Shown here piece by piece: positions 1-64,000 of a stretch of DNA of 64,000 bases; position 1 is the first letter of the stretch; each line of letters opens with the position of its first letter. The notes below the pieces were generated by a model. That model saw only the letters and a program-made list of their open reading frames with translations. It made no database searches and was not told the DNA's origin. The translations under genes were made by a program, and so were the position numbers. Source of the stretch: Ghiorsea sp. (lineage in GTDB: Bacteria > Pseudomonadota > Zetaproteobacteria > Mariprofundales > Mariprofundaceae); NCBI GenBank assembly GCA_027080505.1, contig JALWRX010000123.1, forward strand, positions 40,705-104,704. Reading direction: 5' to 3'.

Positions 1-2
1 AA

Positions 3-1334
3 AAGCAATACAAAGAAGCCGTGAGTACCTTTGAAAAAACCATCAAGCTTGCAGGTGGAAAACGCAAAGCTAAAACCTATTACAATCTTGCTCAAGTTTA
101 CTTGAAACTTGATAAAACAAGACAAGCAACCAAGGCTTTACATAAGGCAATTCGTTTGTACCCTGATTATATTGCACCTCGCTTTTCTTTGGCACGTTTG
201 GATGTAAAAGCTGGAAACTTTGCACAAGCATTTGAGACATACCGTTTGGTCTTGCGGCTTATTCCTGATTATGCCCCTGCATATTTTAGAATGGCAAAAG
301 CATATTCCGCACAAAAAAACCGTAAACAAGCCATTGCCATGTATCGCAAAGCAATTCAGTTTGACCCTGCATATCAAAAAGCACGTTATAACCTTGGTTT
401 ACAGTTGATTAAAAAACGAGATTGGGATGCGGCGGCGGCACAGTTTTCTTGGATTATTGAGCGAGAGCCTAAACACGCAGCAAGCTATTTTAATTTGGCG
501 CGTATTTATAAAGGTAAAGGTGAGCTTGAACAAGCACTGAAATATTATCAAAAGGCTCTGGATTTAAGGCAAGGAAACTACCCTGCGGCTTTGGTGAATA
601 TGGGTGCGATTTACGCTAGTCAGGGTGCTTATGACAAAGCTATTCAAGTATACCAAGATGCTTTGGTTTTACGCCCTGAATATAGCAAGGCTTGGTATCG
701 TATTGGTTTAATTCGACAGATGGAAAATAAATTTGAAGAAGCCATGAAGGCTTTGCAGCAAGCTGTAAAATTTAAACCTGATTATACCTTGGCTTGGCTC
801 AGCTTGGGTGAAGTGCATGCTCAGTTAAAACAGTGGGACAAAGCTGTGAAGGCATATCAACAAGTGCTTAAAGTGATACCTGATGATAAAACAGCACAAT
901 TGGCACTTGCCGATTTATATGTGCAGCAACAGCAATGGCAACAAGCTAAAGTATTGTATATGGCCGTAACCAAGGCGCATCCAACATTGGTTGTGGCATG
1001 GCAAAAGTTGGGGGCTGTGTACATGCATTTGGGTCAAGCCCAGCAGGCTGAAAATACATTAAAACATGCCATTGATTTGGATGAACAGGATATTGAATCA
1101 CAAATATTACTTGCGAAGCTTTTGCAGCAGCAGTCAAGGCATAGGGAAGCAATTAATCTTTTGAAGATGCTGGTAGAGCAGCAGCCTGCCAATGTTAGCT
1201 TGCGTTTGATGTATGCCCAAAGTCTTGCTGCGATTGGTGATAAATCCATGGCTGCTAGTGAGTTGGAAAAAGGTTTGAGGTTAGAGTCTCGAAATAAAAG
1301 TCTTCTGCAAGCTAAAGAAGCTTTAAATCAGTAA
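3..1334 (+). CDS. Tetratricopeptide (TPR) repeat protein, 5'-truncated by window edge
   Basis: Many ~34-aa TPR units (e.g. KAYYNLAQVYLKLDK, AWYRIGLIRQMENKFEEAMKALQQAV). The reading frame stays open to the left edge (KQYKEAVSTFEKT...), so the listed GTG at 21 is probably internal. Confidence 0.85.
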   Translation, partial: KQYKEAVSTFEKTIKLAGGKRKAKTYYNLAQVYLKLDKTRQATKALHKAIRLYPDYIAPRFSLARLDVKAGNFAQAFETYRLVLRLIPDYAPAYFRMAKAYSAQKNRKQAIAMYRKAIQFDPAYQKARYNLGLQLIKKRDWDAAAAQFSWIIEREPKHAASYFNLARIYKGKGELEQALKYYQKALDLRQGNYPAALVNMGAIYASQGAYDKAIQVYQDALVLRPEYSKAWYRIGLIRQMENKFEEAMKALQQAVKFKPDYTLAWLSLGEVHAQLKQWDKAVKAYQQVLKVIPDDKTAQLALADLYVQQQQWQQAKVLYMAVTKAHPTLVVAWQKLGAVYMHLGQAQQAENTLKHAIDLDEQDIESQILLAKLLQQQSRHREAINLLKMLVEQQPANVSLRLMYAQSLAAIGDKSMAASELEKGLRLESRNKSLLQAKEALNQ

Positions 1335-1349
1335 GACAGGAGTGTAAGT

Positions 1350-2528
1350 ATGTGTAAAAGACGAAACTTTCAAATGATACCCAAAAGTCTTGCGGTAGTG
1401 GTGGCGCTATCAGGTATGGCTGGTATGGCGCATGCAGAACAAGCTGAGATTTCAGCAGATGTGGGTATGGGTTATAATAGCAATGCATACCATGCGCCAA
1501 GCGCGACCTATGTGGACTTGGCTAAAGCGGCTGCACCAACCGTGGTGCCAAATGTGCATGGCGGGTTGTTTGTGCCCATGAAGCTTGGGGTAAAGTATCA
1601 AGTGTCGGATGATTTGCAGGTGCGATATAAGTTTAACAGCCAATTTTATTTGGATAATGCACTCAGTGCTGCAGATACTTATGACCATAAAGTAAAAGTT
1701 ATGAAAGATTTGGAAGTTGGTGATGATATGCAGCTTCAAGTTGGTGGTTTGTTTGGTATACATAAGAAGTTGTATGTTGATCATGATACAGGAACGGAAA
1801 AATTGTCCAATGCGGGTATCAATGTATCCAATCGTTATACTTACCAAGATATTGGTATTGAAGCTAAGCTAAGCAAAGATATTTCAGGTGTAAAATTGAT
1901 AGGTAAAGGCAAACTTGCCTCATTAAATTATGATGATCCAATTGTGATTTCATCTCTAGACCACACCTTGTTTCAATTGGGTGGTTTTGCACAATTTAAG
2001 GTGTTGGATGATAAAGCAAAGGTGACAGTGGGTTATGAATATATGACACGTTCCTACAGCAATCGTCGTTCTAGGGACTTAAATGCAAAGTTGGGTACAA
2101 ATCCATTCTTAAATTATACTTATGGTACCTTCTCGGGAAAATTGGTGTATAAAATTAATCATGATACTCGTGCCTTTTTGGATGGCGAAATCATCACACG
2201 TAAAGATGATTTTGTTGGGTATAATGATTATACCAAAACAAAGGTAAAAGTGCGCGTGTTGCATAAGTTGGATGATGGTATGTCTGTGCGTGGCAAGTTG
2301 TCTTACAGTAACACCAATTATGTTCGTGCATTTGCCTTTGAGAACCCTGCCGCACCTTTAAAAACGTCGAGTACAATCACTGCATCGCTTAAAGGTAAAT
2401 ACCAATGGGATGGTTATGGTGACCCAGTGCTTTGGGCTGATACAACATATCAAAATGTGGACACCAATGATTTGCGTTACAAATATAATTATATTGAGCT
2501 TGCTGTTGGTGGTGATTGGAAGTTTTAA
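1350..2528 (+). CDS. Outer-membrane beta-barrel protein with signal peptide
   Basis: N-terminal signal peptide (LAVVVALSGMAGMAHA), alternating amphipathic strands, C-terminal aromatic residue (...VGGDWKF). Confidence 0.7.
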   Translation: MCKRRNFQMIPKSLAVVVALSGMAGMAHAEQAEISADVGMGYNSNAYHAPSATYVDLAKAAAPTVVPNVHGGLFVPMKLGVKYQVSDDLQVRYKFNSQFYLDNALSAADTYDHKVKVMKDLEVGDDMQLQVGGLFGIHKKLYVDHDTGTEKLSNAGINVSNRYTYQDIGIEAKLSKDISGVKLIGKGKLASLNYDDPIVISSLDHTLFQLGGFAQFKVLDDKAKVTVGYEYMTRSYSNRRSRDLNAKLGTNPFLNYTYGTFSGKLVYKINHDTRAFLDGEIITRKDDFVGYNDYTKTKVKVRVLHKLDDGMSVRGKLSYSNTNYVRAFAFENPAAPLKTSSTITASLKGKYQWDGYGDPVLWADTTYQNVDTNDLRYKYNYIELAVGGDWKF

Positions 2529-2743
2529 AGCTAGGTAAACTAAAGCTCTAACAGTGGTGGTATGTATCATTGCTTGTTAGGGCTTTATTTGTAGGCTTTG
2601 CCACATGACTACTCAAACCTTTCAAAAAGTTAAACCCAATCAAGGGTGTACGTGTTGCTCGGATAGAGTTGCGCTCAATTGGGTGATGGAGTAGTGGTGG
2701 GTCAAACGATAATGACGCATAAAATTCAGGTGGTTAAATAGAG

Positions 2744-3595
2744 TTGATGATGGAAGATAAAGAAAGTCGTCCAGTACACACCATTAAACGTCGTGGTATT
2801 TATATCCTTCCTAGCATGTTTACCTTGCTTGGTTTGCTTTGTGGTTTTTATTCACTGGTGAGTACGATTCAGGGCAATTATGAACATGCAGCTTGGGGCA
2901 TTATTGGTGCTGCAATTTTTGATATGTTGGATGGTCGTGTGGCACGTTTGCTAAATGCGGAAACGGCATTTGGTGCAGAGCTTGATTCTTTGGCTGATAT
3001 GATGTCATTTGGGGTTGCACCTGCAGTATTGGTTTATCTGTGGGCACTAACACCTTATGATAAGTTGGGTTGGTTGGCTGCCTTTTTGATTGTGGCTGGC
3101 TCTGCGCTTCGTCTGGCAAGGTTTAATGTGCAGCTTGCAAGCCAAGATAAACGCTATTTTCAAGGTTTGCCCACCCCCGCATTGGCTATTTTCATGGCAT
3201 CGGGTGTGTTGTTTTATTCATCTTTTGATGCCACGCCATCGAGTGTGTTGTGGTTGATTTTAAGCATTGCTTTGGCATGGCTTTTGGTGAGTAATGTTCG
3301 GTTTTTGTCGGGCAAAGATATTGATTTGAAACAAAGACGCTCGTTTGCAGTGTTGGTTGCTATTTTGGCTGCTGTTGTGTTGTTAGTGCTTGACCCTGAG
3401 CGCGTATTGTTTCTTGTATTCTTCGCCTATTGTGTGCATGGACCCATCATGAGTGTATGGCAAGGGCAAAAGGCGGCGCGGTTGCGTTTGAAAAAACGCT
3501 TGGCTCGTGCCAAAGCAAAACAAACGGCAAAACAAACATCAAAACAATCAGTAGAACAGTCTGTAAAACAAGATGACATTGACAATGCAGATTAA
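2744..3595 (+). CDS. pssA: CDP-diacylglycerol--serine O-phosphatidyltransferase
   Basis: CDP-alcohol phosphotransferase signature DMLDGRVARLLNAETAFGAELDSLADMMSFGVAP; multiple TM segments. Confidence 0.92.
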   Translation: MMMEDKESRPVHTIKRRGIYILPSMFTLLGLLCGFYSLVSTIQGNYEHAAWGIIGAAIFDMLDGRVARLLNAETAFGAELDSLADMMSFGVAPAVLVYLWALTPYDKLGWLAAFLIVAGSALRLARFNVQLASQDKRYFQGLPTPALAIFMASGVLFYSSFDATPSSVLWLILSIALAWLLVSNVRFLSGKDIDLKQRRSFAVLVAILAAVVLLVLDPERVLFLVFFAYCVHGPIMSVWQGQKAARLRLKKRLARAKAKQTAKQTSKQSVEQSVKQDDIDNAD

Positions 3596-3608
3596 TTCTG
3601 CGCATACT
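3579..3608 (+). promoter_or_regulatory. Candidate sigma-70-type promoter for leuL-leuA (TTGACA - 18 nt - CATACT)
   Basis: Perfect TTGACA at 3579-3584 and CATACT at 3603-3608, just upstream of the leader ORF. Confidence 0.4.
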
Positions 3609-3615
3609 CCGCCGC

Positions 3616-3693
3616 ATGAATATTTTTAATCTGTACCTGCTCTTTTTAAGCGACACACTTTTATTGTGCCGTTTTGGCTCGTACACGGACTAA
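3616..3693 (+). CDS. leuL: leu operon leader peptide MNIFNLYLLFLSDTLLLCRFGSYTD
   Basis: 25-codon ORF with 7 Leu codons including a consecutive Leu-Leu-Leu run (3658-3666), followed by a Rho-independent terminator and leuA. Confidence 0.75.
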   Translation: MNIFNLYLLFLSDTLLLCRFGSYTD

Positions 3694-3733
3694 ATAGAGT
3701 AAAGTTTTATTTAGTATTTGAAGTTTCGAGCCA
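3675..3733 (+). promoter_or_regulatory. Candidate antiterminator structure of leu attenuator
   Basis: TGGCTCG (3675-3681) is complementary to CGAGCCA (3727-3733), which overlaps the 5' arm of the terminator. A nested helix ACTAAAT (3689-3695)/ATTTAGT (3709-3715) lies inside. Confidence 0.6.
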
Positions 3734-3756
3734 CGGTTAATCCCCGTGGCTTTTTT
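3730..3756 (+). terminator. Rho-independent terminator (leu attenuator)
   Basis: GCCACGG-TTAATCC-CCGTGGC followed by TTTTTT, 39 nt before the leuA ATG. Confidence 0.85.
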
Positions 3757-3794
3757 GTTTTTGGCTGGCGTTTGTGGTTTTAAGGAGAAGTAAT

Positions 3795-5339
3795 ATGTCT
3801 GACCGCTTATATATTTTTGATACAACATTGCGTGATGGTGAGCAATCACCCGGTTGCTCGATGAATATTGAGGAAAAATTACGTATTGCCCATGCGCTTG
3901 CGGCATTGGGTGTGGATGTGATTGAAGCAGGGTTTCCTGTAGCCTCACCTGATGACTTCACTGCGGTGAACCGTATTGCTGCAGAAGTACCTGATGCCAT
4001 GATTGCAGGTTTGGCAAGAGCGCACCCCAAAGACATTGATGGAGTGGCACAAGCGATTAAACCTGCAGGTGATAGAGGGCGGATTCATACTTTTATTGCA
4101 ACCAGCCCCATCCATATGGAAGCTAAGCTTCGCATGAGCCCTGATGAGGTGGTGGAGCGCGCGGTGGCAGCGGTGAAACAAGCGCGCAATTTGGTGGCGA
4201 ATGTTGAGTTTTCCGCTGAAGATGCAGGGCGTTCTGATGATGATTTCTTGTGCCGTATTGTTGAAGCTGTGATTGATGCAGGGGCATCAACCATCAATAT
4301 TCCTGATACCGTGGGCTATATGACCCCTGGTGAATTTGGTCGTAAAATCAAATTGTTGCGGGAAACTGTGCCCAATGCGGATAAGGCGGTGTTTTCTGTA
4401 CATTGCCATAATGATTTGGGGCTTGCGGTGGCCAACTCTTTGGCGGCTGTGGAAAATGGTGCAAGGCAAGTGGAATGTACCATCAATGGTTTGGGAGAGC
4501 GCGCGGGCAATGCCGCCTTGGAAGAAATCGTGATGATTTTGAAAACGCGTTCGGACAGGTATGCGATTCAAACAGGTATTGATACCACGAAAATTGTGCA
4601 AACGTCCAAGTTGGTTTCACAAATTACTGGTATGCCTATCCAAGCCAATAAAGCGATTGTAGGCGCAAATGCGTTTGCTCATGAATCAGGTATTCATCAA
4701 GATGGTGTGTTAAAACATAAAAAAACTTATGAAATCATGACTCCTGAATCAGTGGGTTGGAATACTAATCGTATGGTATTAGGTAAACATTCAGGGCGTG
4801 CAGCATTAAAGGCACGGTATGTTGAATTGGGTGTTGAACTTGATGATGAGCAATTGGTTGCCGTGTTTGAGCGTTTCAAGGCGTTGGCAGATAAGAAAAA
4901 AGATATTTTCGATGAAGATTTACAAGCTATTTTGAATGAGGATGCGGAAATTAATACTGAACATGTCAAACTTGTAGCATTGCATGTGGCATCGGGTACT
5001 AAGGATGCACCCGTGGCGGCGGTGAAATTGGATATTGATGGTGAAATCTTTGAGGCAACAGCCAAAGGCGATGGACCTGTGGATGCTGCATTTAAAGCGA
5101 TTAAGTCTTTGGTTGAACCCAATGGTAAACTTTTGTTGTATTCTGTGAATGCGATTACAGCAGGCACAGATGCGCAAGGTGAAGTAACTGTTCGTTTGCA
5201 AGATGGTGAACGTATTGTGAATGCACAAGGCTCGGATACGGATATTGTGGTGGCTTCTGCAAAAGCATTGATTGCAGCGCTTAATAAGCTACCCAACATG
5301 CACGCCAAAGGTGTGCATGCGCAGTATAGCGGAGTGTAA
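3795..5339 (+). CDS. leuA: 2-isopropylmalate synthase
   Basis: [45 protein letters not shown], regulatory C-terminal domain. AAGGAG precedes the ATG at 3795; the ORF-track start 3774 is probably too far upstream. Confidence 0.95.
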
Positions 5340-5341
5340 TC

Positions 5342-5767
5342 ATTAAAATCATTGCTTATACAGACGGCGCATGTTCTGGAAATCCTGGTCCTGGCGGTTG
5401 GGGTGTGTGGCTGCGTGCAGGCAAACATGAAAAAGAGCTGTGCGGTGGTGAAAAGGAGACCACCAATCAGCGCATGGAGCTGCAAGCGGCTATTGAAGCC
5501 CTTAAAGCTTTAAAAAAACCATCTTCGATTACGATTGTTACTGATTCTAAGTATGTGTTGAATGGCATTACAGACTGGATTCATGGTTGGAAAAAGAAAG
5601 GTTGGAAAAACAGTAAAAAAGAACCTGTAGCCAACCGTGAACTGTGGGAAGCTTTGGATGCCTTAAATCAAATCCATGATGTGGATTGGCAATGGGTGAA
5701 AGGACATTCGGGTGATGAAGGCAATGAAAGGGCAGATGAACTGGCTAGGCAGGGTATCCCAAGTTGA
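5342..5767 (+). CDS. rnhA: Ribonuclease HI, probable AUU start codon
   Basis: [23 protein letters not shown]...[18 protein letters not shown]...[24 protein letters not shown]...[18 protein letters not shown]. The catalytic Asp (TDGACSGN) is upstream of the ORF-track start (5405), and GGAG at 5331-5334 sits 7 nt before ATT. Confidence 0.88.
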
Positions 5768-5784
5768 GTGGTGGTTATAAAACT

Positions 5785-5882
5785 ACCCCGTCAGGTTTCA
5801 CCTGCCACCCCTTCATATCTGAAGGGGAATATGAACGCTCATTCCCCTCTTGTTAAGAGGGGTGTCTGTTTACAGACGGGGT
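5785..5882. repeat. ~98-bp imperfect palindromic element (REP/MITE-like) containing several hairpins
   Basis: Outer arms ACCCCGTC/GACGGGGT; internal hairpins CCCCTTCA-TATC-TGAAGGGG (5808-5827), CCCCTCTT-GTT-AAGAGGGG (5844-5862) and GTCTG-TTTA-CAGAC (5864-5877). Confidence 0.75.
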
Positions 5883-5915
5883 GTTTGAATGAGATATAAA
5901 AAAGGATAAAATAGT

Positions 5916-6488
5916 ATGAAAATGTTGATTGATTTTTTACCAGTGGCGTTGTTTTTTATCGTGTATAAAGCTGAAGATATTTACTTGGCGACGGCGGTAT
6001 TGATTATTGCCAGTGCTATTCAAACTGTAGGGGTGCGGCTGTGGAAAGGTAAATTTGAGCAAAGTCATGTGATTACATTGGTGTTGGTGGCTGCTTTTGG
6101 TGGTTTAACCTTGTTTTTGCATGATGAAATGTTTATCAAATGGAAACCATCGGTGATTAACTGGTTATTTGCAGCCGTTTTCTTAGGTAGCATGTGGATT
6201 GGTAAGCAACCTATCATTCAACGTATGATGGGAGGGCAAGTTAGTCTGCCGCAACATGTATGGTCCACATTAAATGTGGCTTGGGCTGTGTTTTTCACCT
6301 TTTTAGGCTTTTTAAACCTCTATGTGGTTTATAATTACGATACCGATACTTGGGTCAACTTTAAACTCTTTGGATTGATGGGGCTAACCGTTGTATTTAT
6401 TATTGGGCAAAGCCTATATATGGCAAAATATATCACCTCTGAAGATGCTGAAACTGTTAAAACTGACACATTAGGCGACAAAGACTGA
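5916..6488 (+). CDS. yciB: Inner-membrane septation protein A (YciB/IspZ family)
   Basis: MKMLIDFLPVALFFIVYKAEDIYLATAVLIIAS... and WVNFKLFGLMGLTVVFIIGQSLYMAKY. Confidence 0.9.
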   Translation: MKMLIDFLPVALFFIVYKAEDIYLATAVLIIASAIQTVGVRLWKGKFEQSHVITLVLVAAFGGLTLFLHDEMFIKWKPSVINWLFAAVFLGSMWIGKQPIIQRMMGGQVSLPQHVWSTLNVAWAVFFTFLGFLNLYVVYNYDTDTWVNFKLFGLMGLTVVFIIGQSLYMAKYITSEDAETVKTDTLGDKD

Positions 6489-6539
6489 CAAAAAGTGTCA
6501 ATTCAAATGGGTTGAGTGTGTAAATACAACAAGTTTGTT

Positions 6540-6555
6540 TGGCATAAGCATTGCT
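6540..6555 (+). promoter_or_regulatory. Sigma-54 (RpoN) promoter upstream of pilin gene
   Basis: TGGCATAAGCATTGCT matches TGGCAY-N5-TTGCW with correct GG/GC spacing, 57 nt upstream of the pilin ATG. Confidence 0.65.
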
Positions 6556-6612
6556 CAATGGTAGTTAGGTATCTTAGGATACTAAATATGTTCAATTTAT
6601 AGGAGATCAATT

Positions 6613-7203
6613 ATGACAATTGATAAACAAACACAAAAAGGTTTCACACTCATCGAATTGATGATTGTTGTTGCCATCATCGGTATTTTGGCATCGATTG
6701 CGATTCCACAATTCTCTTCATTCCGTGCAAAAGCATTTAACTCATCTGCAATTTCCGATTTGCATGGTGTAAGCTTAGCTCAAGAAGGGCTGTTCACGGA
6801 CTATCAACGTTATGGTTCTACACAAGCTACAGCAGCAACTGCAACACCGACTACTGGTAAAGGTGCATTATTGAATGGTGCGAAAGGTTTTGTAACTGCT
6901 GCTGCAAACCAAGCTATGCCTGTAAATGTAAGTAAAAATGTTCGTATTGTTTCTAACTCTGCGACTTCAGCAAACTCTTATAATGCGGCAACTACAGTGG
7001 CGAAACATGATTCAGGTGATAAAGCGTATGGTCAAGAGTCTGATCAGGCTGGTGTTTTCTTTGCAGTGCCTAAGCAAACAGCTACAGTAACTGCAGGTAA
7101 TGCAGGGGCAACTATTTCAAGCACAAGTACGACTGTACCTGGCTTCCCTGCAACTAATGCTACTATAGACCTTACAACCGCTAAAGGTTGGACATTAATG
7201 TAA
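6613..7203 (+). CDS. Type IV pilin-like protein
   Basis: Prepilin leader [41 protein letters not shown]; mature Glu5 present. Confidence 0.9.
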
Positions 7204-7237
7204 AACTAGTAGGTTTCTTAGCCTTACAGTTTGAAAA

Positions 7238-7260
7238 GGAGAGCTTAGGCTCTCCTTTTT
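7238..7260 (+). terminator. Rho-independent terminator after pilin gene
   Basis: GGAGAGC-TTAG-GCTCTCC followed by T-run. Confidence 0.85.
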
Positions 7261-7298
7261 TATGAAGTGGAAGTATCTTGAAATAAGGTGGTATTGGC

Positions 7299-8150
7299 AT
7301 GATTTTGTTTGAGCAAGTGCATAAAACATATCCCAAGCAGGTGGGTAAATCAGCGGCGAAACATGCGCTTAAAGGTGTGTCTTTTGCTTTGGCAAAAGGT
7401 GAAACACTGGGTTTGATTGGGCAGAATGGTGCAGGTAAAAGTACGAGTATTCGTTTAATTATGGGCTATATGCGTGCAGATAGTGGTAAGGTGTTGGTGC
7501 TTGGTGATAGCAACGCATCACCAGTGGTGCGCAGGCGTATTGGTTACCTTCCTGAAACATCATCATTTCCTGATAATTTAACTTGCATGGAACTACTACG
7601 CTTTGCAGGTCAATGCTGTGATATGAAAAAGAAGGATATTATTGCCCAATCTGAACGATTATTGAAACGTTTAGGCATTTGGGCAGATAGAAACCGTAGG
7701 TTAAGCCAATACTCCAAGGGTATGCAGCAACGTGCTAGTTTTGCGGCAGCCCTAATTCATGACCCAGAGCTATTGATTCTTGATGAACCCATGAGTGGAT
7801 TAGACCCTATTGGGCGTGCTGAAATTATTGGTTTGATTCAGGATTTGCAACAACAAGGGAAAAGTATCTTGTTTTGTTCACATTTGCTGGATGATGTGGA
7901 GCGTATTACCAATCAAGTCGCAATTTTACATAAGGGTGACTTGCTTTATAATGGTCAAATTAAGGACTTGTGTGCGCAGCAATCCGAATGGGATATTGAG
8001 CTTAGAAGTGGTGAGGTGATGACTGTAAACCATGAGGATGCTATTCCTGCTTTGCTTACAAAACATGCCGATGAAGTGATTGGAGTGCGTAGAGCTACAG
8101 AAAGTTTGCAAGATGCATTTGTGCGAGTGGTGGAAGGGGCAGCATCATGA
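7299..8150 (+). CDS. ABC transporter ATP-binding protein (PilH-like candidate)
   Basis: Walker A GQNGAGKSTS, signature YSKGMQQR, Walker B LLILDEPMSGLDP. Confidence 0.9.
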   Translation: MILFEQVHKTYPKQVGKSAAKHALKGVSFALAKGETLGLIGQNGAGKSTSIRLIMGYMRADSGKVLVLGDSNASPVVRRRIGYLPETSSFPDNLTCMELLRFAGQCCDMKKKDIIAQSERLLKRLGIWADRNRRLSQYSKGMQQRASFAAALIHDPELLILDEPMSGLDPIGRAEIIGLIQDLQQQGKSILFCSHLLDDVERITNQVAILHKGDLLYNGQIKDLCAQQSEWDIELRSGEVMTVNHEDAIPALLTKHADEVIGVRRATESLQDAFVRVVEGAAS

Positions 8151-8962
8151 ATCGAATTTTTGCTTTAGCTAGGATTATATTTTTAAATGGTTTGCGTAGG
8201 AATGCAGTGTGGGGTTTATGTTTATTTGCCCTGATGTTTGAAGTATTTGGCATGTTGTTTATGGATTTTTTTGGGCGAGACCTTGGCAGAGTGATTAGCG
8301 ATTTTCAATTTTCGATTATGTGGATTGCGGGTATGTTGTTCATCCTATTTTATGCTATTCAAGCCATCGCTTGGGACGATGACCATAGAGCGATTGATAG
8401 CATTCTTGCGCGACCTATTTCACGCACGGAATATGTGCTGGGAACGATGCTTGGCTTGACGATTTTATTACTTTGCTTTGAAGCATTGCTTGGCATCACT
8501 GCATATATTCAGATTTTATGGGTACAACCACGAGCTGGCGATGCTTATTTTCCAATTTTTTCCACAGCGCATTATTGGATAACTTGGTTTGGCTTACAGT
8601 TTATTTTGATAGCGCTTTTATCCGTTGCGATGTTGATTTCTTCTGCGATTCGCGGAGCTTTTCCTGTGATGCTGATGACACTTGCTTACACCTTGATTTG
8701 CTCAGGGCTGCCTGTAGTGCGTGAATCATTAAAACAAAAAGCCAATGAAGCTTCACAGAGCTTGGAGCAATTGTTGCAGGGCTTGAATATGATATTCCCT
8801 GATTATGCCATGCTGGATTTTAAAGATAGTGTGGTCAGCCTTGATAGCCTTGAAAGTATCATGGGTATGCCTGTGTGGATGCCGTTTTCTTTGGTTGGTT
8901 TATATATCGTGGTGATTATCTTTTTGACCTGTTTTATTTATCAGCGTAGGGATATTTTATAA
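8147..8962 (+). CDS. ABC-2 type transporter permease (PilI-like candidate)
   Basis: Six or so hydrophobic segments; ATGA overlap with the preceding ATPase; DDDHRAIDSILARPISRTEYVLG. Confidence 0.8.
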   Translation: MNRIFALARIIFLNGLRRNAVWGLCLFALMFEVFGMLFMDFFGRDLGRVISDFQFSIMWIAGMLFILFYAIQAIAWDDDHRAIDSILARPISRTEYVLGTMLGLTILLLCFEALLGITAYIQILWVQPRAGDAYFPIFSTAHYWITWFGLQFILIALLSVAMLISSAIRGAFPVMLMTLAYTLICSGLPVVRESLKQKANEASQSLEQLLQGLNMIFPDYAMLDFKDSVVSLDSLESIMGMPVWMPFSLVGLYIVVIIFLTCFIYQRRDIL

Positions 8963-8963
8963 C

Positions 8964-9803
8964 ATGCGAATGCAACGTTTGGCTTATATTATTATACCAT
9001 TGTTAGTTGTTGGCATGTATGTACAGCTATTTTATACACAAGAAAAACAGCAAAGTGTCAAAGAAGTACGGCTTATGCCAACCATGCCAACGCAAGTCTT
9101 TCAGGTTATTGGGCATACTTATATGCAACAAATGCTTGCAGATATGCTATTTATCAAAGTAGCCGTATTTTACGGTGGTGGGAATGATATAGAAGCTAGT
9201 GTGGATGAAATGGCAAATCATTTTGTGACCATGAACAAACTAAATCCTAAAATGATTGATTTTTATTACCGTACAGAAGCTGCCCTTGCTGACAAGGGTG
9301 ATGATTATACCAATATTACCAATAAAATTCTTGAAGTAGGGTTAAAAGCTTTGCCAGACCAAGTGCCCATTCCTTATTTTGAAGGGTTTAATTATTATTA
9401 TTATCTTGATGAACCTGTGAAAGCGGCAGAGTTATTGCGTTTGGCTTCAACCTATGATGAAAAATACCAATGGCTTGGTCATCTTGCCAGCACATTATTA
9501 GCCAAAGGCGGAAGCATTCGTGCAGGACTCACTTGGCTTAAAGGTATGTATGGCAGCATGAAAGATGGTGAAGAAAAAGAGCGGTATGCGGCTGATATTC
9601 AAGAGTTTGAGAAGGCGATGGTTGTTCAAGTTGCATTGGAGCGATATGCCTCAAAGTCAGGAGGTTCGTACCCAGAAAAACTATCTGATCTTGTGCCAGA
9701 AGAGCTGCGTATGTTGCCCAAATTTAGCGAGAAATTTTATTTAGATTATCAGCCGCCTCATCTTTATTTAAAGGTAAAAGATAAACGACGACCCAAATCT
9801 TAG
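8964..9803 (+). CDS. Membrane-anchored hypothetical protein downstream of ABC transporter (PilG-like candidate)
   Basis: Single N-terminal TM segment (RLAYIIIPLLVVGMYVQLFY), alpha-helical repeat-like body; starts 2 nt after the permease gene ends. Confidence 0.55.
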   Translation: MRMQRLAYIIIPLLVVGMYVQLFYTQEKQQSVKEVRLMPTMPTQVFQVIGHTYMQQMLADMLFIKVAVFYGGGNDIEASVDEMANHFVTMNKLNPKMIDFYYRTEAALADKGDDYTNITNKILEVGLKALPDQVPIPYFEGFNYYYYLDEPVKAAELLRLASTYDEKYQWLGHLASTLLAKGGSIRAGLTWLKGMYGSMKDGEEKERYAADIQEFEKAMVVQVALERYASKSGGSYPEKLSDLVPEELRMLPKFSEKFYLDYQPPHLYLKVKDKRRPKS

Positions 9804-10294
9804 GCGGTTGTCAACATCATGCTCCAAAAAAGAATTATAATTGCAGAAGTGATGTCTCTACCCCATGCCAACCATAACCACCATGATGTTTGATGTTGTT
9901 CCGCTCGCATAAGTTTGTATGCCGCACGAAATGAATGAATCAGAAACAAAATGCCAAATACCCATGCTGATTCATGTTTTTGTAAAGTAGAGATTGAAAT
10001 CATTGCCATCAAGCTTACCCAAAGCGTTGCATCTATAGCTTGTTTGAAGTTGGTTATTTTGTACAGCATGCTGTCCATGGCTACGGCTACAAGCAGTTGA
10101 ATCACAATGCAGGTTAACCATGTTGGAATAAAAATATCGTATAACATGGGGTTTTGAAAGATAAGTGTAGGTAAAGGCCATAAAAGCACGGGTAAAAAAA
10201 GCACAGTATGGGTGAGAATATATGCTACTCTTAAATGTCTAGGGGCGTTGGGTTTAGGTGTATGTGTTTGTGGCACAGGTGCGTTGTTTTCCAT
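9800..10294 (-). CDS. Hypothetical multi-pass membrane protein
   Basis: Open frame with 4-5 hydrophobic segments, lying 3 nt downstream of yacG on the same strand. Confidence 0.6.
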   Translation of the reverse strand: MENNAPVPQTHTPKPNAPRHLRVAYILTHTVLFLPVLLWPLPTLIFQNPMLYDIFIPTWLTCIVIQLLVAVAMDSMLYKITNFKQAIDATLWVSLMAMISISTLQKHESAWVFGILFLIHSFRAAYKLMRAEQHQTSWWLWLAWGRDITSAIIILFWSMMLTTA

Positions 10295-10297
10295 GAT

Positions 10298-10498
10298 TTA
10301 ATGTATACTATGTTCGGACTGTGAATCATCCAGTGCTTGTTCGTCACTGATGGTATCACTTGGGATAGCATAAGCACCACTTGCCCAATTGCCTAAGTCT
10401 TGGGTTTGACAGCGATCGCTACAAAAGGGGAAGTTGTCACTGCCGTATTCCACAAGTGTTTTGCAGATGGGGCATTTTACGGTGAGTTTCTTATTCAT
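10298..10498 (-). CDS. yacG: DNA gyrase inhibitor YacG, zinc-binding
   Basis: CPICKTLVEYGSDNFPFCSDRCQTQDLGNWASGAYAIP. Confidence 0.92.
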   Translation of the reverse strand: MNKKLTVKCPICKTLVEYGSDNFPFCSDRCQTQDLGNWASGAYAIPSDTISDEQALDDSQSEHSIH

Positions 10499-11271
10499 GA
10501 TATAGGTACCGCCATGAGTGCATAAGGTTGATTATGTGTAATGTCATGCTCGACTTTGCCAGGTAGCCACTGGGAAAATCTAAGGCGTACCACAGTACGA
10601 ACTCCTGAACAACTTGGTACGATACCCTGTGCAACAGCTTGCTCTGGTACGCCGATAATGATTAAGCCAACATCATCTTGTGCTGCTAAGGTGATTTGGT
10701 CATAACCAGCATTGGCAATACGCTGTTGCCAAGGTACATGGGCATGTAACATGGTGTTGAGATGTTCAATGGCTTGAATCATAGGCTCAATGGTGGTATA
10801 AAGTTTTTGTGCATGTTCACTATGCTGCCAAAAAGGATGAATCACTTGTGGTAAAGATAGCTTATGACCAAGCAAATCTTGTTTGCGAATACTGTCTCTA
10901 TAAGCCTTTAACCATGCATCAGCATTGAGGAAGTCTATGCTTGATGATGTACTATTGCGTACTTTTTCGGCTGAAGTTGCAATTTCATGACAAGCTTGAA
11001 CCAGTTTTTGCTCAAATTCGGGGTGTTTTTCGGCTAAACTTTTAAAGTGCTTTTGCATGCTTGAAAATAGGCTGATGATATTTGGAATGGCTGGCTTTTT
11101 ATGTCTATCACCAACGAGTAAAGCATGGATTTCATTGCTTGCTGTGAGCCATAAAAATGGCGATTGGCTTTGCAGTGCTTGTTGCATGCAGCGTAGGGCA
11201 TCACGCAATTCAATCAAGGACTGCATACGTGGTGTAAGTGCAAAAGCGACGGGTATAAGGTTTTCTGTCAT
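10495..11271 (-). CDS. zapD: ZapD/YacF-like cell division protein (DUF1342)
   Basis: Adjacent to and overlapping yacG; C-terminal VRLRFSQWLPGKVEHDITHNQPYALM resembles the ZapD C-terminal pattern. Sequence is divergent. Confidence 0.65.
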   Translation of the reverse strand: MTENLIPVAFALTPRMQSLIELRDALRCMQQALQSQSPFLWLTASNEIHALLVGDRHKKPAIPNIISLFSSMQKHFKSLAEKHPEFEQKLVQACHEIATSAEKVRNSTSSSIDFLNADAWLKAYRDSIRKQDLLGHKLSLPQVIHPFWQHSEHAQKLYTTIEPMIQAIEHLNTMLHAHVPWQQRIANAGYDQITLAAQDDVGLIIIGVPEQAVAQGIVPSCSGVRTVVRLRFSQWLPGKVEHDITHNQPYALMAVPIS

Positions 11272-11274
11272 ATT

Positions 11275-11910
11275 TTAAAGGCGTGGTACGGAGCGAAATA
11301 CAGGCGCAATATCATCAGAGGCATGGCGAGATACTTGTAAATCATGAATAAGACCTGTACCAAGTCGGTAAACCCAACCATGAATACTTAAAGGACGACC
11401 TTTTTCCCATGCGTTTTGTACAATGCGGGTGTGGGATAGGTTTTCGACTTGTCTCATAACATTAAGTTCTGTCATACGGTCAGAAATATCTTGTAGAGAT
11501 AGACCTTTTAAATCATCGTAATGTTGGTGGAAATTATCTCGGATACCACGAATCCAGTTGTCCACTATACCAAAATGTTGCGAGGTGATTGCAGCTTCTA
11601 CACCACCGCAATCATAATGTCCTGTGACAATAATATGCTCAACTTTGAGTACATCCACTGCATATTGCACACCTGATAAACAGTTTAAGTCTGTATGGTG
11701 TACTTGGTTGGCAATATTACGGTGTACAAAAACTTCACCTGGGTCTAAACCAACAATTTCATTGGCAGGCACACGGCTATCTGAGCAGCCAATCCACATA
11801 TATTTGGGCTTTTGTTGTTCTGATAATCGATCAAAAAAATCTGGTGATTTTTGTTTGCGTTGACTTGCCCATATTTTGTTGTTTTGCAGAAGCTGCTCAG
11901 GTGTTTGCAT
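11275..11910 (-). CDS. can: Beta-class carbonic anhydrase
   Basis: MWIGCSDSRVPANEIVGLDPGEVFVHRNIAN and HYDCGGVEAAI zinc-ligand motifs. Confidence 0.95.
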   Translation of the reverse strand: MQTPEQLLQNNKIWASQRKQKSPDFFDRLSEQQKPKYMWIGCSDSRVPANEIVGLDPGEVFVHRNIANQVHHTDLNCLSGVQYAVDVLKVEHIIVTGHYDCGGVEAAITSQHFGIVDNWIRGIRDNFHQHYDDLKGLSLQDISDRMTELNVMRQVENLSHTRIVQNAWEKGRPLSIHGWVYRLGTGLIHDLQVSRHASDDIAPVFRSVPRL

Positions 11911-11913
11911 GAC

Positions 11914-12177
11914 TTATACTAACCAGGCATCAAGCTGCCCTTTTCTATCTAGTGCATAAAGTTCATCACAACCACCGACATGTTGATCATTGATGAAAAT
12001 TTGCGGAATGCTGCGTCCGCCATTGCTGCGCTCCATCATTTCAGTGCGTTTATTAGGGTCTTGTTGCACATTGTATTCAATAAAATCTAAACCACGTTGT
12101 TTGAGTAGTGATTTGGCACGCACGCAATAAGGGCAGTAATCGCCAGAGTATATTTCAATTTTTGCGTTGCTACTCAT
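11914..12177 (-). CDS. grxC: Glutaredoxin 3
   Basis: IYSGDYCPYCVRAKSLLKQRG, RSIPQIFINDQHVGGCDEL. Confidence 0.95.
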   Translation of the reverse strand: MSSNAKIEIYSGDYCPYCVRAKSLLKQRGLDFIEYNVQQDPNKRTEMMERSNGGRSIPQIFINDQHVGGCDELYALDRKGQLDAWLV

Positions 12178-12185
12178 ATTGTCTC

Positions 12186-12968
12186 CTAAGTATTGCTTGG
12201 TGTTTTAGCCAAGGCAAAGGCAAATATGGGATGTTGTGTTTTTTTCATCACCTTACAAGCATGGCGCAGCGTAGCACCTGTGGTTAAAATGTCATCCACA
12301 ACCCATATTTTACCTTGCACATCGTAGTTCGCCAACTGTATTGGGTAGTCGTCTGCTAGCGTGAAAGCCTTACGCAAATTACTCAGGCGTTGTTTTCCTT
12401 TGAGGGCAGATTGTCGGGTATGGTTGCCTGTGCGGCGAAGTAGGGTATGGCAAACTTGGCTTGATGTGACTTGGGCAATGCGTTGGCATAAATCAGCACT
12501 ATGATGCAAACCCGAACGGCGCATGCGATATAAAGGCATGGGTACGGGAATTAATAAGTCATGGGGTGAGAAAATCTGTTGCAATGTTGGTGATGAAGAT
12601 TGTAGTAACCAGTGTAAACCTGTGCTTTGACCTTGCAGTTTCCAAGCCAATAGTGCGGTACGAACAGCATCACGGTAAACAAACAGATTGCGAGTGTGTT
12701 TTTGCGGAGGAGGCTGTGTTAAACAATGTCCACAAGGACCTGGAGCCAGTGATTCAGGCATGCTTACACCGCAATGGAAACAGGTGTTTGTTGGCGCAAT
12801 ATGTATGCCTTGCAGGCAGTCTGCACAACAGCCATATGGTGTTGGTGTAGGCTGGTCTATATTCAGGTTTTTCTGGCAAATAGGGCAAGCAGGTGGAAAA
12901 ATATAGGGTTGTAAATGTTGAAGTAAACGCGTTGACAGCCTGAACATGACAAGCAAGATAGCGAACAT
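12186..12968 (-). CDS. comF: ComF family amidophosphoribosyltransferase-like protein
   Basis: CPICQKNL...CCADC zinc finger, VWVVDDILTTGATLRHACKVMKK PRPP motif. Start is 12968 or 12947, not the ORF-track 13091, which reads far into bioF. Confidence 0.85.
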   Translation of the reverse strand: MFAILLVMFRLSTRLLQHLQPYIFPPACPICQKNLNIDQPTPTPYGCCADCLQGIHIAPTNTCFHCGVSMPESLAPGPCGHCLTQPPPQKHTRNLFVYRDAVRTALLAWKLQGQSTGLHWLLQSSSPTLQQIFSPHDLLIPVPMPLYRMRRSGLHHSADLCQRIAQVTSSQVCHTLLRRTGNHTRQSALKGKQRLSNLRKAFTLADDYPIQLANYDVQGKIWVVDDILTTGATLRHACKVMKKTQHPIFAFALAKTPSNT

Positions 12969-14097
12969 GGTTGATACAAGCAATTGGTTTGATGTACTTT
13001 CAGAGACACGGCAACGTAAGCTTTTAGCGAGCCAACGTGATGGCTTATGGATTAAAGTGCAGGGGCAAAAACTGCTTAATTTTGCATCCAATGATTATTT
13101 AGGTTTAAGTACCAACTCTCAAGTATGTGCTGCGGCAAAGGCTGCAATCGACACTCATGGTTTGGGCAGCGGAGCATCCAGACTGGTATCGGGAGATGAC
13201 CCTTTATTGCATGAGTTTGAGCGTGAGTTTGCTGCATGGAAAGGTTTTGAAGCATGTTTGATACTTGGTTCAGGTATGTTAGCAAACATGGGTTTGCTGC
13301 AAGCTTTAGCCGATAGGCATACACATATATTTAGTGATAAATTGAATCATGCTTCATTGGTGGATGGGGCAAGATTATCGGGTGCAAAAGTACATCGTTA
13401 TGCCCATTTAGACTTGAATATATTGGAAGCACAATTACAAAAAAATATCGCAGCTAAACGTATCATTGTCTCTGATGGTGTATTTAGCATGGATGGTGAT
13501 GCTGCTGATGTGCAAGCTCTGATAGACTTGGCAGAAAACTATGATACAATCGTAGTGATTGATGATGCACATGGTACGGGCACAGTAGGTTTTGATGGCA
13601 AAGGGCTTGTGGGGCAAGCAGGTTTAGCAGGACATGCGCGTTTACTTGAAGTAGGAACATTAGGCAAAGCATTAGGTAGTTATGGGGCTTATATTTTGGG
13701 CTCTACCTCTATGATTGAAGGCTTAAAACAGCGGATGCGCACCTTGATTTATTCCACAGCATTGCCTGTGTGTGTATTGGCTGGGGCTAAAGAAGCTTTA
13801 AACATCATCAAACAAGGCGACTCCATCAAAAAACTACATAAGAATATCGAATTTTTCCTTGAAAATACACAAGGACTTCATTTATTACCATCACAAACCG
13901 CTATTCACCCCATATTGTTGGGTTCAGATAAACAAGCCTTAGATGCAGCACAAAACTTGCGCGAAGCTGGTTTCTTTGTACCTGCCATTCGTCCGCCTAC
14001 CGTGCCACAAGGGCAGTCGCGCTTGCGTATCACATTATCGGCGGCACACCACAAACAAGATATTGGTGGTTTGATCAAAGCACTACACGCTTTATAG
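12946..14097 (+). CDS. bioF: 8-amino-7-oxononanoate synthase
   Basis: FASNDYLGLS, GSGASRLVSGDDPLLHEFE, DDAHGTGTVG, GTLGKALGSYGAYI (PLP Lys). Confidence 0.93.
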   Translation: MTSKIANMVDTSNWFDVLSETRQRKLLASQRDGLWIKVQGQKLLNFASNDYLGLSTNSQVCAAAKAAIDTHGLGSGASRLVSGDDPLLHEFEREFAAWKGFEACLILGSGMLANMGLLQALADRHTHIFSDKLNHASLVDGARLSGAKVHRYAHLDLNILEAQLQKNIAAKRIIVSDGVFSMDGDAADVQALIDLAENYDTIVVIDDAHGTGTVGFDGKGLVGQAGLAGHARLLEVGTLGKALGSYGAYILGSTSMIEGLKQRMRTLIYSTALPVCVLAGAKEALNIIKQGDSIKKLHKNIEFFLENTQGLHLLPSQTAIHPILLGSDKQALDAAQNLREAGFFVPAIRPPTVPQGQSRLRITLSAAHHKQDIGGLIKALHAL

Positions 14098-14152
14098 AAG
14101 CTTCTTATATTGTTATTCCCACATAGGTGGGGACGTAATTCACAGAGGGTAG

Positions 14153-14496
14153 GATGCTTCGATTACGCTCAGCATGACAATAAATTTCTGCGTACCTCTG
14201 CGTTCCTTTGCGTCCTCTGCGGTTAGTTTTTATGTTTATTTTTTGTACGAACAAAAAATGAACCAAAAAAGTCGCCCCAAATAGCTGTGTGTTTCTTCGC
14301 TGCTTAGCAAAAGCGGGCGCAGAATTAGAACATTCTGCTTCATCCCTTCTTTTGCCAACCACCTCAGCACAGCTATAGCAGGGGGAGGGATGGTTGCAGC
14401 TGTCTCACCCTTGTCATTTTGACCGTAGCGGAGAAATCTATAAGATGCTTCCACCTTGGTCGGCATGAGAATAAACCTTTGCGTTATCCGCGGTCA
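14153..14496. repeat. Non-coding composite repeat region with two direct-repeat copies and a central palindrome
   Basis: Two copies of GATGCTTC-N11-GCATGA-N-AATAAA ... CCTTTGCGT ... GCGGT-N-AG at 14153-14226 and 14444-14496; perfect 9-bp palindrome ATTTTTTGT-ACGA-ACAAAAAAT at 14238-14259. Confidence 0.7.
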
Positions 14497-14507
14497 GTCG
14501 ATGCCCA

Positions 14508-15269
14508 TTAACCTCGGCTAAACACCCAGTTTTTATTATCGGATAGACTAGGGTTGTAGCTATAACCATCCATATCAAAGTTTTTGATGGCTTGTACATC
14601 GCTGATACGGTTTTGAATGATATATCTTGTCATCAGACCACGTGCTTTTTTGGCATAAATGCCAATCACTTTATAAGTACCTGCTTTGTTTTCTTTAAAG
14701 GTTGGCGTAATGATATTGGCTTGCAGCAATTGGGGTTGGATAGCTTTAAAATACTCAGTAGATGCAAGGTTAATCAGCGTATCATCTGCTTGAAGCTCAA
14801 GGTTGAGTTGTTCGGTGATGGTATCACCCCAAAAGTCATAAAGATTGCTGCCTTTATCATTGGCAAGTTTTGTTCCCATTTCAAGGCGGTAAGGCTGCAT
14901 CAAGTCTAGCGGGCGAAGTATACCATATAAGCCTGATAATATGCGTAAATGTTCTTGGGCGAAGTTTATATCATCGTTGGATAATGTTTGTGCGTCCAAA
15001 CCTTGATACACATCACCAGCAAAACTAAATAATGCTTGTTTGGCATTGTCTGCAGTAAATGGTGTGTGCCAACTTTGATAGCGTTGCACATTCAAATCAG
15101 CAAGTTTCATGCTTAGTTTCATGAGGTTAGCAATATCAAAAGCATCTTTTTCTTGTAAAATGTCAATCAATGTTTGTGCTTGTTGTAAAAAAGAAGGCTG
15201 TGTATGGGGAAAGTTTTGAAGCGCAGAGCCTTCATAAAGTTTCTTTGCAGGTGAAATAACAATACGCAT
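14508..15269 (-). CDS. yaaA: Peroxide stress protein YaaA (DUF328)
   Basis: MRIVISPAKKLYEGS, LSGLYGILRPLDLMQPYRLEMGTKL, FKENKAGTYKVIGIYAKKARGLMTRYII. Confidence 0.94.
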   Translation of the reverse strand: MRIVISPAKKLYEGSALQNFPHTQPSFLQQAQTLIDILQEKDAFDIANLMKLSMKLADLNVQRYQSWHTPFTADNAKQALFSFAGDVYQGLDAQTLSNDDINFAQEHLRILSGLYGILRPLDLMQPYRLEMGTKLANDKGSNLYDFWGDTITEQLNLELQADDTLINLASTEYFKAIQPQLLQANIITPTFKENKAGTYKVIGIYAKKARGLMTRYIIQNRISDVQAIKNFDMDGYSYNPSLSDNKNWVFSRG

Positions 15270-15422
15270 AATAATAAGCTATCCTTGATGTGAATGATGG
15301 CAAAGTTTATCGCTGCTTGCTGAAAATGTCTTGCTTAAAGGATAGTAAAAAAATATTTTGACGAATGTGAAATAATGGGCTATTAATATGATTAATAATA
15401 CCAAGATAATCATTGGTGTGTC

Positions 15423-16193
15423 ATGGAACGGAGTTATTTCATGTTATTAAACACAAGTGAAATCACAGTCAAACGAGAAAATAATATGCGTAAAACCATG
15501 CATGTTTTTTCGCATGATTTGCGTAATCCTTTGTTGAATATTCAGGCGTTGGTGCAGGAAGCAACCACACTGATTCAAGATGCGACACAGGCAGAGCGCA
15601 CTGGAAGCAAAGAAAGCTTATCTTATATTTTAGGTCGGGAGCTCCCCGAAATTCTTGAACTTTTAAACCATAGTGCGAGTCGTATGGATGATATGGTCTT
15701 GGGTGCCAATGAAATTTATCATTGTTTGTTTGATGAGCTTGAATGTGAGTTTGTGGATATGCATACGGTATTCATGCGTTGTTTTGCCCAATTAAAACTT
15801 GCAGATGACAACTTGGAACTAGACTGTGTGGGGCTACCTGCTGTTTACGCAGATATTTTGGCTGTTAAACGCGTGGTTTGGGAGCTGTTATGTAATGCAA
15901 AAAAAGCTATTGATGCTAGAGAAGACCCTTATTCACGTGTGATTACAGTCAATGCTAAGCAGGAAGGCAATATGATAGTGTTTACAGTGGAAGACTATGG
16001 CTGTGGTTTGGAAGAGCATGAAGAAAAAAGTGCGTTTGAATCTTTTTTTACAGGTAAACATTTTGAAGGCAATACGGGTATGGGTTTAACACGTGCACAA
16101 GCATTGATTGAGCGTCATGGTGGGTGTATGAGTATTGCTAACCGTAAAGGTGGTGGAGCTGTAGTGAGCTTCTCCTTACCCAAATCACCTTGA
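15423..16193 (+). CDS. Soluble sensor histidine kinase
   Basis: HisKA H-box FSHDLRNPLLNIQALVQEA, N-box LLCNAKKAI, G-boxes VEDYGCGL and GNTGMGLTRAQALIERHGG; no TM helix. Confidence 0.85.
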   Translation: MERSYFMLLNTSEITVKRENNMRKTMHVFSHDLRNPLLNIQALVQEATTLIQDATQAERTGSKESLSYILGRELPEILELLNHSASRMDDMVLGANEIYHCLFDELECEFVDMHTVFMRCFAQLKLADDNLELDCVGLPAVYADILAVKRVVWELLCNAKKAIDAREDPYSRVITVNAKQEGNMIVFTVEDYGCGLEEHEEKSAFESFFTGKHFEGNTGMGLTRAQALIERHGGCMSIANRKGGGAVVSFSLPKSP

Positions 16194-16215
16194 TAGACAC
16201 ATTGTAAAGAAAAAA

Positions 16216-16245
16216 GGTCTGCTTATTACTAAGTAGACCTTTTTT
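16216..16245. terminator. Bidirectional terminator between histidine kinase and flgE
   Basis: A-run, GGTCTGCTTA-TTAC-TAAGTAGACC, T-run between convergent genes. Confidence 0.8.
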
Positions 16246-16259
16246 GTATCGTTTAATGT

Positions 16260-17801
16260 TTATCGTTTGATTTGCATCAAAGAAGATAACATTTGGTCGG
16301 TGGTTGAGATGGTTTTCGAGTTTGCTTCATAACCACGTTGTACCACAATAAGTTTTACAAATTCACCTGCTAAATCCACATTGGATTGCTCTAAGCCATA
16401 AGGTGTAATCGAGCCCATACCACCATTACCTGGTTTTTCCAAAATAGGTGAGCCAGAGGCAATGGTTTCTTGTTGCAAGTTGTTACCCACATGGTTAAGT
16501 ACGGCATCATTAGGGAATTTTGCTAATGCCACCTGATACAATGAGCGGCGTTGCCCATTGGTGAATACACCAAAAATACGTCCTGTAGAATCTGTTTCTA
16601 ATTTATCTAAGAAGCCTGATGCATAACCATCACGCACGATTTGTCGAGTAGCAAATGTACCTGCCATTTGTACTGTACCATTTAAACCGTCACCAAGAAT
16701 AGCTTGTTGGTCATTGGTGGTGGCATCACCAAAGTTAAAGTTGATGGTTGATACTGCCGCACTGTTCCAAGGAAAGTTGATACCAGGGCCAATTTCAGTG
16801 ACAAGTTCACCTTGGCTACCAAAAATAAGTTGATTGCTCGCTGGTGCTGTGAGTACATTGCCTGCTGTAACATTGGTGCCAGCTGGGAAGGTGCTGGTAT
16901 TTACAACAATGGAGCTACCCAAAGCTGCACTTACAGTTTGACCAGCCAAAACATTAATACCATTAATGGTGACAGCTTGGTCAAATGTTGCATCACCTGA
17001 AATCTCAGTTCCAGCAGGTAGTGGTAGTGCAAGCGCAGGGTTAGTGGTATTGAAATTAGTCGCTGTATTGCCAACAATGACTTGTTGTCCAGGTATGCCA
17101 CCTGCTACATCAGCACCATCGACACCTGCATGCCAACTCCATGTATTATTGGCTTGTTTAACATAATAAATACTGACCGCATGTTGCTGACCTAAGGAAT
17201 CATAAATATTGGCTTCAGCTTTGTAGTGGTAGGTTGCAGCATTGTTGGGGTCAAAGGCAACGCCTGCATTATAGACTGCAGCATTGGAGTCTAAGGTAAC
17301 ACCGACATCAACATTAGTGGTAGGTTGTGCTTGTGATGCTAGTCCGCCAAAGGTAATGTCAGTGATATTACCTGTAGCGTCACCTTGCTCATTGGTTGCC
17401 CAGCCTTGTACCACAAAACCTTGTCCATCAATGAGGTTGGAGTTTTTATCCAAGATAAATGCACCGGCACGCGTATAGTAAGTTTGCCCACTGGCGGGGT
17501 CTTTAAGAGCAAACATACCATTGCCATTAATCGCCATATCTGTTGCGCTGGTGGTGTTTTGAATAGAACCTTGTTGTTGGTCGCGTGTAATCATGCCAAT
17601 GCGCACACCATTACCCACTTGGTTGGCAATGTTGGAGCGTGTTACACCAACGGTTTGTGATAAAACATCAGAAAACACCACGTTTTGAGATTTAAAACCC
17701 AAAGAGTTGATGTTAGCGATGTTATCACCAATGACGCGAACACTTTCACCGAAAGCTGATAGTCCACTGGAACCTGTATAAAGTGCGTTGTAAATACCCA
17801 T
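16260..17801 (-). CDS. flgE: Flagellar hook protein FlgE
   Basis: MGIYNALYTGSSGLSAFGESVRVIGDNIANINSLGFKSQNVVFSD; C-term GGMGSITPYGLEQSNVDLAGEFVKLIVVQRGYEANSKTISTTDQML. Confidence 0.95.
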   Translation of the reverse strand: MGIYNALYTGSSGLSAFGESVRVIGDNIANINSLGFKSQNVVFSDVLSQTVGVTRSNIANQVGNGVRIGMITRDQQQGSIQNTTSATDMAINGNGMFALKDPASGQTYYTRAGAFILDKNSNLIDGQGFVVQGWATNEQGDATGNITDITFGGLASQAQPTTNVDVGVTLDSNAAVYNAGVAFDPNNAATYHYKAEANIYDSLGQQHAVSIYYVKQANNTWSWHAGVDGADVAGGIPGQQVIVGNTATNFNTTNPALALPLPAGTEISGDATFDQAVTINGINVLAGQTVSAALGSSIVVNTSTFPAGTNVTAGNVLTAPASNQLIFGSQGELVTEIGPGINFPWNSAAVSTINFNFGDATTNDQQAILGDGLNGTVQMAGTFATRQIVRDGYASGFLDKLETDSTGRIFGVFTNGQRRSLYQVALAKFPNDAVLNHVGNNLQQETIASGSPILEKPGNGGMGSITPYGLEQSNVDLAGEFVKLIVVQRGYEANSKTISTTDQMLSSLMQIKR

Positions 17802-17830
17802 AATAATCTCCTATATGAATGTGTTATAAA

Positions 17831-18496
17831 TTAAATTCTTACTTCTGTAACATTGGCAATGCTAGTTGGTGTACCATTTACAATGAGCTGTATGCCTGAA
17901 GGGGTCATACGAACGGCATCAACCACACCTGAACGTTGAATGGATGCAGTTACTTGTTGCCCTGCAGCGTCAAAGGCAGCAATATCAATTTGATAGTCGC
18001 CCACTGCGACAGGGTTGCCGAAATCATCTTTACCATCCCAGTTAAGTTGCTGACTACCCGCTGGCAATGAAGATAAAGACATATTGCGTACAGGTGTGCC
18101 TAAGCTATCGCTGATGGTGATATACACATTGCTCGCATTATTATCCAAGCTGGCACTAAAGGGTTGAGTGCTACCCGTATATTGAATATTACTTTCATTG
18201 ATCATTACGGTATGTCCCAAATATCCTGCAGATGCAGTGTCTAGGTTACCATTGCTACCACCTTGGCTTGCTGTAAGCTGGGCAAGGTATTCATTGGTGT
18301 ATGTTTGTTGTTCAACCATATTAAACTGCGCTAGCTGAGAGGACATTTGCGTAGAATCAGCAGGGTTTAAGGGGTCTTGGTTTTCCATTTGTGCAACAAG
18401 CATTTTCAGGAATACATCTTTAGTACCTAAGTTTTGCTGGCTGCTGGGTGCAGGAGCTGGTTGCGCACCATAATTATTTGAGACGGTTAATGGCAT
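17831..18496 (-). CDS. flgD: Flagellar hook assembly protein FlgD
   Basis: FLKMLVAQMENQDPLNPADSTQMSSQLAQFNMVEQ; FLN/FnIII-like DSLGTPVRNMSL...LNWDGKDDFGNPVAVGDY. Confidence 0.93.
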   Translation of the reverse strand: MPLTVSNNYGAQPAPAPSSQQNLGTKDVFLKMLVAQMENQDPLNPADSTQMSSQLAQFNMVEQQTYTNEYLAQLTASQGGSNGNLDTASAGYLGHTVMINESNIQYTGSTQPFSASLDNNASNVYITISDSLGTPVRNMSLSSLPAGSQQLNWDGKDDFGNPVAVGDYQIDIAAFDAAGQQVTASIQRSGVVDAVRMTPSGIQLIVNGTPTSIANVTEVRI

Positions 18497-18506
18497 TGTT
18501 CTTCTC

Positions 18507-20174
18507 CTATACTAAGATACTAAGGTGACCTTGGGTTGCGAGGTTCACGCCTATTCGTGTATTTTGTTCGTCATTTGAATGGGTAAGTGTTGTAGCATCT
18601 AAGCTGTTACCTGCTGTGGCACTGTTAGATGCTTGCTGGTTACCACCTTGTTGTTGCCCGCTTTGCTGGTTCATTTGCATGGAACAGCCGCCTAAATCTA
18701 AACCTTGTTGTGCCATGGCTAACCTTAGTTGTGGCATTTGCTGTTCAAGGGCTTGTTTTGAGGCGGCTTGATCAACAGTAAACATGACTTGTATGTGTTT
18801 GGCTTGATCCATTTGTATGGAAACTTGTACTTTACCTAAGTTAGCAGGCTCTAGTTGTAGCTCTAAGGTTGTATTGCCCGTTTTGGCGGACTTTACAATT
18901 TCCAGCATAGTATCTGCGGGGGTAAATGAACGTTGTGACTTATATGCCAATTGAGCTTGGAAATCTAAACCTTTGGCATTTTTATTATCCATTCTTGCGG
19001 AGTCTAATAAAGACATATCGGCATCACGTTGGTTGGAGTTCAAATCCTGTTGTGATGATGTGTTGTTATCAATTGTTGCTATGTTGACAGCACTCGGGCT
19101 GTTCGTTGCGGCAACAGTATTTGCGTTAGTCGCCTGTACTTGTTGGGCTTGGTTGCCAGTACGTTGTTGAATGGCTGCGATGGCAGCTTGACTTGTTTTG
19201 ATACCATCAGTGGTTTGTTCTATGGCATTGTTTACTTGATTACTTTGTTGTGCAGTGATGTGTTGTTCAATTTGTTTGCTTTGCTGAATGGTTAACGGCT
19301 GTTCACCAAGTTTGTTTTGTTTTATATTTTGTGTGCTAGCAGTTAAGTACTCTGGATTTTGCCGCTTCATTTTTTGAGAAGCCTGTTGTTTGTTGCTTGA
19401 AGCTTCAGTTAAAAGCTCTGGTGAAATATTTGAAGTTGTAGCTTGTGATGTTGCACGGTTGACTTGTTTTGCTTGTTGTTCATCGACAGCGCTACCATTT
19501 TTATTGGTATTGATAATCAGTGGCGTAACTTGTACCTCTTGCAAGGATGCAATGGCATCGTTGGCATCAACTTCACTGGTGTTTACAGGAGTATCTAGAG
19601 TTAATGTTGCAGTTATTTTTTTATCAGTAACAAGTGTTTTACCAGCTTGTGTTTCACCAGTTTGAAGCAAGCGATGTTGTTTTTTAGCTTGGTCTAAGAT
19701 GTGTTGTACATTCTTATCGACAGTTTGTGTTTCCTTTGTTTGTACCAAGTTATATTGTGTTTTTTTATTTGTTGTTTGTGTATTGTTGTTTTTCTCTAAA
19801 GTGTGTTTTAAATCCTTATTGGTTGTACTTTTTTTGCCCATGCTGCCTGTATTTTCGGCTTGTTGTAAAATACGCTTGATTTTTTTGTCGATATTTTCTG
19901 TATTGCTGGTTTGGCTTAGGATATGTTGTAAGTTTCTATTTCCTTGTTGATTACTTAAAGGCTGGGTTTTGCCTTCTGCTGTAGGTAAGACTGTATTTTT
20001 ATGGTTAGCTTGTTGCACAGTTTGTTGAATAGAATTCTGGGAAGTACCTTTTTGTAACATAGCCAATAAAGTTGAGAATAAGCTTTTGTTTGCTTTAGAG
20101 CTTTGATGTTTACCTTGGCTGATGCTGTTTGTGCCAGTGCTAGCTTCTGTGGATATGTTATTGGTATGTATCAT
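18507..20174 (-). CDS. fliK: Flagellar hook-length control protein FliK
   Basis: Gln/Thr-rich N-terminal region; C-terminal Flg_hook domain LELQLEPANLGKVQVSIQMD...QQMPQLRLAMAQQGLDLGG; next to flgD/flgE. Confidence 0.88.
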   Translation of the reverse strand: MIHTNNISTEASTGTNSISQGKHQSSKANKSLFSTLLAMLQKGTSQNSIQQTVQQANHKNTVLPTAEGKTQPLSNQQGNRNLQHILSQTSNTENIDKKIKRILQQAENTGSMGKKSTTNKDLKHTLEKNNNTQTTNKKTQYNLVQTKETQTVDKNVQHILDQAKKQHRLLQTGETQAGKTLVTDKKITATLTLDTPVNTSEVDANDAIASLQEVQVTPLIINTNKNGSAVDEQQAKQVNRATSQATTSNISPELLTEASSNKQQASQKMKRQNPEYLTASTQNIKQNKLGEQPLTIQQSKQIEQHITAQQSNQVNNAIEQTTDGIKTSQAAIAAIQQRTGNQAQQVQATNANTVAATNSPSAVNIATIDNNTSSQQDLNSNQRDADMSLLDSARMDNKNAKGLDFQAQLAYKSQRSFTPADTMLEIVKSAKTGNTTLELQLEPANLGKVQVSIQMDQAKHIQVMFTVDQAASKQALEQQMPQLRLAMAQQGLDLGGCSMQMNQQSGQQQGGNQQASNSATAGNSLDATTLTHSNDEQNTRIGVNLATQGHLSILV

Positions 20175-20185
20175 ACCATGGTTAA

Positions 20186-20201
20186 AGCAGAAGGGATGCC
20201 A
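20186..20201 (-). promoter_or_regulatory. Candidate sigma-54 promoter for fliK-flgD-flgE
   Basis: Minus strand TGGCATCCCTTCTGCT; correct GG-N10-GC spacing, one mismatch to TTGCW. It lies very close to the annotated fliK ATG. Confidence 0.4.
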
Positions 20202-20239
20202 TCATAGCACCCCTTTGTTTTCAATGATTTAGGTGTTGT

Positions 20240-23110
20240 TCACTTATTTGAAGTGGAACTTTTTTCCGTGTTGGCGGTAATGTTTTCCCCAATCACAATC
20301 AGTTCGGCAATATCATCCCTGTTGTACTCCCAAGAGCGCTTAGAAATAGGGTTGCCAAAAGGGTTGATGATAATTTGATGTTGGCGTAGGCAGTGAAAAT
20401 CACCTTCCCTTGGGAACATTTTACGAATCATGTTTTGCATGGGGTCATCCCAAGAAAAAGCATGGTTAAGACGGTAGCCAATCCATATAAAACCTTGTTC
20501 CAATAAGGAGGCATAAAGTGCTTCGGGTTCGTCAGGTAATGTTTGATGAACATCCATAGTGTAGAGCTCTAGCGCATCATTGCTGCCGTCTTCAGACATG
20601 AGATCATGAATAACATGGCGTAATACCCGTTTCATTTGGTACACATCATTGTTTTCTGCAGTGTACATATGGAAGCTAGTGTGGGCGACATAAGCACCAT
20701 AAAATTCATCAGGAACCACAATGTGTACTTCGGTAGGCAAGGTGAACCTGTCCAATTCTTCTTGAAGAAGCCTGGCTTGGTTGCGGTCTGATAATATAGG
20801 GTAAATTTTAGGCTGTGATTGTTCTGTATGAATCATGCTAATGATATGGGATAACATGGTTGAAATCACGGTGTATGGCTCTTGCTCAGATGCTTGGGGT
20901 TGGGACAAAATAATATGTGTAAATGTTTTCACATAATCGCGTAATACTTCCATGTTTGAGAAATCCCAAGTTTGTACTGAAACAGAAATTTTATCGCCTC
21001 CTTTTTGTTCACTCAAACGCCGTTTAAGGTAAACCTTTTCATCCATAAGTTTTTCTTCAGGTAAGTTGTCCAGTAAAACAACTTCGATATGTTGGTAATC
21101 AGGCATTAAACGTTTGAGTAATAAAGGTAAGCTATCTACCCAGCCTGTAATAAGTAAGCGTAGCTCTGTTGCTGGGCGATTTAAACTAAGATGGAAGGTT
21201 TCTGTGGGTTTATGAGGAGAAGTTTCAGGGTGATGTAAAACATAATGCAACTCACCATGCAAAGCATTTTCATTGATGGCAATACCAACAACAGCCTTAA
21301 TCATAGTCTTTTCAGCAGCTGGTAGTTGATAAAGGGGTTGGATTTGCCAGTTATCATCAATGATTGCCAATAAAATAACCCCACGTTTTAGTAAGTCTTT
21401 GGCTGCTTGAATGATATTGGAACTGTGTTGTCCATCTGGGGTAAAAAGTAGCGTTTGCCCATGTTTATGCCTGATTTCGGCAGACCATTCGCAAACTTGC
21501 ATAGCCGATTCTTCTGTTCTTTCAGGAATCATTAACCGGCTAACAACTTGGTCAAAATCACTGTACTGTAGGATGTTTTTAAAAGCGTTGGCACGAAAGT
21601 CTGCGGCAGATAAAATGACAGTTGGTTTGTTGTATTGCCCTTGATTATCCCAGCCGACTTGTAGCATATATTCATGTTCAGGTACCCTAGATTCACTCAT
21701 GCTTGGTATAGCAATGCTTAAATAAATATCAGGGTGCATCTTACGAATAGCTAATAAAGAAAAGAAACTTTCAGATAAGGTTTCAGCGTTACTTTTGTCA
21801 TCAGGTATTAAGACCAAAGCTTGGCGAGCAGCAGGTAGGTTGACACGATTTAAATCTTCAATTTGTTTGCTGTTTCCTGTGCGGTAGCTAACCCATTTCT
21901 CTTCAAGTAGGGTGCTGCTTATTTCGTCATTTTCTTGTAATAAAACTAACTTGAGTTTAGAGAAAGAACGTTCGGATGCTAACCTTAAATGTGCAATAAT
22001 ATAGGGCGCAACATCACTCCAACCAATCATGACCATGTGTCGGGTGACGGCGAGACGTTCATTGCGTAGTTTTGTCATCAAGTCGGAAACAATGCTGGCA
22101 CCAATACCAATAAAGAAAGCGAAGATAAATACACCAATAACAACGGCTACAATAGAGAAGATAGCAATGGATGCATTGTTAGGGTAAGCCACTGAGTTTC
22201 CTGGGTCGGTAAACAGGCGAAAAGCGAACCAAATACGAGCAATCATGCTATCATCTTGAGGGGTTACGCTTCCATCTTGGGTAAAGTCAAAACCAGGTAG
22301 CAAGAACTTACCAAAAATACCTCCAGCAATAGAAATAACGGCAAGGACTAAGACAATCAGATTGATTTCTTGCATAAATTGCCCTTCGCGCATCACATCT
22401 TTTAAGTTGCGAATAATGACTAGCCACGGGCGTAAAAGGCGGACAAGCCGCATCATTCTTAAAGCTCCACCGTAGGGGATAATGGCAAAGGCTGGTATCA
22501 TCACAATGGTTGCAACCATGTCTAGCCACCAAAAAAACCATTCCAGTATTCTTTCTTTGCGTGTCTCAAAGTTCATGTTTCTCATGATAAGGTAGCGCAG
22601 CGATAATTCGACAGAGAAGAAGATAATAATCACCCACATAAGGGTATGAGTGGCAAAGAAAGAAATCATGATGATGAGAGAGGTAAACATACCGTAAGTT
22701 GGTGAATACATGGCACTTTCCAGGTCAAAATAACGGAAAACTCGTAAGGTTCGCATTAAATATACAGCGCGTAAAACACGCACTAAGGCAGCATCTTCTG
22801 CTTGGAAAGGAATATCAAAAATGGTAATTAACAAAGAAGCTACACCAATAATATCCAAGACAAGAAATAAGCCGTCAATTTTTCGATTCAGTGATGTACG
22901 ATAAGGGTTAGTTCGTGTTTTATGTAGCATAATGGAAATACGCGCACCAATTTCCACAACAAAAATCGTAAATAAAATAGCTGCCAACCAAGGCTCATGG
23001 GTAAAAGATAAAGCAACCAAAGCTATCATGAGGAAACCAAATCTTGGGTGCATTAAAATCCATTCAATATGGTAGTATAAAAGGTTTTTATCTAAAGTCC
23101 TGCTTTTCAT
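20240..23110 (-). CDS. CASTOR/POLLUX-like ion channel with RCK/TrkA-N-like cytoplasmic domains and duplicated voltage-sensor-like TM modules
   Basis: IWFAFRLFTDPGNSV pore-like segment, GIGASIVSDLMTKLRNERLAVTRHMVMIGWSDVAPYIIAHL, INPFGNPISKRSWEYNRDDIAELIVIGE; two S4-like Arg segments. Start at 23110 (MKSRTLDK) preferred over 23221. Confidence 0.75.
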   Translation of the reverse strand: MKSRTLDKNLLYYHIEWILMHPRFGFLMIALVALSFTHEPWLAAILFTIFVVEIGARISIMLHKTRTNPYRTSLNRKIDGLFLVLDIIGVASLLITIFDIPFQAEDAALVRVLRAVYLMRTLRVFRYFDLESAMYSPTYGMFTSLIIMISFFATHTLMWVIIIFFSVELSLRYLIMRNMNFETRKERILEWFFWWLDMVATIVMIPAFAIIPYGGALRMMRLVRLLRPWLVIIRNLKDVMREGQFMQEINLIVLVLAVISIAGGIFGKFLLPGFDFTQDGSVTPQDDSMIARIWFAFRLFTDPGNSVAYPNNASIAIFSIVAVVIGVFIFAFFIGIGASIVSDLMTKLRNERLAVTRHMVMIGWSDVAPYIIAHLRLASERSFSKLKLVLLQENDEISSTLLEEKWVSYRTGNSKQIEDLNRVNLPAARQALVLIPDDKSNAETLSESFFSLLAIRKMHPDIYLSIAIPSMSESRVPEHEYMLQVGWDNQGQYNKPTVILSAADFRANAFKNILQYSDFDQVVSRLMIPERTEESAMQVCEWSAEIRHKHGQTLLFTPDGQHSSNIIQAAKDLLKRGVILLAIIDDNWQIQPLYQLPAAEKTMIKAVVGIAINENALHGELHYVLHHPETSPHKPTETFHLSLNRPATELRLLITGWVDSLPLLLKRLMPDYQHIEVVLLDNLPEEKLMDEKVYLKRRLSEQKGGDKISVSVQTWDFSNMEVLRDYVKTFTHIILSQPQASEQEPYTVISTMLSHIISMIHTEQSQPKIYPILSDRNQARLLQEELDRFTLPTEVHIVVPDEFYGAYVAHTSFHMYTAENNDVYQMKRVLRHVIHDLMSEDGSNDALELYTMDVHQTLPDEPEALYASLLEQGFIWIGYRLNHAFSWDDPMQNMIRKMFPREGDFHCLRQHQIIINPFGNPISKRSWEYNRDDIAELIVIGENITANTEKSSTSNK

Positions 23111-23226
23111 AACTATGGTTCCTATGAGTAGTTTATGGTGTTTTTTTAGTGAAAAAGCAATAGTGATGCCACTTTTAGATAGGCATAAGCCTTGCATTAT
23201 GTTGATGGCAGGCTTATACATAGCTT

Positions 23227-23658
23227 ATGATACGTATATTCTTCTTCTTATTTGTACTATTACCACTTTTAGAGCTTTATGTGCTCATTGAAGTAGGCAG
23301 TGGTATTGGTGGCTTGACCACGATTGCCCTTTGTGTGTTAACTGCTGTTATTGGTGGGGTATTGATTCGTATTCAGGGTATTCAAACTTTACTAAAAGCA
23401 CGACAAAGCATACGTCAGCATGAACTTGCTGAGCAAGGCATGCATGGCGTGATGTTGGTAATTGCTGGCGTGATGCTTTTTATTCCCGGTTTTATCAGCG
23501 ATACATTGGGTTTCTTACTTTTGGTGCCAGCCATTCGGCGTTGGCTGATATGGAAAACATATAAACCTTTTCCTCACAGTATGGATATTTCGGGTAAGCA
23601 GCATCAACGTTATCCGAATGTTGAAGTGATTGATGTAGAAATCATCAAAAAAGATTAA
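23227..23658 (+). CDS. fxsA: FxsA family membrane protein
   Basis: FLFVLLPLLELYVLIEVGSGIGGLTTIALCVLTAVIGGVLIRIQG; LFIPGFISDTLGFLLLVPAIRRW. Confidence 0.92.
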   Translation: MIRIFFFLFVLLPLLELYVLIEVGSGIGGLTTIALCVLTAVIGGVLIRIQGIQTLLKARQSIRQHELAEQGMHGVMLVIAGVMLFIPGFISDTLGFLLLVPAIRRWLIWKTYKPFPHSMDISGKQHQRYPNVEVIDVEIIKKD

Positions 23659-23739
23659 CTTGGTTATATGAGTTGAAGCCTTTGTTCCACCTAAGCTATT
23701 AGTAAGTTATGAGTTTAGGCAGTATTTCGGTGTTGAAAA

Positions 23740-23816
23740 TGGTGCACCCTAGTGGATTCGAACCACTGGCCCCGAGCTTCGGAGGCTCGTGCTCTATCCA
23801 GCTGAGCTAAGGGTGC
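23740..23816 (-). tRNA. tRNA-Arg(CCG)
   Basis: Cloverleaf GCACCCTTAGCTCAGCTGGATAGAGCACGAGCCTCCGAAGCTCGGGGCCAGTGGTTCGAATCCACTAGGGTGCACCA; anticodon loop CTCCGAA; CCA encoded. Confidence 0.95.
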
Positions 23817-23939
23817 ATGTTTTGTGACCATGCGCAATATAGTGTAGGGCTTTGATAATGCAAATGAACACATAAGTATCTTTTAAGTTGCGCCATATGC
23901 TATAGAAGGTCTATATTGCGCTCATGGTTAGGTTTTCTT

Positions 23940-24746
23940 ATGATTAAAACACAAGCTTTAGTGAGATCTTTTGATGGTGTTAAAGCTTTGGATGATGTTG
24001 ATTTGCACATCGAAAAGAAGAAAGTAACAGTGATTATGGGTGGTTCAGGCTCGGGTAAAACCACATTGTTACGACTTTTGGCGGGTTTAGATAAGCCTAC
24101 AGCAGGTTCAATTATGTTTGCGGGTGAAGATTTGGCAAAAGTGAGCAGGAAACGCTTGTATGAATTGCGTATGCGTGTGGGTATGGTATTTCAATACTCT
24201 GCATTGTTAAACTCTTTGGATGTGTATGAAAACGTAGCATTCCCCTTACATGAACATACTGATTTAGATGAAAGCGTGATTCAGACCATGGTGACCATGA
24301 AACTAGAACAAGTCGGGCTGCGTGGTTTTGAACGTATGATGCCTTCACAGCTTTCTGGCGGTATGGCAAAACGTGTGGCATTTGCACGAGCGTTGGTGAT
24401 GGATCCTCAGGTTGTCTTTTTTGATGAACCTACATCAGGTTTGGATCCGATTTCTGCAGGTGTAGTAAGTTCCTTGATTCACGAAACAACAGCCAAAACA
24501 CGTATGACATCTGTGGTAGTTACTCATGATGTGCAAGCTGGGTTAGATATTGCTGATCATGTGATTTTGTTATGGCAAGGTAAGGTGATTGCAGAAGGTA
24601 ATCCAGAAAGTATCAAGCAGAGCGAAGACCCAAGAGTTCAACAGTTTATTAAAGGTGAACCCAATGGTCCGATTCCTTTTTCACGTAGCCAAACAGCCTA
24701 TATTGATGACCTGTTGCATAAACCAGGTTGTGTGAGGATGTCATAA
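23940..24746 (+). CDS. mlaF: Phospholipid transport ABC ATPase MlaF
   Basis: GGSGSGKTTLLRLLAGL, PSQLSGGMAKRVAFARALVMDPQVVFFDEPTSGLDPISAGV; followed by mlaEDC. Confidence 0.92.
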   Translation: MIKTQALVRSFDGVKALDDVDLHIEKKKVTVIMGGSGSGKTTLLRLLAGLDKPTAGSIMFAGEDLAKVSRKRLYELRMRVGMVFQYSALLNSLDVYENVAFPLHEHTDLDESVIQTMVTMKLEQVGLRGFERMMPSQLSGGMAKRVAFARALVMDPQVVFFDEPTSGLDPISAGVVSSLIHETTAKTRMTSVVVTHDVQAGLDIADHVILLWQGKVIAEGNPESIKQSEDPRVQQFIKGEPNGPIPFSRSQTAYIDDLLHKPGCVRMS

Positions 24747-25525
24747 TGCAAGCAATGATGAATATGGTGGGTCAAGTTGGTCGCAATACATTGCAAGCTA
24801 TTGCCAAGCTTGGTGATGCTACAATATTTGGTATCACAACATTGCGTTTGTTTTTTGCACGACCTTGGCAGGGTAAACATTTTGTCATGCAGATGTATGC
24901 TGTGGGCGTGGGCTCATTGATTATTATTGTAATTACGGGTGCATTTACAGGCATGGTGTTGGCACTTCAAGGTTATCATATGCTAGTCAAGGTGGGAACA
25001 GAAGCATTGCTAGGCCCTTGGGTGGCACTATCTTTGATTCGGGAGCTAGGCCCTGTGTTGGCTGCATTAATGTTTGTAGGCAGAGCAGGCTCAAGTATTA
25101 CGGCTGAGATTGGTATTATGCGGGTGACAGAACAAATGGATGCATTAGAAATGATGGCAGTGAACCCGCAATCAAGAGTTATGCTGACGCGCATTATTGC
25201 TTGCGCTATATCACTTCCTTTATTAGTGGCTATTTTTGATGCAGTGGGCTTGTTTGCAGGTTATGTGATTGGGGTGGATATGCTGGGTGTGAACGGTGGT
25301 GTGTATATTGGTGAGACCATCGATAAGGTTGCCCTGAATGATATCCAAGCGGGTTTTACTAAGTCGGTTTATTTTGGTTTATTGGTTGGGATTATTTGTA
25401 CATATATGGGGCAACGCGCTACAGCGACCACTGAAGGTGTGGCAAAAGCAACCACACAAGCTGTGATGTTGTGTTCTGTAATGGTGTTGATTCTCGATTA
25501 TATTATTACATCGTTTTATCTTTAG
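24746..25525 (+). CDS. mlaE: Phospholipid transport permease MlaE
   Basis: RELGPVLAALMFVGRAGSSITAEIGIMRVTEQMDALEMMAVNP. Confidence 0.93.
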   Translation: MQAMMNMVGQVGRNTLQAIAKLGDATIFGITTLRLFFARPWQGKHFVMQMYAVGVGSLIIIVITGAFTGMVLALQGYHMLVKVGTEALLGPWVALSLIRELGPVLAALMFVGRAGSSITAEIGIMRVTEQMDALEMMAVNPQSRVMLTRIIACAISLPLLVAIFDAVGLFAGYVIGVDMLGVNGGVYIGETIDKVALNDIQAGFTKSVYFGLLVGIICTYMGQRATATTEGVAKATTQAVMLCSVMVLILDYIITSFYL

Positions 25526-25537
25526 GAGTTATAGGGT

Positions 25538-25990
25538 ATGAGTGGATACAAAAAAATTGAAATGGTTGTTGGTGTTTTTGTACTTGTCGGTGTGATAAGT
25601 ATAGCTTGGCTTGCCATGGAACTGGGTGGTGTTGGCGGCTTAAGTAGCAATGGTTATAAACTTGTTGCTGTATTTGATGATGCCGGAGGCGTACGAAAAG
25701 GTAGCGATGTAATGCTTGCGGGTGTACCTATTGGGCAAGTGGTTTCAGTAACACTGAAAGATAATGAGGAAGCAGAAATGGTATTGAACATTAAAGATGG
25801 TGTATTGATTGCTTCTGATGCTACGGTTTCAATTCGTACTAAAGGCTTGATTGGTGAGAAATTTGTACGTGTCAATCAAGGCTCAGAAGAAGACTACTTG
25901 GCAGAAGGTGATGAGTTTGAAGACACAGAATCAGCCATTAATATTGAAGATTTAATTAGTAAATATATTTTTAGTGGAGATGCAAAATGA
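25538..25990 (+). CDS. mlaD: MlaD, MCE-domain lipid-binding protein
   Basis: KLVAVFDDAGGVRKGSDVMLAGVPIGQVVSVTL MCE motif, N-terminal TM. Confidence 0.93.
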   Translation: MSGYKKIEMVVGVFVLVGVISIAWLAMELGGVGGLSSNGYKLVAVFDDAGGVRKGSDVMLAGVPIGQVVSVTLKDNEEAEMVLNIKDGVLIASDATVSIRTKGLIGEKFVRVNQGSEEDYLAEGDEFEDTESAINIEDLISKYIFSGDAK

Positions 25991-26598
25991 GAATATCCAT
26001 GAAAAGGATGATGTTGGTATTGGTGATGGCTTGTTACATGCCTACTTTGGGTTTAGCCAATGAAGATGACCCTAAAGCTGTTGTTGCATCAACGGTTCAG
26101 TCGATTATTGATGTGCTAGAGGCACGTACAGATAAAGATAAGATTACTGATGAAGACAGGGAAAGTATTCGTAAGGTAGTAGCAGGTAAATTTGACTATC
26201 GTGAAATGTCGAGGCGTAGTGTAGGTAAACCTTGGAAAAAGATGACACCTGAAAAACAAGCTGAGTTTACAGAATTGTTTCGCCAAGTGTTAGAGTATTC
26301 CTATGGTAATCAGTTGGCAGGTTACCACGGACAAAAGGTCGTTTTTGAAGATGCTGAGTTCAAAAAAGATAAAGCTCGGGTGAAAGGTGCTGTGATTGAT
26401 GATACTAAAACTATACCTATGGAGTATCGTTTGCACCAGACACCTACAGGCTGGCAAGTCTATGATATTAAAGTCGAAGGTGTGAGTATGATTACCACGT
26501 TTCGTAAAGATTTTAAGTCGATTATCAAAAAGAAAAAAATTGATGGGTTGATGGCAACACTACAGCAGAAAATTGATAAACTTAAAGCCAAGGGTTAG
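25987..26598 (+). CDS. mlaC: MlaC, periplasmic phospholipid-binding protein
   Basis: KFDYREMSRRSVGKPWKKMTPEKQAEFTELFRQVLEYSYGNQLAGY; signal peptide. Confidence 0.92.
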   Translation: MRISMKRMMLVLVMACYMPTLGLANEDDPKAVVASTVQSIIDVLEARTDKDKITDEDRESIRKVVAGKFDYREMSRRSVGKPWKKMTPEKQAEFTELFRQVLEYSYGNQLAGYHGQKVVFEDAEFKKDKARVKGAVIDDTKTIPMEYRLHQTPTGWQVYDIKVEGVSMITTFRKDFKSIIKKKKIDGLMATLQQKIDKLKAKG

Positions 26599-26635
26599 GT
26601 CATACGCTTTTTTTATCAGGTTTTTTTGAATCAAA

Positions 26636-29600
26636 ATGTTAAATGTTTGCTTTATACGGGGCTGCCGCATTATTTTGATGTTGGTATTGTTTGCCCTGTT
26701 GTCTTTCGTTCTATTTTTTATTTTTCCACCGAATATTGATGATTTTAAGCCATATATTGAATCTAGACTTGAATCAACATTACATGCTCAGCAGGTGGAT
26801 ATAAACCAACTGCATTTGACCTGGGATACAGGTCCAGTACTTGATATAGGGCAAGTTTATATTGTTGCACCATCTTTTGTGGTTAAAGAAGCAAAGGTTC
26901 AGGTTTCTTATGATTTATTTGATATTTTTTTGGGAAGTTTAGCACCTGAAATTATCATTCAAGACGGTCATGCAGGGCTTAATTTGGATATAAAAAGCAA
27001 ACATGATTCTAAGCCTTTAAATATACAACTTATGCTTAAGAATATGGATATTTCGTGGACATATAAGCAAGAGAAACAAATATTGCATGATGCAAACTTA
27101 TACATGAAACCTTTTGCACAGGATGTGTTGGTACAAGCCAAAGGTTTTTTTGTGCATCTTGTTATGGATCAAGATTACTTACCTCGATTAGTACGCATAA
27201 ACATTGAAGATTTTTCTAGCTTTCCGACATCTTGGTTAGCTTATACACAAGGTTTATCTGCCGTACATTTTAAATTACAAAAACAGGGCAAGCTTACATG
27301 GCAATGGGATGTAGATATCCAAGGCGATCAAGGTTTGATTGCGGTGGATGAAGTGCACTTGCGAGTGCCTTTTGAATATTTTTCAGGGCAGGGTGATGTG
27401 TTTTTACAGCAAGGTGAAGGCTTATCCTTGCATACATTTCATGCAAAAACATTGCAATGGAAAGCTAAGGATAGTTTTGCTAATGCACAACTAACATGGG
27501 AAAATGACAATTTACATTTACAAGTTTCTGATGCTGCGACCACCATGCCTAAGCTTTGGTCTTGGTTGTGGATGTTAGGGGGTGAGCATTGGCATGATTG
27601 GTTGAGTGCTATGCAGCATGGCAGGGTTGAAAATGCTCATGGCACCTTAGATTTACCATGGTCGAAACCTTTGGTTTTAGGTTTGGCTGGGGCTCAGTTT
27701 AGCAATATGACATACCATGTGAACACGCAAGTATCAGGTGCGGATATTGCTTTAGGTTTGGCAGATGATTATTTGTACGAAGTGAAGGCTGATGTTGAAG
27801 TTGATGAACGAGGGTTACATGCTGATATCCATCAAGCAGACTTAAATGGTGGTATAGGTTTGGTGTCGGGAGATTACCAAATCACTTGGAAAACATTGTT
27901 GATGGAAATTGATGCAAAAGGTATTGCTGATGTAGGCAAACTACATACATGGCTATCCCCAATATCAGCCCAAGAGCTACATTGGGGTGAAGCACCCGCC
28001 AAGGCAGAGGTGCAAATGCTTTGGTATGCCAACAAAGTGGAACCAGAAAAAACTGTTGTTCATTTTCATCCTGAGGGCAAAGCGTGGGTGCTTAAACCCA
28101 AGGGTATTGCTTTGGAAGTGAAATCAGGCATGGCAGTTTGGGATTATAATCGCGGTTTGGACTTGAATAATATGCAAGTCAGCACCCCTTGGTTTGATGG
28201 TAAACTGAGTATGTTCCTCAATAAACAACAAGCATGGGCTTTGGATAACTTGTCGATGACAGGTTTTGCACCTTTAGCCAATCTGACCAGTGACTTTTCA
28301 TTGCCAATTATTCAGCCACAGGGTGAAACAACATTTGTACTTGATTACCAAGACCAACAATGGAAGGCAGCTATTGATTTTGAGAAAAACACTTGGAAAA
28401 GTTTTGCTGGCTTTGCCAAACCTAAAGCCAATAAGCTGTATTTAAACTTAAAAGGTAAACCAACATCTACGGGCTTGTTGCCTATACATATGCAACACAT
28501 GCAAGTGAAACAGAAAGGCTTTAATCTTGATGGTGCATTAACGATTACACAAGATAAGCTAGATTTTAATTTTACGCATATTCAAACCGCATTATTTGAT
28601 GGAAAAATGCGTTTGCTTATACCCTTGGATGCAAAATTATCATGGGGTATTGAAGCTAATGCTACCTTGATGAATAAAAAGCTCATGCAACCATATTTGG
28701 TGGAAAACCCCGAGACAGTAGATACACCATCACGCCCATGGCAAGTGTTTGCACAGGCAAAGACATTTATTTGGGATAAAAGTAAACTGAAAAATGTTCA
28801 ATTCCAGTTTAATTCAAATAGGCAAAGCACGGGCACATTTAGTGCAGCCTCAGCAGACATTGGCGCATCACATCTGCAAAATATTCAAGCTTCATTTACT
28901 ATGTTGGAACATGGTAAAATTGATTTGCATTATTTGGAAGCAGATGGTTCTGATCAGCATGTGATGATATCAGGTTCGGTGAAACCTAAGCCCGATGATG
29001 TGTTTGCTTGGCAAGGTTTGGCGCTGTTATCGGGCAAGTTTGGTACTCTGATGAAACAGGCAGAGCTGGATCAGCTGTTTAAAGAAGGTGACATGCAGTC
29101 ATTGTTTTTGGGGGGTGGAGAGTTTAAGCAAGGTGAACCTTGGTGGCGAGGCATGAAAGGAAGCCTACGTTTACGCATTGATGACGGACGTATTATGGAA
29201 GGTGGTACATTGACCCACCTTTTGGCAGCGATAAGTTTAGTTGATTTGCCTAAATACTTGGTATTTCAGCGGGGTGATATTGTGGGTAAAGGTTTATTTT
29301 ACGATAAATTGCAAATTGAAGCCGATTTTAATGCTGAAGAGTTAGATATCAGGCAATTGGCATTAACATCATCAGCATTGGATGCTGGTGGCACAGGAAA
29401 AGTTAACTTGGATACGGGTGATTTGGATATTTTATTGATTGCAAGACCATGGCAAAATATTGAGGCTATTGTCGGTAACATACCTCTTTTAGGTCATGTT
29501 CTGGCAGGGGAAGATAAAAGTTTCTTGCGTAAAGTATACCATATTCATGGGCCAGCTTCCGATGCGGCAGTGGATGAACTAAAGCCTGAAGATGCAGGTT

Positions 29601-29665
29601 TGCCGCAGTCTGGATTGTTGGAAACTTTATTTTCATTGCCTAGCCGTTGGTTTGGAGAGAAGTAA
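26636..29665 (+). CDS. Large AsmA-like/YhdP-type envelope protein
   Basis: N-terminal TM anchor, ~1000 aa beta-rich body, C-term LKGSLRLRIDDGRI...LDAGGTGKVNLDTGDLDILLIARPWQNIEAIVGNIPLLGHVLAGED typical of AsmA-like C-terminal regions. Confidence 0.8.
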   Translation: MLNVCFIRGCRIILMLVLFALLSFVLFFIFPPNIDDFKPYIESRLESTLHAQQVDINQLHLTWDTGPVLDIGQVYIVAPSFVVKEAKVQVSYDLFDIFLGSLAPEIIIQDGHAGLNLDIKSKHDSKPLNIQLMLKNMDISWTYKQEKQILHDANLYMKPFAQDVLVQAKGFFVHLVMDQDYLPRLVRINIEDFSSFPTSWLAYTQGLSAVHFKLQKQGKLTWQWDVDIQGDQGLIAVDEVHLRVPFEYFSGQGDVFLQQGEGLSLHTFHAKTLQWKAKDSFANAQLTWENDNLHLQVSDAATTMPKLWSWLWMLGGEHWHDWLSAMQHGRVENAHGTLDLPWSKPLVLGLAGAQFSNMTYHVNTQVSGADIALGLADDYLYEVKADVEVDERGLHADIHQADLNGGIGLVSGDYQITWKTLLMEIDAKGIADVGKLHTWLSPISAQELHWGEAPAKAEVQMLWYANKVEPEKTVVHFHPEGKAWVLKPKGIALEVKSGMAVWDYNRGLDLNNMQVSTPWFDGKLSMFLNKQQAWALDNLSMTGFAPLANLTSDFSLPIIQPQGETTFVLDYQDQQWKAAIDFEKNTWKSFAGFAKPKANKLYLNLKGKPTSTGLLPIHMQHMQVKQKGFNLDGALTITQDKLDFNFTHIQTALFDGKMRLLIPLDAKLSWGIEANATLMNKKLMQPYLVENPETVDTPSRPWQVFAQAKTFIWDKSKLKNVQFQFNSNRQSTGTFSAASADIGASHLQNIQASFTMLEHGKIDLHYLEADGSDQHVMISGSVKPKPDDVFAWQGLALLSGKFGTLMKQAELDQLFKEGDMQSLFLGGGEFKQGEPWWRGMKGSLRLRIDDGRIMEGGTLTHLLAAISLVDLPKYLVFQRGDIVGKGLFYDKLQIEADFNAEELDIRQLALTSSALDAGGTGKVNLDTGDLDILLIARPWQNIEAIVGNIPLLGHVLAGEDKSFLRKVYHIHGPASDAAVDELKPEDAGLPQSGLLETLFSLPSRWFGEK

Positions 29666-29666
29666 T

Positions 29667-30395
29667 ATGCGTTTAATTATGTTGGACACAGAAACTACAG
29701 GACTTTCACCTCAGCAAGGTGATCGCATGGTAGAAATTGGTGCAGTGGAAGTGTGCAATAGGGATATGCAGCAAACCCGTACGTTTCATAAGTATATCAA
29801 CCCTGGTCGGAAAATACCTGCAGAAGTGGTGCGTATTCATGGTATTGATGATGCAAGGGTGAAGGATGAACCTAGTTTCTCGGAAATTGCGCAAGACTTT
29901 CTGGATTTTATAGAGGGTGGTACATTGGTCATCCATAATGCGCCTTTTGATTTGGGGTTTATTATGTATGAGCTTGAGGCATGTGGTATGCCGAATATTC
30001 ATGATGTACCTGTGATTGATACGTTGGAAATGGCAAAGAAGCAGTTTCCACGCCAAAGAAACAATTTGGATGCCTTGTGTGATAGGTTTGAGATTGAACG
30101 TGGGCATAGGGAGCTACACGGGGCACTATTAGACTCTGAGTTGTTGGGTGAAGTGTACCTTGCGATGACAGGTGGCAAGCAGTTTTCTTTGGGCATGGAT
30201 ACAGGTGTCAAGCCTGCATCTGAATATGTGCAATTGCCTTCAGCACAGCGTCAAAGAACAGAGCAAAGCGAAACTGCGGCATTGATGCGCCGTCCAGCGG
30301 TAAAAATTCGTGAAGAAGACATGGTAAGACATCAAGGCTTGATGCAACGGATAGCCAAAGAAAGTGGCGGACAAACTTTATGGAGAGAAGAATAA
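29667..30395 (+). CDS. dnaQ: DNA polymerase III epsilon subunit (3'-5' exonuclease)
   Basis: MRLIMLDTETTGLSPQQGDRMVEIGAVE, HNAPFDLGFI, HGALLDSELLGEVYLAMTGG. Confidence 0.93.
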   Translation: MRLIMLDTETTGLSPQQGDRMVEIGAVEVCNRDMQQTRTFHKYINPGRKIPAEVVRIHGIDDARVKDEPSFSEIAQDFLDFIEGGTLVIHNAPFDLGFIMYELEACGMPNIHDVPVIDTLEMAKKQFPRQRNNLDALCDRFEIERGHRELHGALLDSELLGEVYLAMTGGKQFSLGMDTGVKPASEYVQLPSAQRQRTEQSETAALMRRPAVKIREEDMVRHQGLMQRIAKESGGQTLWREE

Positions 30396-30396
30396 T

Positions 30397-30843
30397 ATGT
30401 TTTTACCAACACCAATCATGATGGTTTGTGCCGGCAATGTGTGCCGTAGTCCATTTGCTGAGTTTTATATGCGTAAACGCCTTGAAGAAGAGGGGAAATA
30501 CGGCGAAGTATTTAGCCGTGGTCTTTTGATGATGCAGGGCAAAAAAGTGCCTGAAAAAGGCTTAAAAGTGGGCTTAGAGTTTGGTGTGGATATGAGTACG
30601 CATATGTCGAACGCTTTGCTAGCCCCAGATATGGACAGGGCAGCCTTGGTATTGGTGATGGAGCCAGAGCAACGGCAGCATTTGATGCAAAAAAGACCAG
30701 AACACGTGGGTAAGGTGATGATGTTATCCCAGCCTTGCGGCGGGAAAGTTATTGATGACCCTATGGGCAGGTCAGAGGAAACCTTTAGACGGGTGTATGG
30801 TGAAATTGCCGCGTGTGTGGATACCTGGGTGCAGCGGTTTTAA
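30397..30843 (+). CDS. Low-molecular-weight protein tyrosine phosphatase family protein
   Basis: P-loop VCAGNVCRSPFAEFYMRKRL; C-terminal DDPMGRSEETFRRVYGEI. Confidence 0.85.
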   Translation: MFLPTPIMMVCAGNVCRSPFAEFYMRKRLEEEGKYGEVFSRGLLMMQGKKVPEKGLKVGLEFGVDMSTHMSNALLAPDMDRAALVLVMEPEQRQHLMQKRPEHVGKVMMLSQPCGGKVIDDPMGRSEETFRRVYGEIAACVDTWVQRF

Positions 30844-30891
30844 GGGTATAGCAAAAACAAATCATTAAGTGGAGTGTCTCCATTCTTGCGT

Positions 30892-31509
30892 TTATGGTTC
30901 ACTAGAGCTTTCCCGCCCTTCTACTTCAGTACATTTTCTATTTTTAACTAACTCTTCCGTTTTTGATAATGTTGAGTAAGAAATGTTCTTAGGACTTTTA
31001 ATAACTTTATCACCTTTGAAGTCTATATCATATACGGCCTTATGCCATTTATCATCATCGCCAAGATACTGACTGTACCAAATAATTGTTGGTTCTTCTT
31101 TTTTCGTGCATTCACCATAAAACATTCTGGAATTTTCAATTAAAGAACCATCAAAGTAGTACATTAATTTACCAGGATAACCATATCTTGATTTGCTACT
31201 ATACTGTTTATCAGAAACTGCATTCACATATATAGATGTGTGCATATCACATTCTGTACATGTTCTTCCCGTATAAATAATAAACATCACGTCAGTTTTT
31301 GATTTAATAAAAGCTATAGGTTTAAATTCAATGATGTTTGTTTTTGCAATGTGACCACCATTAAACTCGATTTCTGTGCTAATTGGCATGAGAAATGGAA
31401 CTGTTACAGCATAATTTATTTTAATAGATTTAATGCGCCATTCTTCCTCTGCAGAACAGGCAGTATGGATAAAAGTAAAGAAAGTTAGAATTATGTATGC
31501 AGTCTTCAT
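30892..31509 (-). CDS. Hypothetical secreted/periplasmic protein
   Basis: Signal-peptide-like N-terminus MKTAYIILTFFTFIHTACSAEEE, AT-rich ORF; no family recognised. Start at 31509 preferred over 31554. Confidence 0.55.
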   Translation of the reverse strand: MKTAYIILTFFTFIHTACSAEEEWRIKSIKINYAVTVPFLMPISTEIEFNGGHIAKTNIIEFKPIAFIKSKTDVMFIIYTGRTCTECDMHTSIYVNAVSDKQYSSKSRYGYPGKLMYYFDGSLIENSRMFYGECTKKEEPTIIWYSQYLGDDDKWHKAVYDIDFKGDKVIKSPKNISYSTLSKTEELVKNRKCTEVEGRESSSEP

Positions 31510-31652
31510 AGCAATTCTAATTGCAGGAGGGGTGCCTATATATTTAAAGTACATAGGTAAAAGAATATTTCTTTCTACTGCGTATCATAGGCTGATGATG
31601 GGGTGAATAGTTGCTGATGTCAAAAGCAGAGCTTTTATCTTTATGTTACAAC

Positions 31653-31677
31653 AAAAAAAGGGCTGCGATTGCAGCCC
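31653..31677 (-). terminator. Rho-independent terminator of gltBD operon
   Basis: On minus strand GGGCTGC-AATC-GCAGCCC followed by T-run. Confidence 0.85.
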
Positions 31678-31690
31678 CTGAAAGGTTATG

Positions 31691-33133
31691 TTAGCGGGGA
31701 AGGCCTGTTGAGCCCATCAGGAATTCATCCACGCTGCGTGCAGCTTGCCTACCTTCACGAATTGCCCAAACTACCAAGGATTGACCACGGCGCATATCAC
31801 CCGCGGAAAATACTTTGTCTAGGCTGGTTTTATAATCATCCGTATTGGCAGCCACATTACCACGCGCATCTTTTTCCACAGCAAGCTCATCAAGCATACC
31901 TTCATGCACTGGATGAACAAAACCCATGGCTAAGAAAACTTTATCTGCTTTGAGTGTGAACTCTGAGCCTTCAATTTCCGTCATTTTCCATTGTCCACTT
32001 TCATCTTGCGACCATTCTACTCTTGCACAAACAATGCCAGTGACTTTGCCATTTTCGCCAATAAAGCGTTTGGTTGTCACAGAAAAATCACGCTCGCAAC
32101 CTTCTTCTTGCGAAGTAGAGGTGCGCATTTTTAGAGGCCAATCGGGCCAAGTGATGAGTTTATTGGGTTCTTCAGGTGGTGCAGGCATGATTTCAAGTTG
32201 AGTAATGGATGCTGCACCGTGCCTATTGGCTGTACCAATACAATCTGAACCTGTATCACCGCCACCAATCACCACCACATGCTGACCTTTGGTAGAAATA
32301 AATTCATCTTCAGGAATATCATCACCCAATACACGTTTGGTTTGTTTGGTTAACAACTCCATGGCAAAATGAATGCCTTGTAAATCGCGTCCTTCAATGG
32401 GTAAGTCACGTGGTTTTTCAGAGCCGCCAGTGAGTACCACTGCATTATATTCACTGAGCAATGATTTGGCGGGAATATCCACACCAATATGTTGGTTTAC
32501 ACGAAATTCTACGCCTTCAGCTTGCATTTGCTGCATACGGCGGTCAATCACTGCCTTATCAAATTTGAAGTTTGGAATACCATACCGCATCAAACCACCA
32601 ATGCGATTTTCTTTCTCAAATACTACCACATCATGACCAACTCGCGCCAATTGTTGCGCACAAGCCAAACCCGCAGGGCCAGAGCCTATGATGGCAACCT
32701 TTTTACCTGTTTTTTCTTCGGCAGGTTCAGGTTGAATCCAGCCTTTTTCAAAACCTTTCTCAACAATGGCAAGCTCAATGTTTTTGATGGTCACTGCATC
32801 ACCAATCAAATTGACCGTACAAGCTTCTTCACAAGGGGCAGGGCAAATACGTCCTGTAAATTCAGGGAAATTGTTGGTGGAATGCAAGGTATCCAATGCT
32901 TCTTGCCAAAGACCGTGGTAAACCAAGTCATTCCAATCAGGAATAATATTATTCACAGGGCAACCATTATGACAAAACGGAATACCGCAATCCATGCAGC
33001 GTGCAGCTTGGGTGTTTAAAACATCTTCACTTGGCAGTTTTGAAAATTCTTTAAAATGCGTCACACGTTCTGCAACGGGTGCATAAGTCAGGTTTTGACG
33101 TTCAAATTCTTTGAAACCTGTTGGCTTACCCAT
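31691..33133 (-). CDS. gltD: Glutamate synthase small subunit
   Basis: [65 protein letters not shown]; start at 33133 overlaps the gltB end. Confidence 0.95.
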
Positions 33134-36100
33134 GAGCTGACTCCTTTGCTTGTTTGGTTTTTTGCTCTGCTTCGCGCTCAGCAAGCGCACGTTTGTAGTC
33201 CACAGGAATAACTTTAACAAACTTTTCTAATGAAGCGTCCCAATTGTCTAAGATTTCTTTACCGCGTGCAGAGTTGGTATAATGCACATGGCGTACGATA
33301 AGTTGATGTAAAATCTTCTCATCATTTTGGCTTAAGCTATGGCGAATATCTACTTTGCCGTGGGTTTCCAAGTCGCCACCCAAATGGTAGTTGTTTTCTA
33401 AAGCTGTATCTTCAGACAATACAGGCTCAAGGCTAACTTGTGCCATATTACAGCGTTGTTCAAATTCACCTGATGCATCAAACACATATGCCATACCACC
33501 AGACATACCTGCAGCAAAGTTGCGACCTGTTTCACCAAGAATAACAACCGTACCACCTGTCATGTACTCGCAACCGTGGTCGCCTACGCCTTCAACAACG
33601 GCAACAGCGCCCGAGTTGCGCACAGCAAAACGTTCACCAGCAATACCATTAAAATAAGCTTCACCATCTACAGCACCAAACAATACCGTATTACCTACAA
33701 TACTGTTTTCTTCCGCTTTGATAGGTGTTTCTTCAGGTGGGCGAATGGTAATACGACCTCCTGATAAACCTTTACCGACGTAATCATTACCAATACCGAC
33801 AAGATTAATGAATACACCACGTGCAAGCCAAGCACCCAGCGATTGACCAGCAGTACCTTTAGCATTGATAACAATCGTATCTTCTGGCAAACCAGCATGA
33901 CCATATTTCTTGGCAACCTTGCCTGAAAGCATGGTGCCAAAGCTACGGTCAACATTGCAAATATCAGTATTGATTACTACTGGTGTTTTGTTTTCCAAAG
34001 CAGGTTGTGCTTCAGCAATAAGTTTGTTATCAATTAAAGTATTTAAGCCATGGTCTTGGCTTTGGCTATGTGATTTATTGTCCGAAGATTCCACTTGGTG
34101 GAAAATAGGTGATAAATCAATGCCTTCTGATTTCCAATGACGCACGGCATCATCCGTATCCAACATGTCCACACGACCAACCATTTCATCAAAGGTTTTA
34201 AAGCCTAATTCAGCCATGATTTCACGGGTTTCTTCAGCTACATACATGAAATAGTTGACCACATCTTCAGGTTTACCAACAAACTTTTTGCGAAGCTCAG
34301 CGTCTTGTGTTGCCACACCAACAGGGCAGGTGTTTAAGTGACACTTACGCATCATGACACAGCCTTCGGCAATCAATGCAATGGTACCAAATGCAACTTC
34401 ATCAGCACCCAATAATGCGGCAATGGCAACATCACGTCCTGTGCGCATTTGACCATCAGCTTGCAAACGTGTGCGGCTACGCAAGCGATTCAACAATAAT
34501 GTTTGTTGGGTTTCAGCTAGTCCGACTTCCCATGCAGAACCTGCGTATTTAATGGATGTCATAGGTGATGCGCCCGTGCCACCATCGTGACCTGCAATCA
34601 CCACATGGTCGGCATGTGCTTTAACCACACCAGCAGCCACTGTGCCCACACCAATTTCAGATACCAATTTCACGGAAATATCAGCATTGGTATTGGTGTT
34701 TTTAAGATCGAAAATCAATTGTGCTAAATCTTCAATGGAATAAATATCATGGTGGGGTGGTGGGGAAATCAAACCCACACCTGGTGTAGAGTGGCGTACT
34801 TTACCAATACGATTATCCACTTTATGTCCAGGCAACTGCCCACCTTCACCTGGTTTTGCGCCTTGTGCCATTTTAATTTGAATTTGGTCTGCATTCGCCA
34901 AATATTCAGCAGTCACACCAAAACGACCTGATGCCACTTGCTTAATCGCAGAGCGCATGGAATCGCCATTGGCTAATGGTGTAAAACGCTCTACCTCTTC
35001 ACCACCTTCGCCCGTGTTGGACTTGCCACCCAAACGGTTCATAGCAATGGCTAATGTGCTGTGCGCTTCATGTGAAATCGAACCAAAGGACATCGCACCT
35101 GTGGCAAAACGTTTGACGATATTGGTTGCAGGTTCAACTTCACTTAAAGGAATACTGTTGCCTTTTTTGAATTTAAACAAGCTGCGTAAGGTGATTAAAC
35201 GACCTTTTTGGTTGTTAATAATATCGGCAAACTCTTTGTATAAGTCATAGTTGTTGGTGCGGATAGCATGCTGTAGTTTGGCAATGGTTTCAGGCGTAAG
35301 TGCATGTTGTTCACCGCGTACACGCCATTCGTATTCACCGCCTACATCAAGCATCTTCTTATGAATCATAGAGTTGCCATAGGCAAGTTGATGACGCATC
35401 ACAGCTTCTTTTGCAATTTCATCAAGACCAACGCCTTCAATTTGGGTGGCTGTGCCTTTGAAATATTTATCGACAAACTCTGAAGATAAACCAAAGGCTT
35501 CAAAGATTTGTGCACCACAATACGATTGGTATGTAGAAATACCCATTTTGGACATCACTTTGTACAAACCTTTGCCCACAGCTTTGATAAAGCGCGGCTC
35601 AATATCTGAGACAGCAATATCACTAGGCAAGTGCCCACGGCTATGCATATCAATCAATGTTTCAAATGCTAAATACGGGTTAACAGCTTCTGCACCAAAA
35701 CCAGCAAGCGTTGCAAAATGTTGCACTTCACGAGCAGAACCTGTTTCAACCACAAGTCCTGTTTCCACACGTAAACCTTTGGCAATCAAGTGTTGGTGTA
35801 CAGCTGATGTGGCTAATAATGCAGGGATAGGGATATGTTGTTCATCCATATCACGGTCACTCAAGATGATGATATTGAATTTATCCAATACAGCGCGTTC
35901 AGCTTGTTTACATAAACTTTCAATGGCAACACCCATGCCCGCAGCACCAGAGTCTGCTGGGTAACACATAGATAAAGTCAATGAGCGGAACTTACCTTGG
36001 GTGGCTTCATGAATATTGCGAACTTTTTCCAAGTCTTGATTGGTCAAAATTGGTTGATGCACTTCCAAACGTAGGGTTGGCTCTTCATCATCCAAGCCAA

Positions 36101-37763
36101 GCAAATTGGGGTTGGGGCCAATGAAAGATGTTAAGCTCATCACCATTTCTTCACGAATAGGGTCAATGGGTGGGTTGGTGACTTGGGCAAACAATTGACG
36201 GAAATAATTATACAATGGTTTAGCGCGATTGGATAACACTGCATGTGGCGTGTCATTACCCATGGAGCCAGTGGCTTCCATACCAGTGATTGCCATCGGT
36301 GCCATCAAAAACTTGAGGTTTTCTTTAGTGTAACCAAATGCTTGTTGTTTATTTAATAAGTCATTATGTTGAGGCTGTTTGACTTCAACATCTACATCCA
36401 AATCTTCAATTTGAATTTGGGTTTCAGCCAATATTTTTTTGTAGTCACGTTCAAGTGCTAGGGCATCTTTGATGTCGGAATCATCAATAATGCAGCCTTC
36501 TTCCAAGTCAATCAGGAACATTTTACCTGGTTGCAAACGCCATTTTTTGATGATTTTTTCTTCTGGGATATCCAAAACACCCATTTCAGATGCCATCACC
36601 ACCAAATCATCATCGGTAATCAAGTAACGTGCAGGACGTAGTCCATTTCTGTCCAATGTTGCGCCGATTTGAATACCATCGGTAAATGCAACAGCAGCAG
36701 GGCCATCCCATGGCTCCATCAATGCTGCATGATGCTCATAAAATGCTTTGCGTTTTTCATCCATCAAGTTATTGCCAGACCATGCTTCAGGAATAAGTAG
36801 CATGGCAGCGTGGGTGAGCGAGTAACCACCCATGACCAATAATTCTAATGCATTGTCAAAACACGCAGTATCCGATTGGTTTTCAGGAATTAAAGGCCAT
36901 ACTTTATCCAAATCATCACCCAAATATTTGGATTTCATGGAATGACGGCGTGCATTCATCCAGTTGATATTACCGCGAACTGTATTGATTTCACCATTGT
37001 GAGCGACCATGCGGAAAGGATGCGCCAATTCCCAAGATGGGAATGTGTTGGTGGAGAAACGTTGATGCACCAATGCGAGTGCTGATTTCATGCGGGCATC
37101 GGATAAGTCGGTAAAATATGCACCGACTTGATGTGATAAGAACATACCTTTATATACAATCGTGCGCGAAGATAATGAGTTTACATAAAACTTGGCTTTG
37201 TCATCAAAAGCTTTATCAGCAATTTGGTTTTCAAAGATTTTACGAATAACAAATAATTTGCGCTCAAATGCTTGCTGATCAGCGCAGTTACTACCCTTTC
37301 CTACAAAGATTTGACGTGTAACAGGCTCACATGCTAATACACTTTCTGGTAAATCAGCACGTACAGCATCTACGGGTACATCACGCCAGCCAAGTACAGT
37401 TTGACCCTCTGCTGCGATAGTATCTTCAATGATTTTTTCGCAAGCAGCACGATGCGCATCATCTTGCGGCAAGAAAATCATACCTACGCCATATTCACCT
37501 GCAGCAGGTAATGTAATATCAGAGTCTGGTGCAACGGCTTGGAAAAAATCATCAGGGATTTGAATCAAAATACCTGCGCCATCACCTTCTCTAGGGTCTG
37601 CGCCTGCTGCACCGCGATGGGTTAAACGGAGCAAGATTTCTAAGCCTTTTTCAACAATATTATGACTTTTTTGGTTTTTAATGTGGGCAACAAAACCAAC
37701 ACCGCATGCGTCATGCTCGTGTTGTGCGTTGTATAATCCTTGCTTTTTCGGCATTTGCGTCAT
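33126..37763 (-). CDS. gltB: Glutamate synthase large subunit
   Basis: [13 protein letters not shown] (N-terminal catalytic Cys after propeptide), [31 protein letters not shown]-terminal repeats. Start 37763 (MTQMPKKQG) or 37832. Confidence 0.95.
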
Positions 37764-37974
37764 CAGCGGCTCCAATAAGAAAAATGTTTCACTTTTTACA
37801 TCAATTTTTGAAAGGGGGCGCATCATAATCAATTTCTATGCTTTTGTCATGGATGAACAGATGTTAAAATAATAAAGGAGTGGATTGCTAAAAGTAGGTG
37901 GCAAAACTGTTGCATGATAAGATAGTTGCATATTGAAACTAAATGATTTAAGGTTCGACCTTGAGGAGAGTATT

Positions 37975-38427
37975 ATGGATGGACTAAAAGATTTTAAGTT
38001 AGAGCAAGTTTTGGGATTTTATATTAATCGGGTGTCATATTTGATGACTGAAGAAATTGAAAAGCGTTTTGCGAAAGCTGGTTTAAATATCGCTGCTCAA
38101 GATTTTGCAATTCTAGTGCGCTTAATGAATGAAGGAATGGTTACGCAAGCAAGAATTATTGAATTAATGATGCGTGACAAAACAACCATTACACGGCGCA
38201 TTGATGGGTTGGTAAAGAAAGGTTTGGTCGCCAGAGTGGTGAATCCAGATGATAGAAGGTGCATGAATATAAAATTGACGGATGAAGGATATGCGATGCT
38301 AGAAACAGCGTTTCCTATGGCTTCAGGCTTCCAAAATGAGCTTGTTCAAGGTGTATCCGATGATGACAAGGCTGTCACCATTCAAGTACTGAAAAAGCTG
38401 GCAGCAACATTGATGGATTTAAGGTGA
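37975..38427 (+). CDS. MarR-family transcriptional regulator
   Basis: Winged-helix: DFAILVRLMNEGMVTQARIIELMMRDKTTITRRIDGLVKKGLVARVVNPDDRRCMNIKLTDEG; GAGGAGAG SD before the ATG at 37975. Confidence 0.9.
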   Translation: MDGLKDFKLEQVLGFYINRVSYLMTEEIEKRFAKAGLNIAAQDFAILVRLMNEGMVTQARIIELMMRDKTTITRRIDGLVKKGLVARVVNPDDRRCMNIKLTDEGYAMLETAFPMASGFQNELVQGVSDDDKAVTIQVLKKLAATLMDLR

Positions 38428-38455
38428 TTTAAATGTGTTTTAAGGAGTAAAAGGT

Positions 38456-38872
38456 ATGAATGATAAGCATAAGAAAAGGTGCGGTGTGGTTAGAATTGTT
38501 ATTGGGTTTGTTGCAGTTGTATTCGGCTTGCTCACGATTAAGTCGGGCGGTGCGGTATTGTTTTGGAGTGAGGAGGCACGAATTGCCGCAGGTGATTATG
38601 TGCCATTTGTACTTTGGTTTAATTTTATCTCTGGCTTCTTCTATATCATTGCAGGCATTGCTTTCTGGATGGAAAAAACATGGTCCTTGTGGTTGGCTGC
38701 TGCCATCTTACTGGGGATTGTAGCAGTATTTTTAGCATTAGGGCTGAGTATTCTGATTGTTGAGATACCGTATGAGTCTCGCACAGTGGGTGCAATGGTT
38801 CTACGCACAGCAGTATGGTCTGTCATTCTATTTCTAGCATATAAAGTGTTTCATAAAAGGAGAGATGTATGA
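38456..38872 (+). CDS. Hypothetical four-TM membrane protein
   Basis: Hydrophobic segments; 4-nt overlap with next ORF; AAGGAG SD before ATG. Confidence 0.65.
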   Translation: MNDKHKKRCGVVRIVIGFVAVVFGLLTIKSGGAVLFWSEEARIAAGDYVPFVLWFNFISGFFYIIAGIAFWMEKTWSLWLAAAILLGIVAVFLALGLSILIVEIPYESRTVGAMVLRTAVWSVILFLAYKVFHKRRDV

Positions 38873-39678
38873 GTATGAAGAAGGTAATTTTATCGGCTTT
38901 GGCTGCGTTGACCATGGTGGTGTCGCCGCTCTATGCCAGTGAGCCAACAACAGGTTTGGAAGTGATGAAGCTGGTGGAAGCGCGCGATGATGGTGATGAT
39001 TTGATTCAAAAAATGACGCAACGGCTGATTGATAAGCGTGGCAATGTGCGTGAGCGCGAAATGATTTCGTTTCGTAAGGATTATGGTTTGGATAGTAAGT
39101 CGGTAACTTATTTTTTATCACCAGCCAATGTGCGTGATACAGCCATGCTGACTTGGGATTATGCTGATGAAGCTAAAGATGATGACCAATGGTTATATTT
39201 GCCCGCTTTGAAAAAAGTGCGTCGTATTTCTTCTTCTGACCGTGGCGATTATTTCATGGGCACGGATTTTACATTCGAAGATATTAAACAAACCCCCGAA
39301 CTTAGTGATTATAACTGGACATTGGTGGGTTCAGATACAGTGGATGGTGCGGATGTTTGGGTGGTGGATGCCGAGCCTAAAACAAGTGATTTGAAGAAAG
39401 ACTTGGGCTATTCCAAAGTGCGCTATTATGTGCGTAAAGATATTGATATGTACATCAAAGTCGATTTCTGGGATAGAAAAGGTAAAGAGTTAAAACACTT
39501 GGTATCCACAGATATTAAGCAGGTTGACGGTATTTGGACGGCCATGGGTGGTGTGATGAATAATGTTCAAACCCATCACAAAACAGAACTTACATTCTCT
39601 GGTCATCAATACAACACAGGTCTTTCTGACCGTATGTTCACAGAACGTATGATTAAACGTGGCTATCGCGGCAAATAA
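38869..39678 (+). CDS. LolA-like outer-membrane lipoprotein-sorting protein
   Basis: Signal peptide; DEAKDDDQWLYLPALKKVRRISSSDRGDYFMGTDFTFEDI typical of LolA-like proteins linked to MMPL exporters. Confidence 0.85.
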   Translation: MSMKKVILSALAALTMVVSPLYASEPTTGLEVMKLVEARDDGDDLIQKMTQRLIDKRGNVREREMISFRKDYGLDSKSVTYFLSPANVRDTAMLTWDYADEAKDDDQWLYLPALKKVRRISSSDRGDYFMGTDFTFEDIKQTPELSDYNWTLVGSDTVDGADVWVVDAEPKTSDLKKDLGYSKVRYYVRKDIDMYIKVDFWDRKGKELKHLVSTDIKQVDGIWTAMGGVMNNVQTHHKTELTFSGHQYNTGLSDRMFTERMIKRGYRGK

Positions 39679-39689
39679 GGGATAACATT

Positions 39690-41993
39690 ATGAATAAATT
39701 ATTTACTTGGATACTTGAACATCCGAAGTCTGTGCTGGTGATGTTGTTTGTACTTACGGCGGTATCGTTAAATGCCATGCGCTCTATCCATATTGAAACG
39801 GATGTGGATGCTATGCTACCCAAACACAGCGATGCATACATCAACAAACAAGTATTGGATGATACATTTGGCAGTAGTGACTTGGTGATTGTTGGCATAC
39901 TTAATGAAGAGAAGGGTATTTATAATGAGCATACCCTGAGCTTGGTGCAAGAGTTGACCGATTGGATGGGTGAGCAACCTTTATTGCGTACACTTTCATT
40001 GAATGATTTATTATCACTGGCCACGATTAAAGATATTCAAGGCTCGGCTTCTGGGTTGGATGTGCAGCCCTTTATGGATGGTGTCCCCAAAACCAAGGAA
40101 GAGATTGAGCATTTGAAACAACGCATGCGTGAGTTTGGTATTTATGAGGATGTGATTGTCTCTGCTGATGGCGTGGGCACGATTTTAGCTGTGCGTCCCC
40201 AGCCTAATGCGCGGGAAACTTATGCTGAAATTTATGACTTGGTAAAAAATAAAGTGGATGAACTTGAAGCACGCGGTGGCGGAGAAAAGTTTTTCATTTC
40301 GGGTCGTCCTGTGATTGAAGGTGTGTTTGGTGTGTATATGCCGCAAGAAATGAAACGTATGCAGCCTATTATTATTGCGCTGCTGATCTTGCTTTTATAT
40401 GTATCCTTCCGTTCACCTAGAGGCGTGGTTTTACCACTGCTGACTGTTTTAATTGCAGAAGTGTGGACAGTAGGAACCATGGCGGCTTTGGGCTATAATA
40501 TTTATACCATCACCACCATGCTGCCGATTTTGATTATGGCGATTGGTATTGCTGATGCTGTTCACTTTTTGAGCCGAGAGCGATTGTTGGCTCATTTTTC
40601 TAAATATTCACATAGAAAAGAGCGTATTATTGAAGTGATGCATGAGCTTTGGAAACCTATGGTGATGACTTCGGTGACCACGGCTGTGGGCTTTTTATCC
40701 ATGCTTACCTCTGATTTACCACCGATTCAAGAATTTGGTATGTTTGCAGCTTTGGGTGTGGCTTATGCTTTGGTGATCACCCTGCTGTTGTTTCCTGCTG
40801 CATTGATGCTGTTGCCTGAAAAAAATGGGCATGCCGATAAAAAGCCAATGTTTACCGATTATGTGGATTGGACAAGCAAAGTGATTATCGAATATCCAAA
40901 ACGTATTATGGTGATGTTTGCAATCTTGGTTGCGGTTTCATTGTATGGTTTATCCTTAATTAAGGTGGATGCATCTATGGTGGCGCAATTCAAACCGAAT
41001 GACCCTGTTCGCCATGCGGATACGGTGCTTAACCAACATTTCTCAGGCACAACCAGTTTGGATGTTATGATTGATACAGGCAAAGAAAACGGACTGCTTG
41101 AACCTGCATTTTTACAAAAGATTGTGGAACTGCAAACAGAAATTGAGAAAGACCCTGTGGTGGGTGATACATCATCCATTGCTGAATTTTTGATGGTGAT
41201 GAATAAGGCGCTGAATGAAGATAATCCTGATTATTATCGTGTACCTGATTCTTCTGATTTGGCAGCGCAATATCTATTGCTTTACTCATTCTCGGGTGCA
41301 CCCGATGATTTTGAAACCTTTATGACCAGCGACTATCGCAAAGCGCATGTGCGCATCAATATGAAAACGGACAGTACAGATGCGGTTGCAAGTTTGCTGA
41401 CCAAGCTAAGGAATAAAACAGATGTTTGGTTTCCTGCATCAGAAGGGTATAAGGTGGACTGGGCAGGTACAGGTTATACCTTGGATGCTTTAGCCAAGAT
41501 GATTATCGACGGGCAAATTACTTCACTAGCCTTATCCATATTTGCGATATTCTTATTGTGTTTGGTGATGTTCAAGCGCTTGCTGATTGCCGTGGTTGCT
41601 ATGATTCCAGTCACGCTGGCAGTCACTGTAAACTACGGAACCATGGGCAACTTGGGTATCCCATTAGACTTAGCAACAGCCCTTACAGGCTCTATGGCGC
41701 TGGGGATAGGTGTGGATTTTGCGATTCATTATTTGCACAGATACCATGAAGAAAGTGTGGCAAATCATTCGTATGAAGAAAGTGTGATTAATACCAACCA
41801 CAGCGTGGGGCATGCGATTCTATTCAATACCATTGTCGTGGTGGGTGGTTTCTTGGTGTTGCTATCTGCAAACTTGTACCCACAAATGAAACTGGGCGCA
41901 TTGATTGCTGCAACCATGATTATTTGTTATGCCGCAACGGTTTATTTATTCCCTGTATTGCTCGGTTTGGGTAAGGATAAAATTAAAGTATGA
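39690..41993 (+). CDS. MMPL/RND-family exporter
   Basis: Two repeats of 6 TM segments: LPILIMAIGIADAVHFLSR and GSMALGIGVDFAIHYLHRYHEE; large periplasmic loops. Confidence 0.92.
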   Translation: MNKLFTWILEHPKSVLVMLFVLTAVSLNAMRSIHIETDVDAMLPKHSDAYINKQVLDDTFGSSDLVIVGILNEEKGIYNEHTLSLVQELTDWMGEQPLLRTLSLNDLLSLATIKDIQGSASGLDVQPFMDGVPKTKEEIEHLKQRMREFGIYEDVIVSADGVGTILAVRPQPNARETYAEIYDLVKNKVDELEARGGGEKFFISGRPVIEGVFGVYMPQEMKRMQPIIIALLILLLYVSFRSPRGVVLPLLTVLIAEVWTVGTMAALGYNIYTITTMLPILIMAIGIADAVHFLSRERLLAHFSKYSHRKERIIEVMHELWKPMVMTSVTTAVGFLSMLTSDLPPIQEFGMFAALGVAYALVITLLLFPAALMLLPEKNGHADKKPMFTDYVDWTSKVIIEYPKRIMVMFAILVAVSLYGLSLIKVDASMVAQFKPNDPVRHADTVLNQHFSGTTSLDVMIDTGKENGLLEPAFLQKIVELQTEIEKDPVVGDTSSIAEFLMVMNKALNEDNPDYYRVPDSSDLAAQYLLLYSFSGAPDDFETFMTSDYRKAHVRINMKTDSTDAVASLLTKLRNKTDVWFPASEGYKVDWAGTGYTLDALAKMIIDGQITSLALSIFAIFLLCLVMFKRLLIAVVAMIPVTLAVTVNYGTMGNLGIPLDLATALTGSMALGIGVDFAIHYLHRYHEESVANHSYEESVINTNHSVGHAILFNTIVVVGGFLVLLSANLYPQMKLGALIAATMIICYAATVYLFPVLLGLGKDKIKV

Positions 41994-43264
41994 GGTATGT
42001 AGCTATCTTGGCAATGGCGGGGGTGTTGTGTGCAAGCCATGCCTCAGCTGTGGAGTTAACAGTCCACGGTGCTGTGAAAAATGAAACGGCTTATTTTATT
42101 TCAGGCGAAAAGCGTCTGGATAAAATGCAAAACCGTTTGGACTTGAAACCAGAAGCTATTTTGAGTGACAGGTGGGAGTTTCGCAGTCGTTTCTTAACTT
42201 GGTATGATGCGGCGACGGACATTGAGTCTAGCAATACCACAGATTATACACCGGCTATTCAAGATTATTATCGCACTTATGCAGAGGTCAAAGAAGCATA
42301 CTTTTTGTATGCGGCAGATGATTATGATTTGCGCATTGGGCAGCAGCAAATTGTCTGGGGTAAAACCGATGGTTTGCGCCTTCTAGATATTGTAAACCCA
42401 TTGAATATGCAGGAATTTTTATTGGATGATTTTCTTGATTCGCGTATGGGTGTGGCGGCGATTCGTTTGAATTATTATGCGTATTTGGGTGATAGTGAAC
42501 ATGAATTTGAGTTTTTGTTTATTCCTGACGCCAAGACAGCCGAGTTTGCGCCGCGTGGTTCACGTTGGGCTTATAGAATGCCAACACCACCAGCTGGGGT
42601 AAACCTCAATGTGGTGCAAGGTAATGAACCAAGCTTTGGTTTCTCTGATGCTGAATACGGCTTGGCATGGCGCAGTAATTTGGATGGCTGGGATGTGTCC
42701 TTAAATCTTTTTGATGGCTGGAAAGATACACCTGCGATTCAGAAAAGTATGAGCCCAGGTTTGCTCACCTTAACCCCAGTTTATCAACGTATGACTACGG
42801 TGGGTGGTTCATTGTCCAATGCGTTTGGTGCGATGGTGCTGCGAGCTGAAACAGCAATCAATTTTAATGAAATCATCACCACATCTATTGCGCCTCAAAG
42901 CACAACCACGTGGAATGCTGCGGTTGGTTTAGATTATACAGCTAATAATTGGCGTTATAGCTCCCAACTTTTTATCCGTCATTTGCAAGATTGGGATAAC
43001 ACAGTGTTAGAAAAACAAGACTCAGGTTTTGTCAGTTTGATTGTATCCACTGATTATATGAATGATAAGTTAAAACCTGAAATGATTGTTTTGCTAAGTT
43101 GGTCGGATGGTAGCTCCATGATTCGCCCGAAAGTATCGTATGAGTTTAGTGATGCTGTGGTTGGGCGTTTGGGTCTAGACCTGTTTGCAGGCGATGCCAC
43201 CGACTTCTTTGGTCAGTTTGCAAACAACGATAGGGTTTATACGGAAATAGAATATACATTTTAA
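41990..43264 (+). CDS. Outer-membrane beta-barrel, DUF1302-like
   Basis: Signal peptide, LRIGQQQIVWGKTDGLRLLDIVNPLNMQEF, C-terminal YTEIEYTF. Confidence 0.75.
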   Translation: MRYVAILAMAGVLCASHASAVELTVHGAVKNETAYFISGEKRLDKMQNRLDLKPEAILSDRWEFRSRFLTWYDAATDIESSNTTDYTPAIQDYYRTYAEVKEAYFLYAADDYDLRIGQQQIVWGKTDGLRLLDIVNPLNMQEFLLDDFLDSRMGVAAIRLNYYAYLGDSEHEFEFLFIPDAKTAEFAPRGSRWAYRMPTPPAGVNLNVVQGNEPSFGFSDAEYGLAWRSNLDGWDVSLNLFDGWKDTPAIQKSMSPGLLTLTPVYQRMTTVGGSLSNAFGAMVLRAETAINFNEIITTSIAPQSTTTWNAAVGLDYTANNWRYSSQLFIRHLQDWDNTVLEKQDSGFVSLIVSTDYMNDKLKPEMIVLLSWSDGSSMIRPKVSYEFSDAVVGRLGLDLFAGDATDFFGQFANNDRVYTEIEYTF

Positions 43265-43324
43265 AGGCCTCTCTTAATGATTGCTTCATGGATGTATGTG
43301 AAATTACAAAAATAGGAGAAAGAT

Positions 43325-44197
43325 ATGAAAAAGATTTTGATGTTGGCTGTAGCAAGTGTTGCCATGGTTTCACAAGCGCAAGCGGCGGATAAGTCCTTCG
43401 CAGAAGGCAAAAAACTGTTCCAAGAAAATTGTTTGGTTTGCCATAATGCAGAGCTTGAGCCTGCGCAAGCGCCACCCATGTTTGTTGTGCAAATGAAATA
43501 TAAGATGGCAACCAAGGATAAGACTTCTTTTGTTCAGCGGGTTACTGCATTTGCAACACACCCTTCTAAAGATAAAGCAATACTAAAAGAGCCTGTGGAA
43601 GTATTGGGTTTGATGCCTGATATGGGTTTTGAAGAAGCGGATGTGCGCAAAATTGCAGCTTATATTCACGATGAGACATTTTCACCACCTTGCCATCACT
43701 GGAAGTCAGCCATGAAACGCTTTAAAGCCAAGGGTGATATGCAGCGCTATCAAAGCCATAAAAAGCGCTTTGATATGATGTGCTCAACCTCTGTAGATAA
43801 ACCCAAGGTAAAACATGCAGGTGCGCGCAATACAAGCATCACAGCCGAAGAAGGCTCGCTCAAAGCGATTATGCAACAGTTGGGTATGGATTATGCAGCC
43901 GTTGATGAAGCGATTTTGAAAGAAGATTTGGATACTGTGGCAGTTGCCGCACATGGCATTGCTTTTCATGATGAACCATCCCTAGGTACAAAAATGAAAC
44001 TGATGGGAAGCCTGCGCTCTGAGATGAAAGGTTTTAAGGCTAAAGATGAAAAAGTGCATCACCTTGCATTGGATATTGAAAAAGCTGCCAAAGCTAACGA
44101 TATGAAAACAGTGATTGCCAAACAATCACAAATGTTAAGCGCTTGCATGGCATGTCATACATCTTACCGCAGCCGAGTTATTGATATTCTAAAGTAA
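43325..44197 (+). CDS. Periplasmic diheme c-type cytochrome (class I-like CLVCH plus C-terminal CMACH)
   Basis: Signal peptide MKKILMLAVASVAMVSQAQA; CLVCH and ACMACHTSYR heme-binding motifs. Confidence 0.8.
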   Translation: MKKILMLAVASVAMVSQAQAADKSFAEGKKLFQENCLVCHNAELEPAQAPPMFVVQMKYKMATKDKTSFVQRVTAFATHPSKDKAILKEPVEVLGLMPDMGFEEADVRKIAAYIHDETFSPPCHHWKSAMKRFKAKGDMQRYQSHKKRFDMMCSTSVDKPKVKHAGARNTSITAEEGSLKAIMQQLGMDYAAVDEAILKEDLDTVAVAAHGIAFHDEPSLGTKMKLMGSLRSEMKGFKAKDEKVHHLALDIEKAAKANDMKTVIAKQSQMLSACMACHTSYRSRVIDILK

Positions 44198-44218
44198 TGA
44201 GAATCTAATAATATCGTT

Positions 44219-44683
44219 ATGGAACGAAAGATTGTAGGTTATCATCAAGATGAAAAAGAAGATTGGGTGGCAGACTTGGATTGTTTTCATGGTCAGCATG
44301 TTCGCCATGAGCCACCCTTTTTTAATAGGCCCTGGTCAGATTCAGAAGAGGGGAGAAGTAGCAAGCTTGGTGCAATGCTAAATTGTGTCCGCTGTGATGC
44401 TTTGGAATTCCCTGAAGGGTTAAGTGAATACAAGCGAACGCCTGAATTTACGCAAGATACCATCCCCAAAGGTTTACTGAAAAACCATACCACCAAGTTG
44501 GGCACATGGGGTAAGATTCATGTATTGGAAGGTAAGCTTTTGTATAGCCCAGAAGGACATGATGGTATTCGAGTTGGTGTAGGTGAAACCGCAAATATAC
44601 CTCCTGAGATGTTACATTCTGTAGTAGCAGATGGGAAAGTGTATTTTTATGTTGCTTTTTATACGCGACTAACAGAAATGTAG
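44219..44683 (+). CDS. DUF3565-DUF1971 fusion protein (cupin-like, TehB/YeaR-related)
   Basis: N-term MERKIVGYHQDEKEDWVADLDCFHGQHVRHEPPFFNRPW...CVRCDA; C-term LPEGLSEYKRTPEF-type sequence, HTTKLGTWGKIHVLEG. Confidence 0.75.
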   Translation: MERKIVGYHQDEKEDWVADLDCFHGQHVRHEPPFFNRPWSDSEEGRSSKLGAMLNCVRCDALEFPEGLSEYKRTPEFTQDTIPKGLLKNHTTKLGTWGKIHVLEGKLLYSPEGHDGIRVGVGETANIPPEMLHSVVADGKVYFYVAFYTRLTEM

Positions 44684-44855
44684 TTGATGTGTTTGAGTGG
44701 AAGCAGTGAAGAGCTGCTTGTTCATTATAAATGTGATTGATAAGCAAGGCATATGAGAAGCTTATCAGATAGCTATGATAAAATGTTGATTTGGAAAATT
44801 GACATGGCATAATGCGCCACCTTGCCGATGGAATGATGCTTGGCAGGTTACATAT

Positions 44856-44940
44856 GCGAGGGTGGCGGAACTGGTAGACGCGCTGGATTTAGGTTCCAGT
44901 GTCTTACGGCGTGAGGGTTCGACTCCCTCCTCTCGTACCA
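44856..44940 (+). tRNA. tRNA-Leu(TAG)
   Basis: Class II tRNA with long variable arm, anticodon stem-loop CTGGA-TTTAGGT-TCCAG, GGTTCGACTCC T-arm, encoded CCA. Confidence 0.95.
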
Positions 44941-45014
44941 TACACGTCAATGCGCTCCATAACTGGGGCGCATTGATTTTTTGTACATACTTAATATTCC
45001 TTTCGGAGGCTTAA

Positions 45015-46343
45015 ATGATTCAAACTGAAGTCAAAAAACTTGGTGAAAATGAGCATGAAGTAGAGGTTAGTTTACCCAAGTCAGAATATGATAAGGTGTA
45101 TGCCGCAGAAAGAAAGAAATTGATGAGCCAAGTGAAATTACCAGGTTTTCGCCAAGGTAAAACACCAGGTCATGTGATTGATAAACAGTTTGGCCCTAAG
45201 ATTCATGAAGATACCGTTTCTCAACTTTTACAACAGCACTATGTGGCAGCCATTGAATCATCAGGCTTAACACCTGCGCTTCAACCTGAGCTTTCATTGC
45301 CAAAGGTTCAACCTGATGACCAGTTTGTATTTACACTAAAAGTTGATACTTGGCCTGAAGTTACCTTGACTGATTTATCCAAATTGAGCATCGAAGAAAC
45401 AGAAGTAACGGTTGACGATGAAGATGTGAAAGGTGTGCTTGAGCGTTTATACAAATCTCAAGTGAAATATGAAATCACAGATGACCGCGCTGCTGAGACT
45501 GGTGACCAATTGCATATTGATTTTGAAGGTTTTATTGCTGATGAAGCTTTTGAAGGTGGTAAAGGTGAAGATGTTGCTCTTGTGCTGGGTGAAGGTCGCT
45601 TTATTCCAGGCTTTGAAGATCAGTTGATTGGTAAGAAAGCTGGTGATACATGTACGATTAACGTTACTTTCCCAGAAGATTATCAAGCACCGAACTTGGC
45701 AGGAAAAGAGGCGCGTTTTGAAACAACAGTGAAAAGTGTTGGTGCGGCTGTTGCTGCCAAAGATGATGCAGAGTTGGCTGAGCTTTTGAACTTTGCAGAT
45801 GCAGAAGCTATGCTTAAAGATATTCGTGAGGGCTTGGAAAAAGAAGCAGTTAATGCTGGAAAAGGTGCAACGCATGACTCGGCACTTAAAGCATTGTTGG
45901 AAGCTCATCCAATGACTTTGCCAGAGGGCTTGATTGCTGAAGATATGAAAGCAACAACTGCCCGTGTTATACAAAACATGAAGCAACAAGGTATGGAAGC
46001 CAGTGAAGAAATGTTGGCAGACGAAGCTTTCCGTAAAGAAGTGCGTGAGCGTTCAGAGCGTGGCTTAAAATTGTCTGTATTATTACAAAATGTGCGTAAA
46101 GATTTCGATATTACACTAAGTGATGAAGAAATCGATGCTGGTGTTGATGAAATGGTGATGGCATACCCTGAAAATATGCGTGATGATTATGCAAAATACA
46201 TTCGTGATAACCAAGAACAAATGGGTGCTTTAAAAGATCGTTTGTTAGAACAAAAATGTATTGATTATGTTGTCTCACAAGCCAAAACCAAAAAGGTTAA
46301 GAAGACCTTGGCAGCATGGCAAGCTGAACAGGATCAGTCATGA
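45015..46343 (+). CDS. tig: Trigger factor
   Basis: [19 protein letters not shown] ribosome-binding motif; FKBP-type domain [20 protein letters not shown]. Confidence 0.96.
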
Positions 46344-46954
46344 GTTTAGTGCCTATGGTTGTCGAGCAAACAGCTCGCGGTGAACGTTCATACGATATTT
46401 TTTCAAGATTGTTAAAAGAGCGTATTATTTTCTTAAATGGTCAAGTTGAAGATAATATGGCAAATCTGATTACAGCACAGTTGCTTTTTTTGGAATCTGA
46501 AGGTCCTGATAAAGATATTTATCTCTATATTAATAGTCCTGGTGGTGTGGTAACAGCAGGTATGGCGATTTATGATACTATGCAATATATTCGTTGTGAT
46601 GTATCTACATTGTGTGTTGGGCAAGCCGCATCTATGGGTGCACACTTGTTAGCCGCAGGTGCACCAGGCAAACGTTATGCTTTGCCTAATGCACGCATTA
46701 TGATTCACCAACCTTTGGGTGGTTTCCAAGGGCAGGCAACGGATATTGAGATTCATGCCAAAGAGATTTTGAAGTTGAAAGATGATTTGAATCGTATGAT
46801 GGCTAAACATACAGGTCAGCCTTTGAAGAAGTTGGCTGAAGATGTGGAGCGCGATTATTTCTTGTCAGCAGAGGCTGCTTGTGAGTATGGTATCGTCGAT
46901 AAAGTGTTAACCTCTAGAGACGATGTACCTACTTCAGGGGTAAGCGAGGGCTAA
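46340..46954 (+). CDS. clpP: ATP-dependent Clp protease proteolytic subunit
   Basis: [46 protein letters not shown] (Ser), [10 protein letters not shown] (His). Confidence 0.97.
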
Positions 46955-46956
46955 AT

Positions 46957-48222
46957 ATGACAGCTTCTTCTAATGGTGATTCAACGTTATTCTGTTCTTT
47001 TTGTGGAAAAAGCCAGCATGATGTGAAAAAACTCATTGCAGGACCAACTGTATTTATTTGTGATGAATGCATAGAACTTTGTAATGACATCATGATTGAA
47101 GAAATGTCGGATGAAAAAGACAGTGAAACTTCATCAGCCAGCAAAGGTTTACCCAAGCCAAAAGAAATCAAAGAGTTTTTAGATGGTTATGTGATTGGGC
47201 AAGAAAACCCTAAACGTTTATTATCAGTGGCTGTCTATAACCACTATAAACGTATGAAACACAATGAAAGTAGTGATGTGGAAATTTCCAAAAGTAATGT
47301 TTTGCTTTTAGGGCCTACAGGTTGTGGTAAAACATTATTAGCACAAACTTTGGCGCGTATTTTTGATGTTCCTTTTATTATTGCAGATGCGACTACATTA
47401 ACCGAAGCAGGTTATGTGGGTGAAGATGTCGATAATATTGTTGTAAAACTGCTACAAGCAGCCGATGGTGATGTGGAAAAAGCACAGCGTGGCATTATCT
47501 ATATTGATGAAGTAGATAAGTTGGCCAGAAAATCTGACTCGCCATCCATTACACGTGATGTATCGGGTGAAGGTGTGCAGCAGGCACTATTGAAATTAAT
47601 CGAAGGTACGATTGCATCAGTTTCACCGCAAGGTGGGCGTAAAAATCCACAGCAAGAGTTTACGCAAGTTGATACAAGCAATATCCTGTTTATTTTGGGT
47701 GGTGCATTTGCAGGGCTTGAGAAAATTATTGAAGCCCGTGGTAAGACGCGTTCGATTGGCTTTGGTGCCACTGTTGATGCTGAAGATGATATTGATATTG
47801 GCGAACGTTTAAAAGGTGTTGAACCTGAAGATTTAATCAAGTTTGGTTTGATTCCTGAGTTGGTTGGTCGCTTACCTGCTATTGCAACGCTGACTGAGTT
47901 GGACAAAACTGCTTTGTTAGAAATTTTAACAGAGCCTAAAAATGCATTGGTGAAGCAATATCAAGCATTATTGAAATATGATAATGTGGATTTGGAGTTT
48001 ACCAAGGATGCATTGGATGCCATTGCCGATAAAGCTATTTTGCGTAAAACAGGCGCACGTGGTTTGCGCGCAATTATGGAATCGGTGATGTTGGATGTGA
48101 TGTATGATGTGCCAACCATGGATAATGTTGAAGCATGTAAGATTACAGCTGATGTTGTTGAAGGCAAAGCTGAGCCAGAATTGGTTTATAAGAAAAAACA
48201 AAAAAATATAGAAGTTGCTTAG
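46957..48222 (+). CDS. clpX: ATP-dependent Clp protease ATPase subunit ClpX
   Basis: [18 protein letters not shown] zinc-binding domain; [17 protein letters not shown]. Confidence 0.97.
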
Positions 48223-48244
48223 TTATTCATCACTTTGATTTTTA

Positions 48245-48269
48245 AAGCCTCGTAATTCGAGGCTTTTTT
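48245..48269 (+). terminator. Rho-independent terminator after clpX
   Basis: AAGCCTCG-TAATT-CGAGGCTT followed by T-run. Confidence 0.85.
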
Positions 48270-48409
48270 CGTTTTAGGGCTTGAAACTGGCTCTATAAAA
48301 CATTATCAATAATATTCTGTGGCGTGCGAGCTCGCGTCTTAATGTCATGAAAAAGAGGTGCCCATTGGCTGAAGTAGATGTTTCTCAATCGAATGAATCT
48401 GGAGATAAT

Positions 48410-50791
48410 ATGACAACACTGCCCGTGTTGCCGTTGCGTGATATTGTCATGTTTCCCCACATGATTGTTCCTTTATTTGTGGGTCGCGAAAAGTCGGTCG
48501 CAGCACTTGAAGAAGTGATGAGTGCTGGTAAAAGTATTGTATTATTAGCCCAGAAAAACCCAGAAGATGATGCGCCAAACTTGGATGCATTGTTTCAGGT
48601 TGGAACTTTAGGCAATATTTTACAAATGCTGAAGTTGCCTGATGGAACTGTAAAAGTCTTGGTTGAAGGGCAGGCTCGTGTTCGTGTTCATGATTTAACA
48701 GAAGATGTTTGTTTGCGAGCACGTTATGAAGTACTGCCTGAAGCCAATGAAGATGAGCGTGAACAAGAGCAAGTGGCTCGCACTGTTATCAACCAATTTG
48801 AATTGTATGCAAAGCTTAATAAAAAAATTGCGCCTGAAGTTTTGGTTTCTATCACTGCTGTTGATGATGTGGATAGATTGGCTGATACCATTGCTTCTCA
48901 CTTGAACTTAAAAGTTGCAGAGAAACAAGCTCTGCTGGAAATGACTTCGGTGATTGAACGTCTTGAAAAGCTATTTGCCATTATGGAAGAAGAGATGGAT
49001 ATGTTGCAGGTGGACAAACGTGTGCGCTCTCGAGTCAAGCGGCAAATGGAAAAAAGCCAACGCGAATATTATTTGTCTGAGCAAATGAAGGCAATCCAAA
49101 AAGAATTGGGTGAAGATGATGCTCAATCTGATTTGGATGAAATTGAACATAAAATTGAAACCATTGGTCTAAGTAAAGAAGCTAAAGAAAAAGCTATAAC
49201 TGAATTAAAACGTTTAAAAATGATGCCGCAAACCAGCTCTGAAGCCACAGTATTGCGGGGATATTTGGATTGGCTGGTTGATTTACCATGGAAAAAACGT
49301 TCAAGAGTACGCAAAGATTTAGCAGCAGCAGAAGCTGTATTGGATGCGGATCACTTTGGTTTGGAAAAGGTTAAAGAGCGTATCTTAGAGCATTTGGCTG
49401 TGTTGCAATTGGTGAAAAAAATGAAGGGACCTATCCTTTGTTTTGTTGGGCCTCCAGGGGTAGGTAAAACATCGCTTGCCAAGTCGATTGCGCGGGCAAC
49501 ACGCCGTGAGTTTGTACGGATGAGTTTGGGTGGCGTGCGTGACGAAGCTGAAATTCGAGGTCATAGACGCACATATATTGGTTCAATGCCAGGCAAAGTT
49601 ATCAAGTCCATGAAAAAAGCAGGTACCAAAAACCCGCTTATTTTGTTGGATGAGATTGATAAAATGGGCGCAGATTTTAGGGGTGACCCTTCTGCAGCTT
49701 TATTGGAAGTGTTAGATCCTGAGCAAAACAATACGTTTAATGATCATTACTTGGAAGTGGATTACGACTTATCGGATGTGATGTTTATTACAACATCCAA
49801 TAGTATGAACATTCCAGCTCCTTTGTTGGATAGAATGGAAATTATCCGTATTTCTGGTTATACAGAAGATGAGAAGTTGGCTATTGCTAAGAAATATCTA
49901 TTGCCTAAACAAGTCAAAAACCATGGCTTAAAGACTGAGCAGGTTTTGTTAAGTGATGAAGTGATTCGTGAGATTATTCGTTATTACACTAGAGAAGCTG
50001 GTGTACGTGGGCTTGAGCGTGTTTTAGCTAAAGTTTGTCGCAAAATTGCACGGCAAATTGTGGTGTCGAAAAACAAACAAACTAAAGCTATTTCAGTGGA
50101 AAACTTAGAAGATATACTAGGTGTTAAACCATATCGCTTTGGTTTGGCTGAAGCTAAAGATGAAGTCGGTGTAGTGACAGGGCTTGCATGGACAGAGGTT
50201 GGTGGTGAGCTTCTACAAATTGAGACCGCATTAACACCAGGTAAAGGTAAATTGACGGTAACAGGTCAGCTTGGTGATGTAATGCAAGAATCTGTGCAAG
50301 CAGCATTAACGTATGTTCGTTCTCGTGCCGCCTTGTTAGGCTTAAAGCCAGACTTTCATCAAAAAGTAGATATTCATGTGCATGTTCCAGAAGGTGCTAT
50401 CCCAAAAGATGGGCCTTCGGCTGGTTTGGCCATGGCAACATCTTTGGTGTCAGCCCTAACGGGCATACCTGTGCGTAGAGAGGTTTGCATGACAGGTGAG
50501 ATTACCTTGCGGGGCAAAAGTTTGCCTATTGGCGGGCTCAAAGAGAAGCTGCTTGCAGCGCACCGTGGTGGATTAACAACAGCTATTATTCCTGAAGAAA
50601 ACAGAAAAGATTTGAAGGAAGTACCTGATAATGTTAAAGATTCTATAAAAATACATTTTGCAGAGAATATGGATGATGTGTTGGAGCATGCCTTGGTGAG
50701 ATTGCCAGAAGCCATGAAACTATCGACAGAATTTGCGCCTGGTATGGTTACTGGTATATACTTAAACGAAGATGGGCCTACGGCACATTAG
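48410..50791 (+). CDS. lon: ATP-dependent protease Lon
   Basis: [62 protein letters not shown] (catalytic Ser). Start 48410 or 48347. Confidence 0.96.
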
Positions 50792-50874
50792 TCACATAAA
50801 AATAAAAAATCGTTGACGATATATAAGCATACTGTTTTAGTTCGCAGCGTATTTTTAAATCTTGGAGGGTAAAA

Positions 50875-51147
50875 ATGAAAAAAGTAGAATTGATTAATCA
50901 CGTAGCTGAATCAGCAGGCTTGAGTAAAGCTGATGCTGGCGCAGCAGTAGATGCAGTATTAAGTGGCATTACTGGTGCTTTATCTGCAGGTGATAGTGTA
51001 AGCTTGGTAGGGTTTGGTACGTTTTCTGTAACAGAACGTGCGGCACGTACAGCGCGTAATCCTCGTACTGGTGAGCCGATCCAAGTTGCAGCTTCTAAAG
51101 CACCTAAATTTAAAGCTGGTAAAGGTCTTAAAGACGCTGTGAAGTAA
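50875..51147 (+). CDS. hupB: DNA-binding protein HU
   Basis: [45 protein letters not shown]. Confidence 0.95.
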
Positions 51148-51224
51148 GGCTAAAATAAACGCTTGCAATGTGAAATTGTAGCGTTAATGTTCGCCCACTT
51201 TTTGTGGGAACACCCTTAAAAAGC

Positions 51225-51300
51225 GGGCGCTTAGCTCAGTTGGTAGAGCACCGCCCTTACAAGGCGGTGGCCGCAGGTTCGAGTCCTGCAGCGCCCACCA
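51225..51300 (+). tRNA. tRNA-Val(TAC)
   Basis: GGGCGCTTAGCTCAGTTGGTAGAGCACCGCCCTTACAAGGCGGTGGCCGCAGGTTCGAGTCCTGCAGCGCCCACCA. Confidence 0.96.
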
Positions 51301-51301
51301 T

Positions 51302-51378
51302 GGAGCGGTAGTTCAGTTGGTTAGAATGCCGGCCTGTCACGCCGGAGGTCGCGGGTTCGAGTCCCGTCCGCTCCGCCA
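51302..51378 (+). tRNA. tRNA-Asp(GTC)
   Basis: GGAGCGGTAGTTCAGTTGGTTAGAATGCCGGCCTGTCACGCCGGAGGTCGCGGGTTCGAGTCCCGTCCGCTCCGCCA. Confidence 0.96.
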
Positions 51379-51385
51379 TTACTAA

Positions 51386-51418
51386 AGCCTCTTAGGTATC
51401 CCCTAAGGGGCTTTTTTT
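51386..51418 (+). terminator. Rho-independent terminator of tRNA-Val/Asp unit
   Basis: AGCCTCTTAGG-TATC-CCCTAAGGGGCT followed by T-run. Confidence 0.8.
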
Positions 51419-51428
51419 ATGCATTGAT

Positions 51429-51995
51429 GTGATCCTTGTGTCGAAAAACAAGACTTCTTCTTTTCTCACGCTACAATTTCTTGCTAATATGATAGATGTT
51501 TTTGAAGATAAACCTGAATATGAGCGTCCGAATAAATCAGAGCAGAAGCGTGAAGCCCAAGCTTTTTTAGATTTAGCTAAGAAGCTGGAATCATTATCAG
51601 AACAACAATGGCACGATATTGCTCTGCCAGAGCATGTGATTGATGCCTTGCAAACTTTAATAGATATGCCGCAAAAAACTGCAAAGAAACGTCAGTTTAA
51701 GCTGGTTGCAAAATACCTGCGTGATACTGATTTGCATGCTGCTTTGGCTAAGGTTGAGAATATTGAGCAGGTAAAAACAACGGTAAACTTAGAGTTTCAT
51801 CGCATTGAGCGTTGGAGAGATAGGCTGTTGTCTGAGGGGGGCTCTGCTTTGACAGCATTTGTGGCTGAATACCCAAGCGTTGATGTGCAGTATCTTCGGC
51901 AATTGATAAGAAATGCAAATAAAGAGGTAAGTAAAAATAAGCCACCTAAGTCTGCGAAATTATTGTTTAAGTTATTAAGAGAGTACATGGGGTGA
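51429..51995 (+). CDS. yjgA: Ribosome-associated protein YjgA/DarP (DUF615)
   Basis: NKSEQKREAQAFLDLAKKLESLSEQQWHDIALPEHVIDAL...KRQFKLVAKYLRD...IERWRDRLL. Confidence 0.88.
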   Translation: MILVSKNKTSSFLTLQFLANMIDVFEDKPEYERPNKSEQKREAQAFLDLAKKLESLSEQQWHDIALPEHVIDALQTLIDMPQKTAKKRQFKLVAKYLRDTDLHAALAKVENIEQVKTTVNLEFHRIERWRDRLLSEGGSALTAFVAEYPSVDVQYLRQLIRNANKEVSKNKPPKSAKLLFKLLREYMG

Positions 51996-52133
51996 ATTTT
52001 TGGTGTATGAAGATACTAAAATATAGCCCTTTCAAGGGTCGATTTTTTAATTGATTGACGCTATAGTGCGCATCCCAAGCACTTTTGTGCGAAGGGAACA
52101 CACTGTATTATATAAGTTATTTGGGGAGGACGA

Positions 52134-53087
52134 ATGTCCACGGTTGCAGATCTAAAGATTGATTTGGTAGAAGTTTGTGAGGCGGCAGCGCGTGCTTGTG
52201 CACCTTATGTTGGCTCGGGTCAAAAAGATGAAGGTGATGGGCTTGCCGTTGATGCGATGCGTGAACGCATCAACCAAGTCAACATGAAAGGTGTGATTGT
52301 CATTGGTGAAGGTGCTAAGGATGAAGCACCTGCATTGTATGACGATGAAGAAGTTGGTACTGGAGAAGGTATTGGTGTTGATATTGCAGTTGACCCAATT
52401 GAAGGAACAAACTTATTCGCCCGTGATGCAGCAGGTTCTATTGTAACACTTGCAGCAGCGCCTGCGGGTTCCATGTTCCGTCCAGGTTCATGTTTTTATA
52501 TGGAAAAACAGGTGTATCCAAAAGCAGCGCGTGGCAAAATTGACCCAACGGCATCGGTTGAAGTTCGTTTAAACCAATTGGCAAAAGCATTACAAAAAGA
52601 TGTTAAAGAAATTACAGTATTTGTATTGGACAAACCACGCCACGCAGAATTAATTAAAGAAATTTACGCATGTGGCGCAAAAGTTAGGCTTGCGACAGAT
52701 GGTGATGTGAATGGTGCAATCCAAGCTGTATTAAATATGGGTTCTGATGCTTTGTTTGGCATTGGCGGTACACCTGAAGGGATTGTAACAGCATGTGCAG
52801 CCCGTGCTATGGGTGCAGAGATGTTTGGTCGCATGGCTCCACAAAAAGATTTTGAAATTGAATTGTGTAAAAAGGAAGGTATTGATACTGAGCGTTATTT
52901 AACACGTGATGAATTGGTAACCTCCGATGACTGCATGTTTATTGCCACAGGTTTGACCAGTGGTGAATACGTTGATCATGTAAAAACAGGCACTGATGTT
53001 GATGGTAAGTATATGATAACAGACACTGTCGTTCTTTCGGGCTCTGTAGGCAATGTTCGTCGTGTGCAAACGACTTTGCACATCTAA
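52134..53087 (+). CDS. glpX: Class II fructose-1,6-bisphosphatase
   Basis: VIGEGAKDEAPALYDDEEVGTGEGIGVDIAVDPIEGTNLFARD. Confidence 0.95.
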   Translation: MSTVADLKIDLVEVCEAAARACAPYVGSGQKDEGDGLAVDAMRERINQVNMKGVIVIGEGAKDEAPALYDDEEVGTGEGIGVDIAVDPIEGTNLFARDAAGSIVTLAAAPAGSMFRPGSCFYMEKQVYPKAARGKIDPTASVEVRLNQLAKALQKDVKEITVFVLDKPRHAELIKEIYACGAKVRLATDGDVNGAIQAVLNMGSDALFGIGGTPEGIVTACAARAMGAEMFGRMAPQKDFEIELCKKEGIDTERYLTRDELVTSDDCMFIATGLTSGEYVDHVKTGTDVDGKYMITDTVVLSGSVGNVRRVQTTLHI

Positions 53088-53131
53088 AAGTTCTGTTTTA
53101 ATTGTTTTAATATAAAAAGTAAGAGGTAAAT

Positions 53132-55117
53132 ATGAGTAATAATCGTAGACACTTAGCTAATGCTGTTCGTGCATTAGCCATGGATGCAGTACAAAAAGCC
53201 AATTCGGGTCACCCTGGTGCTCCAATGGGTATGGCAGATATCGCGGAAGTGCTTTGGAATGACTATATGAAGCACAATCCAACCAACCCGAAATGGGCTG
53301 ACCGCGATCGCTTTATTCTTTCCAATGGTCACGGTTCTATGTTGATTTACTCATTATTGCACCTTACAGGTTATGACCTTTCCATTGATGATTTAAAGCA
53401 ATTTCGTCAATTGCATTCGCGTACGCCAGGTCATCCTGAATATGGTTATGCACCAGGTGTTGAAACAACAACAGGGCCATTAGGACAAGGTATTACCAAT
53501 GGTGTGGGTATGGCATTGGCTGAAAAAACTTTAGCAGCACAGTTCAATAAACCAGGTCACACCATTGTTGACCATAATACTTATGTGTTCTTGGGTGATG
53601 GTTGTTTGATGGAAGGCATTTCTCATGAAGCATGCTCTTTGGCAGGAACACTTGGGCTTGGTAAGCTTATTGCATTTTGGGATGATAATGGTATTTCTAT
53701 TGATGGTGAAGTTGAAGGCTGGTTCACTGATGATACACCAAAACGCTTTGAGGCGTATGGCTGGCAAGTGATTCGTGACGTTGATGGTCACGATGCGGAT
53801 GAAATTAAACAAGCGATAGAAACAGCAAAAGCTGAAACAGGTAAGCCAACGATGATTTGCTGTAAAACCATTATTGGCTTTGGTTCTCCAAACAAAGCAG
53901 GAACACATGATTGTCATGGTGCGGCTTTAGGTGATGAAGAAATTGCATTGGTTCGTAAAGAACTCAACTGGGATGCTGCACCATTTGAAATCCCTGCAGA
54001 TGTATATGAAGGCTGGGATAATAAAGAAGCAGGTCAAGCTGCTGAAGCTGAATGGGATAAAGCATTTGCTGCATACGCTGCAGAATACCCAGAAGAGGCT
54101 GCTGAGTTTACCCGTCGTATCAATGGTGATTTAGCTGCAAACTGGGAATCTACTGTGGATGCATATATTGCAGAAGTAGCAGCTAAGGGTGATACCATTG
54201 CTTCACGTAAAGCATCACAAAATGCGATTGAAGCATTAGCAAAAGTAACCCCTGAATTCTTGGGTGGTTCTGCCGACCTTGCAGGTTCTAATTTAACTTT
54301 ATGGTCTGGTGCTAAACCTGTGATTAATCATGCTGATGGTAACTATGTGAACTATGGTGTGCGTGAGTTTGGTATGGCTGCAATGATTAATGGTATTGCA
54401 TTGCATGGTGGCTTTGTACCTTATGGTGCAACATTCTTGATGTTCTCTGAATATGCTCGTAATGCATTGCGTATGGCTGCATTAATGAAACAAGGGCATA
54501 TCGAAGTATTTACACATGACTCTATTGGTTTGGGTGAAGATGGTCCTACACATCAACCTGTAGAGCAAACTGCAACTTTGCGTATGATTCCTAATATGGA
54601 TGTATGGCGGCCATGTGATGCGGTTGAAACTGCAGTGGCTTGGAAAGTGGCTGTGAAAAATACTACGCGCCCAACTTCTTTAATTCTTTCGCGCCAAAAC
54701 TTACCTCATCAAGCACGTGATGCAGAGCAAATTAAGTTAATTGAGCGTGGTGGTTATATCCTTAAAGACTCTGACGGCACACCTGAAGTGATTGTGATTG
54801 CCACGGGTTCTGAAGTTGGTTTGGCTATGGATGCAGCAGCGGCATCAAATAAAAATGTTCGTGTGGTTTCTATACCATCAACGAATGTATTTGATGAGCA
54901 GGATGATGCGTATAAAGAATCTGTATTGCCTGCATCGGTTACAGCACGTGTTGCTGTTGAAGCTGGTGTAACAGGTTTCTGGGCAAAATATGTTGGTTTG
55001 AATGGTAAAGTCATTGGTATTGATACCTTTGGTGAGTCAGCACCAGCAGATGAGTTGTTCAAAATGTTTGGCTTTACCGTAGATGCAGTCAAAGCTGCTA
55101 TCGACGAAGTCGCTTAA
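53132..55117 (+). CDS. tkt: Transketolase
   Basis: [62 protein letters not shown]. Confidence 0.96.
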
Positions 55118-56152
<1,035 letters not shown>

Positions 56153-56160
56153 ACTTATAA

Positions 56161-56232
56161 GTAGGGCTTTGACTTTGGTCTTAGCCCTACGTTTGTTTTT
56201 GTTTGTTTGCTAGAGTAACCAAAAACAAACGT
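56161..56232 (+). promoter_or_regulatory. Tandem inverted repeats in gap-pgk intergenic region (attenuator/processing candidate)
   Basis: GTAGGGCT (56161-56168)/AGCCCTAC (56183-56190) plus perfect 13-bp ACGTTTGTTTTTG (56189-56201)/CAAAAACAAACGT (56220-56232). Confidence 0.6.
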
Positions 56233-56268
56233 TTCTTATAAAATAAGGTAGTTCAAAGAGGAGTAAAC

Positions 56269-57447
56269 ATGTCTGTTATCAAAATGACCGACCTAGACTT
56301 AGCAGGTAAACGCGTTCTGATTCGCCAGGATTTAAATGTGCCGATTGCTGATGGTAAAGTTACATCGGATAAGCGTATTCGTGCGTCATTACCAACTTTA
56401 GAGCACTGTATTAAAGCAGGCGCAAAAGTAATGGTAATGTCTCACCTAGGTCGCCCTACAGAAGGTGAGCCCGCTTCTGAGTTTTCGCTAGCACCTGTTG
56501 CTGCACATATGTCAGGTCTTTTGGGTCAAGATGTTCGATTGGTTACAGACTATGTGGGAACTGATGTTGAAGTTGGTGAAGGCGAAGTTGTGCTTCTTGA
56601 AAATGTGCGCTTCAACGTTGGAGAAAAGAAAAATGATGAAACGCTTTCTAAGCAATACGCAGCTTTGTGTGATGTTTATGTGATGGATGCTTTTGGTACA
56701 GCACACCGTGCACAAGCCTCAACCCATGGTGCAGGTCAATTCGCACCAACAGCATGTGCAGGACCTTTGCTTGCGGGTGAACTTGAAGCATTGGGTAAAG
56801 CATTGGATAACCCAGCGCGTCCTATGGTTGCGATTGTGGGCGGCTCCAAAGTTTCTACGAAGCTAACTGTTCTTGAATCGCTGTCTAAAATTGTGGATCA
56901 GTTGGTTGTCGGTGGTGGTATCGCCAATACATTTATTGCAGCAGCAGGAAAGCCCGTTGGTAAATCATTATATGAAGCTGACTTGGTGGATACTTGCAAA
57001 AAATTAACAGCAAATGCAGAAGCCAACGGTGGTTCTATTCCTGTGCCTACAGATGTTGTTTGTGCCAAAGAGTTTTCGCCAACTGCCGAAGCTACACTAA
57101 AAAGTGTAGATGAAACACTTGATGATGACATGATTTTTGATATTGGTCCTGATTCAGCAGCAGAGCTTGCTGAAATCATTAAAAATGCAGGTACAGTGGT
57201 ATGGAATGGCCCTGTGGGTGTGTTTGAATTTGACCAATTTGGCGATGGCACTAAGGCAATTTCATTGGCTATTGCAGAGTCCGATGCGTTTTCTATCGCA
57301 GGTGGTGGTGACACATTAGCAGCAGTAGATAAATACGATATTGCAGACAAAGTATCTTATATCTCAACAGGTGGTGGTGCTTTTTTAGAGTTTTTAGAAG
57401 GTAAAAAATTACCAGCAGTAGAAATGCTTGAGGCTCGTGCAAAATAA
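56269..57447 (+). CDS. pgk: Phosphoglycerate kinase
   Basis: [47 protein letters not shown]. Confidence 0.97.
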
Positions 57448-58895
57448 TGACAGAACATATTCGTAGAACAAAAATCGTAGCAACGCTAGGTCCATCTTCT
57501 GAATCACCAGAGATGTTGGAGAAAATGATTGAGGCGGGTGTGAATGTCGTTCGTTTGAATTTTTCACATGGTACACCTGAAGATCATCAATTGCGTGCTG
57601 ATAATGTGCGTGCAGCGGCTAAAAAACTTGGTGTTGTGGTTGGTATTCTTGCTGATATGCAAGGACCTAAAATTCGTTGTGGTAAGTTTAAGACAGGAAA
57701 AACAATACTTAAAGTCGGTCAAAAGTTTATTCTTGATGCAGCTATGAGCTTGGATGATGGTGATGATGAGCGCGTAGGTTTAACTTATAAAGAGCTGGTG
57801 ACTGATGTTGAGCCAGGTGCACGTTTATTGCTTAACGATGGTCTTTTGGTGATGGATGTTGATAAAGTTGTGGGTCAAGAGATTCATTGTACTGTAGTTG
57901 TTGGTGGTGTTTTATCCAATAATAAAGGTATTAATCGTGCTGGCGGTGGTTTGTCGGCTGATGCATTGACAGAAAAAGATAAAGAAGACATCAAAACAGC
58001 GTGTGCTATTGGTGTGGATTATATTGCGATTTCTTTTCCACGTGATGGTAAAGATATGGAGTATGCGCGTTCTTTGGTACAAGCTGAAGGTTCAAATGCT
58101 GGTATGGTGGCAAAAGTTGAGCGTGCAGAAGCTGTGCTTGATGAAAACTTAAAAGCAATCATGGAAGCATCGGATGCAGTGATGGTTGCACGTGGTGACT
58201 TGGGTGTTGAAATTGGTGATGCAGCCGTGCCACCAGTGCAAAAGAAAATGCTACGTATGGCACCAAAATACAATTGTCCAGTGATTGTTGCCACACAAAT
58301 GATGGAGTCCATGTGTGAGAATCCGATTCCTACACGTGCGGAAGTGAATGATTGTGCGAATGCTGTGCTTGATGGTACAGATGCTGTGATGTTGTCTGGT
58401 GAGTCTGCAGCAGGTAGTTACCCTGTTGAGGCTGTGCAGGCTATGCATAGAACTTGTATTGAAACAGAGAAGCAGCGTGTGATGCCTTCTTCTCAAACAC
58501 GTGATCCTAGATTTCCTCCGCATTCGGTGGATGAGTGTATTGCACGTCAAGCCATGGAAGTAGCTAGAGAAATGCCTATTAAGGCGATTGCCTCATTTAC
58601 ACGCTCTGGCAATACAGCTTTGTATATGTCTAGGCATTTGGGTGATGTGCCTATTTATGCAGTCACTTCTGAAGACAGTACGCTAGGTCGTGTAACATTA
58701 TTTAGAAATGTTACCCCACTACGTATGGATATTGACTATGGTCCTACAGATGCACCTAAAGCTACCTTGGATATTCAAGAAAAAATGCTTAAAGAAGAAA
58801 TTGCAAGTCAAGGTGAGTTAATCATCATGACATTTGGTACACCTATGGGTGAGTCTGGTGGCACCAATGCAATGAAAATTATTAGTTTAAAATAA
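57447..58895 (+). CDS. pyk: Pyruvate kinase
   Basis: RRTKIVATLGPSSESPEMLEKMIEAGVNVVRLNFSHG, MVARGDLGVEIG, ATQMMESM. Confidence 0.97.
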   Translation: MTEHIRRTKIVATLGPSSESPEMLEKMIEAGVNVVRLNFSHGTPEDHQLRADNVRAAAKKLGVVVGILADMQGPKIRCGKFKTGKTILKVGQKFILDAAMSLDDGDDERVGLTYKELVTDVEPGARLLLNDGLLVMDVDKVVGQEIHCTVVVGGVLSNNKGINRAGGGLSADALTEKDKEDIKTACAIGVDYIAISFPRDGKDMEYARSLVQAEGSNAGMVAKVERAEAVLDENLKAIMEASDAVMVARGDLGVEIGDAAVPPVQKKMLRMAPKYNCPVIVATQMMESMCENPIPTRAEVNDCANAVLDGTDAVMLSGESAAGSYPVEAVQAMHRTCIETEKQRVMPSSQTRDPRFPPHSVDECIARQAMEVAREMPIKAIASFTRSGNTALYMSRHLGDVPIYAVTSEDSTLGRVTLFRNVTPLRMDIDYGPTDAPKATLDIQEKMLKEEIASQGELIIMTFGTPMGESGGTNAMKIISLK

Positions 58896-58929
58896 GTAAG
58901 AAAACTTTAAATAAGGAAAGGAGTACAAC

Positions 58930-59967
58930 ATGGCATTAATTTCATTACGTCAACTATTGGATCACGCTGCTGAAAACGATTACGGTATGCCAGCATTCAA
59001 TGTCAATAATATGGAGCAAGTTCATGCAATCATGGAAGCTGCAAATGAGGTGAATTCACCTGTCATCATGCAGGGTTCTGCGGGCGCACGTAGCTATGCA
59101 GGTGAACCATTCTTACGTCATATGGTTGATGCAGCAGTGGAAATGTATCCACACATTCCAGTTGTGATGCACCAAGATCATGGCTCTGAGCCAGCAGTAT
59201 GTTTGCGTTCAATCCAGTCTGGTTTCACATCAGTGATGATGGACGGCTCATTGATGGCTGATATGAAAACACCATCTTCATTTGAATACAATGTAGATGT
59301 CACTAAAAAAGTATGTGAAATGGCGCATGCTGGTGGTGTATCGGTTGAAGGTGAGCTTGGTTGCCTAGGTTCTTTGGAAACAGGTATGATGGGCGAAGAA
59401 GACGGTCATGGTGCTGATGGTGCTTTGGATATGGATCAACTATTAACAAGTGTTGATGAAGCTGTTGATTTTGTTGAACAAACTGGTGTGGATGCTTTGG
59501 CTATTGCTATTGGAACTTCGCATGGTGCATACAAGTTCACTAAGCCACCTACAGGTGAAGTATTACGTATCGACCGCATTGAAGAAATTCATGCAGCTCT
59601 ACCTAACACGCATTTGGTGATGCACGGCTCATCTTCTGTGCCTCAAGATTGGTTGAAAATCATCAATGAATATGGTGGTGACATGGGTGAAACTTACGGT
59701 GTACCTGTTGAAGAGATTGTTCAAGGTATTAAATCTGGTGTTCGTAAAGTAAATATTGATACTGATTTACGTATGGCTTCTACTGGTGCAATTCGTAAGC
59801 ACTTGAAAGAAAACCCTTCAAACTTTGACCCACGTAAGTTCTTTAAAGCTGCTAAAGATGCTATGAAAGACATCTGTAAAGCTCGCTTTGAAGCATTTGG
59901 TTCAGCAGGTCAAGCTTCTAAAATTAAAGTAAAATCTTTGGAAGAAATGATTGGTTTTTATAAATAA
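58930..59967 (+). CDS. fba: Class II fructose-bisphosphate aldolase
   Basis: [53 protein letters not shown]. Confidence 0.96.
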
Positions 59968-59998
59968 CTTTCCTTTTTATTAAGGGTTACATAATGTT

Positions 59999-60026
59999 AA
60001 AGGCGAGCTATCTAGCTCGCCTTTTT
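59999..60026 (+). terminator. Rho-independent terminator after fba
   Basis: AAAGGCGAGCTA-TC-TAGCTCGCCTTTTT. Confidence 0.88.
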
Positions 60027-60052
60027 AATTTGAATATAAGGTTGGTGAAAGA

Positions 60053-61900
60053 GTGAGAGACTTGCTGTACATTTGGAAAAGCCGTTGGTTTGCTTTTATA
60101 CATGATATGTTATGGGTTTCATTGGCTATTTTTTTGGCTTTTTCTTTCCGTTTTGACTTTGGTGCTATTCCAGAATCTCATATTGAAGCTGCGTGGCATA
60201 TGCTATGGGTGGCACTATTGGTGCAGGCATTTAACTACTGGTATTTTGGTTTATATCGAGGAATTTGGCGTTTTGCATCCTTACCCGATTTAACTCGAAT
60301 CATGCAGTCTGTACTTTTTGGCTCTTTATTTACATATTTTATCTTATTCATCTGGATTAGGCTGGAAGGTGTGCCACGTTCAACGCTTGTCCTATATCCC
60401 ATCTTATTGATGGGTGGCTTAGCAGGTATGCGGTTACTGTATCGTTGGGTAAAAGATAGACGATTAAGTTTATCATCTGTAGCTGGGAAACGTGTGCTTA
60501 TATTAGGCGCAGGAAAAGCAGGGGAATTATTGGTTAGAGATATTTTAAATTCCGATAAATATATACCTGTTGGTTTCCTTGATGATGAAAAAAAGAAACA
60601 AGGCTGTGATATTCGTGGTATTCCTGTCTTAGGTGACCTTGCTAGCTTATCAAAGTTAATTCCAGAGCTAAGTGTTGATGAAGTATTCATTGCCATGCCT
60701 TCTGCCAATTCTGATGTATTACAAACAATGGTAAAAAATTGTGCTGACTTGCATGTTAGGTGTAGAACCGTCCCTAGCTTAGAAGAACTGGATCATCAGA
60801 ATCTTAATGTGGGGAGCTTACGTAATATCCGTTTGGAAGATTTATTGGGCAGAGATGAAATAGCTTTGAAAGATGATGTGGTTGCTCGTTTTATTCAAGG
60901 TAAGCAGGTGATGGTTACAGGTGCAGGTGGCTCTATAGGCTCGGAGTTATGTCGTCAGCTACTCAGGTTTAATCCTGATAAGCTTATTTTGGTTGATCAC
61001 GCTGAGTTTAACTTGTATCAAATTGATAATGAACTACAAAGTGCTGAAAATTATAAGTCTTGTAAGGCAGTTTTAGGTGATATTCGGGATCATGAACGTA
61101 TGGAATGGATTTTCTCGAATTTCAAACCCGATATTGTTTTTAATGCAGCAGCTTATAAACATGTGCCGCTGGTTGAAGCAAACCCTGCAGAAGGTATTAA
61201 AACCAATGTATTGGGAACTTGTATGCTTGCAGACCTTGCGGCAGAGAGTGCTTGTGAACATTTTATTCAAGTCTCTACTGACAAAGCGGTTAACCCAGCC
61301 AATGTCATGGGTGCAACCAAACGTATGGCAGAAATTTATTGTCAAAACTTAAATAAACGTTGCGAGACTGCCTTTATTACGACACGTTTTGGTAATGTAT
61401 TGGGCTCGGCAGGAAGCGTAGTACCCTTATTTAAAAAACAAATTGAAAGTGGGGGACCTGTCACGGTCACACATAAAGATATTACCCGTTACTTTATGAC
61501 CATTCCTGAGGCGGTGTCTTTGATTTTACAAGCAGCAACCATGGGTTCAGGTGGCGAAATTTTTGTATTAGATATGGGGAAACCTGTAAAAATAAAAGAT
61601 ATGGCAGAACAGATGATTCGTTTGGCAGGCTTGGTGCCCAATAAGGATATTGATATTATTTATACGGGTTTGCGACCAGGTGAGAAGTTGTTTGAAGAGT
61701 TGTTTCACGAAGCCGAATCACTACAAGGAACAACACATGCTAAAATTATGTTATCCGATGTTCGTGAAGTAGATTGGGATGAGGTACAGCAACGTTTAGT
61801 GGAAATTCGTGAGGCTTGTGCTCATCGGGATGTATCAGCCTTGATTCAATTATTACAGCAGCTTGTGCCTGAGTTTACCCCTGATAAACGTTTGCTGTAA
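60053..61900 (+). CDS. Membrane nucleoside-diphosphate-sugar epimerase/dehydratase, CapD/WbpM/PglF-type
   Basis: Four N-terminal TM helices, VLILGAGKAGELLVRDIL and VTGAGGSIGSELCRQLL Rossmann motifs, AAAYKHVPLVE, STDKAVNPANVMGATKRMAE. Confidence 0.93.
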   Translation: MRDLLYIWKSRWFAFIHDMLWVSLAIFLAFSFRFDFGAIPESHIEAAWHMLWVALLVQAFNYWYFGLYRGIWRFASLPDLTRIMQSVLFGSLFTYFILFIWIRLEGVPRSTLVLYPILLMGGLAGMRLLYRWVKDRRLSLSSVAGKRVLILGAGKAGELLVRDILNSDKYIPVGFLDDEKKKQGCDIRGIPVLGDLASLSKLIPELSVDEVFIAMPSANSDVLQTMVKNCADLHVRCRTVPSLEELDHQNLNVGSLRNIRLEDLLGRDEIALKDDVVARFIQGKQVMVTGAGGSIGSELCRQLLRFNPDKLILVDHAEFNLYQIDNELQSAENYKSCKAVLGDIRDHERMEWIFSNFKPDIVFNAAAYKHVPLVEANPAEGIKTNVLGTCMLADLAAESACEHFIQVSTDKAVNPANVMGATKRMAEIYCQNLNKRCETAFITTRFGNVLGSAGSVVPLFKKQIESGGPVTVTHKDITRYFMTIPEAVSLILQAATMGSGGEIFVLDMGKPVKIKDMAEQMIRLAGLVPNKDIDIIYTGLRPGEKLFEELFHEAESLQGTTHAKIMLSDVREVDWDEVQQRLVEIREACAHRDVSALIQLLQQLVPEFTPDKRLL

Positions 61901-61902
61901 CC

Positions 61903-64000
61903 ATGCTACAACAGGAGAAAGCCTGTACCTATATTCGGGCAATTGTGTTTGCACCATTATGGCAAAGCTTTAATTATGTTTGGTCTGATGATTTAGGTAA
62001 ACCGCAAGTTGGTATTCGCATTATTGTGCCTTTTGGACATAGCAAACGGGTTGCTGTTGTTGAGCAAGTGATGACATCAGTGGATGAACAAGAGACAACA
62101 TCTGATTTAAAACAAGTTTTAGACCGTTTAGATGATAAAAGTTTATATAGCCATGATTATTGGGGTTGGTTAGAGCGGGCAAGTCATTACTACTTGCGTA
62201 CTACTGGGGAGATGTATGAGTTGGCCTTGGCATGGGCAGCGTTGGACAAACAACGGCGTTTTAAGTGTTTAAATCGTGAGTTATTATTGCATATTGATGA
62301 TGATTTAGCCTTAGCATTTACCAGTAAACGAGCTCTTTCATTAGCAAGCATTGCGAAACACTGCGCAGTACGTGCTTTGCAATGGCGGGTGCTTCAGGCT
62401 GTGCGAGAGGGGGCACTTGAAGAAGTGTGGGAAAAACCGCTTGATGATACAACGCGTGTAAAAACGCGGTTACAATTACGCGTATCGCAACAGCAAGCTG
62501 TTGATGCACTTTGTGAAAATAAACAGTTTTACCCAGCCTTATTGTTTGGACGTACAGGTTCAGGGAAAACTGAAGTTTATCTGCAAACTGCTGAAAAGCT
62601 GGTTGCACAAGGTAAGCAGGTGCTGATCTTGGTACCTGAAATTGGTTTGACACCGATGTGGAAACAACGCTTATCTGAACGATTTGAATATGTTTCAATT
62701 TGGCATTCAGGATTAACATCACGTGAGAAAATTGCTGTACGGCATGGCTTAGAGAATACGCAAGTTCTTTTGGGTACACGTTCTGCTTTATTCCTGCCTT
62801 TAAATAACCTTGGCATGATTGTAATTGATGAGGAGCATGATACATCATTTAAGCAACAAGATGGTGTAATGTATTCGGCAAGAGACATGGCATTGCTCTT
62901 GGCACAAGCCTTGAAGATTCCTATGGTATTAGGCTCTGCAACACCCAGCTTGGAAAGTTGGCGACAAGTGAAAGAAGGCAAAATGGCATGCTTTCGTTTG
63001 ACGGAACGTGTGCATCAACACACGCAAATTCAGCCTGAAATCATCGATATGCGTGGCTCAACATCGGTATTATCACCACAGCTTTTACAACGCCTTAAAG
63101 AAACTTTTGCGCGTGGTGAACAGGCTATGTTGTATCTTAATCGCAGAGGGTATGCACCAGCATTACAATGTACGGCTTGTGGTTATGTGCCACAATGTCG
63201 CTTGTGTAGTTTGCGTTTAACGTTGCACCGTAAAGAAGGGGTGTTGCGCTGTCATACTTGTGATTACAAAGAGCGGGTGAAACAAACATGCGACCAATGT
63301 GGTGAGCAGGCTTATTTGCCCTTGGGTTCAGGTACAGAGCGTTTGGAGGATGATTTGTTAGCCGCCTTGCCTGATTTAAGATTGGCAAGGTTTGATAGTG
63401 ATGTGATTCGTAGCCCCAAAGATTTGACGCAGGTATTAACAGGGTTTGAGGCAGGTGATATTGATTGTTTGTTGGGCACGCAAATGTTGGTCAAAGGGCA
63501 TCATTTTCCTAATGTGACTTTGGTTGGTGTGATTAATGCTGATTTGGGCATGAATTTACCTGACTTTCGTGCATCAGAGCGTTGGTGGCAACAAATGACG
63601 CAAGTGTTTGGACGTACTGGGCGTGGCGAGCAAGCAGGTAAAGTGGTGGTGCAAACATGGAGCCCTAATGCATCGTGGTTTGAAAGGTTAGATGAAAGTA
63701 AGGCAGAAGACGTTTTAGATGAAGAGTTAACGCTTCGTCAACTGACACATTTTCCGCCCTATGCCCGATGGGTACGTGTTGTGTTTTCTGCGGGTTACCA
63801 TGAAAAAGCGATTGTGGCAGCCAATCAATTTGCAAAAGCATTACAAAGCTGGGAAGAAGTGAAGGTGAGTGGTCCTATGCCATGTGCTTTGGAGCGTTTA
63901 TCAGGACGTTTTCGTTTTGAATTGATTATTCGTGATGAGACAAGGCAGCATTTGCCATGGCAGCTACTGCCACTGATTAAAAAGTTACGTGTTCCTTCAG
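61903..64000 (+). CDS. priA: Primosomal protein N' (replication restart helicase PriA), 3'-truncated by window edge
   Basis: Open frame from ATG 61903 to the end (absent from ORF track): LLFGRTGSGKTEVYLQTAEKL, IVIDEEHDTSFKQQDG, zinc cysteines CTACGYVPQCRLCS...CHTCDYKERVKQTCDQCG. Confidence 0.95.
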   Translation, partial: MLQQEKACTYIRAIVFAPLWQSFNYVWSDDLGKPQVGIRIIVPFGHSKRVAVVEQVMTSVDEQETTSDLKQVLDRLDDKSLYSHDYWGWLERASHYYLRTTGEMYELALAWAALDKQRRFKCLNRELLLHIDDDLALAFTSKRALSLASIAKHCAVRALQWRVLQAVREGALEEVWEKPLDDTTRVKTRLQLRVSQQQAVDALCENKQFYPALLFGRTGSGKTEVYLQTAEKLVAQGKQVLILVPEIGLTPMWKQRLSERFEYVSIWHSGLTSREKIAVRHGLENTQVLLGTRSALFLPLNNLGMIVIDEEHDTSFKQQDGVMYSARDMALLLAQALKIPMVLGSATPSLESWRQVKEGKMACFRLTERVHQHTQIQPEIIDMRGSTSVLSPQLLQRLKETFARGEQAMLYLNRRGYAPALQCTACGYVPQCRLCSLRLTLHRKEGVLRCHTCDYKERVKQTCDQCGEQAYLPLGSGTERLEDDLLAALPDLRLARFDSDVIRSPKDLTQVLTGFEAGDIDCLLGTQMLVKGHHFPNVTLVGVINADLGMNLPDFRASERWWQQMTQVFGRTGRGEQAGKVVVQTWSPNASWFERLDESKAEDVLDEELTLRQLTHFPPYARWVRVVFSAGYHEKAIVAANQFAKALQSWEEVKVSGPMPCALERLSGRFRFELIIRDETRQHLPWQLLPLIKKLRVPS

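Follow-up and report, generated by a model that had tools for sequence, protein, structure and literature searches.

How is leuA controlled in Ghiorsea sp., an iron-oxidiser-type bacterium of the Zetaproteobacteria? A sequence-only reading of the 199-nt intergenic region between pssA and leuA had proposed leucine attenuation, based on a short Leu-rich open reading frame, a strong GC stem with a U-tract ahead of leuA, and a complementarity that would make two RNA structures mutually exclusive. Do these elements form one regulatory device, or have unrelated features merely come to lie side by side? Comparison across the class makes it very likely that leuA is governed by a leucine-responsive transcription attenuator in this region, with a leader peptide predicted to be read from a leaderless mRNA. 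The attenuation reading is supported by a conserved reading frame, by compensatory changes in the helices and by folding at defined ribosome positions; a protector hairpin, a predicted promoter and the leaderless geometry are additions to it. Positions given here are those of the window, the whole 64,000-nt stretch of Ghiorsea sp. DNA that was analysed, on its forward strand. The elements are as follows.

3579 to 3608, forward strand: predicted sigma-70-type promoter, TTGACA (3579-3584), 18-nt spacer, CATACT (3603-3608); from a consensus scan and relatives.
3616 to 3693, forward strand: leader peptide ORF, leuL-type, MNIFNLYLLFLSDTLLLCRFGSYTD and stop; from sequence, with the Leu-rich ORF kept in 46 loci.
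3632 to 3685, forward strand: protector (1:2) hairpin, UGUAC 3632-3636 with GUACA 3681-3685, plus an inner hairpin around the Leu codons; from the consensus fold of 17 close relatives, with compensatory changes.
3658 to 3666, forward strand: control codons CTT-TTA-TTG (Leu-Leu-Leu).
3675 to 3681, forward strand: segment 2, the antiterminator 5' strand UGGCUCG, within the final codons of the leader ORF; from complementarity and cross-group compensatory changes.
3689 to 3715, forward strand: small A+U-rich stem (ACUAAAUAGAG...UUUUAUUUAGU) inside the antiterminator; from the consensus fold.
3727 to 3733, forward strand: segment 3, CGAGCCA, common to antiterminator and terminator; from sequence and its pairing with segment 2 in relatives.
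3728 to 3756, forward strand: intrinsic terminator with a 9-bp stem, a 7-nt loop and a U-tract; from a pattern scan and both alignments.
3795 to 5339, forward strand: leuA, 2-isopropylmalate synthase, the regulated gene, with the strong Shine-Dalgarno (SD) sequence AAGGAG just upstream; from NCBIfam.

The identity of the flanking genes is clear. The leuA product, starting at the ATG at 3795, scores 819 bits against NF002087 (cut-off 729) and 727 bits against TIGR00973 (cut-off 598.7), and pssA is likewise identified by NCBIfam above cut-off. The regulated gene thus belongs to the same pathway as the Leu codons of the leader. That leader runs from the ATG at 3616 to the TAA at 3691-3693 and has 25 codons, seven of them Leu with three in a row, exactly as had been read from the letters. 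Taken alone, such a frame is just moderately improbable by chance: among dinucleotide shuffles of the intergenic region, 2.1% contain an ATG ORF that is 15-40 codons long and includes Leu-Leu-Leu, and 1.4% contain one with at least 28% Leu.

The doubt left by these single-sequence statistics is removed by conservation. We searched for leuA in 78 genomes from this class and in GTDB representatives, including relatives in the Mariprofundaceae (Ghiorsea and Mariprofundus), and found the same layout of Leu-rich ORF, protector hairpin, antiterminator and terminator in 46 distinct zetaproteobacterial leuA upstream regions. Of the 43 distinct class loci in which at least 150 nt separate pssA and leuA, 42 have the element, as do four of the nine loci without a detected adjacent pssA (L016, L029, L140, L141); none of the 16 distinct upstream regions with at most 100 nt between the two genes carries it. 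The 46 leader peptides are 23-32 residues long, 269 of their 1148 residues are Leu (23%), and a run of at least three Leu codons is kept in 37 loci. Since the leader sequences differ greatly from genus to genus (for example MNIFNLYLLFLSDTLLLCRFGSYTD, MNSQFSAFTTATKYLLLRTGLCVC and MKRTFFLLLLTLPLLWWCRLVCNEHTD), conservation of the run reflects more than close kinship. Relatives lacking the Leu-rich ORF, which would have spoken against the proposal, were thus not what the gap-qualified loci and the four others revealed.

Where would transcription of this leader begin? In the window, the predicted promoter overlaps the 3' end of pssA and its -10 element ends 7 nt before the leader ATG. The best-promoter scan gave the same distance in 39 of the 46 leaders and 6 nt in five more, a count that is by itself partly circular because the loci were picked with a pattern that includes promoter-ATG spacing. 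We nevertheless judge the spacing to be real, given the 42 of 43 loci recovered when the denominator is defined by gap length, and given that GTG or TTG leader starts, which the pattern allowed, do not occur among the best matches. An SD-like 4-mer precedes leuA in all 46 loci and the leader ATG in none. A transcription start about 7-8 nt past the -10 element would fall on the AUG, which, without an SD sequence, predicts that the leader peptide is translated from a leaderless mRNA with the AUG at about +1. Could the attenuator instead possess an ordinary 5' untranslated region, fed by an upstream promoter, for example through read-through from pssA? In some gammaproteobacterial relatives the promoter does lie farther from the leader ATG, about 20-60 nt ahead of it, but the 6-7 nt separation in 44 of 46 class loci, the lack of an SD sequence and the coincidence of the predicted start with the AUG make this arrangement unlikely here.

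Attenuation requires helices that exclude one another. The terminator was confirmed by pattern scan, with stem arms GAGCCACGG (3728-3736) and CCGTGGCTT (3744-3752) and a T-tract reaching 3756; the complementarity of TGGCTCG (3675-3681) to CGAGCCA (3727-3733) likewise matches the sequence. The 145-nt leader folds better than its dinucleotide shuffles (z -2.8; 3 of 200 shuffles as good). Two alignments were folded and their pairs counted: A1, with 17 close relatives, and A2, with 19 Mariprofundus-type leaders. The terminator stem is 100% paired in both and shows compensatory changes. In the protector helices, the alignment cells changed on both sides number 16 in A1, compared with 7.5 in shuffles, and 10 in A2, compared with 4.3, with 0 of 500 shuffles as high in either case; these are hand-anchored pair counts over cells, not numbers of independent events. 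Examples from A1 are UGUAC/GUACA, UACAC/GUGUA and GCAC/GUGC. Because these helices sit in coding sequence, part of the protector covariation could be shared codon constraint. The A+U-rich stem keeps seven pairs in nearly all 17 sequences of A1, and in folding it forms alongside the antiterminator.

Within each group, A1 (the window's own close group) as well as A2, the antiterminator scarcely changes, and its covariation there is weak. Between groups, pair 4 switches from U-A to C-G and pair 5 from C-G to U-A (39 loci). Anchored on the terminator arm, seven or eight of the eight pairs between segments 2 and 3 form in 36 of the 39 loci counted, and cognate duplexes are stronger than most cross-group swaps; the same duplex-swap test finds the antiterminator weak or absent in a divergent minority (L023, L024, L025, L028, L126 and L135). 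The mutual exclusion first proposed for the two structures therefore holds in comparison, in that segment 3 is common to both and each is kept by compensatory changes. In two members of this minority, L025 and L028, leader and hairpin are present and the U-tract is degraded, which suggests a decaying or differently terminating version of the attenuator.

Does the hairpin merely terminate transcription of pssA, or of a psd-pssA operon, next to a coincidental Leu-rich ORF and a coincidental complementarity? It does lie directly behind pssA, and a single ORF containing Leu-Leu-Leu is, at about 2% of shuffles, no great rarity. Yet the ORF, the promoter and the pairing of segments 2 and 3 persist across dozens of species, compensatory changes included, and the element also occurs in the four loci where pssA was not detected beside leuA. 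We strongly disfavour this explanation, and its probability appears very small.

The conserved peptide end of Mariprofundus-type leaders (LLLRxGLCVC) raises a different thought, namely that the nascent chain acts as an arrest peptide and senses something other than the supply of Leu-tRNA. The final residues are strikingly conserved in this one group, but the final codons show synonymous and non-synonymous variation alike (GGT/GGC, CTG/TTG, TGC/TGT/TAC, GTC/GCC/GCT), and in other groups the peptide ends with GSYTD or GSCTD. We rejected the idea as hardly credible, since amino acids are replaced at the C-terminal end and the RNA helices persist nevertheless. A metabolite-binding riboswitch or a T-box in place of a peptide attenuator is barely conceivable. 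A structured leader ahead of an amino-acid biosynthesis gene would fit either, but the ORF and its Leu codons are conserved, and a search with all 4227 Rfam families, leader families included, gave no match at the gathering threshold in the region or in eight sampled loci, and none meaningful below it.

The preferred reading, attenuation by a translating ribosome, makes a prediction about folding that we examined in silico. The 46 leaders were folded with the ribosome-covered region removed, with an assumed footprint that reaches 12 nt past the A-site codon's first base. With the ribosome stalled at the codon that opens the longest Leu run and segment 3 just made, the antiterminator has a median probability of 1.00. 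With the ribosome at the stop codon, this value is 0.00, and the terminator reaches 0.98. The claim that a stall on Leu-Leu-Leu frees 3675-3681, and that a ribosome at the stop codon covers it, is thereby borne out in these models. In the full-length RNA at equilibrium, the terminator is still favoured in the stalled state (median probability 0.91-0.92). Since the terminator is the more stable structure there, antitermination would have to depend on kinetics, which is usual among attenuators. Without a ribosome, the folding model also lets the antiterminator form early.

The attenuator would then work as follows. Transcription, as judged from the promoter, would start at or beside the A of the leader AUG, and the ORF would be translated directly from this leaderless end. 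With leucine as the putative signal, scarcity of Leu-tRNA would stall the ribosome at the Leu codons and hold the protector hairpin open; segment 2 would pair with segment 3 once the latter is transcribed, the terminator would be blocked and leuA would be transcribed. When Leu-tRNA is plentiful, the ribosome would reach the stop codon and cover segment 2, the terminator would form and transcription would presumably end before leuA.

How does this leader relate to known systems? The leu leader of E. coli is a leuL-type leucine attenuator of Gammaproteobacteria. A leucine attenuator that includes a protector stem has been described for leuA of Shewanella (PMC2659441). Like these two systems, the Ghiorsea leader combines a Leu-rich leader peptide, an antiterminator, a terminator and an anti-antiterminator (protector) before leuA, with compensatory changes in relatives. 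Unlike them, it lacks an Rfam match, and its ATG lies 7 nt from the -10 element without an SD sequence, predicting a leaderless start. Among attenuators, leaderless leader peptides are known from trpL of Sinorhizobium meliloti (PMC7298713) and from leuL1, leuL2 and trpL1 of Streptomyces lividans, where LeuL2, before leuS, is Leu-rich and has a hairpin with a U-stretch (PMC8079986). In all of these the leader ORF begins at the first base of the transcript, by prediction in Ghiorsea and by mapped start sites in the others, which belong to the Alphaproteobacteria and Actinobacteria, respectively, rather than the Zetaproteobacteria. In the actinobacterial LEU element of leuA, the run of Leu codons pairs with the leuA SD sequence, a pseudoknot is present and there is no obvious terminator (PMC1262725); the Ghiorsea leader, in contrast, has an intrinsic terminator and a different fold, and the segment that pairs with a terminator arm, segment 2, comes after the Leu run.

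A search of the freely readable literature turned up no paper that links Zetaproteobacteria to attenuation and leader peptides. By comparison of sequences the mechanism is well supported, and we regard the element as a real leucine attenuator, a further case of a known type of regulation and an addition to the Zetaproteobacteria. The 46-sequence comparative set could serve to build an RNA family model, and from the nearly constant distance between promoter and AUG we predict that Zetaproteobacteria translate a regulatory peptide from leaderless mRNA. Could such a start, with AUG at +1 and 70S initiation without an SD sequence, be how leucine attenuators were originally built in Zetaproteobacteria and deep Gammaproteobacteria? 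Spacing is mixed among the gammaproteobacterial leuA leaders sampled, about a dozen lying at 6-9 nt and others at 20-60 nt, and we put this forward as a tentative idea, somewhat doubtful at present. If true, ribosome loading on the nascent leader would need neither a 5' UTR nor an SD sequence, and it may be coupled to RNA polymerase once the 5' end emerges.

Some members of the class manage without the element. In L011, L012, L145, L144, L131, L137, L027, L123 and L133, the attenuator is missing and pssA runs up to or into leuA. A relocated leader was not convincingly found for the element-less genomes in 0.4 to 3 kb of upstream DNA, pssA and leuA abutting in most of them, and the attenuator appears to have been lost there, probably in several genera.

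Apart from one gene in two genomes, a genome-wide pattern search for further leaders returned just near-chance matches besides the leuA leader. This Ser/Thr protein kinase-like gene (L156 and L151; the same gene in G000 and G008) has a sigma-70-type -10 element exactly 7 nt before its ATG, and may be another leaderless gene. An unusual start of a different kind was noticed directly downstream of leuA, where none of ATG, GTG and TTG precedes the conserved N-terminus of rnhA (window 5339-5767). GGAG is followed 7 nt later by an ATT at 5342; the same ATT is found at similar spacing in the relatives L005 and L007, and others have ATG. This rnhA possibly encodes an AUU-initiated RNase HI.
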